In this document: piece after piece, positions 1 through 54,513 of the stretch
Layout of the letters: every line of letters begins with the position of its first letter
Position numbering within the stretch: position 1 is the stretch's first letter
Assembly (NCBI GenBank): GCA_002368605.1
Contig: DFEB01000018.1
Location: 1 to 54,513 of the forward strand
Source: Treponema sp. UBA3813
Lineage (GTDB): Bacteria > Spirochaetota > Spirochaetia > Treponematales > Treponemataceae
Direction: 5' to 3'
Length of the DNA stretch: 54,513 nucleotides
Program-made: the position numbers and the translations under genes
Notes under the pieces: model-generated
The model's database searches: none
What the model saw: only the letters and a program-made list of their open reading frames with translations
What the model was told of the DNA's origin: nothing

Positions 1-235
1 TTCCATCAGGGTCTATATAGCGTACCGGATTATTGGCCCCGTAGTGGTACAAATTGCCATTTGAGGGAAGAAGCTGCTTTTTCCCGCGTGTTTCCATGCT
101 CCGCACGACCGAAAGCCAGCTTTTTGAGGAATTCTGATAAAATTTTCTCTCAGTCTCAGTCATTTTCTCTCCGATTATACCATGTTTTTTTGCAATATTC
201 CGAACAAATTCCGTGCTTTCTCCCATTGCTCCCAC
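1..235 (-). CDS. Orphan Rhs tip cassette, N-terminal leader and core end only (partial, runs off left edge)
   Basis: The minus strand reads from a GTG at 235 (or ATG at 226) through about 58 leader residues into NGNLYHYGANNPVRYIDPDG, the hallmark end of an Rhs core. The variable toxin tip that should follow lies beyond the left edge. An in-frame TAG sits just before the GTG, so this copy has no secretion signal or Rhs shell attached. The leader is almost the same as those at 2009-2264 and 6271-6513. Its start is uncertain: the ATG in GGAGAGAAAATG further inside has the best ribosome-binding site. Seen: leader and core motif. Inferred: a further tip/immunity cassette continues to the left. Confidence 0.6.
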   Translation of the reverse strand, partial: MGAMGESTEFVRNIAKKHGIIGEKMTETERKFYQNSSKSWLSVVRSMETRGKKQLLPSNGNLYHYGANNPVRYIDPDG

Positions 236-257
236 AAACGCCTATTGTTGTGACTAA
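1..257 (-). repeat. Type-1 cassette leader repeat, copy A
   Basis: About 250 bp that recur at 2009-2264 and 6271-6513, covering the Rhs core end and the upstream leader. Positions 41-190 match copy B base for base at an offset of 2007; small differences cluster around 195-220. It contains a TGGTATAAT (minus strand) followed by GGAGAG and an ATG. Confidence 0.85.
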
Positions 258-272
258 GACAGGGCGAAAATT

Positions 273-305
273 CCACTATACAGGGAAAATTGGAAAAGGC
301 TATAC
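273..305 (-). repeat. Inter-cassette GTATAG pair, copy 1
   Basis: On the minus strand two GTATAG hexamers (300-305 and 276-281) are spaced exactly 24 bp apart, and the second runs into TGGAATTTTCGC. The element lies between the end of an immunity-like gene (313) and the next leader. The same layout occurs at 2283-2312, 7204-7233 and 8415-8444. It could be a promoter (TATAGT resembles a -10), a processing site or a recombination site; the sequence does not decide. Confidence 0.6.
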
Positions 306-312
306 AAGAAAA

Positions 313-1449
313 TCATTCTGTCGCTGGAATAATCGCCTGTATGCATAAATCTTTATATTTTGTACCTGGATAGACTTCCAAAATTTTAATTTCGAGCATA
401 TTATAGCAAGATTCTTTATAAAAAGATTTTGGGGGGATTCTTATAATACCTGTCAAGTCGAGAGTTTGTTTTTCTTTTGTGTCTTTCAGTTCAAATATCT
501 TTTTTTCCTTGCTACTTTTGTTTGATACCTCTATCCGTTTTGCCCTTGAATTTTTCAGATAAAGGCTCTCATTTTCTGACTGGAAACCGTTGTAAAGGCA
601 CAGTGAATTGCTTTTGTTTCCGATAACGGTGATTTCTATTTTATCGCCGATTCCGAACCCGTTCGATGAAGCCCATGGCAATCCCGAAATTGTCGAGAGA
701 TTCGATGCTTTGTAGGAAGCCTTTTTTTCCACAAGAGCCGAATCAGAAGTGTAAGAAATGCAGGTCGTTTTATATTCCGAAACTGTGTTGGAATCAAGAA
801 TGAAGTAAAATGGAATTTTTCCGAGAGAAATGTAATCTTTGCATATGAGAAAATTGATAAATTTAGTAAAATTTGAATCGGGCTTACATGTTTTTTGAAG
901 TTCGAATGAATTCAAAAAATAATAACTGCCACCTTTTTGGTCATCAACACATTCGTAAAATCCGACCGTGCAAGAATTTGTGTTTTGCTCCTCAATTCTG
1001 TACATATTCAAAAAGAACGGATTCCCGTCCCAGTTCTTTGATTCTGCACAATAAACGCAACCGTCAGAATAGAAAATCGTTTTTTGGTCAGCCATGAAGT
1101 AAGCAAAATATGACGAGCCAATGCAAACTTTATCGTCACCGAAAGAATATTCAGAAAAATCTTCGTGATTCTGGATTTTTAATATGGCGGAAAATGAATT
1201 TTTCTTGATTTCAAAAGTCGAATCATTGATTTTTCGTAAAGAAATCGATTCCGTGACTTGAGTTTTTTTTGTCTTGACATCAGTTTTGAATGAGTAAAAA
1301 TTCTTGGCATTTGAATTGATGGAAACATTTATTGTCGTGTCATTTGTTTCATAAGATTTCAAAATGCCGTTTTCATAATTTGTTATTTGCTCCGTCCAAA
1401 CAGCAATTCCCATTATGAGAAGATAAAAGCCGATTAATTTTCGTTTCAT
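313..1449 (-). CDS. Exported protein, candidate immunity to the L,D-transpeptidase-like tip
   Basis: A protein of 378 residues if read from the ATG at 1449, which has a GGAG eight bases upstream; an in-frame start at 1479 would lie inside the preceding gene and is less likely. The N-terminus (MKRKLIGFYLLIMGIAVW) is a signal peptide or membrane anchor with no lipobox cysteine, so the protein should act outside the cytoplasm. The rest is polar and I recognise no family. It begins one base after the stop of the Rhs tip gene, the standard toxin-then-immunity order. An exported immunity protein fits a toxin that attacks peptidoglycan. Role inferred from position and topology only. Confidence 0.6.
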   Translation of the reverse strand: MKRKLIGFYLLIMGIAVWTEQITNYENGILKSYETNDTTINVSINSNAKNFYSFKTDVKTKKTQVTESISLRKINDSTFEIKKNSFSAILKIQNHEDFSEYSFGDDKVCIGSSYFAYFMADQKTIFYSDGCVYCAESKNWDGNPFFLNMYRIEEQNTNSCTVGFYECVDDQKGGSYYFLNSFELQKTCKPDSNFTKFINFLICKDYISLGKIPFYFILDSNTVSEYKTTCISYTSDSALVEKKASYKASNLSTISGLPWASSNGFGIGDKIEITVIGNKSNSLCLYNGFQSENESLYLKNSRAKRIEVSNKSSKEKKIFELKDTKEKQTLDLTGIIRIPPKSFYKESCYNMLEIKILEVYPGTKYKDLCIQAIIPATE

Positions 1450-1450
1450 A

Positions 1451-2242
1451 TTATTTGCTCCATTCTTCTGGATTACCACTTACATGAATTTTTGCAGTAG
1501 TATTATCACAATGTTTATTAATTTCAAATAACTTAAGCAACAATTGCATATCTTCTTTTGTTTTTACTCCAATGCAACCATATGTATTTGTATAATCTGT
1601 AAAGTGGATGTAATAGCCTCCATCAATGGTATATATCTGAACGCCATTTTCATCAAGAACTGGAGATACATTCGAATATTTTCCATTTTCTTGCAAATCG
1701 CCTTTAAACACTTCAAGGCTCTGAGTGGCATCTGTGGTAATCCAAAAATCCCCATAATGAGAAGAATTACTTGTTTTTCCAGTTCCTGTTAAATTGAAAT
1801 CTCCATTTGGAAATTGTGTAGGTTTTGTTCCATTGCTCTGTAATGTTCCATCATCTCTGGTACTTATAGTTCGTTGGTCGCCAGGAACCACATTAGATGT
1901 AACTTTCTCATAACTGAATGACCATGTTAAAGGAGTGCTATCTTCTGTGCACCGAAATCTTACTGTTAGAGTTTGTTTAGATTTGTTAAAAAACAAATCT
2001 AAACGTTTCCCATCAGGGTCTGTATACTGTACCGGGTTATTTCCCCCGTAGTGGTACAAATTGCCATTTGAGGGAAGAAGCTGCTTTTTCCCGCGTGTTT
2101 CCATGCTCCGCACGACCGAAAGCCAGCTTTTTGAGGAATTCTGATAAAATTTTCTCTCAGTCTCAGTCATTTTCTCTCCGATTATACCATGTTTTTTTGC
2201 ATTTTCCCGAACAAATTTCGTTCTTTCTCCCATTGCTCCCAC
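1451..2242 (-). CDS. Orphan Rhs tip with L,D-transpeptidase (YkuD/Tlde1)-like domain
   Basis: Up to 263 residues from a GTG at 2242 (ATG at 2233 or 2170 are alternatives). Residues 1-58 are the shared leader, 59-78 the Rhs core end (NLYHYGGNNPVQYTDPDG), and 79-263 a unique tip. The tip has a transpeptidase-like layout: a beta-rich start (FNKSKQTLTVRF), a PNGDF segment, and near the end H213 followed by YGC223IGVK, resembling the H...S/xGC(I/V)R motif of YkuD and of the type VI effector family Tlde1. The Arg after GC is Lys here. Such effectors damage peptidoglycan. No secretion domain is present, so the gene may be silent until joined to an Rhs shell. The domain call is by motif, not by a search. 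Confidence 0.6.
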   Translation of the reverse strand: MGAMGERTKFVRENAKKHGIIGEKMTETERKFYQNSSKSWLSVVRSMETRGKKQLLPSNGNLYHYGGNNPVQYTDPDGKRLDLFFNKSKQTLTVRFRCTEDSTPLTWSFSYEKVTSNVVPGDQRTISTRDDGTLQSNGTKPTQFPNGDFNLTGTGKTSNSSHYGDFWITTDATQSLEVFKGDLQENGKYSNVSPVLDENGVQIYTIDGGYYIHFTDYTNTYGCIGVKTKEDMQLLLKLFEINKHCDNTTAKIHVSGNPEEWSK

Positions 2243-2264
2243 AAACGCCTATTGTTGTGACTAA
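2009..2264 (-). repeat. Type-1 cassette leader repeat, copy B
   Basis: Near-identical to copy A (1-257) and copy D (6271-6513). It spans the Rhs core end, the leader coding stretch, and the CTCCCACAAACGCC edge. The similarity ends at the core DPDG codons on one side and shortly beyond the leader start on the other, where the unique parts of each cassette begin. Confidence 0.85.
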
Positions 2265-2282
2265 AGAAGTGCGAAAATTCCA

Positions 2283-2312
2283 CTATACAACAAAAGTCGG
2301 AAAAGACTATAC
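2283..2312 (-). repeat. Inter-cassette GTATAG pair, copy 2
   Basis: GTATAG hexamers at 2307-2312 and 2283-2288 (minus strand), period 24 bp, just downstream of the ankyrin lipoprotein stop and upstream of leader copy B. The spacer sequence differs from the other copies while the period is kept. Confidence 0.6.
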
Positions 2313-2326
2313 AAGAAGAGATTTTT

Positions 2327-3235
2327 TTACAAAAAAGTGTTTAAGTATTCTATTATTAAGTCGATTTTTTTGACATCATCAGAATCTTCGTCGAATTTTT
2401 TGTCGTTGCCGTGATAATGAGTAAGATTATCCCTCACTTCCAATGCCTTTTCTAATGGGGTGAAAAACAGTTCTTCCTCATCATCATAATATTTTTTGTT
2501 GGGATTCACGCCTTTTCCTATGAAGTATTCCAATGCATCTTTATTGTCGATTGCAATAAGCAAAACGGGAATTTCATCGGGGAAAACATAATTTTCCCCA
2601 TAAATTGTTTCGATAAGCTTAGGAGTTTTTTCAGTCCAGCGATAAATCAAGTCATATAAAGTGCCGCTTTCTTGCTTAAAATACGAACGCACATAATCAT
2701 ATCCCAAAAACATTTCCGCAAAATCATAATTCAAATACAATCCGTGATTTTTGTCATTCTGATTTTCTGTGCAACAGGTTAGATAAGTCTGCCCGTTGTA
2801 ACCGCGATAATTTAAATCAACATTTTTTTCTAAAATGGCTTTTCCTAAAATCAAATTGTTGTGATGAATAGCCCATGAAAAAACAGAAAGCTGCTCTTCC
2901 GTGTCAACCCAATTGACATTTGCTCCATGCTCAATGGCAAGCAATGCAACCTCGGTCTGATTTTTTGAGGCTAAATAGTAAAGCAAAGATTTTCCCTTGT
3001 AAATTGAATTTGCGTTCGCTCCTTTCAGAATTGCCTTTTTAATTCCCTGCGAATCTCCTTTTCCCCACATCTCCAAAAGAAATTCATCAGGCGAAATGTC
3101 CTTGCTATAATCAGATACGGTCAAAAAATCTGAAACCAAATCGTCAAAACTTCCAGCCGAATCTGATGAGTTCTTGCTGCATGCAGAGAGAAAATACAGA
3201 AACAAAAAAAGACAGAAATAAACGAATTTTTTCAT
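2327..3235 (-). CDS. Ankyrin-repeat lipoprotein, candidate immunity protein
   Basis: 302 residues. The N-terminus MKKFVYFCLFLFLYFLSACS is a lipoprotein signal with lipobox LSAC, so the protein should be anchored in a membrane on the periplasmic or outer side. Residues about 60-170 carry ankyrin-type repeats (GDSQGIKKAILKGANANS, NQTEVALLAIEHGANVNW, NNLILGKAILEKNVDLNYR). Ankyrin proteins are a known class of immunity partner in polymorphic toxin systems. Its ATG overlaps the stop of the upstream cysteine-peptidase-like tip (ATGA), which couples translation. Extracytoplasmic placement suggests the toxin acts there. The specific pairing is inferred. Confidence 0.7.
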   Translation of the reverse strand: MKKFVYFCLFLFLYFLSACSKNSSDSAGSFDDLVSDFLTVSDYSKDISPDEFLLEMWGKGDSQGIKKAILKGANANSIYKGKSLLYYLASKNQTEVALLAIEHGANVNWVDTEEQLSVFSWAIHHNNLILGKAILEKNVDLNYRGYNGQTYLTCCTENQNDKNHGLYLNYDFAEMFLGYDYVRSYFKQESGTLYDLIYRWTEKTPKLIETIYGENYVFPDEIPVLLIAIDNKDALEYFIGKGVNPNKKYYDDEEELFFTPLEKALEVRDNLTHYHGNDKKFDEDSDDVKKIDLIIEYLNTFL

Positions 3236-3912
3236 TGATTGTCTCCTTCTGGTTTGTAAATGAGATAAATCGCTATCAAATCAGATTTTTTGTATTCTTT
3301 TTTATTTCTTGTGTCATTGTAAGAATAAGGGTCAAAATAGTTCATCGAACCGTCAGATTTTACCCCTGTTATATTTATAAAATGGGTACTTCCGTTTTTA
3401 GTTTTCACCTGACCGATAACATATGCTTCCTTATCAGCCTGTTGTGCAAGAAATAACATGGCATTTTTCTCACCTCCATAATATTTTGAAACTTCAAGAT
3501 TTTCTCCTGTCATATCAAAAAGAAGATTCTTCAAATTTTTTGTAGAAGAGTCGAAATCGGTCGGCGCACCACCTATCCGCGATACCCCATTAAATGTAAA
3601 ATAATCATCATTTGAAGCCAGTTCTGCAACGGTTTTTTCTTCATACACTCCATGTGAATTTCGTATGTTATAAGAATTCCCAACATTAACAAAGCAAGTA
3701 AAAAGACAACCGAAATTGCCAACACTGTTTTCCGTTTCTCCATATTGTTTAGAACTATAAGACTGATATTGACCAATAGTCGCATTTTTATTCTGCAATG
3801 AATTTTGATGCTGCCATGAAAGTATAGTCTGTATAAACTTTCCATCCGGGTCTGTATACTTGACAGGGGTATTTCCCCGCGTAGTGGTACAAATTGCCAT
3901 TTGTAGGCACAA
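3232..3912 (-). CDS. Orphan Rhs tip with C39/papain-like cysteine peptidase domain; core motif frameshifted
   Basis: The open frame gives 226 residues with NTPVKYTDPDG near the start and a tip of about 200 residues. In the tip, GC69LFTCF, H177FINITG and YFD194P form a Cys-His-Asp order typical of C39-like and papain-fold peptidases, including C39-like toxin domains. The Rhs core just upstream is broken: NGNLYHYAG is encoded one frame away, as one extra base lies in the GGGGAAATACCCC stretch near 3866-3878. The start is therefore unclear (3912 or ATG at 3900) and no ribosome-binding site is convincing. It overlaps the ankyrin lipoprotein by four bases. Likely a silent or decayed cassette whose toxin/immunity pair is still intact. 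Confidence 0.5.
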   Translation of the reverse strand: MCLQMAICTTTRGNTPVKYTDPDGKFIQTILSWQHQNSLQNKNATIGQYQSYSSKQYGETENSVGNFGCLFTCFVNVGNSYNIRNSHGVYEEKTVAELASNDDYFTFNGVSRIGGAPTDFDSSTKNLKNLLFDMTGENLEVSKYYGGEKNAMLFLAQQADKEAYVIGQVKTKNGSTHFINITGVKSDGSMNYFDPYSYNDTRNKKEYKKSDLIAIYLIYKPEGDNQ

Positions 3913-3944
3913 GGCGCTTTCTTGTTGACGGAATCAGTATTTTG

Positions 3945-4124
3945 AATTATTATATTATCAGAGTGATTCATCTGCCTAGTGCAGAAGGAGTTAAGGGGTC
4001 GAGCAACAATCGATACCCTTTTTTTTATGCCCACGGAAATTTCTCTCCTTTCTTATACATTTCCTCAAAATACTCCACATTTCTTTCAAACACATAGAAT
4101 GATGTCGCGATGAAGAATTTCTTT
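3945..4124. repeat. 180-bp segmental duplication, copy 1
   Basis: Matches 9396-9575 over 180 bases with a single difference that I can see (A/G at the CGATACCC/CGATGCCC site). It covers the last 33 codons of the gene at 4025-4537 plus about 80 bp downstream, including an AT-rich TGATAATATAAT (minus strand) that lies upstream of the next cassette. Confidence 0.9.
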
Positions 4125-4537
4125 GTCTTTGTCTCTATGCTTTTCAGTATAACAAGGAATTTTCCGTTTTTGTACCACAGGTAATACTTGTAGATTTCTT
4201 TTCCTGCTTTTTTGTCAAATTCTTTGCATCTCCAGCATGTAATGTCGGAATTTCTGAAATTTTGGATAATGGGTTTCAGCCAGCAAAGTCTCTTCGCCCG
4301 CTCGTAGTCTATGCCGCGAGTGTCGCTGCTTCTGCTTCCTTTCCGCTCCTGCCTTGAAATGATGTGCCAGAAAATTTCGGGATATTTCTCTCCTTCTTTC
4401 GGGCGGGGAACGACAACAGGATAAGCCATAAAATATGTGATATTGTCTATAAAATCCCGCTTGAATATTTTGAATAGTTCAGGCACTTGGGAAACCGCAT
4501 CGTCGGGAATCTTTGTCAATTCGGGCAAGTCAAGCAT
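4025..4537 (-). CDS. Unknown protein translationally coupled to a DUF3800 protein
   Basis: 170 residues, no signal peptide or membrane segment. Two closely spaced CWRC cysteines (CW-x-CKEF near residue 105) and a C-terminal alpha/beta stretch with KYYLWYKNGKFLVILK and FFIATSFYVFE are the visible features. I do not recognise the family with confidence; the C-terminal strand pattern is reminiscent of small nuclease-like domains, but this is speculation. Its ATG shares one base with the stop of the DUF3800 gene (TAATG), so the two are made together. The 3' end is part of the 180-bp duplication at 9396-9575. The pair occupies a cassette slot between Rhs tips. Confidence 0.6.
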   Translation of the reverse strand: MLDLPELTKIPDDAVSQVPELFKIFKRDFIDNITYFMAYPVVVPRPKEGEKYPEIFWHIISRQERKGSRSSDTRGIDYERAKRLCWLKPIIQNFRNSDITCWRCKEFDKKAGKEIYKYYLWYKNGKFLVILKSIETKTKKFFIATSFYVFERNVEYFEEMYKKGEKFPWA

Positions 4538-5253
4538 TACGCCCCCTTCTCTGAACTTGGGAAAAAATGAAAAAGATTAAATTTCGTGTTCCACGGCTCG
4601 TTGGAAGAGCCAAGACTGCAGCCCGACTTTGATTCTATATATGAAACGATTTCTTTTTTTGCCTCGCTCGTCTCAAGTTTGCGACTTTTGTACATCACGG
4701 CACCCAGCAAGAAATCATCCAGTTGCAGGGCTTCGCTTTCGTGCGAGCGGATAATCTGAAATTTCGGAAGCGCATAATCCTTGTAATCGTGCATGTAATT
4801 GCCCAGTGCTTGCTTCAACTGCTTGATTTTATACGAGCCGTGACTGTCTTTTATGTCAAAATAAACATTGAAAATATCGTCCCTCCGCCTGTGGTCAATC
4901 ATATTCCGTAAAAGGCAATAGTACATTTTATAATAAAAACTTTCGTGGTTTCCAAGATTAAATTCTTCGCGTGCCAGAGACTTTTTATTTTCCACGACCA
5001 ACGCACTGAAAGAAATGCCCGTCTCCTCAAAAAAATAGTCCGCAAGTCTCTTATAAAACAAGACATTCTTCGGGGAGACTTTTATCCACTTTAATTCCTG
5101 GCGGCAATTATATTGACTCTTTATTTTCTTTAAAGCCAATGAGATTTGCCGAGAATCGTTTTTCGGAAGGCAAATGCAGCCAAAACCCATTACATCAAAA
5201 CGGTCATTCTGAAGATAGCAACTTTCATCACAATAAATATTGTATTCTGCCAT
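4537..5253 (-). CDS. DUF3800 domain protein (RNase H-like fold)
   Basis: 238 residues. The N-terminal YNIYCDES, central ELKW, YFDIKDSHG and C-terminal ALQLDDFLLGA are the signature acidic positions of DUF3800, a family thought to adopt an RNase H-like nuclease fold and frequent on mobile elements and in defence islands. A conserved role is not established. It starts at an ATG after AAAAAAGGAAAG. Upstream lie a TGCTATAAT extended -10 (about 5291-5299) and a type-2 leader repeat, the same leader type that precedes the lone gene at 6576. It is followed with one-base overlap by an unknown partner. Placement inside the Rhs array suggests defence or toxin-related cargo (inference). Confidence 0.75.
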   Translation of the reverse strand: MAEYNIYCDESCYLQNDRFDVMGFGCICLPKNDSRQISLALKKIKSQYNCRQELKWIKVSPKNVLFYKRLADYFFEETGISFSALVVENKKSLAREEFNLGNHESFYYKMYYCLLRNMIDHRRRDDIFNVYFDIKDSHGSYKIKQLKQALGNYMHDYKDYALPKFQIIRSHESEALQLDDFLLGAVMYKSRKLETSEAKKEIVSYIESKSGCSLGSSNEPWNTKFNLFHFFPSSEKGA

Positions 5254-5287
5254 GCTTTTTTATCTTTCCTTTTTTCGGGAGACATGA

Positions 5288-5299
5288 TTCGTTGTATTA
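5288..5299 (-). promoter_or_regulatory. Candidate extended -10 promoter for the DUF3800 pair
   Basis: The minus strand reads TGCTATAATACAA here, an extended -10 (TGnTATAAT) about 40 bp before the DUF3800 start. No good -35 is seen, which is tolerated for extended -10 promoters. TGnTATAAT also appears in both leader types nearby. Confidence 0.4.
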
Positions 5300-5334
5300 T
5301 AGCAGAATTTCAGAGTTTAAATCAGTGGGATTTT

Positions 5335-5399
5335 ATATTTTCTTGCAAAATCCCGGACTTTTTCCTGTTGTGCTGCCCCAACTCCCACAAACGCCTATT
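5335..5399 (-). repeat. Type-2 cassette leader repeat, copy 1
   Basis: 65 bp identical to 7110-7174. On the minus strand the frame that corresponds to the type-1 leader reads VGVGAAQQEKVRDFARKY, resembling type-1 VGAMGERTKFVRENAKKH at the protein level, but it then meets a stop. It looks like a relic of the same coding leader. Confidence 0.8.
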
Positions 5400-5407
5400 T
5401 GTGGGAG
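5382..5407. repeat. Perfect 10-bp inverted repeat at a cassette boundary
   Basis: CTCCCACAAA (5382-5391), six-base loop CGCCTA, then TTTGTGGGAG (5398-5407). The left arm is the conserved edge of all leaders; only here is the matching arm complete. At 8380-8391 a similar TTTGTGGGAAG remains. It could be a hairpin or a recombination end. Confidence 0.7.
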
Positions 5408-5474
5408 TAACAAACAGAAATTTGAAGGGCGCGAGGTACGCTAGATGTAACGCGTCTAAATAAAAAATGTCATT

Positions 5475-5666
5475 TTAATTTTCGGTGGAGTAAGTTGGCA
5501 AAAAATAATATACTACACCGACTACAATAATTGCGATAACAAACATTATTACTAGATTCCTTAAAAAATTTTTAGTTTTGCATCCAGACCAAAAGAACCC
5601 TCGCACGAAACTACCTAGTGTAAGAAGCAAAGAAAGCGAAAGAATAATTAGAATATCTCTTATCAT
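5475..5666 (-). CDS. Small two-helix membrane protein, candidate immunity protein
   Basis: 63 residues with two hydrophobic segments (about 4-24 and 38-55) separated by a short basic loop with one cysteine. The ATG at 5666 has AAAGGA seven bases upstream and lies 11 bp after the stop of the Rhs tip at 5678. Tiny membrane proteins directly after a tip gene are typical immunity partners for toxins that act on membranes. No family recognised; role inferred from position. Confidence 0.6.
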   Translation of the reverse strand: MIRDILIILSLSLLLTLGSFVRGFFWSGCKTKNFLRNLVIMFVIAIIVVGVVYYFLPTYSTEN

Positions 5667-5677
5667 AATATTTTCCT

Positions 5678-6505
5678 TTAGTCTTGCAGTTGCCTTGCTT
5701 TTCTTATATCATCTCTTATTTTGTTTACACTTTTTTGATTATACGACATCCATTTTATATTTCCTGTTTTATCATTCTCATAATGCAATTTACCATTTTT
5801 AATAAGTTCATTTATCCCATTTTTTGCAATATTGTATAGTTCCGAAAGTCCTTCATGCGAAGATGAATATAAATCACTGCCAAAAAGGGACCCTATCAAA
5901 TTATCTTTAGCAATAATCCCCCCCTTTAAAAGTATTGCTCCAAGATGAACAGAGAAAAATAGAAATGAAGCTTTATTAGAATTTTTACCTAAAAAGCCAA
6001 ATACTTTGTTTGTTTTTCCTAATGAAGATGAAGTTCCTGTAATTACTCCTATAGAATCAGATATTTTAGAATTAGCCGATATAATGTCGTCTTGTAGAGA
6101 ATTATTTTCTATTTCCTTAATTCCGAGAACTTTATTAACAGCATTTTGTACAATTCCTCCAAGGAAAGGAATTGGTATACTGTCATAACCAACTTCAGAT
6201 GCCTCAAATAATGTCGAATTATCCGAAAAAAAACGATATGTATCGCCATTTTTTATTGAATATGCTTTTCTCCCATCAGGGTCTATATAGCATAGGGGAT
6301 TATTCCCCGCGTAGTGATACAAATTGCCATTTGAGGGAAGAAGCTGCTTTTTCCCGCGTGTTTCCATGCTCCGCACGGCCGAAAGCCAGTTTTTTGAGGA
6401 ATTCTGATAAAATTTTCTCTCAGTCTCAGTCATTTTCTCTCCGATTATACCATGTTTTTTTGCATTTTCCCGAACAAATTTCGTTCTTTCTCCCATTGCT
6501 CCCAC
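5678..6505 (-). CDS. Orphan Rhs tip, unknown C-terminal domain
   Basis: Up to 275 residues from GTG 6505 (ATG 6496 or the internal ATG at 6433 are alternatives). Leader residues 1-58, core end NLYHYAGNNPLCYIDPDG to residue 78, then a tip of about 197 residues. The tip has glycine-rich hydrophobic stretches near 107-125 (IPIPFLGGIVQNAVNKVLGI) and 180-205 (SFLFFSVHLGAILLKGG), which could insert into membranes, and a basic C-terminus (NKIRDDIRKARQ). No enzymatic motif is evident. The downstream partner is a 63-residue membrane protein, which would fit a pore-forming or membrane-acting toxin. The domain family is not recognised. Confidence 0.55.
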   Translation of the reverse strand: MGAMGERTKFVRENAKKHGIIGEKMTETERKFYQNSSKNWLSAVRSMETRGKKQLLPSNGNLYHYAGNNPLCYIDPDGRKAYSIKNGDTYRFFSDNSTLFEASEVGYDSIPIPFLGGIVQNAVNKVLGIKEIENNSLQDDIISANSKISDSIGVITGTSSSLGKTNKVFGFLGKNSNKASFLFFSVHLGAILLKGGIIAKDNLIGSLFGSDLYSSSHEGLSELYNIAKNGINELIKNGKLHYENDKTGNIKWMSYNQKSVNKIRDDIRKARQLQD

Positions 6506-6513
6506 AAACGCCT
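6271..6513 (-). repeat. Type-1 cassette leader repeat, copy D
   Basis: Third near-identical copy of the core-end plus leader block (compare 1-257 and 2009-2264). A few substitutions (for example CACGGCC for CACGACC) separate it from the others. Beyond TGGGAG the sequence departs into TAGGATTTGTATC rather than the GTATAG pair. Confidence 0.85.
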
Positions 6514-6575
6514 ATTTATAGGATTTGTATCTAGTGATTTCAGACGAGTTGAAAACGCTATATGTAGCGTGACCA

Positions 6576-7040
6576 TTAATCAGATTTATATCTTTCAATA
6601 AAAAGTTTTCTAGTATTTTTTAAATCTGCTAAATATATTCTCCTGTCATCAAATGTCCAAACAAAAACCTCAGTTTTTTCTTGAGTATAAAAATCATCGG
6701 GCAATAATATTTTTTCTATTTTCATTTGAGATTTTTTATTTAGTATAGATTTTATTATATTATTAACTCTGTCAGAATTGAAAAATAGAATAATATAAAA
6801 ATTTTTATTAACTGAAAAACCTTGAATTTCAATCTTATCTATTAGAATTCTTTTTTCAGGACATTCTTCAAATTTTTTTTTATATCTGAATCCTAATTCA
6901 TAAAAATCATGATTTATAGAATTTGCATTTTCAAAATTATAATCAAAAAATAAAATCTTTTTATAATTATCAAATATATAAAAATAGGATATAATTAGAA
7001 AAAAAAATAATATAAAAATCAAGACAATAATTCTTTTCAT
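6576..7040 (-). CDS. Membrane-anchored protein, possible orphan immunity protein
   Basis: 154 residues from the ATG at 7040, which has GGA seven bases upstream; an ATG at 7052 is also possible. One N-terminal membrane segment (about 5-24), then a charged domain with FRYKKKFEECPEKR and FVWTFDDRRIYLADL. Very AT-rich, with runs of A and T unlike the flagellar genes. It follows a type-2 leader with no Rhs tip between, so it is either an immunity gene that has lost its toxin or stand-alone cargo. No family recognised. Confidence 0.5.
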   Translation of the reverse strand: MKRIIVLIFILFFFLIISYFYIFDNYKKILFFDYNFENANSINHDFYELGFRYKKKFEECPEKRILIDKIEIQGFSVNKNFYIILFFNSDRVNNIIKSILNKKSQMKIEKILLPDDFYTQEKTEVFVWTFDDRRIYLADLKNTRKLFIERYKSD

Positions 7041-7109
7041 TTTACATTCCATAAAAATTGATAGTGTAGAATTTTCTCTCTGCGTTTCTCATTTTTGCCC
7101 CATTATATC

Positions 7110-7174
7110 ATATTTTCTTGCAAAATCCCGGACTTTTTCCTGTTGTGCTGCCCCAACTCCCACAAACGCCTATT
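7110..7174 (-). repeat. Type-2 cassette leader repeat, copy 2
   Basis: Identical over 65 bp to 5335-5399. Downstream on the minus strand comes TGATATAATGGGGCAAAAATGA, again a TGnTATAAT. Compared with type 1, one base is missing just before the ATG, which breaks the leader reading frame. Confidence 0.8.
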
Positions 7175-7203
7175 GTTGTGACTAAGACAGGGCGAAAATT
7201 CCA

Positions 7204-7233
7204 CTATACGGTGGGAATCAGGAAAGGCTATAC
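7204..7233 (-). repeat. Inter-cassette GTATAG pair, copy 3
   Basis: GTATAG at 7228-7233 and 7204-7209 (minus strand), period 24 bp. The TAG of the first hexamer is the stop codon of the membrane protein at 7228-7593. Confidence 0.6.
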
Positions 7234-7593
7234 ATCAAATTTTTCAGTTTTCTTTTTTTGTTTTATATCCATAATCAAAAACAAATTGTTAAGAATGACC
7301 AAAGGTAAAAAAGAGAAAATATCAATAAGAATGAACGCAGATTCTCCGAGTTTCTTCTGACTCAAAATAAAAAGCAAAACAGCATCACTAATATAGAGTA
7401 AATTAACAATGATTTCAGTTATAATACTAAATAAAATAGGATAATGCTTTGAAAAAATAAATATGTATGTGCATAAGAACATAAGAAGTAAACAATAAAC
7501 TATTTTATTGTTTAACAGAAAATTGAAATTAATAATAAAATCAAACAATGCATAAATTACAGCAAAAATGCAAACTTTTAGATAATAATTCAC
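7228..7593 (-). CDS. Four-helix membrane protein, candidate immunity protein
   Basis: 121 residues with about four hydrophobic helices (5-25, 28-48, 52-75, 84-108) and a short lysine-rich cytoplasmic tail. It starts four bases after the stop of the Rhs tip at 7598; the AAGGTAGTTCC upstream provides a weak ribosome-binding site. The stop codon falls in the inter-cassette GTATAG element. Very AT-rich. Likely the cognate immunity protein by position; an integral membrane immunity protein suggests a toxin met at the inner membrane or periplasm. Confidence 0.6.
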   Translation of the reverse strand: MNYYLKVCIFAVIYALFDFIINFNFLLNNKIVYCLLLMFLCTYIFIFSKHYPILFSIITEIIVNLLYISDAVLLFILSQKKLGESAFILIDIFSFLPLVILNNLFLIMDIKQKKKTEKFDV

Positions 7594-7597
7594 GGAA

Positions 7598-8212
7598 CTA
7601 CCTTCCTTGATAAAAAGCAGGCGCAGTATTCAGTAGGAAACTGAAATACGGCTTTTGAGGAACATTTCTCGGTAATTTGTAATCTGGTAATGAAATAGCT
7701 AATGTGTTGAAAAGTGCGGTGTTACAATTTTCCCGATTTTTCATATTTGAACGATGATCCATAAAATAATATTTTGTTTCTGAATTTATAGAATTTATTA
7801 TATTGTTCAATGTAGTTTTTATATCAATTACTTCATTTGGAACAATTAATTTCATATCATAACCATTTTTTCCACTAAGCATTTCCTCGTACCCTGCTCT
7901 ATCTGTAGGAGTATTGATAGCCCAAGCACCTTTTGATAACGGAAGAAAATCAACGGTTCCATTAAAGCTTAATGTGTAATCAGTATCATTTTCTTTGTCT
8001 TTTATTATATATAAACTATGAACTTTTATAGGACCTCTATTACCTCTAACTATTGCTGCCCTTTGATATACCGAAATTTCATAATTTTCAGGATTGTTAA
8101 TAATTTTTTGCAAAAAGTTCGGGATTTTAGATTCTTCATCTAACATTTCTTTTTCACTTTTTCCGTCCGGGTCTGTATACTTGACAGGATTGTTTGCGGC
8201 ATAGGCAAACAA
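7598..8212 (-). CDS. Orphan Rhs tip, possible permuted-papain-like cysteine hydrolase
   Basis: 204 residues from a TTG at 8212 that is the Leu of NGNLFAYAANNPVKYTDPDG; an in-frame TAG lies four codons upstream, so the Rhs core is cut right at its end. The tip (18-204) has VH65SLYII in a strand, then YYFMDHRSNMKNREN-C163-NTALFNTL. A His-strand followed later by an NCN/NC motif is the order seen in circularly permuted papain-like folds (PPPDE, LRAT/YiiX-like). This is motif reading only. No signal peptide. A downstream four-helix membrane protein is the likely immunity partner. An AAGGAGG about 35 bp upstream is not placed to serve this start. Confidence 0.5.
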   Translation of the reverse strand: MFAYAANNPVKYTDPDGKSEKEMLDEESKIPNFLQKIINNPENYEISVYQRAAIVRGNRGPIKVHSLYIIKDKENDTDYTLSFNGTVDFLPLSKGAWAINTPTDRAGYEEMLSGKNGYDMKLIVPNEVIDIKTTLNNIINSINSETKYYFMDHRSNMKNRENCNTALFNTLAISLPDYKLPRNVPQKPYFSFLLNTAPAFYQGR

Positions 8213-8414
8213 ATTGCCATTTGTCTAACGAAACGCCCCTGTTTGCCTCCTTGAAGACTATTGTAGCACGGAAATCGGGATAAATCATCACTCCTCGCAA
8301 AATTTTCGGCAGGAAATCGGGGAATCCCGCACGAAATTCTGCCGAATTCCCCGCCCAGCCTCAGCAAGGCTGACAAATCCCAATTTGTGGGAAGTAGTAG
8401 GGAGAAAAATTCCA

Positions 8415-8444
8415 CTATACGGTGAGATTTGGGAAAGGCTATAC
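8415..8444 (-). repeat. Inter-cassette GTATAG pair, copy 4
   Basis: GTATAG at 8439-8444 and 8415-8420 (minus strand), period 24 bp, immediately after the lipoprotein stop at 8452. Confidence 0.6.
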
Positions 8445-8451
8445 AAATCAT

Positions 8452-9003
8452 TTAATATCTGTATTGAACAATTCCTTTTTTAACTTCTTTAACCGCCGTT
8501 GCTTTCAAATTTTTTGTTATTTTAACTCCGTTACTAGTCACAGTTGCATTTAGTGTTACCGAAATTTGCCGAACCGTTTGAAGTTCATACGCATATTCTG
8601 TTTCAAAATATCCGAAATAAGATTCTTTATTTGGATAACTTGCTTGATTAATTGCGACCTCCACTGGCAAAGGATTTTCTACACAAACTTTTTCGCCATC
8701 AAACTCCATCGATATAGAATTTATAGTTATTATTGTATTGTATTGAAGTGATTCAAATACAAGACTTATTGAATATGGAGACTTTGTGCTGTACATTGTA
8801 TCTTCTATTCCATTTGAAACAAAATAAAAAAATACATTTCCAATTATGCAATCAGAATTTTCACTATTTATTTCTATGCTTCCTGTTTTTACACGATTTT
8901 CCAATGAACAACTACAAAACTTAGTCGTTTTCCATGGCCCTATAGAACAACTCGTAATGGTAAATGACAGTAAAATAATGAAATAAATCTTAATGATGCT
9001 CAT
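8452..9003 (-). CDS. Lipoprotein, candidate immunity protein
   Basis: 183 residues from ATG 9003, which has GGAG seven bases upstream; longer in-frame starts lie inside the upstream gene. The signal peptide ends in lipobox ITSC, so it should be membrane-anchored outside the cytoplasm. The mature part is beta-rich (ISLVFESLQYNTIITINSISM, VTLNATVTSNGVKITKNLKAT). It overlaps the preceding tip fragment by 14 bp. No family recognised. Confidence 0.6.
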   Translation of the reverse strand: MSIIKIYFIILLSFTITSCSIGPWKTTKFCSCSLENRVKTGSIEINSENSDCIIGNVFFYFVSNGIEDTMYSTKSPYSISLVFESLQYNTIITINSISMEFDGEKVCVENPLPVEVAINQASYPNKESYFGYFETEYAYELQTVRQISVTLNATVTSNGVKITKNLKATAVKEVKKGIVQYRY

Positions 9004-9376
9004 AATATTGCTCCATTGCTTTGTTTCTACCTTCCTCAGCTTTTTGTGCCCTGAATTTTGCCGCTTCATCTTTTGTAGCATTTACATTCCCTTGATAAGT
9101 ACCTGTTATGCGTTCCCAAGTAGTTGTAGGATCATCAGGAGAATTTCCCCACCGATAATAAGGTAACATATCCTGAAAAAAGTGACCTATAGGATCTGTA
9201 TTTGGATCTGTTCTATTGTAAGTTCCCTGATTTACAGGGTCAATAATTTTTTGATCTGTTTCTCGGTTATAAACAGTTTCATTTTTTCCATCCAAACTTA
9301 CAAATTTATCATTTAAACTGGGGTCATAATCATTTGCGGTACCTTGTTCATGATAACTATCTTTTCCTTCAGACAT
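8990..9376 (-). CDS. Detached polymorphic-toxin C-terminal fragment
   Basis: 128 residues, polar, no signal or membrane segment. The middle (KIIDPVNQGTYN, DPNTDPIGHFFQDMLPYYRW, GN) resembles a conserved tail found at the C-terminus of polymorphic toxins, as I recall it; the exact family cannot be confirmed here. Unlike the other tips it has no Rhs core motif and starts at an ATG directly after the 180-bp duplicated segment. The C-terminus is followed, with 14 bp overlap, by a lipoprotein gene, giving the usual toxin-immunity order. It may be a truncated tip that acquired a new 5' end through the duplication. Confidence 0.45.
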   Translation of the reverse strand: MSEGKDSYHEQGTANDYDPSLNDKFVSLDGKNETVYNRETDQKIIDPVNQGTYNRTDPNTDPIGHFFQDMLPYYRWGNSPDDPTTTWERITGTYQGNVNATKDEAAKFRAQKAEEGRNKAMEQYYEHH

Positions 9377-9395
9377 TTTTATTGCTTTTCCACTT

Positions 9396-9575
9396 AATTA
9401 TTATATTATCAGAGTGATTCATCTGCCTAGTGCAGAAGGAGTTAAGGGGTCGAGCAACAATCGATGCCCTTTTTTTTATGCCCACGGAAATTTCTCTCCT
9501 TTCTTATACATTTCCTCAAAATACTCCACATTTCTTTCAAACACATAGAATGATGTCGCGATGAAGAATTTCTTT
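9396..9575. repeat. 180-bp segmental duplication, copy 2
   Basis: Copy of 3945-4124 with one visible mismatch. It sits between the flagellar operon terminator and the right-most toxin fragment and marks the right edge of the cassette array. Confidence 0.9.
9476..9575 (-). pseudogene. Truncated copy of the 170-aa gene's 3' end
   Basis: Encodes only the last 33 residues (KKFFIATSFYVFERNVEYFE onward to the stop) of the protein at 4025-4537, with no start. It is a by-product of the 180-bp duplication. Confidence 0.75.
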
Positions 9576-9663
9576 TTCGGGCAAGCGAGCCGCCGTCACG
9601 GAAGGGCTTGTGATTCTGGGCGCGGTGTTTACGGGGGCGATGATGTACAAAATGAGGGAGTGA
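9574..9663 (+). pseudogene. Possible 3' remnant of a gene on the plus strand
   Basis: From the end of the duplicated segment to the TGA at 9661 the plus strand reads FSGKRAAVTEGLVILGAVFTGAMMYKMRE, a plausible end of a small membrane protein that lacks any beginning. GC content is higher than in the cassettes. It may be what remains of a gene cut by the rearrangement. Short, so a chance reading is possible. Confidence 0.25.
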
Positions 9664-9665
9664 AT

Positions 9666-9708
9666 ATATAAAAAAAAGCATCTGTCGAATGTTTTTTGAC
9701 AGATGCTT
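9666..9708 (-). terminator. Intrinsic terminator of the flagellar operon
   Basis: On the minus strand an 11-bp perfect stem (AAGCATCTGTC with GACAGATGCTT, 9698-9708 and 9676-9686) encloses an 11-base loop and is followed by a run of Ts. It lies 22 bp after the fliY stop and separates flagellar transcription from the cassette array. Confidence 0.9.
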
Positions 9709-9729
9709 GAAAGAATTCGTAATTTTTGG

Positions 9730-10902
9730 CTAGTGCAGATCGCTCACGCGCTCCATGGGCGAGAGAATCTCGGTGACACGGACGCCGAAGTTTTCGTCGA
9801 TGACCACGACCTCGCCCTTCGCGATTGGCTTGTGGTTCACGAGAATATCGACAGGCTCACCGGCCAGCTTATCAAGCTCGATGATTGTACCTTCGCCCAT
9901 TCCCAAGATGTCCTTGATTTGCTTTTTGGTGCGGCCAAGCTCTACGGTCATCTCCATGTTTACATCCATGATAAGACCGATATTGCCCTGCTCCTGCGTT
10001 GTAGGACCGCCTGTAAGATTCGGGTATTGAACCGACTGTACATTTGGAACGCCCATTCCCATAGGCATTCCTCCCATTTGCATAGCACCACCCATAGGCA
10101 TTCCCATACCCATGCCTCCCATCATCGGCTGCTGCTGGAAGCCGCCCATCTGAGCCTGAGCCATACCGCCCATGGGCATTCCACCCATCTGAGGTTGACC
10201 GCCAGCAAGATTAGCCATTGAAGCCATATCTGCGGCATTAAGAGTTCCGCCAGCTGCGGGAGCCGGATCTGGAGAACCACCACCAAGTGCACGGGCAATC
10301 CCCTCTGCCACATCGCTAGAGACAGCTTCCCATAAATTGTATGTCTGACCATCAAGTGAAAGCGGGTATGTAAACAAGGCGAAAGTTCCCTGAGGAATTC
10401 GAACCATTGCTTTTGGCACATGAACTGCCTCCGGAGGATTTGAAGCAAGTCCCGCGATAGAACTCAAGTCGGTAATTTCTGAACCTGTGTGAGTTGAGAT
10501 AAACTCACCGATTACAGAAAGTGCCATATCATCAAGTTCTGCATTATCTTCTTTATTGACAAGGCTCGTAATTTTCTGCGCAAATTCTGGAGCAAGGAGC
10601 ACGAGGTGGTCACCCTTGAGGCCTGCATTAAAATCAGCCATTACAGCAACCACCATTTCCGGCAATTTTGCAAGCAGCTGATCACGATCCATCGCCTCAA
10701 CTGAAGGCGCGCCGATTTCGAATGACGCTCCTGTCATGCCGTTCAGGTTTGCAACAGCCTTGTCTTTCAGGCCCTCTGCAAATTTCGTAAGCGTAGCTGT
10801 ATCGACATTCACATTGGAAGATGGACCTGATGAAAGACCTCCAACATCAACGCCTGACAACAATGCGTCAATTTCGCTCTGTGATATTGTTCCATCACTC
10901 AT
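9730..10902 (-). CDS. fliY: Flagellar motor switch phosphatase/switch protein FliY
   Basis: 390 residues from ATG 10902, chosen because AGGAG lies nine to ten bases upstream and it overlaps the fliM stop as ATGAGTGA. The N-terminal ISQSEIDALLSG is the conserved FliM/FliY start motif that binds CheY-P in relatives; residues about 45-200 resemble a CheC-like domain; the C-terminal 85 residues are the SpoA/FliN domain (MDVNMEMTVELGRTKKQIKD, VVIDENFGVRVTEIL). Between them is an unusual Met/Gly/Gln-rich linker of about 60 residues (repeated GGMPMG and MGMGMPMGG). It forms the C-ring with FliM and FliG at the cytoplasmic base of the motor. It is the last gene of this operon here. Confidence 0.95.
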   Translation of the reverse strand: MSDGTISQSEIDALLSGVDVGGLSSGPSSNVNVDTATLTKFAEGLKDKAVANLNGMTGASFEIGAPSVEAMDRDQLLAKLPEMVVAVMADFNAGLKGDHLVLLAPEFAQKITSLVNKEDNAELDDMALSVIGEFISTHTGSEITDLSSIAGLASNPPEAVHVPKAMVRIPQGTFALFTYPLSLDGQTYNLWEAVSSDVAEGIARALGGGSPDPAPAAGGTLNAADMASMANLAGGQPQMGGMPMGGMAQAQMGGFQQQPMMGGMGMGMPMGGAMQMGGMPMGMGVPNVQSVQYPNLTGGPTTQEQGNIGLIMDVNMEMTVELGRTKKQIKDILGMGEGTIIELDKLAGEPVDILVNHKPIAKGEVVVIDENFGVRVTEILSPMERVSDLH

Positions 10903-11929
10903 AAGATTCATCTCCTTCTACTGATAATTCTTCGAATTCATCAGATTCACTCTGATCTATTTTTCCTATAACCTGAACAGCCATCTTCTTGCCGACGACA
11001 CCAGGCTGACAGTAAAATTTCTTCTCGTTTCCGACACTCAAGGTAAGCGGATCGCCCACACGAACAGTAGAAAGGCGCACGACATCACCTGCCCGCAAAG
11101 CCAAAACTTCACGAATCGGAAGATTTATTGTGCCGATTTCAGCGACCACATCCATGTTGACATCAGAAAGCTTTTCTTTGAGAGTGCCAAGATATTGGGT
11201 AGTTGAGCTTCGTCGGACAGAACTGAACCAGAACTGTGACGAAAGTTTTGAAACAATCGGCTCAATGGTGAGGTAAGGGATACAGAAGTTCATCATACCC
11301 TCTTCTTCACCGATTTTTGTTTCCAAGGTTACCAAAACGACCATTTCTGACGGAGGAACAATTGAAGCGAACTGCGGGTTAGTCTCAATCTGTCCCAATC
11401 GAGGACGAAGGTCAATGACCTGAGTCCAAGCCTCGCGCATATTCGCCAGGATTCGCACGATAATGCCTTCCATAACGGACTGCTCAATATCGGTCAAATC
11501 ACGGCTGACTTTCGCTCCCTGACCTGTACCACCGAACAAGCGGTCGATAACGCTGAATGTAATGGCCGGGTCAATCTCAAGAACAGCGTTACCCTTGAGA
11601 GGATCCATGTTGATAACGGCCAGCGTGGTTGGAGTCGGAATCGAGCGGACAAACTCTTCGTAAGTGAGCTGGTCAACCGAAGCGACATGGACATGAACCA
11701 ATGAGCGCAACTGTGCTGAGAGACTTGTTGTTGTAAGACGCGCGAATGTTTCGTGCATAATCTGCACGGTACGAATTTGTTCCTTTGAGAACTTATCCGG
11801 ACGCTTAAAATCGTAAATCTTAATCTTTCGCGTGTCACTGACCGGCTTAAAATCATCTGCCCCGGAATCACCAGAAGAGATGGCTTGAAGCAATTGGTCA
11901 ATTTCATCCTGTGACAGAACCTCGTTCAT
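10895..11929 (-). CDS. fliM: Flagellar motor switch protein FliM
   Basis: 344 residues, the usual FliM length. The N-terminal VLSQDEIDQLLQAI is the CheY-P binding motif; the central CheC-like domain contains the family segment LRSLVHVHVASVDQLTYEEF; the C-terminal SpoA domain (VVAEIGTINLPIREVLALRA) pairs with FliY/FliN. It sits in the C-ring and couples chemotaxis signals to rotation direction. Start ATG 11929 follows a GGAAGG about nine bases upstream. Overlaps fliY by eight bases. Confidence 0.97.
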   Translation of the reverse strand: MNEVLSQDEIDQLLQAISSGDSGADDFKPVSDTRKIKIYDFKRPDKFSKEQIRTVQIMHETFARLTTTSLSAQLRSLVHVHVASVDQLTYEEFVRSIPTPTTLAVINMDPLKGNAVLEIDPAITFSVIDRLFGGTGQGAKVSRDLTDIEQSVMEGIIVRILANMREAWTQVIDLRPRLGQIETNPQFASIVPPSEMVVLVTLETKIGEEEGMMNFCIPYLTIEPIVSKLSSQFWFSSVRRSSTTQYLGTLKEKLSDVNMDVVAEIGTINLPIREVLALRAGDVVRLSTVRVGDPLTLSVGNEKKFYCQPGVVGKKMAVQVIGKIDQSESDEFEELSVEGDESYE

Positions 11930-11968
11930 GTCTTTCCTTCCACCTTTTTATAGCGAACTCACTCTATG

Positions 11969-12520
11969 CTACTGCTGGATGACATCCATCTGCATAAAGC
12001 GAACATCTTTGATTTTTGAAGAACTCAAAATACTGTCGTTAATAGCGTTGCGAATCTCGATTTTGAGGTTCTCTTCGTTTTGAGGACGCAATTCCTCTGC
12101 TGTCTTCTGAGTAAAGTATCGGCGCAAAAAGTCTTTAAGTTCAACAGTTCTCTGAGTGATTTCTGTTGATGTAGCTTTATCTTCCTTTTTGTAGCCGAGA
12201 ACGACATCTACGCGGACAGAAGCAGGATTAGCTTCCATTGTGCGTGTCTGAATCAATCCCAGAGAGGTGTACCAGTCAAGGATTTCTTTTGAAGCCGTAT
12301 ATTCTTCAGTCATAGGAATTGCCGCACTTGTTCCAGTATTGTTGCCACCCACTATTTTCATTGTGATAACAACAACAGTAACAATCAAAATGACCGCAGC
12401 AAGACCAATCGCGACCCATTTTAAAAGACCTGGAATAAGGAGACCCTTCCCGCCTTTTGAAGGAGCGGCACCTGCGTCTCCGCCGTCATCCAATCCTAAA
12501 CCTTCATCTTCGTCTGCCAT
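11969..12520 (-). CDS. fliL: Flagellar basal-body-associated protein FliL
   Basis: 183 residues. An acidic, glycine-rich cytoplasmic N-terminus (DEDEGLGLDDGGD), one membrane segment (about 28-55), and a periplasmic FliL domain with TVELKDFLRRYFTQKTAEEL and a C-terminal SSSKIKDVRFMQMDVIQQ. FliL surrounds the stator and supports torque. Located between motB and fliM, the standard spirochaete order. Confidence 0.93.
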   Translation of the reverse strand: MADEDEGLGLDDGGDAGAAPSKGGKGLLIPGLLKWVAIGLAAVILIVTVVVITMKIVGGNNTGTSAAIPMTEEYTASKEILDWYTSLGLIQTRTMEANPASVRVDVVLGYKKEDKATSTEITQRTVELKDFLRRYFTQKTAEELRPQNEENLKIEIRNAINDSILSSSKIKDVRFMQMDVIQQ

Positions 12521-12554
12521 ATAAAACTCCTTATCCTAGCAAAAAATGCTATCA

Positions 12555-13319
12555 TTAAAAATGGCCTTCATCAAGAATGATGATGTCCACGCGGCGGTTA
12601 TACGCCTGACCTTCTTTTGTTTCATTAGAAAACATCGGTCGAGTATCTGCATAACCGGCGATTGAGAATTGTTGCTCATCAACGCCAAAGTCAGCAAGAT
12701 AATGAAGCACATTTGCAGCACGCGTCGTTGACAGTTCCCAGTTTGACGGATAGCCAACATTGTTTCCGTTTTCATCAAGAATAACTGGCACAGGCGTACT
12801 GTCTGTATGTCCCTCTATTCTAAATCTTCGGTTTTTTAATTCCGAATCTTGAAAAAATTTCGATAATTTAAGAAGAATATCACGAGTTTCGTCAATATTA
12901 AGAACCGCGCTCCCCTGCTCAAAGAAAACATCTGAAGCGAGAGAAATAACAAGCCCCCGCTCATCGCTGGAAAGCGTAATCTTCGCTGATTTTACCTCTG
13001 GGGCAAAAAGGCTGACAGCCTTCTTTTTTGCGACAGAAAGAGATCTTCCTTTTTCAGCAGAGGGAAGAGACGAGATTGAGTTTCCCAAATCGGCAAGTTT
13101 TCCGGCAGACAGAGACTGACCGCCCGACGTCACAGGGGCCTCAATCGATTCTGTAACGATATTAAGGGAGTCCTGAATCTGCGCCAATGCCGCCGTATCG
13201 ACTTCAGAAGGGTCATACAACATGACGAAGAAGCAGAGCATGAGAGTAATCATGTCACCGTAAGTACCTTGCCAGGCGGTTGACGGTTTATCCGGTTCTT
13301 TTTTTTCTTTTTTTGCCAT
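12555..13319 (-). CDS. motB: Flagellar motor stator protein MotB
   Basis: 254 residues. One transmembrane helix with the proton-binding Asp22 in [16 protein letters not shown], a plug/linker region, and an OmpA-like peptidoglycan-binding domain ([37 protein letters not shown]). It anchors the stator to the cell wall and, with MotA, carries the ion flow driving rotation. It follows motA by 25 bp. Confidence 0.97.
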
Positions 13320-13344
13320 TATACTTTAGCCTTTTTGAAGAACA

Positions 13345-14127
13345 TTAGTCTTTAAGGACATCCGGTTCGATAATCTTGCGTGTTTTCGGATCAAGGTAAG
13401 TGAGGAGTTTCATCGCAAGGATTCGAGGGTTATCACCAGCCTGTATTGAGAGAACACCCTCAATGACCATTTCCATAGTTGACATTTCGGCTGCATTCTG
13501 GGCAGAGAGCTTGTTGGCGAACGGAGCTACGAGCCAGTTAGCCAGCATAGAACCGTACAAGGTCGTAATCAAAGCGACAGCCATGTTCGGACCAAGGGAG
13601 CTTTTATCTTCCAAGTTGTTCAACATACCAATAAGACCGATAACCGTACCCAACATTCCGAAACCAGGACCGTAACCTGCCCAAGCGTTGATAACGCCAA
13701 TCCATGACATGTGGCGGGCCTCTGCCGCGCTCATCTCGTTTTCCATAATCGCACGAATGACATTTCCGTCAGTGCCATCGACTACCATACGCAGGCCTTC
13801 TTTCATAAATGGACTGTCAAGATCATCAAGACCTTCTTCCAAAGCAAGGATACCTTCACGGCGGGCCTTTTCGGAGAGTGCAACCATATTCTGAATCAGC
13901 GTTTTTTCACCGTAATCATGAGTCTTGAGTGCCCTGCCCATGATTTTGAACAAACCGAGAGCCTGTTTCAGAGGCGCAACGATGAACAATGCGGCATAAG
14001 AACCACCGACCGTAACGAATACAGACGGAATATCGACGATACCACCGATTGAACCACCAGAAGTGACAACACCAAGACCGATAGCAACCGTACCACCAAT
14101 AAGACCAATTATTGTAGCTATATCCAT
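13345..14127 (-). CDS. motA: Flagellar motor stator protein MotA
   Basis: 260 residues with four predicted membrane segments (about 3-20, 32-52, 150-172, 182-203) and a large cytoplasmic loop containing EKARREGILALEEGLDDLDS and FMKEGLRMVVDG, typical of MotA. The conserved WIGVINAWAGYGPGFGMLGT lies at the third helix. Forms the ion channel with MotB. A good ribosome-binding site (GAGGAGAAAAGC) precedes the ATG. Confidence 0.97.
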   Translation of the reverse strand: MDIATIIGLIGGTVAIGLGVVTSGGSIGGIVDIPSVFVTVGGSYAALFIVAPLKQALGLFKIMGRALKTHDYGEKTLIQNMVALSEKARREGILALEEGLDDLDSPFMKEGLRMVVDGTDGNVIRAIMENEMSAAEARHMSWIGVINAWAGYGPGFGMLGTVIGLIGMLNNLEDKSSLGPNMAVALITTLYGSMLANWLVAPFANKLSAQNAAEMSTMEMVIEGVLSIQAGDNPRILAMKLLTYLDPKTRKIIEPDVLKD

Positions 14128-14150
14128 GCTTTTCTCCTCATTTCCTACTT

Positions 14151-14348
14151 TTATATTTCAAGAGCATTTATGCCAATCTGTTTGCGGTAAGAGACAATCC
14201 GGTCAATCACTTCCTGAGGCTTGTCCTTCACGACGATTTTTTTGCCTGAAAAGAATGTGACCGTAAGGTCAGGATTCTGCTCCATGCTTTCAATCATGTG
14301 CGGATTTATCCAGTAAGTAGAGCCGTCTAATTTTGTTACAGGAATCAT
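14151..14348 (-). CDS. flbD: Flagellar protein FlbD
   Basis: 65 residues from ATG 14348, preceded by GGTGGGGGAC; an upstream in-frame start at 14393 lies in the promoter and is unlikely. The sequence MIPVTKLDGSTYWINPHMIE and the TFFSGKKIVVKDKP segment are typical of the small FlbD family found ahead of motA in spirochaetes, Firmicutes and others. Its molecular role is poorly known. It is the first gene of the operon. Confidence 0.93.
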   Translation of the reverse strand: MIPVTKLDGSTYWINPHMIESMEQNPDLTVTFFSGKKIVVKDKPQEVIDRIVSYRKQIGINALEI

Positions 14349-14391
14349 AAGTCCCCCACCCTGCAAGACAAAACACTTTAAATATTCTCTC

Positions 14392-14419
14392 ATTATAGTA
14401 CAAGTGTGATAATATTTAA
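14392..14419 (-). promoter_or_regulatory. Candidate promoter of the flbD-fliY operon
   Basis: Minus strand: TTAAAT (14414-14419), 16-base spacer, TATAAT (14392-14397), about 44 bp before the flbD ATG. It resembles a sigma-70 promoter and not a sigma-28 one. Seen as consensus match only. Confidence 0.5.
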
Positions 14420-14571
14420 AGAGAATTTTTTAATAGGCAAGAAGCAACTTCTCACTTATTCTTTTTGATTATCGGAAAAATATAATTTTTTATTAGATTC
14501 TCTTTTTTTAATTGCGTTTTTTTCATTCATTGGATAATTTAAAATAAGAAAAAGACAAGAGAGGCATAAAA

Positions 14572-15258
14572 ATGAGCACAAAGATTCTTGTTATTGAAGA
14601 TGTACCTGAAATGTCGGACTTGATTTCGATGTACCTCACAAAAGAAGGCATGGAAGTAACAAAAGCACTGAATGCAGAAATCGCCCTGGAGAATCTAAAA
14701 ACTAACATTCCAGACCTGGTGATTCTCGATTTGAACCTTCCAGGAATGAGCGGATTTGACTTCCTCAAAAAATTCCGAGAGGAATACAACAACGCAATCC
14801 CGGTGATTATCTCCTCAGCCAGGGACGGCGACGAGGATATTATCGAAGGACTGGGCTTGGGAGCCGACGAATTCGTTACCAAGCCCTTCTCGCCCAGGGT
14901 TCTCGTGGCAAAAGTAAAGGCAAACCTGCGCCGCGGCTCAGAAATTTCTGCCGCCGCCGAGGAATTCTACGCTTTCGGGGACTACAAGCTTCTTTTAAAT
15001 TCCTGCGTCCTCAAAAAAGGCAGCGAGAAAATCCCCCTATCAAACAAAGAATACAAAGTTCTGGAATATCTCACCAAGCATGAGCGGGAGCAGCTTTCCC
15101 CTGAAAAAATCTACAAGGATGTCTGGGGCACGGAATACGGCGATGTAACGGCAGTGGCGGTTTACATTCAGCGTCTGCGCAAAAAAATCGAAGCCAATCC
15201 AGCAGACCCTCATTTCATAAAGACCGTTTTCGGCATGGGGTATCTCTTTGAAAATTAA
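14572..15258 (+). CDS. OmpR/PhoB-family response regulator
   Basis: 228 residues. Receiver domain 1-118 with acidic pocket E9-D10, phospho-acceptor D53 (LVILDLNLPGMS) and K104 (FVTKPF); winged-helix DNA-binding domain 130-228 (LSNKEYKVLEYLTKH, VAVYIQRLRKKIE, GMGYLFEN). It should bind DNA when phosphorylated by the kinase encoded next. ATG 14572 has GAGAGG eight bases upstream. The 178-bp gap to flbD holds divergent promoters; a loose TTGCGT-N15-GATAAT lies about 50 bp before this gene. Target genes unknown. Confidence 0.95.
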   Translation: MSTKILVIEDVPEMSDLISMYLTKEGMEVTKALNAEIALENLKTNIPDLVILDLNLPGMSGFDFLKKFREEYNNAIPVIISSARDGDEDIIEGLGLGADEFVTKPFSPRVLVAKVKANLRRGSEISAAAEEFYAFGDYKLLLNSCVLKKGSEKIPLSNKEYKVLEYLTKHEREQLSPEKIYKDVWGTEYGDVTAVAVYIQRLRKKIEANPADPHFIKTVFGMGYLFEN

Positions 15259-16612
15259 GACTCAGCTCCGTGTTTTTTTAATCGGAGTTATCCTCGTTCC
15301 GATTCTGGCGGCAATTTCCCTTCCCTTGTACCATTTTCTCACCCGGCCTGAGCGCATGCTCTTTGACGGCTACAAGCAAATCCGCTCCCTGGAGGAAATT
15401 CCCCTTTCACAGCGGGATTTAAAAGTCTTCAAGCAGCTTTTACGCACACTTCCCCCAAATGTGGAATTCATAGTCCTGGCAAACCACGGAGACATTTTAC
15501 TCTCCACCATGCCGGAATTCACCAGGCAAACTCACATCAGCGAGCATGACATGTTCAATTACATGAACGAGACCAGTGACGCTTACTTTTACCAACTCAC
15601 TTCCCCGCCCCTCGAAAATGACAATGACATTCTCTTTATCAGCAGGGCCAGCCGGGAAGCCAAGCACAAAAAGGACGGATTTGCCAAAATGCTCATGGGC
15701 TTTCTCGCCTTCATCGCTTTTTTTGAGCTTTTCTGCATAATCCTTATCGTAACGATTTCCCAGACAATCACCCGCTCCATCACGGCCCTCAGCAAAAACA
15801 CTGAGCGAATCGCAAGCGGCGAGCTGGATGTCAAACTTGACTACGAGAAAAACACAAAAACTGACAACGAAATCACTTCTCTGGCCGAAAATCTGGACAA
15901 AATGCGCCTTGCCCTCAAGGACAACGAAGAGCGGCGCACGAAATTCATCATGGGAATAAGCCACGACTTGCGCACTCCAGTGGCCGTCATCAAAGGCTAC
16001 ACCGAGGCCATGAGCGAGGGATTTTACGACACGCCTGAAGAAGCAAAAAAATCCCTTGAAATCATCAGCACGAAGACCGAGCAGCTTGAGACAATGATTA
16101 ACACCCTCATAAACTTCGTGAAACTCAACCAGACGGACTGGGTTCAGCAGCTGAAAAAACAGAAAATCGCCCCCATTTTCAAGGAATTTGCCGAAGGAGC
16201 GGTCACAACTGGCGGAATCTTCAAGCGGAATGTAAGCGCAGACATCAAGATTGACGAGAATACAGAGCTTCCTTTTGACAAAGAACTGGTCCAGCGCACT
16301 TTAGAAAACCTCTTTTCCAACGCCTTGCGCTACACCAACGAGAAGGATTCAATTCAAATCAGCGCAATACAAGAAAATAGCAAAATCATTTTCAGGATAA
16401 AAGACAGCGGAATCGGTATCAAAAAAGAAGATTTGGAGAAGATTTTCGACATGTTCTACAGGGCAAGCGCATCCCGCCGGGAAGAAGGCATGGGAATAGG
16501 CCTGGCCACGGTAATGACAATAGTAAAAGCCCACGGCTGGAAAATAAGCGTCAACTCCGAGTTCGGCCAAGGCTCAGAATTCGTGATTGAAATCCCCTGC
16601 GCCAATTCATAA
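15248..16612 (+). CDS. Sensor histidine kinase with HAMP domain
   Basis: 454 residues from a TTG at 15248 that overlaps the response regulator by 11 bp; this start keeps the first membrane helix (9-30). A short periplasmic sensor (about 31-140), second helix (about 147-172), HAMP (to about 225), dimerisation domain with phospho-acceptor His239 (GISHDLRTPVAV), and a HATPase domain with N-box (LENLFSNALRY), DSGIGI, and GIGLATV. It phosphorylates the preceding regulator. The signal is not evident. Overlapping genes imply a coupled two-component operon. Confidence 0.95.
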   Translation: MKIKTQLRVFLIGVILVPILAAISLPLYHFLTRPERMLFDGYKQIRSLEEIPLSQRDLKVFKQLLRTLPPNVEFIVLANHGDILLSTMPEFTRQTHISEHDMFNYMNETSDAYFYQLTSPPLENDNDILFISRASREAKHKKDGFAKMLMGFLAFIAFFELFCIILIVTISQTITRSITALSKNTERIASGELDVKLDYEKNTKTDNEITSLAENLDKMRLALKDNEERRTKFIMGISHDLRTPVAVIKGYTEAMSEGFYDTPEEAKKSLEIISTKTEQLETMINTLINFVKLNQTDWVQQLKKQKIAPIFKEFAEGAVTTGGIFKRNVSADIKIDENTELPFDKELVQRTLENLFSNALRYTNEKDSIQISAIQENSKIIFRIKDSGIGIKKEDLEKIFDMFYRASASRREEGMGIGLATVMTIVKAHGWKISVNSEFGQGSEFVIEIPCANS

Positions 16613-16668
16613 TTCTGATTTCTGATTTCTGAATTCTGAATTATGAATTCTGAATTATGAATTATATA
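16608..16668. repeat. Low-complexity TTCTGAATT repeat between convergent genes
   Basis: Tandem, imperfect copies of ATTTCTGA/TGAATTCTGAATTATG fill the gap between the kinase stop and the hemW stop. CATAATTC near the start and GAATTATG later can pair, so the segment may also act as a bidirectional hairpin. Confidence 0.7.
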
Positions 16669-17876
16669 AGCTCTTCCAGAAATCGGTTCAATAAAAGGAT
16701 TCCACGGCGGTTCAGGGCATAGGTTCTGTCGCCGTCGGGGGATTTTTTTTCCACTGCAAGGCGGTTTTTCTTCCACTGGGAGAAAAGGCCTTCGCTGTTC
16801 TCCGCTCCAATCCGCCCTGCAAGGCTTTTTCCGAATCGTTTGTTAAAATCACTTTCCCTTACGCCGCAAAGTTGCCTGAAGCCCAGCATTAAAAATTCAA
16901 ATTCCAGAGTTTTTTCGTCAAGATTCTCAACATTTCTTTTTAAGCAAGAAATTTCGCCGAGAGAAAAAGCCTCGTCCACTCCCGCAAGATAGGCAGGAAT
17001 GGAAAGGAAATCCGTCCAGCGAAGGGCAGATTTTTTCTCAAAATCGTAAAGGCTTCCGCTGGCTCCCGCACCGAGACCGACATAATCTTCCTGCTTCCAA
17101 TAGGCAGAGTTGTGCCGAGCCTCACAGCCTTTTTTTGCGAAATTCGACACTTCATATTGAAAATAGCCCAATTTTTCCAAAATATTCCGCCCTTTAAGCC
17201 ACATTTTATCGGCTTTTTCATAAGAAAAAGAGATTTTCCCCTCCTCAATCTTCTTCCAGAGGGGAGTGTTTTCCTCGACAGTCAGCGTATAAAGGGAAAC
17301 ATGGTCGATATTTGGGTATTGCCTAAGGATTTCAAACTGATTTTCAAAACTTTTCCAAGTGTGACCTGGCAGCCCTGCGATAAAATCCACGGAAAGCCGT
17401 CCTTTCCAGTGATTTTTTATGCTTTCAAGGGCATTTAAAATGATTTGGACAGAGCTTCCCCGGTGAACAGAAGACAAGGCCCGGTCATCCAAAGCCTGAA
17501 CCCCCATGGAAAGCCTGTTGATTCCGGCCTTCTCGCAAGAAGAGAGAAATTCCTCCCCCGCATCATCGGGATTCATCTCAAAAGTGACTTCGGCATTTTC
17601 CGCAATAGGAGCGGATTTTTTGATTCCAGAAAAAAGAGCCGCAATCTGCGAAGGAGACAAAAGGCTTGGAGTGCCGCCGCCCACATAGACAGTCTTCCAC
17701 TCAGAGATTTTGTAATAGTCGGCGTAAATTTTCGCTTCTTTTGCCAGAGCCTCAATGTAAGAATCCGACAAATCGTTGTTTTTTCCCCGCCGGTCGCTTT
17801 CACCTATGCTGAAAAAATCGCAGTAATCGCACTTTTTCTTGCAGAAAGGAATGTGGATATAGAGAGAAGCCTTCAC
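16662..17876 (-). CDS. hemW: Radical SAM protein HemW (haem chaperone / coproporphyrinogen oxidase-like)
   Basis: 404 residues. The radical-SAM cluster motif C12KKKC16DYC19 with the aromatic neighbour, then YVGGGTPSLL, EMNPDD and VDFIAGLPGHTW, mark the HemN/HemW family; the CxxxCxxC lacking an extra upstream cysteine and the HemW C-terminal domain favour HemW over HemN. HemW acts in haem handling. It starts seven bases after lepB and appears cotranscribed with it. Confidence 0.85.
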   Translation of the reverse strand: MKASLYIHIPFCKKKCDYCDFFSIGESDRRGKNNDLSDSYIEALAKEAKIYADYYKISEWKTVYVGGGTPSLLSPSQIAALFSGIKKSAPIAENAEVTFEMNPDDAGEEFLSSCEKAGINRLSMGVQALDDRALSSVHRGSSVQIILNALESIKNHWKGRLSVDFIAGLPGHTWKSFENQFEILRQYPNIDHVSLYTLTVEENTPLWKKIEEGKISFSYEKADKMWLKGRNILEKLGYFQYEVSNFAKKGCEARHNSAYWKQEDYVGLGAGASGSLYDFEKKSALRWTDFLSIPAYLAGVDEAFSLGEISCLKRNVENLDEKTLEFEFLMLGFRQLCGVRESDFNKRFGKSLAGRIGAENSEGLFSQWKKNRLAVEKKSPDGDRTYALNRRGILLLNRFLEELI

Positions 17877-17882
17877 GACGAC

Positions 17883-18581
17883 TTAGAGAAATTTGAATTT
17901 ATTGAAGGGAAAGTAAAGCACCAGGGCCTTACCGAGAATCTGACTGTGCTTGACCGGCCCCCAGACACGGGAATCAGCGGCAGAAAGACGGTCATCGCCG
18001 AGAACAAAATATTCGTCCGCGCCCAAAGTAATCTGCTGAATAGAAGACTTTGCTCCGAAATCAGGATCCCAGCCAGTCGGTGGAACGAGGATTTTAGCAT
18101 TGTATTTAGAATCACTTACTTCAAATTCTGTAAGGAAATGATTGTCTCCAGCACCTTTGATAAAAACGACATATCGGTCAATATAAATTGTATCCCCAGG
18201 CATACCGACAACACGACGAAGAACTGGACGAGTTCCAGCCGTTGGATAAGTCTCAAACGGTCGCCATTTTCGCAAAGTTATAAAACTCGCCAGAGTCCGT
18301 AAAAACCTCTTGAAAGAACCGATATTCTCGTTCTTGTAATTGCTCATGAGAATGACATCCCCTCTCTCAGGATTTGTCATCAATGGAGATACAAATTCAT
18401 AACTTCCAGAGGGAAGGTCAGGCGACATGGAATCAGATTTATTCTCAATTGGGAAAATTATGAAACTCATCAGAAAAGAGACGACTAAAAAAAACAAAAG
18501 CACGATGCCCGCAGTTGACAAGATTTTATGATGAAGTTCCCGCTTCAATTTATAAGAAATAGCGTAAATATTCTTTTCCAT
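17883..18581 (-). CDS. lepB: Signal peptidase I family protein with Arg in place of the catalytic Lys
   Basis: 232 residues from ATG 18581; a longer frame to 18698 would overlap smpB and adds no domain. One membrane helix (19-42), catalytic Ser51 in SDSMSPDL, the GDD-RLSAADSRVWGPV box, and the central LR122R123VVGMPGD motif. In LepB enzymes the first of these two positions is the general-base Lys (KRxxGxPGD); here both are Arg (CGT CGT). Either the enzyme uses a different base, or activity is altered. Signal peptidase I cleaves exported preproteins at the membrane. No ribosome-binding site is seen and the message may be leaderless. Confidence 0.85.
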   Translation of the reverse strand: MEKNIYAISYKLKRELHHKILSTAGIVLLFFLVVSFLMSFIIFPIENKSDSMSPDLPSGSYEFVSPLMTNPERGDVILMSNYKNENIGSFKRFLRTLASFITLRKWRPFETYPTAGTRPVLRRVVGMPGDTIYIDRYVVFIKGAGDNHFLTEFEVSDSKYNAKILVPPTGWDPDFGAKSSIQQITLGADEYFVLGDDRLSAADSRVWGPVKHSQILGKALVLYFPFNKFKFL

Positions 18582-18587
18582 ACATAC

Positions 18588-18617
18588 AGAATAACAGATT
18601 TTTTGAAACAGTTGCAA
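18588..18617 (-). promoter_or_regulatory. Candidate leaderless promoter of lepB
   Basis: Minus strand: TTGCAA (18612-18617), 18-base spacer, TATTCT (18588-18593), only six bases before the ATG. The -35 is the same palindromic TTGCAA used by smpB on the other strand. Confidence 0.4.
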
Positions 18618-18640
18618 GTCAAGATTGTTATGTTTATAAT
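18612..18640 (+). promoter_or_regulatory. Promoter of smpB, predicted to give a leaderless message
   Basis: TTGCAA (18612-18617), exactly 17 bases, TATAAT (18635-18640). The smpB ATG is eight bases after the -10, so transcription should begin at or just before the start codon. No ribosome-binding site is present. Confidence 0.6.
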
Positions 18641-18648
18641 AAGAAGAT

Positions 18649-19110
18649 ATGTCTGAAAATGTTAAGATAATCGCACAGAACAAAAAGGCTCGCTTCAATT
18701 ATTTCGTAGAGGAATCCTATGAATGTGGCATTGAGCTTGAGGGAACAGAAGTAAAGTCCGTCAAGGCTGGAAATGTGTCCTTTCCTGATTCTTTTGCCGA
18801 AATTATAAATGGTGAAGTCTGGATGCGAAATTTTCACATTTCAGAATATAAATATTCATCCGTGTTCAACCACAACCCGGATCGAAAAAAAAGGCTTCTT
18901 CTTCATAAAGAAGAAATCAAAAGGATTCAGCGAAAAGTTGACGAAAAGGGTTTTACTTTGATTCCGCTGGATTTTTACTTAAAAAACGGAAGGGTCAAGC
19001 TCACGCTGGGTGTTTGTAAAGGCAAAAAACTCTACGACAAACGCGAAACTATCAAGCAGCGAGACTTAGACAGGGATATGGCACGAGATTTCCGAAAAGA
19101 TTTATCTTAA
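18649..19110 (+). CDS. smpB: SsrA-binding protein SmpB
   Basis: 153 residues, full length for the family. KIIAQNKKARFNYFVEESYE, GIELEGTEVKSVKAGNVSF and the C-terminal KKLYDKRETIKQRDLDRDMA are diagnostic. SmpB delivers tmRNA to stalled ribosomes. No tmRNA gene is seen in this window. Confidence 0.97.
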   Translation: MSENVKIIAQNKKARFNYFVEESYECGIELEGTEVKSVKAGNVSFPDSFAEIINGEVWMRNFHISEYKYSSVFNHNPDRKKRLLLHKEEIKRIQRKVDEKGFTLIPLDFYLKNGRVKLTLGVCKGKKLYDKRETIKQRDLDRDMARDFRKDLS

Positions 19111-19138
19111 ATCAAACGGATTTTCACGGAGCGACAAC

Positions 19139-20026
19139 TTGAAGAATCAAAGTATAAAATCATGGCTCTCACGCCTCTTATTCATGATTCTATCTTCTCT
19201 TTCATTCATACATGCCGACAACCTGTTAGTCGACTATTACGGTGTCGTTTCCGCTTCATCTGACCGAAATATGCTTAAAATGGCACAGGATGTCTTTTTC
19301 ACACAACTCAAATCCATTGATGGAATTACCGTAGACGACAAGCGGCCGGATTTAAGCAAAGCCTCTGTTTTCCTTCCCGAATTTGCAAGCACGAACGCAA
19401 AAGTTTTTTTCTATGCCGAAATCACAGACAGTAAAAACGAATCAGGTCAAACAATTTGGAATTGCCGTTTTAATGCGGTAACACAGGCAGATGGAATAAC
19501 TCATTCTGCTACGGAAACTTACGAATCTTACTATAAGATCCTTGTCGGGGCAAAAACCGCAATCGAAAAAGTTCTTTCGGACTTAAAATCCCCTGCCCCA
19601 GAATTCATCTCTGCAAACAAAGCCAATATTGCGGCTGATTTCAGCACTGGAGTCGATATAGAATCTCTGGCAGGAACATGGAGCGGAGAACCTTACGCCG
19701 ACAAAATCATCATTCTCCGTGGCGGCCGAGGTTTCGTAATATTTAAAAACGGTGCCACAATGAACATAAAAATCTCCGTCAAAAAAACGACTATAGCAGG
19801 AAGAAGCACAAATTTGGAAATAGCGCAGGTCGGAAAGTCAAACGCATCTTTTTTTCCGGAATTGCCCAGAGAGCAGGCCCTTGCCTGCGCCGCAAACGCA
19901 TCTCCTATCACATGGAACTTCTCACTCACTTCGGCCGACACTCTTGAGGGCATAAAAAATACCGTCATCGCAACAAATGACGGCACAGAGCAAGGCACAG
20001 TAAATTCAAGCTGGACCCGTAAATAA
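19139..20026 (+). CDS. Exported protein of unknown function
   Basis: 295 residues from a TTG at 19139 with GGAG seven bases upstream; this start gives a clean signal peptide (RLLFMILSSLSFIHA) with likely cleavage after SFIHA. The mature part has LVDYYGVVSASSDRNMLKMA, a central segment with SDLKSPAPEF, and a C-terminal beta-rich half with AGTWSGEPYADKIIILRGGR and TWNFSLTSADTLEGI. I do not recognise the family. It follows smpB by 28 bp in the same direction. Likely periplasmic. Confidence 0.7.
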   Translation: MKNQSIKSWLSRLLFMILSSLSFIHADNLLVDYYGVVSASSDRNMLKMAQDVFFTQLKSIDGITVDDKRPDLSKASVFLPEFASTNAKVFFYAEITDSKNESGQTIWNCRFNAVTQADGITHSATETYESYYKILVGAKTAIEKVLSDLKSPAPEFISANKANIAADFSTGVDIESLAGTWSGEPYADKIIILRGGRGFVIFKNGATMNIKISVKKTTIAGRSTNLEIAQVGKSNASFFPELPREQALACAANASPITWNFSLTSADTLEGIKNTVIATNDGTEQGTVNSSWTRK

Positions 20027-20031
20027 TCAGG

Positions 20032-20105
20032 AATTAGCAATTTGGAGTTAGAAATTTGTATTTCACTCATTCAAATTGCTCATTGTTCATTTCTAATTGC
20101 TAATT
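20032..20105. terminator. Inverted repeat between convergent genes, possible bidirectional terminator
   Basis: AATTAGCAATT (20032-20042) pairs with AATTGCTAATT (20095-20105), with further scattered complementarity inside. It overlaps the tsaC stop and follows the upstream plus-strand gene by six bases. The AT-rich words resemble a dispersed repeat rather than a classic GC hairpin. Confidence 0.45.
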
Positions 20106-20680
20106 TTTATGGAGCCTTCCCGTACTACCTTTACTTCACCGTTTTCTTCTATGGCTACTATCGTTGAGGGAATCCCACCTTTTTTGTCTCCGTCATCCAC
20201 AATCAGCTCCACTTCTTTACCAAATTCTGCCTTAATCTGCTGAATGTTATCAAGGACAGGAGAACCGCTCCGATTCACGCTGGTTGAATAAATCGGCGCG
20301 CCGCAGAGAGAAATAACCTTTCGGAGCCATTCGTCACCGGGACAGCGGAATGCGGTAGTCTCAAAATTTCCATCTTCGGCGAAAGTATGAACGATTATCG
20401 AGAGAGGCCCAGGCCACTTTTCAAGCAGGCTGTCAGGAATCACATCGCGGGTATATTTCTTTATATCTTCAGGTTTTGCTATGAGCTGGATAAAATGCTT
20501 GCCTTCATCACGCTTTTTTATTGTGCAAATCTTTTCGTATGTATGATAGGAATAATGGCGGCCGTCAACGATTCCAGAAAAACCATAGACAGTATCAGTC
20601 GGAAGGACGACGACCTTTCCCCTTCTTATATAGTCCGCTGCTATCAAAACGGACTCTTCATCACACTTGCGGCAAATCAT
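20093..20680 (-). CDS. tsaC: Threonylcarbamoyl-AMP synthase (Sua5/YrdC/TsaC family)
   Basis: 195 residues. VVVLPTDTVYGFSGIV, ICTIKKRDEGKHFIQLI, the PGPLSIIVH segment, FRCPGDEWLRK and STSVNRSGSPVL are the family signatures. It makes threonylcarbamoyl-AMP for the t6A modification of ANN-decoding tRNAs. The start overlaps the FtsB-like gene by 20 bp. No C-terminal Sua5 domain. Confidence 0.9.
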   Translation of the reverse strand: MICRKCDEESVLIAADYIRRGKVVVLPTDTVYGFSGIVDGRHYSYHTYEKICTIKKRDEGKHFIQLIAKPEDIKKYTRDVIPDSLLEKWPGPLSIIVHTFAEDGNFETTAFRCPGDEWLRKVISLCGAPIYSTSVNRSGSPVLDNIQQIKAEFGKEVELIVDDGDKKGGIPSTIVAIEENGEVKVVREGSIKISN

Positions 20681-21152
20681 AGACAGGAATCCCCTTTATT
20701 TTTATCTTTTTAGAAGGTCTTTCTTTAAAATTAAAATCTTTTACCATCAGGTACAAATAAGTCACAAAGAACATCAATAATCCCGCAACTTTGCAAAACC
20801 ACTCAGGAAGGGAGTACGGCTCAATGGATTTAATCGGAGTTCCAGTCTCAAAATGATATTCATCAAGCGCAATCAGACCGTTAATCTTAACGACCTTTTC
20901 TCCGTCACGGACATAGCCCATTTTTCTAGCGAAACCAGCGATAACATCCGGGTCTTTTTCGAGAGCAGTATATTCAAGAGTAAGACTATCATTGATTTTC
21001 TGAATTTCATCCGCACGAGCGCTGAGAATTCTTTTCTGCTCACGGAGCTGACCGTCTGCCCAGATTCCGTCCGTACCACAAGTGAACGAGACGAGGACAT
21101 ATATAGCAGTTCCTGCAAGAGCAGCTGAGAGAACCCGAAACATTTTTACCAT
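20661..21152 (-). CDS. FtsB/DivIC-like septum formation initiator
   Basis: 163 residues. An N-terminal membrane helix (about 5-24), a coiled coil (REQKRILSARADEIQKINDS), the FtsB/DivIC segment DPDVIAGFARKMGYVRDGEKVV, and an additional C-terminal membrane helix near residues 128-148, which standard FtsB lacks. FtsB-type proteins link early and late parts of the divisome. Overlaps tsaC. Confidence 0.75.
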   Translation of the reverse strand: MVKMFRVLSAALAGTAIYVLVSFTCGTDGIWADGQLREQKRILSARADEIQKINDSLTLEYTALEKDPDVIAGFARKMGYVRDGEKVVKINGLIALDEYHFETGTPIKSIEPYSLPEWFCKVAGLLMFFVTYLYLMVKDFNFKERPSKKIKIKGIPVYDLPQV

Positions 21153-21374
21153 AGCCTTTTGAATATCGGCGACAGAGAGAAAAAATCTAAGATTTTTTTA
21201 TAAATTGATTTTTTTAAGTCTAGTTTAGAAAAAAAATTGGACTTTTTACCTATAATTATGCTACAATGAATAATAAGTGTAATTTCGGTACGAAAAACTT
21301 CCGATATTATCTCAAAGACTTTCTTAATCGAAGGCTGTCAAACGCTTTCCGAAATTCACTGTAAGGGGAACAAT
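21153..21374. other. Divergent promoter region, no gene seen
   Basis: 222 bp between the FtsB-like gene and the acidic-protein operon. Plus strand shows TTGGAC near 21237, TATAAT at about 21251 and TACAAT at about 21263; spacings are not ideal, so the exact promoter is not assigned. A clear AAGGGG precedes the ATG at 21375. Confidence 0.4.
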
Positions 21375-23981
21375 ATGAGTGATTCAGATAAAACAAACGA
21401 ACTTGACAATTACGGCGTATGGGTTAAAAAACCGCCAAGAACTGTTTCATCTGAAATAGAAGAAAACGCAGACGCATTGTCTGACTCAGAAATCGATTTA
21501 CCAGATTTTTCAAGCATCGATGTCGTTGATGAAGTTGATAATTCGTCTTTCGGCTCTGGAGAGACAGCACTCTCTCAAGACGAACTAGCAAACATCGCTG
21601 GCATGGGTTCTTTTGAAGAAAGCTCCCCAGAAGCAGCTCCGTCAGGCGAAACCGAAGAGATTTCCCTCGATGAATTTATCGAAGGCGGAGTCTTTGATGG
21701 AGACGACACGGCAGCTCCGGCAAGCAGCGAAAGTTCTGGCAGCAGCGAAGAGTCAGTCTCTACAGATGAATTCATGGACTCAAGCGACATTACAGTTTCA
21801 GATGAGGCTCCGAGTGTTTCAGAAGCACCCGCACTCTCTGATGAAGGTCCTATTGATATTGACCTTTCCTTTGATGATTCAGAATCATCAGCCGGTCTTG
21901 CATCTGGAAGTTCTGCTCCGTCAGCTCCTGTAGCAGAGGTGCCAGGCTCAGAAGATGTAGATTTGAGTGACTTCGGCGTAGATTTCGATAGCGGAGACAC
22001 TTCATCAGACAGTCCAGCCGCCAGCACATCAGATGACGGAACAGAAAGCGTTGACCTGAGTGACTTTGGCTTTGACATTAATGCTCCAGAATCAAACGGT
22101 GAAAGCGAACCAGAGCAGGAAAGCGAGCCAGCCGCAGAAGAACCAAAAATCAATGAGGACGGGACTGAGGAAATTTCCTTGGACTCCTTTGGGTTTGACA
22201 TCAATGCAGAAGAATCAAGCGGAGAATCTGAAGCCGCAGCTCCCGCAGAAGAAACGGCAAGCACAGAAGATGACTTTTCTGTTTCTCTCGATGATGAAAG
22301 CCCAGCCCTCACCGAAAGTGAACCCTCAGAAATGACCGTAAGCGCAGATGACGATGCAGGCGATATTTCCATTGAATCAAGTTCAGAGCCTGAACAGGAA
22401 GAAGCACCTGCACAAGATTTTGCTGCTCCTGATGACGATGACTTCGATTTAGACTCAATCATGGATTCAATTGAAGACGAAAATGGAAATACATCTTCAC
22501 TCAATGACAATGCAGGAATTGTTTCAGAACCAGCTCCAGAAGCAAACGAAAGCGTTTCAGTTGAAAACACTGATGAAATCTCGGTAGTTGATATGGAAGA
22601 GCCAGTCTTTGAAGAAACAGCGGTTGATCTTCCTGAAAGTAACGAAGAATCTGGCAATCCTTTTGAACTTCCTCCAGACGATGCATTTACGGCAAGCGTT
22701 ACAGAGGAACCAACAATTCATGAAGATTCAAGTGATACCGTCGAGACAGTCACATTCGATACTGTTCCTCTCACAGAAGAGCCGGTTTCAGAATCAGCAG
22801 TCGCAGAAGAAGAGCCTGTAGCTGAAGAGACGGCTACAGAAGAAGTCGTTTCATTTGAAGAAAACATTGCCGAGGAGCCTTCTGCAGAAGAAGCTCTTAC
22901 AGAAGAGCCTGTCGCCGAAGAGCAAGCTGCCACAGAAAGTGTAAAACAAGACGAAGAAATCAGTTCGTCTGCAAACAGCATTTTGAGTCAGATTGCGTCG
23001 GAGCTTTCTTCACTAAGAAGCGAAATCTCAAATCTTAAATCAGAATTTGAAGAACTCAAGAACAAAGACTCTATCGAAGAGACAACTCCAGAGGAAGATA
23101 ACTTCCTTGCTCAGGAACCAACGGAATCTGAGTCAAGTGGTGGCTTCTTTGATGAAGAAGATGGAGACGAAACAATTGCCCTTTCTCTCGATGAAATGGA
23201 CAATATCCTCAACACTGTCGAAATCGTAGAAGAAAAGGCACCGGAGCAGGACAACGAAAATACTGAATCAGAAGAATCTTCATTCATTGAGAGCGATGCA
23301 AATTCAGAGGCATTTGATTTCTCTAATGACAATATCGAAGAACCAGTTCTTGACGACATTGATACAAATGTCGCAGAAGAAGAACTTCCTGACGAAATTC
23401 TCGTTCCAAAATCAAATGATGATATTCTCGTAGAATCAAGCGATGAAAATCTAATCGAAGACGCTGGTGTCGAATCTGGAGAAAACGAAAAAACAATTCT
23501 TTCTGTTGGAGAAGAACAGAACGAAGCAAGTGACGCAAATGACGAAGACTTCAACTTTGAAGTTGCCGAAAACAAAGACAGCGATTCACTTGTGGATGAG
23601 CCATTCGTATTCGATGAGTCAGAGTCGTCTCAGGCAGAAGAAGTTTCAGAGGAAAGCGAAAGCAACACACCGTCTGTAGAAGATATTCTTGGAGACTCTG
23701 CCTCATCAACAGACGAAGCAGAGGAATCGGTTTCTATCACAGAAGGAGAGCTTGACACTCTTCTCTCTTCAGAAGCGGCAAAACCAGTCGAAGAAGAAGA
23801 GGATGACACTGAGGTCGTCCAGTCATCAATTCCAAACAACTTGCAGAAAGAGATTAAATCCGTTCTTTCTTATATGGATCAGCTTTTGGAAAATCTTCCT
23901 GAAGAAAAAATTGCTGAATTTGCGCAGTCAGAACAATTTGAAACATACAAAAAATTGTTCAAGGAACTGGGGCTCAACTAA
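21375..23981 (+). CDS. Giant acidic, disordered protein with repeated LDxFGFDIN-type motifs
   Basis: 868 residues dominated by Glu, Asp, Ser, Ala and Pro, with no signal peptide or membrane helix. A short motif recurs: EEISLDEF (95), EDVDLSDFGVDF (193), ESVDLSDFGFDINA (225), EEISLDSFGFDINA (265). A coiled coil lies near 532-567 (SQIASELSSLRSEISNLKSE) and a folded helical end near 818-868 (NNLQKEIKSVLSYMDQLLEN). I do not recognise the family. It looks like a cytoplasmic scaffold whose short motifs dock partners. It is the first gene of a five-gene operon with Maf flagellin-modification proteins; the next gene starts on the last base of its stop. Confidence 0.75.
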   Translation: MSDSDKTNELDNYGVWVKKPPRTVSSEIEENADALSDSEIDLPDFSSIDVVDEVDNSSFGSGETALSQDELANIAGMGSFEESSPEAAPSGETEEISLDEFIEGGVFDGDDTAAPASSESSGSSEESVSTDEFMDSSDITVSDEAPSVSEAPALSDEGPIDIDLSFDDSESSAGLASGSSAPSAPVAEVPGSEDVDLSDFGVDFDSGDTSSDSPAASTSDDGTESVDLSDFGFDINAPESNGESEPEQESEPAAEEPKINEDGTEEISLDSFGFDINAEESSGESEAAAPAEETASTEDDFSVSLDDESPALTESEPSEMTVSADDDAGDISIESSSEPEQEEAPAQDFAAPDDDDFDLDSIMDSIEDENGNTSSLNDNAGIVSEPAPEANESVSVENTDEISVVDMEEPVFEETAVDLPESNEESGNPFELPPDDAFTASVTEEPTIHEDSSDTVETVTFDTVPLTEEPVSESAVAEEEPVAEETATEEVVSFEENIAEEPSAEEALTEEPVAEEQAATESVKQDEEISSSANSILSQIASELSSLRSEISNLKSEFEELKNKDSIEETTPEEDNFLAQEPTESESSGGFFDEEDGDETIALSLDEMDNILNTVEIVEEKAPEQDNENTESEESSFIESDANSEAFDFSNDNIEEPVLDDIDTNVAEEELPDEILVPKSNDDILVESSDENLIEDAGVESGENEKTILSVGEEQNEASDANDEDFNFEVAENKDSDSLVDEPFVFDESESSQAEEVSEESESNTPSVEDILGDSASSTDEAEESVSITEGELDTLLSSEAAKPVEEEEDDTEVVQSSIPNNLQKEIKSVLSYMDQLLENLPEEKIAEFAQSEQFETYKKLFKELGLN

Positions 23982-24871
23982 TGGAAACAAGCGAAATTTC
24001 AGAAAAGCGGGGTCTTCTGCAGAAAGCACAAAGCGTTCTTGCAGATGTTACGCCGACATTTACAAATTGGTCAAAGCGCTCAGGCTTCATTCGAGCCGCA
24101 ATTCTCTCGCCATGCAGCACTTCTGAAGGCGATTTTTATTACGCGACAGATGCCTATGGTCTTTCAGCAAGAGAAATGGCTTTGCTTACTGAGACAAAAG
24201 AATTCTGGATGAACACGCTTTCAAAAGCATTTGAATGGCAGTGCTTTTCACGGGATTTCAACGAACTTGATAAATTTGACGGTTTATTCGAGGATGATAT
24301 TTACAATTCCATCAACAAGATTTTCTTCCTGCCTTTCAAAAACAAGGAAGAGCCGTTGATTTTTGTTCTTATAGAACTTGATGACGATGATGACATAAAC
24401 CTTGCCCCCGCTTCAGAGGCGGCTGTAATGTTAAAAAACATCGTTGAATTCAAAAATCAAGAAAAAAAGATTCTCGCAAAATTCGACAAAAATATTGATA
24501 CAGGACTTGGGATTTCAGAAAGCAGGCTTTACATCCTTTCTCTCAAAGTCTGTATCGAAAACAACCTCGCTGGCGTAGAAATTCCTGGCGACGAACTTAA
24601 ATCTTTGGTCGTTCAGTCTGTTACAGAAGCGGCACAAACAATAGTCGCCCCACTCTTCCGCGCCCCCAACTGCTCAAACACAGGCAAAAACGGAGAAGTT
24701 AAAGTCGTTCTTTTTGCGAAAGACGAAGAAGATGAGCAGTTGCTTGCCTACCATGTCGCACGCACGCTTATCGGGCTTCTCGGCACTGGGGCAACAAAAG
24801 AAACGCTTTTGCTTTCGGCTGGCTTGTGTCCAAACAAAAAAGGCACAATCGATTTCCTTTGTCAGAATTAA
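23981..24871 (+). CDS. Unknown protein coupled to the acidic scaffold gene
   Basis: 296 residues, soluble, no signal peptide. Start ATG overlaps the upstream TAA (TAATG). Visible features: LADVTPTFTNWSKRSGFIRA near the N-terminus, a DDDDDIN acidic run near 135, and a C-terminal EQLLAYHVARTLIGLLGTG-ATKETLLLSAG. I do not know the family. Tight coupling suggests it works with the 868-residue protein. Confidence 0.7.
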   Translation: METSEISEKRGLLQKAQSVLADVTPTFTNWSKRSGFIRAAILSPCSTSEGDFYYATDAYGLSAREMALLTETKEFWMNTLSKAFEWQCFSRDFNELDKFDGLFEDDIYNSINKIFFLPFKNKEEPLIFVLIELDDDDDINLAPASEAAVMLKNIVEFKNQEKKILAKFDKNIDTGLGISESRLYILSLKVCIENNLAGVEIPGDELKSLVVQSVTEAAQTIVAPLFRAPNCSNTGKNGEVKVVLFAKDEEDEQLLAYHVARTLIGLLGTGATKETLLLSAGLCPNKKGTIDFLCQN

Positions 24872-24887
24872 ATCCGTGGCGGAATAA

Positions 24888-26387
24888 TTGGAAGCGTCTG
24901 GTTCAGAGATTCACTTTGAAAACGGAAAAAACGGTCAGTTAACTTGTAGTTTTCAAGGTAAATATCTTCACTCAAAATATAATCCACAAAACGAGGGGGA
25001 ACGATTTGCCCAAATGCTTGAGGCAGATTTTTCCCCTCTTTGTGTCTTTATCATAGAACCTGCACTTTCTTATTGTCTACCTGCATTAAAAATGCGCTTT
25101 CCGCAGGCTGAAATTTGCGCAATTCGAATCCGAAAAGAATTCAAGGACTACGACTCGGTATGGGATCATGTGTTTTATTTTAACAGTGGATTTTCCAGCC
25201 TTGGAGAATGTATCTTTAATTCATTGAGTGAGGAAAAATTGTGCTCAAGCCTTGTTTTTGACTGGGCAGCAACAAAACAGGCCTTTCCTGATGAAAACAT
25301 TAAAATCTGGGCCGAAATCAAAAACGCAATTCTAAAAGCACGGGATGTAATCGGAACCAGAGCTTTTTTTTCCAAACGATGGCTTAAAAACAGTCTTATT
25401 TTCGCATCACGGTTACAAAAAATTTATACCATCGAAAAGGGAAGCTCCTCCGTAATCATCGCAGCCTCAGGTCCAAGTCTCTTCTCATCGATTCCCTTCA
25501 TAAAAAAATTCAGGAAATCTTTTTTCTTAATCGCAGTTTCATCCGCCTTTATGCCGCTCAGTGCAAATGAAATAGTCCCCGATCTTGTAATTTCAAGCGA
25601 TGGCGGTTATTGGGCAAAAAGACACCTTGATTTTCCCAACTCAAGGGCAAAAACAATCTTCGCCCTTGAGGCAGAAAGTGCAATTCCTGGAAAAATTTTC
25701 GAAAACGAAAAAATTCTGCCACTTTTCTATCAAGATGGCATTGAAAGACATTTATTAGAAGCTCTCAAAATAAAAGGAATTCCCACAGAGCGCAATGGAA
25801 CCGTCGCAGGAACGGCCCTGCAATTTGCACTTTCAATAACAAGTGGTCCCGTGTTTTTATGTGGTCTGGATCAAGCTCCAGCTGTTTCTTATCAACACAC
25901 TCAACCAAATGCTCTTGAGGCAGGAAACGAACAAAAGGATTTCAGACTCCGCACAAAAGAAAGCAGGATAAGTTCGTCCAGATTCAATTCTTCTGCCGTG
26001 CTTAAAATCTATCGGGATTGGTTTGTCTCAAATTCAAATTTCTTTTCCGGAAGGGTTTTCAGGCTATCAGATAATTTTAACTATCAATTCTCATTAGGAA
26101 AAATCCGCGAAGTCTCATGGGAAGAATTCAGCAAAATGAAAAGCGAAAAGGCAGTTTTCCCAAGTTTTCACAAATGCGACATCCATAAAAACAGGCAGGA
26201 ACGGAAACAAATTCTTTCTCAAAAACTTGCTTCAATCTCAGAAAGCGAAGAATTCATCTCCGAAGTTTTACCAATGGACGCGCTGCTCATAAAACGAGAA
26301 ATTTCGCCAGAGAAAAAAAACGAGCTTCGCATAAAAATCAAAGAAAAAATCGAAAAATTACTGACGGAATGTAACAAATTGCTATAA
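24888..26387 (+). CDS. Motility accessory factor (Maf, DUF115) paralogue 1
   Basis: 499 residues from a TTG at 24888 preceded by GGCGGAATAA. The DUF115/MAF_flag10 core starts near residue 187 (VIIAASGPSLFSSIPFIKK), followed by VPDLVISSDGGYWAKRHLDF and FLCGLDQAPA; the N-terminal third is the Maf N-domain (LHSKYNPQNEGERFA). Maf proteins attach nonulosonic-acid sugars to flagellins in Campylobacter and Aeromonas. An asset to periplasmic flagellum modification in this organism by inference. Confidence 0.85.
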   Translation: MEASGSEIHFENGKNGQLTCSFQGKYLHSKYNPQNEGERFAQMLEADFSPLCVFIIEPALSYCLPALKMRFPQAEICAIRIRKEFKDYDSVWDHVFYFNSGFSSLGECIFNSLSEEKLCSSLVFDWAATKQAFPDENIKIWAEIKNAILKARDVIGTRAFFSKRWLKNSLIFASRLQKIYTIEKGSSSVIIAASGPSLFSSIPFIKKFRKSFFLIAVSSAFMPLSANEIVPDLVISSDGGYWAKRHLDFPNSRAKTIFALEAESAIPGKIFENEKILPLFYQDGIERHLLEALKIKGIPTERNGTVAGTALQFALSITSGPVFLCGLDQAPAVSYQHTQPNALEAGNEQKDFRLRTKESRISSSRFNSSAVLKIYRDWFVSNSNFFSGRVFRLSDNFNYQFSLGKIREVSWEEFSKMKSEKAVFPSFHKCDIHKNRQERKQILSQKLASISESEEFISEVLPMDALLIKREISPEKKNELRIKIKEKIEKLLTECNKLL

Positions 26388-26405
26388 AATAAAAAAAGGA
26401 AAATC

Positions 26406-27872
26406 ATGGGTGGAAATTATTTTTATTCACAGTTTACCGAAGCAAAAGACGGAAATCTAATTCCCCTTTGCAAAAATTCTGTTACTGGTCAAGAAATTGC
26501 CCTTCACTCAAAGTATAATCCTCTTAGGGAGGCAGAAGGTTTTGCGGCTCAAATCGACGAATCATGCCTTTTCTTTGTCATCCTAGGAATTGCAGGCGGA
26601 TATCATATCGAAAAAATCCTCGAAAAAAACGAAAAATGCAGGATTCTTGCCGTAGAAGATTCAGAATCATCACTCGCCTTTCTCATGAAACTTCCCCTGG
26701 TAAAAAAATTGTCAAAACAAAAAAGAATTTATTTCACCGATATCTATCATCTTAAAGAAATGCTTCTAACCCACTACAAACCAGCGATTCATGGAAATCT
26801 TACGATTCTTCCACTCAGACAATGGGAATCTGTCTTTTCGCAAGAAGCATGTCAATGCAAAGAGGCAATAACTCAGGCGATAAAGCTTCTGGCAGCAGAT
26901 TTTTCTGTACAGAGCCATTTCGGAAAAATCTGGCAAAAAAATATAATCTCAAATCTTTCACTGGCAGAAAAAGCAAAATCTTTTGATGAAGTCTGTAAGA
27001 AAACTGACAAAATGAAAACAGCGGCGATAATTGCGGCGGGCCCCAGCCTCGACAACAACATATCACTACTCAAAAAAAAACGGGATTCTTATTACATAAT
27101 CGCAACTGACACGGCCTATTCCGCCCTCACAAAGCAGAATATTATAAGTGATGCCGTAGTATCAATTGACGGTCAGCAAGTCTCTCACGAACATTACATG
27201 GAGAATTTATCCCAAAAGACAATCTTCTTTTTTGACCTTTGCGCAAATGCTGCTTCCGTAAGAAGAGCTTTTTCAATCACGAAGAACATAATCCTCACCG
27301 AAAGCGGTCACCCACTTGCACAATACGCATCACTTTACACCGGCAAACGAACTTTTCCTCATCTTGAGGCGGGAAGCGGAACCGTAACCATAGCGGCCGC
27401 AAGTCTTGCAAAAAAAATAGGATTCAAGAACATAGAATTCTTTGGCGCAGACTTTTCCTACAGTGGAGGACGAGCTTATTGTAAGGGAACCTACCTCGAA
27501 AGCCAGTTCTGCATAAAATCCAACAGGCTTGCAACGGCAGAAAATGCTTCAACTGCCCTAATCTACCGGACACCAGTCATCAAAAAAGACGATGGAAAAA
27601 TAACCACGGAAATTCTTGAAGCATACAGGCTCTCTTTGTCGGACTATATGAATAAAAAAGAAGTTTCCGAAAACACAGACATCTGCAAGTTCAATTTAAA
27701 TGATTTTAAGTCGCGATACTGTAATGACTTGCGCTCCACCTTCAAGTCAGAAAATGAATATGATGAAAACACATACGCTTTCACGACTCTGCTTCCTCTA
27801 TGCGCAAAACTCGGAAAGGACTCTTGTTTTCTTGCATACCTTAAAACATTAAGATATACTGAAAGAGTATGA
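26406..27872 (+). CDS. Motility accessory factor (Maf, DUF115) paralogue 2
   Basis: 488 residues. Same architecture as the upstream gene: N-domain with ALHSKYNPLREAEGFA, a VILGIAGGYHIEKIL segment, core near 203 (AAIIAAGPSLDNNISLLKKK), SDAVVSIDGQQVSHEH and FFGADFSYSGGRAYCKGTYL. The two are divergent, so not a recent duplication. An AAAAAAGGAAAATC ribosome-binding site precedes the ATG. Overlaps the next gene by four bases (ATGA). Confidence 0.88.
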   Translation: MGGNYFYSQFTEAKDGNLIPLCKNSVTGQEIALHSKYNPLREAEGFAAQIDESCLFFVILGIAGGYHIEKILEKNEKCRILAVEDSESSLAFLMKLPLVKKLSKQKRIYFTDIYHLKEMLLTHYKPAIHGNLTILPLRQWESVFSQEACQCKEAITQAIKLLAADFSVQSHFGKIWQKNIISNLSLAEKAKSFDEVCKKTDKMKTAAIIAAGPSLDNNISLLKKKRDSYYIIATDTAYSALTKQNIISDAVVSIDGQQVSHEHYMENLSQKTIFFFDLCANAASVRRAFSITKNIILTESGHPLAQYASLYTGKRTFPHLEAGSGTVTIAAASLAKKIGFKNIEFFGADFSYSGGRAYCKGTYLESQFCIKSNRLATAENASTALIYRTPVIKKDDGKITTEILEAYRLSLSDYMNKKEVSENTDICKFNLNDFKSRYCNDLRSTFKSENEYDENTYAFTTLLPLCAKLGKDSCFLAYLKTLRYTERV

Positions 27873-29299
27873 AAAGACCAATTACCATTGTATCGACTAT
27901 CAGCGGCTTGCTTTTTTTAACGGCCATCATCTGGTTTGGAGCAGGCATTTATATCGACAAAAAAAATGGAACGGCAAAAGCCGATGCCCGCTATGAGAAA
28001 TTACTTTCAGACACAAAACAGAATTTCTCCACACACAGCTACGGAACTTCAGAATTCGCAAATAATTTCATACAATCAATTGGCAACATCGATGATTTTT
28101 CTACGCTTAAACTTGAAATAAACGGTGAGTTAGTATATTCATATCCGCCAGGACTTTTTTCGCTCCCCTCGCCAAAACTCGTCAAAACTTATCAGGAAAC
28201 TGTATTTTCGGCTGGTAAAAATTTTACACTGGAAGCATCCGTTTACCTCTTGTCGCCAGACTCAATCTATATTCACTCACGTTTTGCCTTCATTTTAATT
28301 CTTGCAGGAACACTCATCGCCTTGCTTGTAATAATCATGATGGGTAGTACGGAAAAATCAAAAGACTACATGTCATACAGTGACTCTATCCGAAAATATG
28401 CAGATTTAAGCTCAAAATCCACAAAGAAAGAAGACTCAATAATCGAAAAGCAAAAAGATGTTGAAGGGAAGCATGAGGACAAGGAAGAAGAGTCAAAAGA
28501 GCCTCAAAGAGCAGAGGTTCTGCCAGAAGAAAATGCTGAGTCTTCTTCAGAGGAGACTATTTCAATTCAATTCCCAGAAGAAGAACCTGTTCTCTCAAAA
28601 GAAGACGAAATCGAATGGAATGATGAAGAGCTTTTTGACGAAGAAAATCAAGAGTCAGATTCTACAGAAACAGAAGAAAGGCTAACCGAAGATGAGGATC
28701 AGGGCGGGCTTGACATAATCGATCAGTTTGAACAAGAGAATCAGCAGCTTGCCGATGAAGATTTGTTTTCTGATGTTTTTGAAGAAAAAGATGAAGATAC
28801 AGTTTCTGAAGAAGAAAAACAAGTCTCCCCTGTTACACAGATTCAGCTTCAGGCAGGAATTGAACAGAGACTTAATGATTACATCGACAATGGAAAATCT
28901 GACGCGACTTTGGCGCTTTTAAAAATCAATGGTCTAGACAGAGGCAATAGCATTTCACAAAATATCATCTCCATCCTCAAGGAAAATTGTTCTCCAGACA
29001 ATATTTTTGAGTACAAGGCAGACGCTTATGCTTTAATCATGCCTGAAGAAAATTTACAGAATTCCGTAGATAAATTTGAAGAACTTTACAACAAAATTTC
29101 AAGTTACCTCAAAAACAACAATGCTGTAAACGAGGTTTCTGTTGGAATTTCATCCGTAAGCAAACGAGCAATCAGGGCTGAAAGAATCATCTTAGAAGCA
29201 AGTCAAGCTTTGGATTATGCTTCTCAAGATCCAGATTCACCAATCGTTGCGTTTAGGGCAAATCCAGACAAATATAAAGAATTTGTAGAAAATCAGTAA
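27869..29299 (+). CDS. Two-helix membrane protein with acidic linker and degenerate GGDEF domain
   Basis: 476 residues. Membrane helices near 7-27 and 137-160 enclose a periplasmic domain of about 110 residues; then a highly acidic disordered linker (about 195-325) and a C-terminal domain with diguanylate-cyclase-like layout (DATLALLKINGL, SILKENCSPDNIFEYKADAYALIMPEEN, VSVGISSVSKRAIRAERIIL). The GG(D/E)EF active loop is replaced by YKADAY near 380, so cyclase activity is not expected. It may sense or transmit c-di-GMP or act structurally. Last gene of the Maf operon, overlapping maf2. Confidence 0.75.
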   Translation: MKRPITIVSTISGLLFLTAIIWFGAGIYIDKKNGTAKADARYEKLLSDTKQNFSTHSYGTSEFANNFIQSIGNIDDFSTLKLEINGELVYSYPPGLFSLPSPKLVKTYQETVFSAGKNFTLEASVYLLSPDSIYIHSRFAFILILAGTLIALLVIIMMGSTEKSKDYMSYSDSIRKYADLSSKSTKKEDSIIEKQKDVEGKHEDKEEESKEPQRAEVLPEENAESSSEETISIQFPEEEPVLSKEDEIEWNDEELFDEENQESDSTETEERLTEDEDQGGLDIIDQFEQENQQLADEDLFSDVFEEKDEDTVSEEEKQVSPVTQIQLQAGIEQRLNDYIDNGKSDATLALLKINGLDRGNSISQNIISILKENCSPDNIFEYKADAYALIMPEENLQNSVDKFEELYNKISSYLKNNNAVNEVSVGISSVSKRAIRAERIILEASQALDYASQDPDSPIVAFRANPDKYKEFVENQ

Positions 29300-29301
29300 A
29301 A

Positions 29302-29889
29302 TTATTTTTTTTCTGGTTTGGAATCAGAAAGAGCGGAAAGCTCCTGCTCAAAAGATGTGATTTGTTTGTTGTCAGGGAATTTTTCCTTAAAAACGAGGAA
29401 TGTCTGCTCAGCGTCTTCCTTGCGAGCCAAGTGTATAAGTAGAGCCAGATAGCTTTCGAGAATATTCTCATCGTAAGGATTAGATTCGCTTAGTTCACGA
29501 TACAAAACAAGGGCTTCATCAATATCGCCGCGCCTTGCCGTAATATAAGCCATACTTGTCTTAAGCATTGTATTATTCGGATCGAGTTTTAAGAGTTCAG
29601 AATAAGATTCCCCCGCCTTCTTCCAGTTTTCAGAAAGTGCATAACATCTTGCAAGTTTATAATAAGCAGTCAGGTATAAATCCTTATTTCGCATTGCAAG
29701 CGTGTAATATTCCGCAGCTTTGTCGTATTTTTTTAAATCCATGTAGCCTTCAGCAATGGTATAATACTCTGTCGCAAGATTCTTTAAAATAATGCGAGAC
29801 TCTCCTGGAACGCGGATTGAACTTGAAGCGCATGAGAAAAGTGAAGATAAAAGCAAAAAAAACGAAACTGTTAGGAAAAATCGTTTCAT
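29302..29889 (-). CDS. TPR-repeat lipoprotein
   Basis: 195 residues. Lipobox LFSC in MKRFFLTVSFFLLLSSLFSC, then about four TPR units (ATEYYTIAEGYMDLKKYDKA, AMRNKDLYLTAYYKLARCYA, SYSELLKLDPNNTMLKTSMA). TPR lipoproteins scaffold envelope complexes. Starts three bases after the upstream lipoprotein gene and is convergent with the Maf operon. Confidence 0.85.
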   Translation of the reverse strand: MKRFFLTVSFFLLLSSLFSCASSSIRVPGESRIILKNLATEYYTIAEGYMDLKKYDKAAEYYTLAMRNKDLYLTAYYKLARCYALSENWKKAGESYSELLKLDPNNTMLKTSMAYITARRGDIDEALVLYRELSESNPYDENILESYLALLIHLARKEDAEQTFLVFKEKFPDNKQITSFEQELSALSDSKPEKK

Positions 29890-29892
29890 GAA

Positions 29893-30801
29893 CTACCGGA
29901 TTAAAGACAGAATGCGTGCCCTTGATATTGGCAAATCAGTTATTGTAATCTGCGTTTCGCCAGTTTGTGCAATTTTGGCCGCAATTCCAAACAAGGCGAC
30001 TTTTAAAAGCGCACAAGTGGCTTTGACAGTACGAGCATCGGAGAGATTCAAGGTAAGCTTGACTGCAAAAAGACTATTGTCATCACGATAGGGGGAAAGA
30101 ACGGCTGAAACATTTTTTACAGGCGTTTTAACATCAGTTGCCCCAAGGAAAGACTTTAAAAATGACTGTGGCAAAGGTGAGTACATTGTGATACTCGCAC
30201 CTTGCGCTCCATCTCCCTGGAGAAATTGATAAACTCCATTGCTAAGAACATCCGAAGCAAGAGATTCATTTGAAACTTCAGAACTTTCCTCTGTTACAAC
30301 TTCTTCTGCCCTGCCTAAATAAGAGAGTCGATTATACCGCTTTACCATTGGCTCAATGTTATGAGAGAGGAAAGCATTAGAAGCAGAAGGAAGTGAAAGC
30401 TGGTATAAACTTGACTGATGAGTATAAATAACATGTCCGTCAAACGCAGATGACTTCCAGCCTTTTTTTTCGTTCAAGGCCATTCCCAAAAAACTCTGGG
30501 GGATTTTTCCAGTCACGGAAAGCTGGATTTCTCCATTCAAACCGATTGCAAGATAAGCCATGTCAAGGCGCTCTACGATTTTTTGAGCATCTTTTTCACT
30601 TGCCCCCGCCAGTTTTTTTACTGCTTCGGTGACGAATTCAGAATTAGCCTGAACAGGAACTGAAAGATAAAGAGCCGCGTCAGAATCAAGCAGGTCAAAG
30701 GCATTGACTGGCTCCAAATCGGGAGTAGATTTACAAGAAAACAAAAGACCTGCTCCCACCATAGTGATGAGGGCAAGTCTCAAAAAATTAAGCTTTTTCA
30801 A
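29893..30801 (-). CDS. Lipoprotein of unknown function
   Basis: 302 residues from a TTG at 30801 (GGAG eight bases upstream); an in-frame start at 30882 would place 27 non-signal residues ahead of the leader and lies within ileS. Signal peptide with lipobox LFSC. The mature part (LLDSDAALYLSVPVQANSEF, AYLAIGLNGEIQLSVTGKIP) has the look of a beta-rich DUF; not recognised. It overlaps ileS by 14 bp and is likely co-transcribed with it. Confidence 0.75.
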   Translation of the reverse strand: MKKLNFLRLALITMVGAGLLFSCKSTPDLEPVNAFDLLDSDAALYLSVPVQANSEFVTEAVKKLAGASEKDAQKIVERLDMAYLAIGLNGEIQLSVTGKIPQSFLGMALNEKKGWKSSAFDGHVIYTHQSSLYQLSLPSASNAFLSHNIEPMVKRYNRLSYLGRAEEVVTEESSEVSNESLASDVLSNGVYQFLQGDGAQGASITMYSPLPQSFLKSFLGATDVKTPVKNVSAVLSPYRDDNSLFAVKLTLNLSDARTVKATCALLKVALFGIAAKIAQTGETQITITDLPISRARILSLIR

Positions 30802-33800
30802 TAGAAATGCTCCATGTTTTGTCGTCGGCTTCAACGGAAGTCGGCTTGGTAAGCGAGTCCTTCCATTCCTGAACGGTGGCAAGAGTTTCGCCTTTTACAA
30901 AATCCTTAAATTTGCCGAAAGCGTCCTTCAAGTCAGAGTCGCCGGAAACGAAGAGCTTGATTCGGTCAGTGACTTCAAATCCGCTCTCCTTGCGAAGATT
31001 CTGGATTCCGCGGATAAGGTCGCGCACATAGCCTTCTTTTTTAAGCTCGTCAGTGACTTTTGTGTCCAAGCCCACGGTAAGGGTGCCGTCATTTACGACC
31101 TTGAGGTCTTCTTTTTCAATGCGCTCGACGATGATTTTGTCGGTGTTCAAGTCCACGCTCTGACCGTCAACATCGAGAGTGACTTTCTTTCCGCCCAAGA
31201 TGTCGGAAATCGCCTCGTTTTTAAGCTCGGTGATTTTTGCGGCGGCGGCCTTCATTTTGGCTCCCAGCTCTTTTCCGAGAACCTTGAAGTTTGCCTTTGC
31301 CTTGTATTCGACAAGCTCGTCTTCCCTCTCGTGGAAGATTACTTCTTTAACATTGAGTTCCTCGCGGATGGTGTCAATCATGCTCTCAAGAACCTTACGC
31401 TCCTCGGCGTTGCGGGTGACAAGCTGGGTAGAAGCCAGAGGCTGGCGGTTTTTGAGGTTGAACTGATTGCGAAGGCTTCGACCCATTGAGACAGCCTTCT
31501 GAACGGTTGCCATGCGGAATTCGAGCTTTTCGTCACGGAGGGCTGCATTGTAAACAGGGAAATCTGCCAGGTGAACTGATTCAGCGTCCTTTTCGGTACG
31601 GAGATTCTGCCACATGCTTTCTGTGATGAAAGGAATGAAGGGAGCCGCAACCAGAGAGAATGATTTTAAGGCATAGTAAAGTGACTCGTAGGCCTCTGCC
31701 TTGTCGCTGTCATTCTCGCTCTTCCAGAATCGGCGGCGGCTTCGGCGAATGTACCAGTTGTTGAGCTGGTCGATGAAGTTGATGAGGGGGTCAATTGCAG
31801 TGCTCAAGTCGTAGTCATCGAGGGCTGTCGTGACATCCTTAATCATCTTCTGTGTGATAGAGACAATCCATGCGTCAAGGGGATTAGAAGGCTTTTTGCC
31901 CTCAAAAACGCTTCCTTTAGCTGTGTAATTGTCGATATTTGCGTAAGTTACGAAGAAGCTGTATCCGCTCCAGAGAGGAATGAGGATATTCTTCAAAACC
32001 TCGCGCACGCCGTTGTCGCTGTAGCGCAAATCGTCTGCCTTAACGACAGCCGAGTGAGTGAGGAAGAGACGGAGGGCATCCGCTCCGAACTGATTGATTG
32101 CCTCAACAGGGTCGGTGTAGTTTCTGAGGGACTTAGACATTTTGCGTCCGTCTTCTGCAAGAACAAGACCGTTTACGATACAGTTCTTGAAAGCGGGCTT
32201 ATCAAAAAGCTCTGCGGCAAGAATGGTAAGGGTGTAGAACCAGCCTCGTGTCTGATCCAGTCCCTCTGAGATGAAGTCTGCAGGGAAATGCTTTTCAAAA
32301 TGCTCTTTGTTTTCAAATGGATAGTGAAGCTGAGCATAAGGCATGCTTCCTGACTCAAACCAACAGTCAAAGACTTCCGGGATTCGGTGCATGGTTCCGC
32401 CGCACTTACACTTAATCGTAACTTTATCAACAAACTGCTTGTGAAGGTCTTCCAAGTCAACGCCGCTCTTTACTTTGAGCTCGGCTCGGCTTCCGATACA
32501 GATTTTTTCGCCGCAGTCGTCACATCGCCAGATTGGAATGGGGTTTCCCCAGTAGCGGTTACGGCTGATTGCCCAGTCGCGGCTTCCGGCCAGCCACTTT
32601 CCGAAGCGGCCTTCCTTGATGTGGGCAGGCTGCCATTTAATCTGAGCGTTTGCCTTTAAGAGGCGGTCGTGCTGGTCGGCAACCTTTACGAACCAAGAGC
32701 CGATTCCACGGTAGATGAGTGGCGAGCCGCAACGCCAGCAGTGGGGGTACTGGTGGTTTACAGTCTCCCGCTTAACCAGTTTGCCCTCTTTTTTGAGGCG
32801 GTCCATGATATCTTTGTCAGCGTCTTTTACGAAAATGCCGGCATAGTCAGAAACTTCTTTTGTAAAGCGGCACTCTGCGTCCATTGGCTCCACGAAAGGA
32901 ACCCCGCTTCCCGCAAAGACCTTGGAGTCGTCTTCACCAAAGGCCGGGGCGATGTGAACGATGCCGGTACCGTCTTCGGTTGAGACATAGTCCGCATTGA
33001 ACATACGGAAGGCCCCCTTCTCGCACTTCTGACCGCTCTGCTTTTCACACTCAGCGGCGTCTTTAAGATTTGCAAAATAAGGGAAAAGCGGCTCGTATTC
33101 CGCGCCAAGGAATTCGCTTCCCTTGTGACGGTAGATGATTTCGTAGTCTTCAGGATTTTTGTAATATGAGGCAAGACGGCTTTCTGCGAAAATGTAGTAG
33201 TCACCGGAAGATTTATCGAGAATCTTTACATAGTCAATCTCCGGTCCCATACAAAGACCGAGGTTTGAAGGCAAAGTCCACGGAGTTGTCGTCCATGCAA
33301 GGAAATAAGTCTTGCCGTTGGTCATGTCTGGGTCAGTAAAGGCGGCAGGTGCTTTTGTGACCTTGAAGCGGATGGTGATTGCAGGATCCTGCTTTTCCTT
33401 GTAGCCCTGAGCCAGCTCGTGGGTAGAAAGAACAGTGGCACAACGCGGACAGTAAGGCAAAATGTACTTGCCCTCGTAGATAAGGCCCTTGTCCCAAAGG
33501 GATTTTGCCACCCACCAGATGGTCTCCATGAAGTCCGGGTTCATGGTCTTGTAGTCGTTGTCAAAATCAACCCAGCGGCCCATGCGGGTGATGGTTTTTC
33601 GCCATTCGCCAGTGTATTTGAGAACGGAAGCCCGGCACTTGTCGTTGAAATTTGCGACACCGTATTCTTCAATCTCGTGCTTAGAGTTGATTCCCAGCTC
33701 TTTTTCGATGAGGTTTTCAACAGGCAAACCGTGGCAATCCCAGCCGAAGCGGCGGTCAACCTTTTTGCCTTTCATTGTCTGATAGCGGGGAATAATGTCT

Positions 33801-33994
33801 TTAATCGTTGAGGGAATGAAGTGGCCGAAATGTGGCAGGCCTGTGGCAAACGGGGGGCCGTCAAAGAAAACGAATTCCTCTGCCTTGCTGCGCTGCTGAA
33901 CCGACTTTTTAAAAGTGTCGTTCTTTTTCCAAAACTCTAAAACTTCTTCTTCCTGCTTAGGAAAATCAACCTTTGCATCAACTGACTTGTACAC
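30788..33994 (-). CDS. ileS: Isoleucyl-tRNA synthetase, long type
   Basis: 1068 residues from a GTG preceded by GAGG. HIGH-type motif H55FGH58 after FFDGPPFATGLP, editing domain with YFLAWTTTPWTLPSNLGL, KMSKS near 618 (DGRKMSKSLRNYTDP), and an extended C-terminal tail without the bacterial zinc finger. This is the longer eukaryote-like IleS class found in spirochaetes, which is typically mupirocin-tolerant. Charges tRNA-Ile in the cytoplasm. Confidence 0.97.
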   Translation of the reverse strand: MYKSVDAKVDFPKQEEEVLEFWKKNDTFKKSVQQRSKAEEFVFFDGPPFATGLPHFGHFIPSTIKDIIPRYQTMKGKKVDRRFGWDCHGLPVENLIEKELGINSKHEIEEYGVANFNDKCRASVLKYTGEWRKTITRMGRWVDFDNDYKTMNPDFMETIWWVAKSLWDKGLIYEGKYILPYCPRCATVLSTHELAQGYKEKQDPAITIRFKVTKAPAAFTDPDMTNGKTYFLAWTTTPWTLPSNLGLCMGPEIDYVKILDKSSGDYYIFAESRLASYYKNPEDYEIIYRHKGSEFLGAEYEPLFPYFANLKDAAECEKQSGQKCEKGAFRMFNADYVSTEDGTGIVHIAPAFGEDDSKVFAGSGVPFVEPMDAECRFTKEVSDYAGIFVKDADKDIMDRLKKEGKLVKRETVNHQYPHCWRCGSPLIYRGIGSWFVKVADQHDRLLKANAQIKWQPAHIKEGRFGKWLAGSRDWAISRNRYWGNPIPIWRCDDCGEKICIGSRAELKVKSGVDLEDLHKQFVDKVTIKCKCGGTMHRIPEVFDCWFESGSMPYAQLHYPFENKEHFEKHFPADFISEGLDQTRGWFYTLTILAAELFDKPAFKNCIVNGLVLAEDGRKMSKSLRNYTDPVEAINQFGADALRLFLTHSAVVKADDLRYSDNGVREVLKNILIPLWSGYSFFVTYANIDNYTAKGSVFEGKKPSNPLDAWIVSITQKMIKDVTTALDDYDLSTAIDPLINFIDQLNNWYIRRSRRRFWKSENDSDKAEAYESLYYALKSFSLVAAPFIPFITESMWQNLRTEKDAESVHLADFPVYNAALRDEKLEFRMATVQKAVSMGRSLRNQFNLKNRQPLASTQLVTRNAEERKVLESMIDTIREELNVKEVIFHEREDELVEYKAKANFKVLGKELGAKMKAAAAKITELKNEAISDILGGKKVTLDVDGQSVDLNTDKIIVERIEKEDLKVVNDGTLTVGLDTKVTDELKKEGYVRDLIRGIQNLRKESGFEVTDRIKLFVSGDSDLKDAFGKFKDFVKGETLATVQEWKDSLTKPTSVEADDKTWSISIEKA

Positions 33995-34046
33995 AATATT
34001 CCTCGTAGATGACGGAATTTTTGATTCCGAAAGATTTTTGGGGAAT

Positions 34047-34052
34047 ATTATA
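34047..34052 (-). promoter_or_regulatory. Candidate -10 box for ileS
   Basis: TATAAT on the minus strand in the 81-bp gap between a diguanylate cyclase gene and ileS, about 53 bp before the ileS start. No convincing -35 and no T-box structure. Confidence 0.3.
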
Positions 34053-34075
34053 GAATAAACTTCAATAAAAATCTA

Positions 34076-35734
34076 CTACCGTGACCGCCGGTCATTTCTT
34101 CCCTGATAAAAACGCTGTTTTTCCATGTACATTTCACCATCAGCCCGCTGGAAGACAGTCTTATAATTTTCGTCTCCTTTTAAATAGAATGTAAGGCCGG
34201 AAGAAATTGAAAGCTCATTATTGTATTTGCGAGGAGACTTGTTAAATTCACTTATAGTCTCATGGAATTTATTAAAAAGATTTTTAACTTCTTCTTCGTC
34301 TGTTTTTTCTTTTATAACGATAAATTCATCTCCACCGATACGATAAATAGACTCTTCGCCAAAGACAGTTTTAAGAACATTTGCTGCATCTGAAATCAAC
34401 AAATCTCCGATTTCATGCCCGAAACTATCATTCACACGCTTTAAACCGTTCACATCAAAGACAATTACGGCAAAATCGGCCAGTCCTTCGATTATCTTTC
34501 GGTCAAGGACTTTAACAATATCCAGGTAGGCAGCTTTGTTACCAACCCCTGTCATTGCATCAGTATAAGCCTGTGAGTGGATGTAGCTGATGTATTCCCT
34601 CAGTTCAGACGCCATTTTCCGGATACTGTCCGCAAGCCGGCCGATTTCATCATCTGAATGGTGATGAATAGGAATATTCAACTCGCCTTTTGAAATTCTC
34701 GAAGCGGCATTTGTAAGTTCGTCAATGGGGCGGACAACATAATGAATTACTAGCTGAATCATAGCGACGATTACAAAAATTACAACCACTAGAATTATCA
34801 TCATAAGCCGGCGCATTCGAAATGAAGGCTTTTTGACTTCATCTTCAGGAACTGAAACAGCGAGAATCATTCCATTCTGCAGTCTCTCCCCGACAATGAA
34901 ATGGGACTTTTCGTGCCATTTATAATAACCTACAGTTCCGTCATGTTTTTTTTCGCGTAAAAGATAAGATGCAGCATCCAATAACCCCTCGTCAAATTCC
35001 ATTGCAGAAAGACCTTCAGGATACTCTCGGTGATAAACTAAACTGCCTTTTTCATCCAACAGGAAGCCAAATCCATTTTTATAGTCAATATCATCAACAA
35101 CACGATGGATTTCTGCCATATTTATATCCATGCCGACTACACCGAAAAAAGCATCATTTTTGTAAACAGGAATGACATAGGATATCATTACGATATTTAT
35201 ATTCTGGTTGATATAAGGAGAAAGCCAGCTAGCCCTTCCCCTGTCCCGCGGTTCATAATACCAGCCAACATGCTCACGGTCGTTGCTGGGATATTTGAAT
35301 ATATCGGTAGGAGTTAAGCGGACAAAAGAATCAGCATCAGATTTCAAAAAGAAAAATCCTGCAGTGGGACCGAATTTAACCGGCTCAAGACGGAAGTAAG
35401 CAGTTTCTACACTACCTGGAATTCCTGCGATGGTGAGTGCCTTACTATAGGACTCATCGACAAATTGCGTCAGATAAGCAGCATTTTTTTCTGCCTTTTT
35501 AAGATCGAAATTATCCGTAATGTAATCTGCAAGAGACTGAACAGCCCGCTCCACATCGGCCATGTGGGTATTCAACTCGCTCACCTTTTGCCTGGCAAGC
35601 ATATTCATCGTCTTCTCATTACTGTCACGAATGATGGACTGCATTTCTCTGGAACCAGCTATAGAAATCGAAAAATAAACAGCGAGAATTATTCCAGACA
35701 GGAGTGTAAGCATTTTAACACGAAGAGACTTCAT
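34076..35734 (-). CDS. Diguanylate cyclase with dCache sensor and HAMP
   Basis: 552 residues from ATG 35734 (AGGAG eight bases upstream). Membrane helix 7-27, periplasmic dCache domain (GWYYEPRDRGRASWLSPYIN, FGVVGMDINM), second helix near 305-330, HAMP (HYVVRPIDELTNAASRISKG), and a GGDEF domain with intact IGGDEF near 465. It makes c-di-GMP in response to an external ligand. Lies nine to twelve bases after another cyclase gene. No clear RxxD inhibitory site. Confidence 0.93.
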   Translation of the reverse strand: MKSLRVKMLTLLSGIILAVYFSISIAGSREMQSIIRDSNEKTMNMLARQKVSELNTHMADVERAVQSLADYITDNFDLKKAEKNAAYLTQFVDESYSKALTIAGIPGSVETAYFRLEPVKFGPTAGFFFLKSDADSFVRLTPTDIFKYPSNDREHVGWYYEPRDRGRASWLSPYINQNINIVMISYVIPVYKNDAFFGVVGMDINMAEIHRVVDDIDYKNGFGFLLDEKGSLVYHREYPEGLSAMEFDEGLLDAASYLLREKKHDGTVGYYKWHEKSHFIVGERLQNGMILAVSVPEDEVKKPSFRMRRLMMIILVVVIFVIVAMIQLVIHYVVRPIDELTNAASRISKGELNIPIHHHSDDEIGRLADSIRKMASELREYISYIHSQAYTDAMTGVGNKAAYLDIVKVLDRKIIEGLADFAVIVFDVNGLKRVNDSFGHEIGDLLISDAANVLKTVFGEESIYRIGGDEFIVIKEKTDEEEVKNLFNKFHETISEFNKSPRKYNNELSISSGLTFYLKGDENYKTVFQRADGEMYMEKQRFYQGRNDRRSR

Positions 35735-35745
35735 CACACTTTCTC

Positions 35746-37125
35746 CTATGTTCTTTTGACACCATTTCCCCCCATCTCCTTAACGAGATAGCAGGCCTGG
35801 GCAGCACGATAATAATTCTTTTTAATCATATCAGAAAGCCGGACATCAGTTACCCCTACAGATACCGTTACCAGCCCTTCCTTTTCAAGTTCTGTGGCAA
35901 AAGCATAGCATAAATCATAAGCCTGAGTAAGATTTTGCGTAATAAGAACCGTAAATTCATCGCCACCCCAGCGGAAAATTTCATCATGCTCAAAAATACG
36001 TCGAGCAACCTCTGTAACATGGAGCAGGATTGCATCTCCGTCTAGATTGTCATTGGCTTCCTTAAAGAAATCTATATCAAAAACGGCAATTGACTTGTAG
36101 CGGGTCGTATTGAAAACTCCGCGCTCCCCATAGACATCCTTAAAATAATTGCGGTTGTACAATCCAGTAAGAGGATCCACAGGCTCATTTTTTACAGGAT
36201 TAGCTAATTTATTTTTATCATCTGCGTGAATTTGAAGACAGATTATTACAGAAAGCAAAATAAAAAGCAGGATAATTGTAATAATAAAAACAGGACTTTT
36301 ACTTTTTTGAACATGACTATTCAAAACGTTGCTAACTACCAGATACCAGTCAAGTTCTGGAATAAATGTTGTAGCGACAAAGCCATCTCCCTTGACAGCG
36401 TAGTCATATTTTTCGGTAAAAGAAGGATTTTGAAGGCGGTGATAGGCATTTTCAATATTAATTGAGTGAGTGTCCACCCGAACAAGACCGTTTTTATCAA
36501 CAAGATTTACTTTGATTTCGTATTTTTCTTCGTATCTTTTAAAGAGTTCCTGCAGTTCATCAACAACCACGCCAATTCCGCATACTCCCAGAAGTTCCCC
36601 TTTAGAATTTTCGACACGAAGGTCAATAAAGACAGTCCACTTGTTGCCGTTTGCCTGATCCAAATCTACATCAAGGGCATAGGGAACATTTTTTGCAAGA
36701 ATATTGGAATACCAGATATCATGGCTGTCTACATGGGGATTAATGATTTTTAAAAGCCCGTCTCCAGTGTAATAGCGGCGAGTCTTATCAGAAACCAGAA
36801 AACAGGATGTATATTCGCCGGCCTGCCTGATATTTGAAAGCCAGGCCTTGAATTTCTGAATCAAATACTCTTCGGAATATTCATCTTCATGTTCAAGAAG
36901 ATCTAGTGCAAAAGAATTCTGCGCCATAGCCTTGGAAACCTGAATCGGTCCGCGAATCATGCTTATAATATCATCATGAATGCACTCTGTAATAAGAAGA
37001 TGAAATTCTCTATCACTATAGGATTCTTTTAAAGGAATTGTAAGATGAAGGATAATTGATACGACTGAAAAAATAGCAAGAAGAAAGATGACACTAACCT
37101 GCCGTTTGAACCTTGTGCTACCCAT
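35746..37125 (-). CDS. Diguanylate cyclase with dCache-like sensor
   Basis: 459 residues. Membrane helix 9-30, an extracytoplasmic Cache-type domain (HDIWYSNILAKNVPYALDVD, LLGVCGIGVVVDELQELF), second helix near 273-295, and a GGDEF domain (NRNYFKDVYGERGVFNTTRY) with intact WGGDEF near 386. No HAMP. Starts three bases after yggS with AAAGGA inside the yggS end, so yggS and the two cyclases form one operon. Confidence 0.9.
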   Translation of the reverse strand: MGSTRFKRQVSVIFLLAIFSVVSIILHLTIPLKESYSDREFHLLITECIHDDIISMIRGPIQVSKAMAQNSFALDLLEHEDEYSEEYLIQKFKAWLSNIRQAGEYTSCFLVSDKTRRYYTGDGLLKIINPHVDSHDIWYSNILAKNVPYALDVDLDQANGNKWTVFIDLRVENSKGELLGVCGIGVVVDELQELFKRYEEKYEIKVNLVDKNGLVRVDTHSINIENAYHRLQNPSFTEKYDYAVKGDGFVATTFIPELDWYLVVSNVLNSHVQKSKSPVFIITIILLFILLSVIICLQIHADDKNKLANPVKNEPVDPLTGLYNRNYFKDVYGERGVFNTTRYKSIAVFDIDFFKEANDNLDGDAILLHVTEVARRIFEHDEIFRWGGDEFTVLITQNLTQAYDLCYAFATELEKEGLVTVSVGVTDVRLSDMIKKNYYRAAQACYLVKEMGGNGVKRT

Positions 37126-37128
37126 AAG

Positions 37129-37830
37129 CTAATTCCTTTGGCCGAAAATAGCCGTACCGATACGGACAATAGTTGCCCCCTCTTCAATAGCAATCTCAAA
37201 GTCTCCGCTCATACCCATGGAAAGTTCCGAAAGGTCAAGGCTGGGGTATTTTTTCTGGAAAGAATCCCTGAGATTTCGCAGGGTGACGAAGGATTTTCGG
37301 ATTAAACCTTTGTCTTCGGTAAAAGGAGCCATGGTCATAAAGCCTCTGGGCGTGATATGGGGAAATTTCTGCCCGGCACAGAGCTTTATCGCATTCTCCA
37401 GCTCTTCCACACTGGTAAAGCCCGCCTTTGAGTCTTCGCCGGTGTGGACTTCAAAAAGAATTTCGATATTTTTATTGATTTTGGCAGCCTGTTTTTCAAT
37501 TTCCTCGATTAATTCGATACGGTCAACACTTTCGATGCAGCTGGCGATTCGGACGGCTTCCTTAACCTTGTTGCGCTGCAGGCTCCCGATGATGTGAAGA
37601 TTCGGCTCCAAGCCCCTGGCACGGATTTCGTCAAATTTCGCGGCCGCTTCCTGAACACGGTTCTCGCCAAAGAGAAGCTGCCCCGCATGAATAGCTTCAA
37701 TGACACTCTGAGCTGGATGAAATTTGCTCACGGCGACCAGCTTGACGGAATTTTCATCACGGAAGGCCCGCTTTTCAACGGCACGGATTTTATTTAAAAC
37801 TGATTCTAGATTCTCTGCAATCTGAGCCAT
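37129..37830 (-). CDS. yggS: PLP homeostasis protein YggS (PROSC family)
   Basis: 233 residues. The PLP-binding Lys in VKLVAVSKFHPAQSV, then GENRVQEAAAKF, LHIIGSLQRNKVKEAV and LSMGMSGDFEIAIEEGATIVR, are diagnostic. It binds pyridoxal phosphate and keeps its level in balance. AGGAG lies five bases before the ATG. It heads an operon with two diguanylate cyclases, an unusual pairing. Confidence 0.95.
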   Translation of the reverse strand: MAQIAENLESVLNKIRAVEKRAFRDENSVKLVAVSKFHPAQSVIEAIHAGQLLFGENRVQEAAAKFDEIRARGLEPNLHIIGSLQRNKVKEAVRIASCIESVDRIELIEEIEKQAAKINKNIEILFEVHTGEDSKAGFTSVEELENAIKLCAGQKFPHITPRGFMTMAPFTEDKGLIRKSFVTLRNLRDSFQKKYPSLDLSELSMGMSGDFEIAIEEGATIVRIGTAIFGQRN

Positions 37831-37909
37831 GCAATCTCCTAAAATTATTTTAGGATATTACAGGGAGATTGTCAAAGTAGCCAGACTGCAAGAATTTATG
37901 AAATATATT

Positions 37910-39874
37910 CTATTTAAAAATCTTCGCGATTTCTTTCTTGTAAATCTTGTTGATTTTGTGGCGCATGAGTTCCTGCTTGGCGTTGATTTCCTTGTTCAGC
38001 TCGAAGCTCTGTTTGAGGATGGCGAATTTGAAGATTCGCTCACAGGTTCTAAAGCCGGTCTTTGCGTTGTCCAGGGCGTCGATTTCACTTCGGAAGAGAT
38101 TCTGGATTTCGCTTGTATCAAGAAGGCTTTCGTAAGTGTCGTAGACGATGTTGTTCTCCTCAGCGTAAGAGAGGACATTGCTCTGGTCAGGAACGATAAG
38201 GGCTCCCACATATTTTTGATCCTGCCCCACGACGACGGTTCGCTCAATATATGGGCTGGCGTTGATTGCCTTTTCGATAACAGCAGGCTCGATGTTCTCT
38301 CCGCCCAAAAGAACGATTGTGTCCTTGGCTCGTCCCACGATTTTAAGCTCGTTGTCGCAGGAAATCATTCCCAAGTCTCCGGTGTTGAGCCAGCCGTCTT
38401 TGTCGATTACGGCTTCGGTCAAATCTGGGCGTTTGTAATAGCCTTTCATAATCTGCCGGCCTTTTACGAGAATCAAGCCCCGCTTTCCCGGCTTCAAGGG
38501 CTTTCCGTCTACAATCTGGCCGTCTTTTTCGGCGACGATTTTAAGGTCAAAGCTGGGGAAAATCCAGCCTACGTTGTTGTTTCGCGGCCGTTTTGAGTTG
38601 CGCACTGAAATTACGGGCGCGGTTTCGGTCATGCCGTAGCCTTCAAGAAGACGGAAACCGATTGCGTTGAAAAAATCCTCTGTCTCTGGCTGCAAGGCAC
38701 CGCCGCCGGAAATTGCCGCACGGAACTTTCCGCCGAATTTCTGCCTGATTCTTGAGAAAACCAGCTGCTCGCCCAAAAAGTGAGACGGCCACAAAAGCAC
38801 GAAGGGGAAAAATCCCGTTACATAATCGATGATTCTCGGATACCAGTGATAGCGGCACTTCAAGCCCAAGAATCGCGCCTTAGACTTGTAATACCATTTT
38901 CCGAAAAGAACTGAATATTTGAAAACAAGGCGGTTGAGGGCGCTCTGCTTTTTGATTTCACGGAACAAGCCCTGGGCAACAGATTCCCACAAGCGGGGAA
39001 CGGCATTCATCCACTGGGGCTGAACCAGCTGCATATCCTGAATCATTACGGAAGCAACCGGCTTAGAGTAGGCAAATCCGCCTTCAAGGGTAACAACCAT
39101 ATAAAGGAAGGCTCTCTCAAAACTGTGCCAGATTGGAAGAACCGTGAGCCACAAGTCCCCGCTCTGCATGAGACCAAGGACGCTGCGGCAGACTTCGCAC
39201 TGAGCCAGATAATTGTCATGGGTAAGCTGAACGCCCTTTGGCAGGCCAGTGGTTCCAGAAGTGAAAATAATCGTGGCCACATCGCTTCGGTCGATATTTT
39301 CCATGCCCTTCTCTATTTCCTGCCATTCCTCTTTCGTGATGGCAGTTCCTTCTGATTCCAGCATTGAATAATAGATGACTTCTATTCCCTTTGATTTCGC
39401 GTCTTCAATGGTGGCTTCATCGGCGTGGTCATAGAGAATTGCCTTTTTGAGGGTGGGTACTTCCTCTATATTCTCCAGAACTTTCTGGAGCTGACGAGCA
39501 TTCTCGAAAAAAGAAACCTCAGCCTCCACATAATTCAGGATAAAGCGCATTTCAACGCCCATGGAGTCACAGCCACGGGGAACATCGATTGCACCCAAAG
39601 CCAGCAGGGCAAAATCAGTGATTAGCCATTCCCGGCGGTTGTCGCTCATAAGACCCACACGGTCGCCTTTTTTGATTCCGATTTTTTTGAGTGCAGAGGC
39701 AAGTTCGATTACATGCTGATAGACCTGAGAATAGCTGTAGCGGACAAACATTCCGCTCTTGTTTTTGACCGCCTGCAAGGTAAGGTGTGGGCATTTTGCC
39801 ACTTTCTGCTTAAAAAGAAGGGCAAGGTTATTTCCAAGATTTTTCTCAAATTTCGACAAGTCCATAGCGGGCAT
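37910..39874 (-). CDS. Long-chain acyl-CoA synthetase (AMP-binding family)
   Basis: 654 residues (651 if started at ATG 39865, which is better spaced from TTGAGG). P-loop TIIFTSGTTGLPKGVQLTHD, YGMTETAPV, the LKIVGRAKDTIVLLGGENIE and C-terminal lysine region identify an acyl-adenylate synthetase of the FadD/long-chain type. It activates fatty acids to acyl-CoA, likely for membrane lipid use. Stands alone between yggS and thiI. Confidence 0.9.
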   Translation of the reverse strand: MPAMDLSKFEKNLGNNLALLFKQKVAKCPHLTLQAVKNKSGMFVRYSYSQVYQHVIELASALKKIGIKKGDRVGLMSDNRREWLITDFALLALGAIDVPRGCDSMGVEMRFILNYVEAEVSFFENARQLQKVLENIEEVPTLKKAILYDHADEATIEDAKSKGIEVIYYSMLESEGTAITKEEWQEIEKGMENIDRSDVATIIFTSGTTGLPKGVQLTHDNYLAQCEVCRSVLGLMQSGDLWLTVLPIWHSFERAFLYMVVTLEGGFAYSKPVASVMIQDMQLVQPQWMNAVPRLWESVAQGLFREIKKQSALNRLVFKYSVLFGKWYYKSKARFLGLKCRYHWYPRIIDYVTGFFPFVLLWPSHFLGEQLVFSRIRQKFGGKFRAAISGGGALQPETEDFFNAIGFRLLEGYGMTETAPVISVRNSKRPRNNNVGWIFPSFDLKIVAEKDGQIVDGKPLKPGKRGLILVKGRQIMKGYYKRPDLTEAVIDKDGWLNTGDLGMISCDNELKIVGRAKDTIVLLGGENIEPAVIEKAINASPYIERTVVVGQDQKYVGALIVPDQSNVLSYAEENNIVYDTYESLLDTSEIQNLFRSEIDALDNAKTGFRTCERIFKFAILKQSFELNKEINAKQELMRHKINKIYKKEIAKIFK

Positions 39875-39928
39875 ACCTCAAACAATTTTAATACTCTTTC
39901 ATTATGACATTTTTTGTCTTTTTGTCAA

Positions 39929-41095
39929 TCACACCTCAAACAACTTGATTTCTCGTTTTTCGAATGCCTCACGCACCAAATCGTCAACTTCAAGTTCTTT
40001 GTAAATCTTCTGAGCTTCCTCTACCGTTGAGCGCAGTACCGGGTGGCGGGGACTGAAAAGAACGCAGCAGTCCTCGTAAGGTAGAATAGAAGTCTCGTAA
40101 GTGCCGATTTCTTTGGCGATTTCGACGATTTCTTCCTTGTCGGTTCCCACAAGAGGGCGCAAAAGCGGATATTCCGCCATGCTTTCGGTACAGCTCATGT
40201 TCTCGATTGTCTGGCTTGCGACCTGACCAAGGCTCTCCCCTGTAATCAGGCAGCTCGCTCCGATTCTTTCTGCCAGCATGTTTGCCGCCTTCATCATGCA
40301 GAGACGGAGCATGAGGGTCGTGTAGTTTTCCGGGGATTTTTTCTTAATCTGCATCTGGACTTCCGTAAAGGGAATGGTGTTGATGTGGATTCTGAGCCCG
40401 TAGCCGCTCAAGATTTCCGCAAGATGCTCAACCTTTTCCCTAGCTTCATCACTTGTGTATGGATAGGCGTGGAAGTAAACTGCGTCAATGGTCATGCCAC
40501 GGCGCAGCATCCTGTAGCCCGCTACCGGGGAATCCAGCCCCCCGCTCAAAAGCAGCAAGCCTTTTCCGCTCACGCCAACCGGAAGCCCCCGGAGGCCTTT
40601 AGTGCGGTTTGAGTAGACGAAGCAGCGGTCACGGACTTCAACCATAATCACCACATCAGGATTTTTTACATCCACGTCGAGGATTTTCTGATTGTAGGCA
40701 AGGCTTGCTCCCTCAGAGCAGATTCCGTAGTGGTCATAAGGGAAAGACTTGTCGCTTCGGCGGGATTCAAGCTTGAAAGTCTTGGCTCCGTTATCCCGCG
40801 CCTTAATAGCCTCTCTCAAAACTTCCTGCTTAATTGCCTCGATGTTTTTCTCAACGATAACGGCCTCTGCCCAGCCGGTGATTCCAATCAGGTGAGAAAG
40901 GGCAAATTCCACCCTCTCCTGCGCCTCATCGTCACACTCCACATAGAGGCGGCCTGCCATAAGGGAGACGCGCGCATTCACGTTCTTGAGGTAAGCCTTA
41001 GTATTCGCCACCAGCTGCTTTTCAAAAGTCTTGATATTAGAGCCTTTTAAGATAAGCTCCCCGATTTTTCCGATATAAAATTTCGTATAAGTCAT
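39929..41095 (-). CDS. thiI: tRNA 4-thiouridine synthase ThiI, without rhodanese domain
   Basis: 388 residues. N-terminal ferredoxin-like and THUMP domains (VEFALSHLIGITGWAEAV), then the PP-loop ATPase domain with LLLSGGLDSPVAGYRML and CLITGESLGQVASQT. The C-terminal rhodanese domain with its persulfide Cys, present in E. coli ThiI, is absent, as in many bacteria. It makes s4U8 in tRNA. Confidence 0.95.
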   Translation of the reverse strand: MTYTKFYIGKIGELILKGSNIKTFEKQLVANTKAYLKNVNARVSLMAGRLYVECDDEAQERVEFALSHLIGITGWAEAVIVEKNIEAIKQEVLREAIKARDNGAKTFKLESRRSDKSFPYDHYGICSEGASLAYNQKILDVDVKNPDVVIMVEVRDRCFVYSNRTKGLRGLPVGVSGKGLLLLSGGLDSPVAGYRMLRRGMTIDAVYFHAYPYTSDEAREKVEHLAEILSGYGLRIHINTIPFTEVQMQIKKKSPENYTTLMLRLCMMKAANMLAERIGASCLITGESLGQVASQTIENMSCTESMAEYPLLRPLVGTDKEEIVEIAKEIGTYETSILPYEDCCVLFSPRHPVLRSTVEEAQKIYKELEVDDLVREAFEKREIKLFEV

Positions 41096-41117
41096 AAGAT
41101 TTCCTGTAATATTTTAG

Positions 41118-41188
41118 ACGCAGATGCACGCAGATACACGCGGATAAGGTTTATATAAATCTGCGTTTATCCGCGTTTATCCGCGTCT
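41118..41188. repeat. Inverted array of 10-bp repeats (ACGCAGATxx family)
   Basis: Three 10-bp units in a row (ACGCAGATGC, ACGCAGATAC, ACGCGGATAA; 41118-41147), an 11-base loop, then three complementary units (ATCTGCGTTT, ATCCGCGTTT, ATCCGCGTCT; 41159-41188). It fills the gap between thiI and the OMP gene and could fold as a long hairpin. The same units recur at 53745-53774. Confidence 0.85.
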
Positions 41189-41191
41189 TAT

Positions 41192-43048
41192 TTAATAACT
41201 ATATTTCATCGACACAGAGAAATAATGGTTCATGCAATCGTAGAGATTTGAAATCCACTGCTCTCTGGCCGCTTTTACCGCATTCTGCACATAGTCAGAC
41301 TTTTTCAAATCTTCCCATGATGAATATGTGTTTCCGCCTGCGGTGTAAGTGCCATCGTCGTTTGCCGTATATTCAACTCCGCCCTTGTAAATGTTATTGT
41401 TCACGCCGGCGTTTTTCACATACTCGAAGGTGTAGCCTGCGCAAAGGGAGAATCTTCCGGCTCTTGTGCGGGCGAAGGTGTATTCTGCGTTAAAGCCCAG
41501 CTGTGCCACGTACATTTTATGGTCGCTGGTCATGAAGCCCAGTTTTTCCCAGGCTGAGTCCACATGTTTTCCGCTTGAAGAAGTTTCATCAGAAAACATC
41601 TGGCTCATGTAGAGAGTGCCGTTTGTGGCGTAGGTGCCGGTAGGAGCCAGCATATATTCTGCCGCTTCGTCATCAGAGAAATCCTCCGCACCGTTGGCAT
41701 GGCGAATCAGGTTTCCGAGAAGAGTGATTTTTAAATTCTTTGTAGCATTGATTTGTGCGCTCAGAGAGATTTTGTCAGAATTCGGATCAAGCGTTGAGCC
41801 TATGTTAATTCCTCCGTTCGTATAATTCTGATAATTCCATGTTGATCCTGTGAAAGAACCTGTTTTATTGTCGTCATATTCCCAATGAGCGTAGACATAA
41901 GGCATGACAACCGTGTAATTAAGAGACAGTTTTGAAAAAATCGAATCGGAAGGGGCATAAATCACGCCAGTCTGAATTCCAAATCTGTTCTTTGAATCAA
42001 GATTTCCCTTGAACAGGGCATTCAAATCAATATCATCTGCAAAAAAATCAGCGGCAATCTCAAGACCTTTGACCGGCTTGAACTCAAGCAAAAGGCCCAT
42101 CTGAAGATTGTCATTCGCACCGCCGATATTCTGCAAGCCCATATAGGGAGCGGGAGCGAAGTATGAAAGATTATTGTAAGGACCAAAGACGATATTTTCG
42201 TAATAAGTCACTTGGAATTTTTCATGGGAATGCCATTTTATAGCGTGAAAAGCAAGATATTTGTTAGCGCCAAGCCAGTTATCACTTGTATCACGCCCCA
42301 TATTGCGGGTAGCACCGATTGTCTCATAAACCGAAGCATAGCTCCATTTTTCGCTCGTAGCATTGAATGCGATGTTCGCCGAATGATAGCCAGTGTCGTT
42401 CAAGGCAAGCCCGTCGCCATAGAAAGGTCCGAAACCCATGCGGTTCATGCCGGCAGTTCCGTAAACAGCTTCCGTACCCACAGAAGCATTTGCGTTCCAT
42501 GTGACGTAATTCGTGAATGGCCCGCTCTCCGTAGGGTCAAAAATCGCGTCGGCAGGAATGTTTGTGTAAAGCGGGGAATACTCTTCAAAATCCTTTGTCT
42601 GACAGAAAAGACCGATTTTATAGGCAAATGAAACGAGGGGATGAAGAGTCGTGTCTCCGCCAATGCCAAAATTTACGATTGCGGCCTTTGTTTTTGAAGA
42701 CTCAGACTCATTTTCGTATTTTTCTTTTGAGACTTTTGCCTTGCCGCTCCCCTCCGCATAAAAATTATAGGGCTTTGAGAAAATCCGCTCATAATGCTCT
42801 TTCGCCAGTTCAGAATCCCTTTCGCTTCCGTTTTCAATAACATCATTCAGGATTCGCTCCACTGTCTTTAAGGGGTATGGGCGAAGCTGCGGCAGGGTTG
42901 AAGTGACTCCCCGAAGTTCCCAGCCCTGAGCATCAGAATAGAAAGGATCGTTAATATCGACAGCAACTTGAGAGAAGATAACGCTTCCAAATAAAAACAC
43001 CAGTAAAGAGACAAAAATCTTCCTCATATTGTGTGAATAATTTTTCAT
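41192..43048 (-). CDS. Outer-membrane beta-barrel protein (Wzi-like), second of pair
   Basis: 618 residues from ATG 43048 with AAGGAG six bases upstream. Signal peptide (RKIFVSLLVFLFGSVIFSQ), then a long series of amphipathic strands (YVTWNANASVGTEAVYGTAG, LKITLLGNLIRHANG) and a C-terminal aromatic (FSVSMKYSY), the usual mark of an outer-membrane barrel. Resembles capsule-assembly Wzi-type barrels; the specific family is uncertain. Forms a pair with the gene 17 bp upstream. Confidence 0.75.
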   Translation of the reverse strand: MKNYSHNMRKIFVSLLVFLFGSVIFSQVAVDINDPFYSDAQGWELRGVTSTLPQLRPYPLKTVERILNDVIENGSERDSELAKEHYERIFSKPYNFYAEGSGKAKVSKEKYENESESSKTKAAIVNFGIGGDTTLHPLVSFAYKIGLFCQTKDFEEYSPLYTNIPADAIFDPTESGPFTNYVTWNANASVGTEAVYGTAGMNRMGFGPFYGDGLALNDTGYHSANIAFNATSEKWSYASVYETIGATRNMGRDTSDNWLGANKYLAFHAIKWHSHEKFQVTYYENIVFGPYNNLSYFAPAPYMGLQNIGGANDNLQMGLLLEFKPVKGLEIAADFFADDIDLNALFKGNLDSKNRFGIQTGVIYAPSDSIFSKLSLNYTVVMPYVYAHWEYDDNKTGSFTGSTWNYQNYTNGGINIGSTLDPNSDKISLSAQINATKNLKITLLGNLIRHANGAEDFSDDEAAEYMLAPTGTYATNGTLYMSQMFSDETSSSGKHVDSAWEKLGFMTSDHKMYVAQLGFNAEYTFARTRAGRFSLCAGYTFEYVKNAGVNNNIYKGGVEYTANDDGTYTAGGNTYSSWEDLKKSDYVQNAVKAAREQWISNLYDCMNHYFSVSMKYSY

Positions 43049-43064
43049 TTTTAACTCCTTTTTG

Positions 43065-44771
43065 CTAATTCTTCATTTTCGCAAGCTGAATTTTCATGGC
43101 AAGGGCTCCTTCAAAACCGAATTCGTTATTACCCCGCTCATGCAATCCGCTTGCGCCAGTCTTGTTCAAAATCACGACAAAAGAAGGCTGGAATGTAAAG
43201 GAAATGCTTTTTGTAGCCTGCCATTTTCCCCGAAGCGAGATTCTATGCGTGTATTTGGGCACGTCGGTCGGAGTCTCGGCGTACTGATTTTTTCCGTTAT
43301 CTTTTGTGGGATACGCCCAATTGTCAGGCGTTGCGTCAGTCGATGAGTGAGCAGCGCGGATTTTCGCATTGTCATTGTCCGTGGAGCTGTACCATGTATC
43401 ACTTGTTTTATCGTAGAAAATTGATTTCTCGGCATTATTTCCCTGAGCCATGAAGAGATAAATCAAATCAAGCGACCAAGAGCCAGGTTTTTCATAACCA
43501 ATAGAAAGTTCCCCTGCGATTGTGTCCGGGCCGAAGGGAGAGCCTGTCCATTCATAGAAAATCTGGTTATCCCCGATGTTGTCCGTATAAGTGCGGAAAA
43601 ATGACCAGTCCGGGCTTTGCTTGATGTAAAGGGTCGGCTGGGCGTAATATCCTTCCGCACAGATTTTCACATAGCCCTCTCCCGCCGGAATCATTGATTC
43701 AAGCCCTGCCTGTCCGCCCAAAGAGTTCGGAGTCAGGCTGTCGGCAAAATCTCGCCGCTCGTAAGGAACCTGATACTGATTCATGGCAAACATACCGTAT
43801 AAACGCAAATATCTGACAGGAGCCCAATCAAGCTTGATTCCCATAAATTCACCGTTATTAGCGTCATCATCGCTGTAATCGCGCCAGGGAGCCATTCCGT
43901 GATAAATCATAAGGGGATTCGCATAACGCAATTCCCAGGGGGCATTTGTGAGAGTCGCTTCCATAAAACTGACAGTGAGTTTTTTGAAAATTCGAGCCTC
44001 AAAATCATGGAAATACATATATTTATCAACATTCAGCTGAATCGTATCGAAGGTATACTTGAAATTCGGCGAATAGAGAGAAAGTTTTCCGAAGCTGGCC
44101 CCTGTCATGTAATCAGAAAGAATGATGCTGCCTGTCTGGGTGCGGCCAAGAGACTGCTCCCCCATTCCAAGCTGAAAGGAAATTCCTGTTTTTTCGGTGA
44201 ATTTGTAACCAGTAGAAAGATAACCGTAATCAGGAAAGTTTACATCGACTTCCGTGTCCTTTGTGGGAACATTGAAATAATTATCCTTGTGCAAGGTCGC
44301 ACCTTTATTCTCGCCCAGATGAACTTCAGTTCCAAGGGTAAGCCAGTCTTTAACAGAAATCGTAAGAGGAACTTCAATCAGATTGTTTCGCGAATACCTG
44401 TCATATACCCAGTCGATTTCATCATTATTCTTGTAGTAGCCCTCAAGATTTACGGACGGATCAAAATCAATGCCGATGATGTCAGACTTGAAAGTAAAAT
44501 TTTCCTCAGAAAAATAATCCTGAATACGCTGCCACTGGATTTTTCCGGCCGCACTCAAATTGTCAGAGTCGATTTCTCCAAGATAGGATTGTATTTCTGC
44601 AATTGTAAGAGGTGCACTATCACCAAAATTGCGGATACCAGCCTCTAGGGAAAGAGCGGTCAAAGAATCATAAACCCAATGCCCGCTGGGCACAAGCTCC
44701 TGCGCACTTCTGGCAAAAAGTGAAAAATGAAAGGCAAAAATCGAAAACAGCAGGCAAGCGAACTTTTTCAT
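43065..44771 (-). CDS. Outer-membrane beta-barrel protein (Wzi-like), first of pair
   Basis: 568 residues from ATG 44771 with AGGAG nine bases upstream; the in-frame TTG at 44780 is less likely. Signal peptide KKFACLLFSIFAFHFSLFA, an N-terminal SGHWVYDSLTALSLEAGI segment, then many beta strands (FPDYGYLSTGYKFTEKTGIS, TYTDNIGDNQIFYEWTGSPF). The WELRYANPLMIYHGMAPWRD segment is shared with Wzi-like barrels. Likely an outer-membrane protein acting with its neighbour. Confidence 0.75.
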   Translation of the reverse strand: MKKFACLLFSIFAFHFSLFARSAQELVPSGHWVYDSLTALSLEAGIRNFGDSAPLTIAEIQSYLGEIDSDNLSAAGKIQWQRIQDYFSEENFTFKSDIIGIDFDPSVNLEGYYKNNDEIDWVYDRYSRNNLIEVPLTISVKDWLTLGTEVHLGENKGATLHKDNYFNVPTKDTEVDVNFPDYGYLSTGYKFTEKTGISFQLGMGEQSLGRTQTGSIILSDYMTGASFGKLSLYSPNFKYTFDTIQLNVDKYMYFHDFEARIFKKLTVSFMEATLTNAPWELRYANPLMIYHGMAPWRDYSDDDANNGEFMGIKLDWAPVRYLRLYGMFAMNQYQVPYERRDFADSLTPNSLGGQAGLESMIPAGEGYVKICAEGYYAQPTLYIKQSPDWSFFRTYTDNIGDNQIFYEWTGSPFGPDTIAGELSIGYEKPGSWSLDLIYLFMAQGNNAEKSIFYDKTSDTWYSSTDNDNAKIRAAHSSTDATPDNWAYPTKDNGKNQYAETPTDVPKYTHRISLRGKWQATKSISFTFQPSFVVILNKTGASGLHERGNNEFGFEGALAMKIQLAKMKN

Positions 44772-44783
44772 AAAAAACAACTC

Positions 44784-46034
44784 CTAGTCAATCTTTACGG
44801 CATCAATCGCCTTTTTTAAATCACGGTCAAAAACAGGGCTTGGAAGAGGATAGTGTTTCAACACTTCTTTATAGAAGGCAAGCGTGCGGAGTCCGTGCAG
44901 GCGGATAGAAAAATTCTTGGAGATTTCAAAACTCTCTTCGGCAAATTTCCTTCGTTTTTCGCCATCATCCACCAAATCAAGGATTAATTCGTCCATCTCT
45001 TCGTCGGTATCAGCAAGATATCCGTTCTTACCGTGAAAAACCGTGTCAGAAAAACTCTCATCCCGACGGCAGACAATGGGAAGATGGGAAAGAAGGGCCT
45101 CAAGGGCTGTCATTGAGTGCATTTCTGAAAGAGAAGTCGTGACGAAAATATCGCCAATTGAATAATATAGGGAAAGATTTTCCCAGTTGACGAAGCCCGT
45201 AAAGAGAATTCTATCAGAAAGATGAAGACGGGCCGTTTCCGCCTCAAGGGCATAACTTGCCCCTCCAGAACCAACGAAAATCATTTTAACATTCGCACGG
45301 GCCTTCAAAACCCGAACAATGACATCGTATAATTCTTCAACTCGCTTTTCCTCAACCACACGGCCAACAAATATAAGCGTAATTTCATTATCATTGATTC
45401 CGAGAGATTTTTTGAGGGCAGATTTATCTTCATCTGTTATTTTTTGAGAAAGGAAAGCCTCTGTGTCAATGGCGTTAGGAATAACAACAGAGGGCGTAAA
45501 TGGAAGCATAAAGGGAGATTTAAAATATTCTCTAGCCTTGTCGCTTACATTAATGAGAGCGTAGAATTTTTTGTAGAGACGGCGGACGATTTTTCGAATG
45601 ACTTTTTTTGGAACCATCCGTCCAAAGGGAAAAAGATAGTATTTGTAAAAATCTTCCCACATGGTGTGAGTCGTTGCAACCACAGGAATATGAAGAATCT
45701 TGCCGGCAGATTTTGCCGCATGAGCGATGTAAAATTCCGTGTGAGAGTGAATTATCTGAATATTGTGCTGTTTTAAGAAATCAACGACAACTTTTTTGTG
45801 GGGAAAGGCAATATACTGATTGTCGCCAACAGGAGCCGGAATTGAATAGACGCGGAGAACATTCGGGTCGTCATCTTCAGAATTTTCATAACCGTGGGGC
45901 GAGACCGTGACAATAACCACATGATGACCAAGTTCCGTAAGAATTTTACGAAGCTGAACAACAACAGTGACAATTCCGCTTTTTGTAGGCAGATATGAAT
46001 CAGAAAACAAAGCTATATTCATAGAAGATATCAT
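44784..46034 (-). CDS. GT4-family glycosyltransferase
   Basis: 416 residues (412 if read from ATG 46022, which begins MNIALFSDSYLPTKSGIVTV, the usual family start). GT-B fold: N-terminal SDSYLPTKSG, LIFVGRVVEEKRVEELYDVI, the TSLSEMHSMTALEALLSHLP donor-site motif. Resembles processive or mono-glucosyl-diacylglycerol synthases and related lipid glycosyltransferases. No clear ribosome-binding site for either start. Located between priA and the OMP pair. Confidence 0.85.
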   Translation of the reverse strand: MISSMNIALFSDSYLPTKSGIVTVVVQLRKILTELGHHVVIVTVSPHGYENSEDDDPNVLRVYSIPAPVGDNQYIAFPHKKVVVDFLKQHNIQIIHSHTEFYIAHAAKSAGKILHIPVVATTHTMWEDFYKYYLFPFGRMVPKKVIRKIVRRLYKKFYALINVSDKAREYFKSPFMLPFTPSVVIPNAIDTEAFLSQKITDEDKSALKKSLGINDNEITLIFVGRVVEEKRVEELYDVIVRVLKARANVKMIFVGSGGASYALEAETARLHLSDRILFTGFVNWENLSLYYSIGDIFVTTSLSEMHSMTALEALLSHLPIVCRRDESFSDTVFHGKNGYLADTDEEMDELILDLVDDGEKRRKFAEESFEISKNFSIRLHGLRTLAFYKEVLKHYPLPSPVFDRDLKKAIDAVKID

Positions 46035-46055
46035 TTTATAGAAATAAAGAGAACT

Positions 46056-48080
46056 TTACAACAAGGAAACAGGGTCAACATCATACTCGATGTAGACTTC
46101 GCCGGGAGCCTTGAAATTCGCCATAAAAGTGGAAGCCATGTATTGAAGCAGACTGATTGAAGGCCCGCGGAGAATTATCTGCTGGCGGTAATTTGCGGCG
46201 ATTTTTGAGAGAGGACACTCAGCCGGCCCTAAAATTTCTGTGTGAAGGGCGGCTTCCTGCAACTTTGAAGGATTTGATTTTGAGCCGTAAAGGATTTTTT
46301 TCAGGATGGCGGCAGCCCCGTTTGCCCCCGCCACCGCCTGATGCTCGCTGGGAGCGCGGAAAACCATGCGCAAGATTCGGGCGAAGGGAGGAAAAGACAG
46401 CATTTCCCGTGTTTTGACTTCGCTCTCGTAAAATTCCTCGGTCTTCCCAGCCACGGCATAGGCTATAGGCTCGCTATCGGGGCAGTAAGTCTGGACTAAA
46501 ACCTTGCCGTCCGGGAAAAAGCGCCCTGCCCGCCCGGCCACCTGAGTAATCAAAGCGAAAGTACGCTCGGCGGCCCTAAAATCCGGCATGTGCAGGCCTG
46601 TGTCGGCCAGAACCACGCCTACCAGCTTGAGATTGGGGAAATTCAAGCCCTTTGCCACCATCTGAGTTCCCAGCATGATGTCATACTCGCCTTTTTTGAA
46701 AGCGTCCAGTTTTTCAGTAAGCTCCCCCTTGTGATTCAAGGAATCGGTGTCCACCCGGACGACCCTTGCATTGGGGAATTTAGCCTTCACCTCCGTCTCG
46801 ATGAATTCCGTCCCGAAGCCAGAATAGCCCACATCCAAAGAGCCGCACTCAGGGCAGACCTGGGGCGGAGAGACAGAATAGCCGCAGTAATGGCAGCGAA
46901 GCCGCTTTTCGGCCTTGTGGAAAGTGAGGGAAACCGAGCAGTTCTTGCATTTAAGTTCAAAGCCGCAGGAGTTACAGCGGAAAAAGTGAGTGAAACCCCT
47001 GCGGTTCAAAAAGAGGATGGTCTGCCTTTTTTCGGCAAGGGTGGCTTCAATTTCTTTTTGCAAGACCGGGGAAATCGCTCCGTCAATGGAAAGCGATGAA
47101 AGATTCACGCACTTGATTTGAGGCATGGCTCCCCCAGCAAGCCGCCGGGTGAGGACATGCTTTTTGATTCCGCCGCTCTCCATTAAGTGCCAGGCCTCCA
47201 CGCTGGGAGTGGCGCTTCCCATCAAAAGGGGGATTTTCTTCTTGCCGCAGCGGTACATGGCCACCTGACGGGCGTGATAGCGGGGAGTGTTCCCTGACTT
47301 GTAAGAGCCGTCATGCTCCTCGTCGATTATAATCATGCCCAAATCAGGAAGGGGGGCAAAAACCGCGCTCCTGGCTCCGATGACAATGCGGGCTTCTTTA
47401 TTCAAAATCCTGCGCCACTCGCTCAATTTCTGGCTGGGGGTAAGGCCTGAGTGCAAGACGGCGGCAGTGTTTCCGAATCTGGAAACCACGGCCTGAATCA
47501 CCTGCTTTGTAAGTCCGATTTCCGGGACAAGGTAAATCACTCCCTTTCCGAGTGCCAAAAGACGCTCGCAAACCTGCATGAAAACCTCAGTCTTGCCGGT
47601 TCCTGTGGCCCCGTAAAGATAGTGAAGATTAGAATCATTCCTAATTCCTAAAATCTCTTCAACCGCTTTTTTCTGCTCGTCACTTAAAGTCCGCGCCTTG
47701 GTCTCAGGGCTTTCTTCAAGGAAGGAAAATCCACCGGCGTCACTTTCCCGCTTACCGCCGGGCAGCATGGCGCTGATTGCCTCGCCCACTGAGCAAAGGT
47801 AGTAGCGGGAGACCCATTTGGCAAGTTCTATGATTTCTTCGTTAAAAAGAGGCTCCTCATCCAAAATGCGGAGGATTGGGCGGATTTTGCTTTCCTCAAC
47901 CGGGCAATCGGCAGGCAGGGAATCGCTTTCACCCACGACAAAGCCCGTCATGCGCCTGTTTCCGAATTTTAAGTCCGCGCGGAAGCCAGTCCTGCTTTTA
48001 TTCTCAGGATTTTCGCAGTCCAGGTAAGTGAAGGCCTGATTGAGAGGAATGTTCAATACGACTTGAAGGAATTTTTTCAT
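46056..48080 (-). CDS. priA: Primosomal protein N' (PriA helicase)
   Basis: 674 residues. N-terminal DNA-binding region (LNIPLNQAFTYL), Walker A GATGTGKTEV near 155, DEEH box (IIIDEEHDGSYK), GSATPSVEAW, two zinc-binding CxxC pairs (FRCNSCGFELKCKNC, CHYCGYSVSPPQVCPECG), LGTQMVAKGLNFP and QVAGRAGR. It restarts stalled replication forks. Overlaps the uracil-DNA glycosylase gene by four bases. Confidence 0.97.
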   Translation of the reverse strand: MKKFLQVVLNIPLNQAFTYLDCENPENKSRTGFRADLKFGNRRMTGFVVGESDSLPADCPVEESKIRPILRILDEEPLFNEEIIELAKWVSRYYLCSVGEAISAMLPGGKRESDAGGFSFLEESPETKARTLSDEQKKAVEEILGIRNDSNLHYLYGATGTGKTEVFMQVCERLLALGKGVIYLVPEIGLTKQVIQAVVSRFGNTAAVLHSGLTPSQKLSEWRRILNKEARIVIGARSAVFAPLPDLGMIIIDEEHDGSYKSGNTPRYHARQVAMYRCGKKKIPLLMGSATPSVEAWHLMESGGIKKHVLTRRLAGGAMPQIKCVNLSSLSIDGAISPVLQKEIEATLAEKRQTILFLNRRGFTHFFRCNSCGFELKCKNCSVSLTFHKAEKRLRCHYCGYSVSPPQVCPECGSLDVGYSGFGTEFIETEVKAKFPNARVVRVDTDSLNHKGELTEKLDAFKKGEYDIMLGTQMVAKGLNFPNLKLVGVVLADTGLHMPDFRAAERTFALITQVAGRAGRFFPDGKVLVQTYCPDSEPIAYAVAGKTEEFYESEVKTREMLSFPPFARILRMVFRAPSEHQAVAGANGAAAILKKILYGSKSNPSKLQEAALHTEILGPAECPLSKIAANYRQQIILRGPSISLLQYMASTFMANFKAPGEVYIEYDVDPVSLL

Positions 48081-48781
48081 TTATCGTAGTCAGGCACGAT
48101 TCCAAGAAGAAGATTCTTAAAGACTTTCAAATCTTCCCATGCAGGGCGCTTGTTCTCAGGGGCGCGTAAAAGTGCGCTTGGGTGCCAGGTGGTCACCACA
48201 GGAATTCCCTTGTAGTCGAGGATTTTTCCGTGCAGCTTCATTACGCCCTCTTCGCTGTGAAAAAGATTCTTTACGGCAACACTTCCCGCGCACAAAATCG
48301 CCTTGGGTTTAAGGGCCGCAATCTGGGCGTCAAGGAAAGGACGGCAGGCATCCGCTTCCTCTGGCAGGGGATTTCTGTTCATAGGAGGCCGGCACTTTAC
48401 GATATTGGCGATGTAACAGTTTTTGTCCCGGTAAAGCCCTATCGCTCCAAGCATTTTGTCCAAAAGCTGACCGGCAGGCCCGACAAAAGGCTTTCCCTGC
48501 TTATCCTCTTCCTCACCAGGTCCCTCTCCAATCACAAGCACCAGAGGCTTTTCAACGCCCATTCCCGGAACCACATTAAGACGCCCCGCGCAAAGACCAC
48601 ATCGCTTACACTCGGCGATTTTTTTATTGATATGAGAAATAGTAGAATCAGAAGAAGTAATTACAATATCGTCTTGGAATTCCGGCATTTCTCCCGCAAA
48701 ATCAGGAGAGGCATAGCCGCAAAGAGAGTCTGAGGCAGTTTTGAGAAGATTATAGATTTTGATTTTGTCGTCTTTTGTCAT
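48077..48781 (-). CDS. Uracil-DNA glycosylase, family 4 (iron-sulfur type)
   Basis: 234 residues. Cluster cysteines in CKRCGLC, catalytic-region GEGPGEEED and GKPFVGPAGQLLD, ANIVKCRPPMNR with the third cysteine, and TWHPSALLR. Removes uracil from DNA in base-excision repair. The N-terminal 55 residues are an extension with no known domain. ATGA overlaps on both sides place it tightly between truA and priA. Confidence 0.93.
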   Translation of the reverse strand: MTKDDKIKIYNLLKTASDSLCGYASPDFAGEMPEFQDDIVITSSDSTISHINKKIAECKRCGLCAGRLNVVPGMGVEKPLVLVIGEGPGEEEDKQGKPFVGPAGQLLDKMLGAIGLYRDKNCYIANIVKCRPPMNRNPLPEEADACRPFLDAQIAALKPKAILCAGSVAVKNLFHSEEGVMKLHGKILDYKGIPVVTTWHPSALLRAPENKRPAWEDLKVFKNLLLGIVPDYDK

Positions 48782-49560
48782 ACATGCCTCCTCTCGCCCT
48801 CAAAACTCACATCGTACAAAAATAAGCCTGTTGGCGGAGCCGTGGGGCCGGCCTTGCTCCGGTCTTTTGACTCCAGCACTTCCTTAAAATAGGCGGCGTC
48901 CTTTCCGCTTTTCTCAAAGAAAATCAGGCTTCCGGTGAGACTTCTGACCATCTTCCATAAAAAAGCATTGGCGCAAATCTCAAAGACAATCACATCGCTG
49001 TCCTTTTCGTCACGGAAAAAGCGCGCGCCCTCAATGTAGCGGCAGGTGGAAAGGCTCTGGTCTCCGGCGGCGGCAAAAGCAGCGCAGTCAAGCTCGCCCC
49101 GTAAATGCGAGGCCATTTCGTTCAGGACTTGAAGATTCGGCTCATGGTGAATCGGCCAGACATAGCGCATTTGGGAAGCGAAGGGATTTTTGGTATGAAT
49201 AAAATATCTGTAAGTCCGGCTTGTGGCAGAAAATCGCGATGAGAAATCCTCCCCAACCTCTTTTGAGGCGGCAATGCGGATATCCGGGGGCAAAAAAGCG
49301 TTTATCGCGGGAACATATCTTTCCACGGGAATAGAATCAATGGGAGAAAAAAAATTCGCCGCCTGCCTGAAGGCATGAACCCCGGAATCTGTGCGGCCGC
49401 TCCCGGTGAGGGCAATGTGAGTCTTGTGGATTTTCTCTAAAGCGGTTTCGATTTCGCCTTGCACGGTACGGACAGGCTTTCCGCCGTCGCTTTTGTCCTG
49501 CCGTTGCCAGCCGCAAAAATCAGTGCCGTCATAGGAAAGGGTAAGAAGAATATTCCTCAC
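48778..49560 (-). CDS. truA: tRNA pseudouridine(38-40) synthase TruA
   Basis: 260 residues. LSYDGTDFCGWQRQ, catalytic Asp58 in SGRTDSGVHAFRQ, RYFIHTKNPFA and FLWKMVRSLTGSLIF. It isomerises uridines in the anticodon stem. Neighbours and overlaps show an operon with udg and priA. Confidence 0.96.
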   Translation of the reverse strand: MRNILLTLSYDGTDFCGWQRQDKSDGGKPVRTVQGEIETALEKIHKTHIALTGSGRTDSGVHAFRQAANFFSPIDSIPVERYVPAINAFLPPDIRIAASKEVGEDFSSRFSATSRTYRYFIHTKNPFASQMRYVWPIHHEPNLQVLNEMASHLRGELDCAAFAAAGDQSLSTCRYIEGARFFRDEKDSDVIVFEICANAFLWKMVRSLTGSLIFFEKSGKDAAYFKEVLESKDRSKAGPTAPPTGLFLYDVSFEGERRHV

Positions 49561-49572
49561 GACAGCTCCTGC

Positions 49573-50493
49573 CTACTCTTCTTCTTCGTCGTCATCGCCA
49601 AAATCAATAGTGTTGGCATCTTTGATTAAGTCAGTGATTTTGTCGTAAAGATTTCGGGCATTTTCAAGGAGAGGTCCCGGTTTTGCCTTAGAAGATTTAC
49701 CGAGACCGAATCCCCTGGCAATCGCACGCTTGGCCGCATCAAGTTTTTTGTAGCGGAGAGGCAGGTCATCGGTTTGACCGTATTTGTATTCAAGCAAGCC
49801 AATCAGGTAAATCATGCCGTCGTAACCATAGTTTTTGTCGATATCGGGACCAAAATTACTGACAGAGGCGAAAGTTTCGATTCTACCAGTCTCATTTATC
49901 ATCGTCTGCTCGTAGAAAAAAGTTGCTTTCTGATAAAAGAGTTTTGCAACATAATCATAATTGTAACCAGGAATCGCCTCATTCAAATGATTGCAAATCC
50001 ACGCAAGCCGAAGAGAAAGCATCGCGCGCTTAAAAGTTGGTGCATAAGCCAAATCAACCTTCTCATAAGAAAGAAGGGCAAGATAATACATGGCAGCACC
50101 GTCAAGAAGATTTCGCTCATGCTCAAGGTCATAATGAGGAAAAATATTCGAAACTTTTTGCTTTCGGTTATCGTCATCATCGCGCAAGGCATCAATTGAG
50201 GCTTTGTCCGTAATTTCCTCAAAATCTTTCCATAAAAAAGCAACATGGCAGCGAGGACAAGCACCAACCGAATAAATAAGAGGATAGACAGCACCATACT
50301 TTTCTGACGGGATGTAATTTCTGTGAAGCTCATCTGTCAAATCACCGGCATTCATTCGTCCGCTACCGGTGAGCATTTCCTCTTTTGCAAAATCACGCTG
50401 ACAAACCGGGCAACGGCACTTAGTCTTTGACCAATATGAGAGCTTCGGCTTTTTATCCGAATCAGATTCAGCTTTTGAAGATTTTTTATACAT
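49573..50493 (-). CDS. DUF2225 protein
   Basis: 306 residues, soluble. An N-terminal zinc-ribbon-like CRCPVCQRDFAKEEM with CPRCHVAFLW further on, then TPR-like helices (AMYYLALLSYEKVDLAYAPT, RAMLSLRLAWICNHLNEA), and an acidic tail (FGDDDEEEE). Matches the DUF2225 pattern common in spirochaetes and Firmicutes; function unknown. Lies between acpS and truA. Confidence 0.8.
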   Translation of the reverse strand: MYKKSSKAESDSDKKPKLSYWSKTKCRCPVCQRDFAKEEMLTGSGRMNAGDLTDELHRNYIPSEKYGAVYPLIYSVGACPRCHVAFLWKDFEEITDKASIDALRDDDDNRKQKVSNIFPHYDLEHERNLLDGAAMYYLALLSYEKVDLAYAPTFKRAMLSLRLAWICNHLNEAIPGYNYDYVAKLFYQKATFFYEQTMINETGRIETFASVSNFGPDIDKNYGYDGMIYLIGLLEYKYGQTDDLPLRYKKLDAAKRAIARGFGLGKSSKAKPGPLLENARNLYDKITDLIKDANTIDFGDDDEEEE

Positions 50494-50511
50494 ATCACAC
50501 CCCCGTACACA

Positions 50512-50910
50512 TTAATTCTGTTCTATTACTACAGATGATACAGCATATTCTTTTTCATGTGAAATGGAAACGAACACTTTCGCACCTTTTCCACATTTTT
50601 TTTCTATTATAGAAGTCGTTTTTTCGCCAAAGTAGAAAGAAGGCTTTCCATTCTCATTTTTTTGAACACCAAAATCCGCCAGTTCAAGGCCAACGAATCC
50701 AGTTCCGAGAGCCTTTGCGAAAGCTTCTTTAGCCGCAAATCGTGAAGCATAATGCTCACAAAGAAAATGCATTCGTTTTTCAATCGAAGCAGCGTCATCA
50801 ATTTTTACAATCTCGCATTCATTAAAAAATCTGGAGATAATCTCTCCGTTTCTTACCCATTTTTCAAAGCGAGAGACCTTGGCAATATCAGTTCCCAGTC
50901 CTAAAATCAT
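50512..50910 (-). CDS. acpS: Holo-[acyl-carrier-protein] synthase
   Basis: 132 residues. GLGTDIAKVSRFEKW with Mg-binding D8, and RFAAKEAFAKALGTG, FVSISHEKEYA. It transfers phosphopantetheine from CoA to acyl carrier protein. ATGA overlap with cdaR. Confidence 0.95.
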   Translation of the reverse strand: MILGLGTDIAKVSRFEKWVRNGEIISRFFNECEIVKIDDAASIEKRMHFLCEHYASRFAAKEAFAKALGTGFVGLELADFGVQKNENGKPSFYFGEKTTSIIEKKCGKGAKVFVSISHEKEYAVSSVVIEQN

Positions 50911-51944
50911 CGTGCCTTTTTCTGCTCCACTTTTTCTTCCAGCATACCTGTATCAGTCTCAACAACTGTAATCTTTTCCTCGACCGCATCAGTCTGCGAA
51001 GTTGTTTGTTTTGTCGTAAATGTAATCGGAACACTTTTTGTATATCCGTCAGCAAGTGCAAATCTTTTTGGAACAGAAAAAGAAAGGGGCACATAAAAGG
51101 TTCCCGGCTCTTCGATATTTGAAGCATCAGCGGTTACAAAATTTTCATCCGGCTTAAAAGAGTCAAGAGAAACGAGGGAACCACGAAGCGTTACAGTAAC
51201 ATCATTCGTTACAGCGCGAACCTCAAGATCTTGAGAAAGATTTAAGACTTTTACAGGAAGTTTTGTAAATTGTTTGCTTCCATCCATTTCCTCAAGCTCA
51301 ACTGTCACCGATACGGACAAATCCTCATGCTTGATGAAAAATCCCTTTTGCTCAACCTTTGTCTTAGATGTGAAATTTCTCTTTGCGTTTGATACAGTCA
51401 CCCCAAGAGTATTAAGAGACTTGCAATTCTCTACCATTGTTTTAGGACCAGTAATAGCAATCTGATCCGGAACAACCGTAACATCCTTGATTCCATATCC
51501 GTAGGCAGGTTTGCCCGTTGTAAGAGGATTTATATCAACATAGGCGGTAACTTCTTCTTCAACCCGAAGACGCACTCTCTCAGGAGTAACTTTAAGTTCA
51601 AGCGGATTAAGCACGCTGGCAGAATCAGAAAGTGTAAGCAGGACAGGAAAATCATAGCTTCCGTCTTTCGCAACATAATTCAAATCAAGGTAAGCCTTTA
51701 AATCGCTTTCACGGACTTGCGCCAGCTCTTCTGATTTGCCTCTGGCAGAAACTACGACAGTACGAGGATGGGGCTCAACAGATACGAACCCATTTTTTGC
51801 CTCAAGACCAAGAGAAACCGAAAAAACTCTGGTATCTACACTCTGGTTTTGATAGATTACATAGAGAAAAACCGCAATGATAAAACAAAGTGCCTTAGGC
51901 AGCCAGTTTTCCGTAAGTTTATCAAATACTTGCTTTGCTTTCAT
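50907..51944 (-). CDS. cdaR: CdaR-like YbbR-domain regulator of diadenylate cyclase
   Basis: 345 residues from ATG 51944, with GAGG nine bases upstream; a longer frame to 51998 is inside cdaA. One N-terminal membrane helix (WLPKALCFIIAVFLYVIYQN) followed by three to four YbbR domains (ELKVTPERVRLRVEEEVTAY, ITGPKTMVENCKSLNTLGVT). In other bacteria CdaR modulates CdaA at the membrane. Overlaps cdaA by 23 bp. Confidence 0.9.
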   Translation of the reverse strand: MKAKQVFDKLTENWLPKALCFIIAVFLYVIYQNQSVDTRVFSVSLGLEAKNGFVSVEPHPRTVVVSARGKSEELAQVRESDLKAYLDLNYVAKDGSYDFPVLLTLSDSASVLNPLELKVTPERVRLRVEEEVTAYVDINPLTTGKPAYGYGIKDVTVVPDQIAITGPKTMVENCKSLNTLGVTVSNAKRNFTSKTKVEQKGFFIKHEDLSVSVTVELEEMDGSKQFTKLPVKVLNLSQDLEVRAVTNDVTVTLRGSLVSLDSFKPDENFVTADASNIEEPGTFYVPLSFSVPKRFALADGYTKSVPITFTTKQTTSQTDAVEEKITVVETDTGMLEEKVEQKKAR

Positions 51945-52737
51945 CGATTGTATCCTCAATTGTTCGCTGAGCGGCAGAAACCTCAAGCAGATTCTCAAGC
52001 ATTTTCGTGACTTGTGCAGGTTTTAAGTCATAATGGAGTTTTGAATCATAAGCAAGACTTATTGCCCCTGTCTCCTCAGAAACGACAAGAACGACGGCAT
52101 CAGTCGTCTCACACAAGCCCAAAGCCGCCCTATGCCGGGTTCCGAAAGTCTTTTTGATATCATACTGCTCGCTTAAAGGCAAGAAACAGCCGGCCGCAAG
52201 TACCTTTCCGTTCTGAACGATACAAGCCGCGTCGTGCAAGGGAGTCTCATGCCCGAATATAGTGACTAGAAGAGCCGAAGAAATATCCGCATTGAGTTTC
52301 GTTCCTGTTTCGATAATATCATCCAGGCGGGTATGACGCATAAAAACGACCAGCATACCTTTTTTGAGTTTTGAAAGAGTTTCCGCCGCAACAACAGCCG
52401 TATCCACATAGGTGTGACGCGAGCGGTTTCCGAATGTAAATAAATCATTCTGACCAATTTTAAGGAAAACTTTTCGCAACTCAGGTTGGAAGACAATGGC
52501 AAAAGCAATGGCAAAACCAGGAGCGAGACTTGTTAAAATCCATAAAAGGGTGGAAAGTTTTAAGACATAGGCCACCGCGTAGAACAAAGCGACCGTAATT
52601 CCGGCCATAATAATCTGCACGGCATTCGTTCGAATAATAATTTGATAGGCCTTATACAGGAGAAAAGTGATTATACCCACATCGATAATCGGTCGAATAA
52701 GATTCCAAACCGTCTGTAATCCGTCAAACGCGTTCAA
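51922..52737 (-). CDS. cdaA: Diadenylate cyclase CdaA
   Basis: 271 residues from a TTG at 52737 (GGAG eight bases upstream). Three membrane helices (about 16-30, 38-58, 62-82), then the DAC domain with HTRLDDIIETGTKLNADISS, the active-site HD169A170A171 and G199TRHR203. The usual DGA motif reads DAA here. It makes c-di-AMP, which controls potassium and wall homeostasis in other bacteria. Operon with cdaR, acpS and onward. Confidence 0.93.
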   Translation of the reverse strand: MNAFDGLQTVWNLIRPIIDVGIITFLLYKAYQIIIRTNAVQIIMAGITVALFYAVAYVLKLSTLLWILTSLAPGFAIAFAIVFQPELRKVFLKIGQNDLFTFGNRSRHTYVDTAVVAAETLSKLKKGMLVVFMRHTRLDDIIETGTKLNADISSALLVTIFGHETPLHDAACIVQNGKVLAAGCFLPLSEQYDIKKTFGTRHRAALGLCETTDAVVLVVSEETGAISLAYDSKLHYDLKPAQVTKMLENLLEVSAAQRTIEDTIDESKASI

Positions 52738-52757
52738 TTAAAAAACTCCAGACAAGT

Positions 52758-52763
52758 ATTATA
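52758..52763 (-). promoter_or_regulatory. Candidate -10 box for the cdaA operon
   Basis: TATAAT on the minus strand 20 bp before the cdaA TTG, in a 158-bp gap downstream of folP. No clear -35. The rest of the gap holds a GC-rich hairpin (CACCCCGCAGAGCGGGTGG near 52857-52875) that could stop folP transcription. Confidence 0.35.
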
Positions 52764-52895
52764 GCGTTTTTTTGCGGATTTATCTATAATTTTTTAGGGG
52801 CAGAAAGAACTTTCTGGTGGGCTTTCCGCCATTACGCCTTTCGGCTCCAGTGCTTCGCACCCCGCAGAGCGGGTGGCTTCAATCCCCAGCCGCCA

Positions 52896-53717
52896 TTACT
52901 CTTCAAAAAAGGCCTTCATCACTTTCAAGGAGTCTACCGCTTCCTTCACATCATGGACGCGAATCATACCAGCCCCTTTTAGCACTGAAAGAAGATTTGC
53001 CGCAATAGTGCCAGAAAGCCGCTGTGAAACCTCACGGCCAGTCACATCCCCTATGCAGGTTTTCCGCGAGAGAGCCATAAGAAGAGGATATTTTCCTTCT
53101 AAAAATTCACCGCAACGGCGCATAAGCTCAAAATTATCGGCGGTATTTTTCCCGAAACCGATTCCTGGATCCAGCCAGATTTTTTCGTCAGCGATTCCAA
53201 AAGATTTTGCGAATTCCACCCGGCTTTTAAGATATTCGTTCACCTCGTCAAAGACATTTCCGTAGACAGTGTTTTTCTGCATCGTGGAAGGATTTCCCCT
53301 CTTGTGCATGAGAATCACGGGAATTTTTGTCTCAGCGCAAAAAGGCGCGAGAGAGCTGTCGTCTTCAAGGGCGGAAATGTCGTTTAAAATATCCGCGCCA
53401 GCCTCAAAAGCCGCCTTCATCACTTCAAATTTTCTCGTATCCACCGAAATCGGAATGTCTGAGTGGCGGCGAACTTCCTCAACCACGGGAATCACCCGGC
53501 GGATTTCTTCTTCACAGCTCACATAATCGCTTCCCGGCCGGCTGGATTCCCCGCCAATGTCAAGGATTTCCGCTCCCTCGTCAACAAGGCGCAAAGCCTC
53601 ATCCGCGCCCCCCCTGCTCTTGTCAAAAAAAGAATCAGGAGTAGCGTTCACGATTCCCATTACAAAAGCCGGAAGATTAGTTGAGATTGTGCGATTTGAA
53701 AGATGCAGTGTTTTCAT
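52896..53717 (-). CDS. folP: Dihydropteroate synthase
   Basis: 273 residues. GIVNATPDSFFD, ILDIGGESSRPGSDYV, ISVDTRKFEVMKAAFEAGAD, LMHKRGNPSTMQ, WLDPGIGFGK and RVHDVKEAVDSLKV. It joins p-aminobenzoate to the pterin in folate synthesis and is the sulphonamide target. Follows dxs by 44 bp. Confidence 0.96.
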   Translation of the reverse strand: MKTLHLSNRTISTNLPAFVMGIVNATPDSFFDKSRGGADEALRLVDEGAEILDIGGESSRPGSDYVSCEEEIRRVIPVVEEVRRHSDIPISVDTRKFEVMKAAFEAGADILNDISALEDDSSLAPFCAETKIPVILMHKRGNPSTMQKNTVYGNVFDEVNEYLKSRVEFAKSFGIADEKIWLDPGIGFGKNTADNFELMRRCGEFLEGKYPLLMALSRKTCIGDVTGREVSQRLSGTIAANLLSVLKGAGMIRVHDVKEAVDSLKVMKAFFEE

Positions 53718-53744
53718 AAATTCCTCACAGAGTTCACAGAGGTT

Positions 53745-53774
53745 ATCTGCGTCTATCTGCGTTAATCCGCGTCT
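53745..53774. repeat. 10-bp-period repeat (ATCTGCGTxx family) overlapping the dxs stop
   Basis: ATCTGCGTCT, ATCTGCGTTA, ATCCGCGTCT in tandem. On the minus strand it supplies the last codons (DAD) and TAA of dxs. A second 10-bp-period word (CTCTGTGAAC-type) lies beside it at about 53724-53742. Related to 41118-41188. Confidence 0.8.
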
Positions 53775-54513
53775 AATAATTTTTTAACGATTTCCCCTGC
53801 GGAAAGACCGGCTTCTTCAAGAATCTGTGCCCTTGTTCCCTGAGAGAAAAATTTTTCAGGGAAGGCAAAAAGGCTCACATTCTTGAAGCCGTGCTCAAAC
53901 AGAAGATTTTCCAGATACTCGCCGATTCCGCCATTTTTTACTCCGTCCTCAATCACCGCCACCCTGTCATATTTTTTTGCCAGCGAGAGAAAATAGTCTT
54001 CATCAAGGGGCTTTATAAAACGAAGGGTGTAAATGTCGGTGTTTTTGCCTTTCTGAAGAAGATTTCGGGCGCAAACAAGGCACTCATCTAGGATTCCGCC
54101 AGTACAGACGAGCAAAATCTTTTCGGCTGAGCGGGAAGTCTTTTTTTCCTCATCAGAAATGGCAAGTTCTGAATCAAAATTCACGCTGAGGTTGGGGGCA
54201 AATTCTGAATTTTTAAGAAGAACTCCCCGTCCCTCAACAAAATTCCCCTCAAAAGAAGGAAGCTCGCTAGGACAGGAAAGTTTTGGATAACGGATTGCCA
54301 CCGGTCTTTTTGCGTTCACTGCCCACATAAGGCAGAGGCTCAAATCAAGGGCCGTGGCAGGAGAAAGCATCGTCATATTGGGAATCGGTCGCAGAAGGGC
54401 GATGTCAAAAATTCCCTGATGAGTTTCTCCGTCTCCTGGAACTGCCCCGGAACGGTCAAAGCAGAGAATCACATGATGGTCAGAAATAGCCACATCATGG
54501 ATAATCTGATCGA
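53762..54513 (-). CDS. dxs: 1-deoxy-D-xylulose-5-phosphate synthase, C-terminal part (partial)
   Basis: The frame stays open to the right edge, so the start lies outside. The visible 250 residues include DQIIHDVAISDHHVILCFDR, GAVPGDGETHQGIFD and LRPIPNMTMLSPATALDL of the central domain and the C-terminal transketolase domain with VAVIEDGVKNGGIGEYLENL. Makes DXP for isoprenoid, thiamine and PLP synthesis. Its final residues are encoded within an intergenic repeat. Confidence 0.95.
   Translation of the reverse strand, partial: DQIIHDVAISDHHVILCFDRSGAVPGDGETHQGIFDIALLRPIPNMTMLSPATALDLSLCLMWAVNAKRPVAIRYPKLSCPSELPSFEGNFVEGRGVLLKNSEFAPNLSVNFDSELAISDEEKKTSRSAEKILLVCTGGILDECLVCARNLLQKGKNTDIYTLRFIKPLDEDYFLSLAKKYDRVAVIEDGVKNGGIGEYLENLLFEHGFKNVSLFAFPEKFFSQGTRAQILEEAGLSAGEIVKKLLDAD

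Follow-up and report, generated by a model that had tools for sequence, protein, structure and literature searches.

Rhs toxin-tip and immunity cassettes bordered by candidate recombination sites, with a frequently linked tyrosine recombinase, in the genus Treponema

The first 9578 positions of a 54,513-nt stretch of Treponema sp. UBA3813 DNA (the whole stretch is called the window below) carry an orphan array of Rhs toxin tips and immunity genes in which the core ends are kept and the shell gene is absent. Comparison with other arrays of this genome and with sister genomes suggests, at a probability of roughly 60%, that it is one of several arrays in the genome belonging to a site-marked Rhs cassette system of this genus that would be driven by a recombinase. 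The wider question is how a polymorphic delivery protein can change its toxin and still keep the immunity that fits it; if the system works as proposed, cuts at fixed positions flanking the tip-immunity pair would make the change a single step, and the toxin repertoire would become a switchable trait. Because arrays in sister genomes often end at a recombinase gene of a type with known roles in shuffling other genes, the toxin tips of this gut spirochaete may be swapped by a dedicated machine. Our literature search, covering titles and abstract openings of open-licence papers, found no description of a recombinase for Rhs tips.

Layout of the window array

The array, which runs on the minus strand throughout, has five Rhs tip genes that keep a core end; four of them form complete tip-immunity pairs. 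The features are as follows, with the flagellar side of the array at the end.

2..235, minus: leader plus core end of another cassette, truncated at the contig end (ORF list, genome search)
231..252, minus: site H, 3 mismatches
313..1479, minus: immunity-like protein, NADase-type glycan-binding domain (NF047619, E 2e-22)
1451..2242, minus: tip gene, leader peptide and core end (ORF; TIGR03696 22 bits, below cut-off)
2053..2074, minus: core site C
2238..2259, minus: site H, 3 mismatches
2327..3235, minus: immunity-like lipoprotein, ankyrin repeats (PF12796)
3232..3912, minus: tip gene, with the beginning of its core end in a different frame (ORF; no Pfam match)
3886..3907, minus: core site C, differing from the 20-nt H pattern at 1 position
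4025..4537, minus: cargo, partner of the DUF3800 gene (ORF; no Pfam match)
4537..5253, minus: cargo, DUF3800 protein (PF12686, E 8e-12)
5384..5405, minus: site H, exact
5475..5666, minus: immunity-like membrane protein, 63 aa (ORF; no Pfam match)
5678..6505, minus: tip gene, leader peptide and core end (ORF; no Pfam match)
6501..6522, minus: site H, 1 mismatch
6576..7052, minus: orphan gene behind a leader element, without a tip (ORF; no Pfam match)
7159..7180, minus: site H, 3 mismatches
7228..7593, minus: immunity-like membrane protein (ORF; no Pfam match)
7598..8212, minus: tip gene, starting at core site C (ORF)
8370..8391, minus: palindromic site H, 2 mismatches, within a type B element (8205-8450)
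8452..9081, minus: immunity-like lipoprotein (ORF; no Pfam match)
8990..9376, minus: tip-like ORF without a core end (ORF; no Pfam match)
9396..9578, minus: 183-nt repeat, matching 3945-4127 (where the DUF3800 partner gene ends) at 99% identity
9583..9660, plus: remnant (26 codons) of the final gene in the HU/LuxR/NlpC/holin-like cluster behind the C41 recombinase (tblastn, 73% identity, E 2e-8)
9670..9714, minus: fliY terminator, repeated exactly in direct orientation over 45 nt; this is the first copy, and the second lies at C71:41724, before fliO
9730..10911, minus: fliY, flagellar gene lying upstream of the array (ORF; at least 59 loci with a relative)

The ORFs and repeats bear out the original prediction of a minus-strand orphan tip-immunity array with other cargo and without a shell. 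It had counted four core ends, and five are visible; of the five tips with core ends, four stand as complete pairs, and the fifth (2-235) is cut by the contig edge. Judged by position, an immunity-like gene lies directly behind the tip in 4/4 complete cassettes. The pair at 8990-9376 and 8452-9081 is the first of the array and has no core end. The NxxxYxDPDG ends named in the prediction are present, but the Rhs core proper begins only at NGNLYHY, the preceding ~40 codons being a separate leader, and in the cassette at 3232-3912 the NLYHY portion is out of frame with DPDG and the tip.

None of the five tips of the window array and of contig C71 (4 + 1) reached the Pfam cut-off; among ten tips from the genome's other arrays, four did (Peptidase_M91, Colicin_E5, AHH and a ribonuclease). 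The inter-cassette repeats of the window span 300 nt with copies at 93% and 81% identity, far beyond chance. Across the genome the type A element has 3 matches and the type B element 14, all within or at the ends of arrays, and the reading of the inter-cassette element as a general promoter repeat was therefore rejected.

Cassette borders and the linked recombinase

Most cassettes begin at one motif in the core end, site C, which is the DNA coding for NGNLYHY, and end at a related palindrome, site H (consensus CCCACAAATnGnnATTTGTnGG); candidate recombination sites thus stand at most cassette borders. H typically precedes a leader of fixed length, after which the next C comes. H was found 177-199 nt upstream in 9/13 leader-type C sites with enough upstream sequence in this genome (G000), and the H-to-C distance was 169-170 in G082 (5 sites) and 319-321 in G028 (6 sites; 430 at a seventh, core-type one). 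The exact H pattern occurred at 17 sites in 4/98 genomes and the reversed pattern at none; 14 of these sites lay <2 kb from a cassette, 2 at contig starts and 1 without a cassette. This genome gave 68 matches per strand when two mismatches were allowed; the reversed pattern gave 37, which means that weak H sites are often due to chance. The arms of 15 hand-picked H sites covary, with a covariation score reached by 0/500 shuffles; two of the five measures used, the numbers of double-change pairs and of pair types, were reached by 70 and 127 of 500. Sites C and H of the same genome were alike at 14.6 of 22 positions over a background of 6.6 (54 sites, 10 genomes). C lies in coding DNA of related proteins, so part of its likeness from one cassette to another is descent. 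The likeness of C to H of its own genome compared with H of other genomes was not significant (p 0.08), and the claim that H and C co-vary by genome was dropped for this reason.

A census at ≥66% identity across 200 genomes of the genus gave 12 copies of a predicted tyrosine recombinase in 11 genomes. The enzyme, of a family related to hsdS-linked copies, is linked to variable Rhs genes: 8/12 copies lie ≤3.2 kb from an Rhs core-end gene, and 3 of the other 4 are too close to a contig end for judgement. One of the 12, in G119, had no cassette in the 1.5 kb of upstream sequence examined. In G169 the recombinase gene closes a row of five tip-like genes; in G000 and G138 it comes after a tip joined to a true core. 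An H site precedes the recombinase start by 52-77 nt in G000, G138, G084, G045 and G169b. The G000 enzyme appears to keep the catalytic residues of tyrosine recombinases. This enzyme, encoded on contig C41, is ~52% identical to Treponema copies beside hsdS; in the related clade that adjoins hsdS genes, 0/5 had Rhs core ends in the 14-15 kb examined. Among viral contigs, 30 relatives of the recombinase were found, 0 with the Rhs core-end pattern in the flank examined.

A 1199-nt cassette, 94% identical between its copies, is present twice in the genome. On C41 it is fused to a true Rhs core and followed by H and then the tyrosine recombinase; on C27 it lies in an array, and the match between the two starts in C and stops at the end of H. 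That one cassette is found both core-fused and arrayed means that tips do change state in this way. G082 likewise holds a 98% identical cassette on two contigs with different neighbours, the match starting at H. The core-end DNA of the window is common to rhs core fragments elsewhere in the genome (C2 at 72.9 kb, two in C20, and the start of C41), so that, as far as fragments go, the rhs gene with a matching core end called for by the original prediction has counterparts. No full-length shell with the window-type core was found in the 88.5% complete assembly by PF05593 and TIGR03696 scans, which returned only the C37 rhs gene (1818 aa, different core end) plus fragments; the N-terminal part of a sister shell gave no match to this genome, in a search run without a positive control.

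Proposed mechanism and competing explanations

The cassette unit would run from site C through the tip and the immunity gene to the palindromic site H. C and H are most likely the recognition sites of the tyrosine recombinase, whose gene often lies directly behind a cassette; the enzyme would excise the tip-immunity unit, perhaps as a circle. Insertion at C of a shell gene would fuse the new tip in frame, the immunity gene would travel along, and the old tip would be displaced downstream as an orphan. The sequence comparisons show the cassette anatomy, its borders, the recombinase linkage and the departure of this genome from its relatives at fliY-fliO; from them we infer the recombinase action, the circles and the direction of exchange. 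In its full form the proposal is tentative, at slightly under even odds: a dedicated integron-like system in which a resident tyrosine recombinase cuts out tip-immunity cassettes, stores and reorders them and loads them onto the Rhs shell via core-codon sites, and whole islands insert elsewhere, here in the flagellar operon. Against the recombinase model, the window array has degenerate H sites and no recombinase trace was found in it, and G028 carries many H sites with no recombinase match at E 1e-30.

The array had been placed between a flagellar terminator and the left edge. The fliY terminator side was confirmed; the left edge is a contig break inside the core end and repeat, so the array continues beyond it. 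Contig C71 resumes with one further cassette or more, followed by fliO, which makes a position between fliY and fliO probable for the array, with the 45-nt direct repeat of the fliY terminator on either side, on an inferred joining of the window contig (C47) to C71. The two genes are adjacent in 50/52 spirochaete relatives fetched, and 8 relatives inspected by eye have a single terminator copy each. Among the array flanks that were assembled and compared, terminator duplication was seen at this insertion only; a direct-repeat search of the C2 array flanks gave only a 12-nt low-complexity match. On the proposed explanation the array in the flagellar operon is a non-autonomous island of the cassette system, inserted with duplication of the terminator and possibly inactive now: it has no recombinase, and its sites are mostly imperfect (1/6 H sites exact, 4/6 with 2-3 mismatches). 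Nearly an even chance is given to the explanation that it was acquired once, together with adjacent DNA, and is inert today, with repeats stemming from past duplications only. The missing recombinase trace, the degenerate H sites, the cluster-gene remnant at 9583-9660, the frame change in the core end of 3232-3912 and the duplicated 183-nt segment all agree with such a history; it is, however, compatible with a recombinase system, and the intact C41 recombinase could act in trans.

We consider it unlikely that this is a classical orphan Rhs array, shaped by RecA-dependent homologous recombination at repeated leaders and core ends, with incidental palindromes and a recombinase that is a mere neighbour. 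The shared core end of ~60 nt together with the leaders could also serve homologous recombination, and the repeats of leader plus core are long and closely matching, with identities of 81-93% across 300 nt in the window and of 88-93% across 370-387 nt in G028; the Salmonella mechanism as described involves 522 bp of 95% identity (PMC3967940). G066 and G036 carry tandem tips and long core remnants with no clear H sites, as this explanation predicts. However, homologous exchange would leave core remnants of variable length, whereas in G000 and several sisters the core breaks off at a single motif, to within 9-15 nt, after several distinct leaders; the recombinase linkage (8/12) and the palindromes are also left unexplained. 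As cassette borders coincide with palindromes and the recombinase is linked in sister genomes, homologous recombination is not the best-supported explanation for the whole system. The idea of a storehouse from which tips are swapped through shared core DNA is partly supported: the array of orphan tips, the core-end DNA in common with rhs fragments and the cassette both fused (C41) and arrayed (C27) speak for it, and homologous recombination as its route is the less well supported part. A role of the H palindromes as transcription terminators, or as RNA elements insulating the cassettes, is improbable: H stands directly behind the immunity gene, with a TATAAT-like box in the leader after it, but the H sites inspected have no T run behind them, a similar motif occurs in coding DNA at C, and the borders of duplicated cassettes coincide with the H/C motif.

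Comparison with known systems

Orphan Rhs/CDI modules and polymorphic toxin cassettes resemble the Treponema arrays in having a core end, a variable tip and an immunity gene behind it, in the joint movement of tip and immunity gene, and in several cassettes lying in a row (PMC3482391, PMC3967940). XerC/D genes are described beside some polyimmunity loci (Zhang 2012, PMC3482391), Rhs tip exchange in Salmonella is ascribed to homologous recombination (Koskiniemi 2014, PMC3967940), and other treponemes are reported to carry Rhs clusters, among them one of 50.5 kb in T. pedis (PMC8049484). Unlike the Salmonella orphan modules, the Treponema cassettes have borders at a palindromic motif and are followed by a specific recombinase clade. 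Shufflons of hsdS such as the pneumococcal tvr locus, for which circles and excision-reintegration are reported as demonstrated (PMC6265443), share the linkage of a tyrosine recombinase to exchangeable parts, a likeness that runs via the Treponema copies beside hsdS and not via TvrR itself. In Treponema, by contrast, the target would be an Rhs toxin tip with its immunity gene, palindromes lie at both cassette ends, and arrays can be long.

Integrons, including the Treponema chromosomal integron as described (PMC3607928), are alike in their cassette arrays, in a palindrome at most cassettes and in a recombinase ending some arrays. The recombinase studied here scored 65.7 bits on the integron integrase model TIGR02249 (cut-off 265), the H consensus lacks the attC-type AAC/GTT triplet pair, and the Treponema cassette starts within a coding frame; by the score below the cut-off and the missing triplets, the system does not fit an IntI-type integron. 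In the R64 pilV shufflon, the Rci tyrosine recombinase exchanges C-terminal tips of a surface protein by inverting segments, whereas the tips of the G000 arrays are in direct orientation, each with an immunity-like gene.

An orphan Rhs cassette array, probably between fliY and fliO

The original prediction of an orphan Rhs tip array with immunity-like partners was borne out by open reading frames, sequence and repeat comparison; the array occupies the minus strand from position 9578 down to the left edge. The Rhs core end, NNPxxYxDPDG or a variant of it, is found in five of its genes, four of them complete; directly behind each complete tip gene comes a small immunity-like gene for a lipoprotein, a membrane protein or another product. 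One cargo slot holds a DUF3800 gene with a partner and the other an orphan gene. The repeat preceding each tip is bipartite: a palindrome, H, and a leader make up its first half, and the core end proper, from NGNLYHY on, makes up the second. Leaders of type A offer both a TATAAT box and an in-frame start codon, ATG (MTETERKFY...), from which tips could, as far as the sequence indicates, be made without a shell, the Rhs gene body to which tips would be fused. Similar leader peptides occur in two further genus genomes (G048 and G090). The window's type B leader has an in-frame stop ahead of the core end.

The same genome (G000; 2.60 Mb in 83 contigs, 88.5% complete, with contig C47 being the entire window) carries other arrays as well, on C2 (64.8-77 kb), C27, C41 and C20. 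Domain matches were obtained for four of ten tips tested there (Peptidase_M91, Colicin E5, AHH nuclease and a ribonuclease domain) and for 0/5 tips of the flagellar array at the Pfam cut-off. The prediction also supposed a full-length rhs gene sharing the core end: C2, C20 and C41 carry core fragments that share it, and no complete shell was found in the assembly. By eye, a toxin-antitoxin-like gene pair stands beside the C2 array (L045:5700-6430) and another of its type beside the G090 recombinase (L218:12826-13436); PMC6265443 names such regulators for the tvr locus too. By eye, arrays or sites of G000 and G028 have similar chromosomal neighbours, namely ilvB-like plus ATP-grasp-like genes (L047 left flank, L226) and an ilvD-like gene (L049, L231), and some array locations may therefore be old.

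Among the named-genome matches listed, the nearest fliY (94% identical) came from an uncultured Treponema of roe deer omasum. The assembly breaks at the left edge of the window because the contig end falls inside the repeated core end. The end of contig C71 carries a further cassette, alike in type and orientation, followed by fliO, fliP, fliQ, fliR, flhB and flhA (names by eye). The last C47 cassette lacks its tip, so the two contigs do not overlap, and the gap between them contains one tip or more. In 50 of 52 spirochaete loci fetched with fliY (seven non-spirochaete loci, L142-L148, were excluded from the count), fliY and fliP are 611-974 nt apart; in L131 the contig stops within fliO, and in L096 chemotaxis-like genes, not fliO, follow fliY. 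The array core end was found in 0/52 of these loci (E 1e-3). A 45-nt fliY terminator has two copies in G000, after fliY and before fliO, and a single copy in each of eight relatives inspected by eye. The adjacent fliY and fliO of relatives and the doubled terminator indicate that the block was most likely inserted between these genes. Positions 9583-9660, beside fliY, encode the last 26 residues of the protein closing the gene cluster behind the C41 recombinase, which links the array to an island of that kind.

Sites H and C at the cassette borders

The predicted exchange of tips was by recombination in shared core DNA, and the anatomy of the borders agrees more closely with a site-specific cassette system than with homologous recombination alone, although no exchange event was observed. 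Leaders vary among arrays, but core DNA begins within 9-15 nt of one point. A cassette duplicated in G000 (C41:54-1252 and C27, 94.3% identical) matches from within C, the site in DNA coding NGNLYHY, to the end of H; its C41 copy is joined to NLPGMGGVFNHI of true core, and its C27 copy lies within an array. In G082, a 98% identical cassette on two contigs with different neighbours has H as its upstream border, the downstream border being uninformative because the next leader is common to both. Among 13 leader-type C sites of G000, H lies 177-199 nt upstream in nine and farther upstream, beyond an intervening cargo gene, in two; two have no H. At L045:11095-11884 and L047:16279-17667, a PD-(D/E)XK transposase-family gene and an AlbA-type gene occupy the stretch from H to C, which may be where cargo enters.

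In G000, H reads CCYACAAA-6 nt-TTTGTRGG. All six places matching the 20-nt pattern exactly, and 5/9 with one mismatch, are within arrays. With up to two mismatches allowed, there were 68 matches per strand, but the reversed pattern also gave 37, so little weight can be put on weak matches. The longer exact pattern has 17 sites in 4/98 genus genomes: 14 lie within 2 kb of cassettes, two are at contig starts, and one (G028 C16) lacks any cassette within the 11 kb examined. The reversed long pattern matched nowhere in the 98. Other genomes have palindrome variants, e.g. CCGCCAAATAGGTATTTGYCGG in G169. The arms of 15 hand-picked sites covary (90.4% paired), with a covariation score reached by 0/500 shuffles and a number of doubly changed pairs equalled in 70/500.

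C resembles the H of its own genome at a mean of 14.6/22 positions (54 C sites, 10 genomes; background 6.6, 99.9th percentile 14.4), although these sites are related to one another and are not independent tests. Genome specificity of this likeness was not significant (p 0.08; same sites).

Within the window, the flagellar array has only one exact H and no recombinase trace, and may thus be a relic or need the C41 enzyme in trans.

The recombinase and its relatives

Behind a cassette and H, C41 encodes a 330-aa tyrosine recombinase (PF00589; 215 bits against XerA-like NF040815, cut-off 220), whose best solved relative is 4a8e. A decayed trace stands at the C2 array end (44% over 61 residues and two short DNA matches). 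Twelve copies were found in 11/200 genus genomes (≥66% identity, E ≤1e-115), a cut-off that left out two G002 fragments (83-85% identity). A core-end gene lies 463-3145 bp away in 8/12; for G084, G150 and G169b the upstream contig (101-508 nt) is too short for a linkage call, and G119 has no cassette in the available 1.5 kb. In six (G000, G045, G124, G138, G169a and G168) a cassette directly precedes the recombinase on the same strand. Five tip-like genes stand ahead of it in G169, four with the core-end pattern. Despite its many sites, G028 gave no recombinase match at E 1e-30, a point against a single enzyme for all.

In the tree, the 12 recombinases of ≥66% identity grouped at 90/97, less than full support, adjoined by a G073-G082 pair (95/94). 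A separate clade (96/92; 51-53% identity) from G044, G001, G065, G004 and G093 lies beside hsdS genes, identified by Pfam for two and by eye for three. Known hsdS loci with such enzymes are described in PMC6265443 as shuffling via excision and reintegration.

HU-like, LuxR-type, NlpC/P60, holin-like and 122-aa genes follow the C41 recombinase (L048:2483-5111); four of the cluster proteins have relatives in G090 (78-99% identity), and three have weaker ones in G084. By eye, an inverted repeat (GATA...TATCAGGAG) surrounds the ribosome binding site before the recombinase start in G000 (L048, before 1315), G090 and G084 (L218, L220), and may limit translation. G084 contig C65 (L220, 3951 bases; recombinase, NlpC-like and LuxR-like genes) has an H site at either end, with one mismatch each, as if this module were itself a cassette. 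A G082 contig with a 53% identical recombinase (L222, C225) opens with one half of an H site, ~230 nt upstream of that gene.
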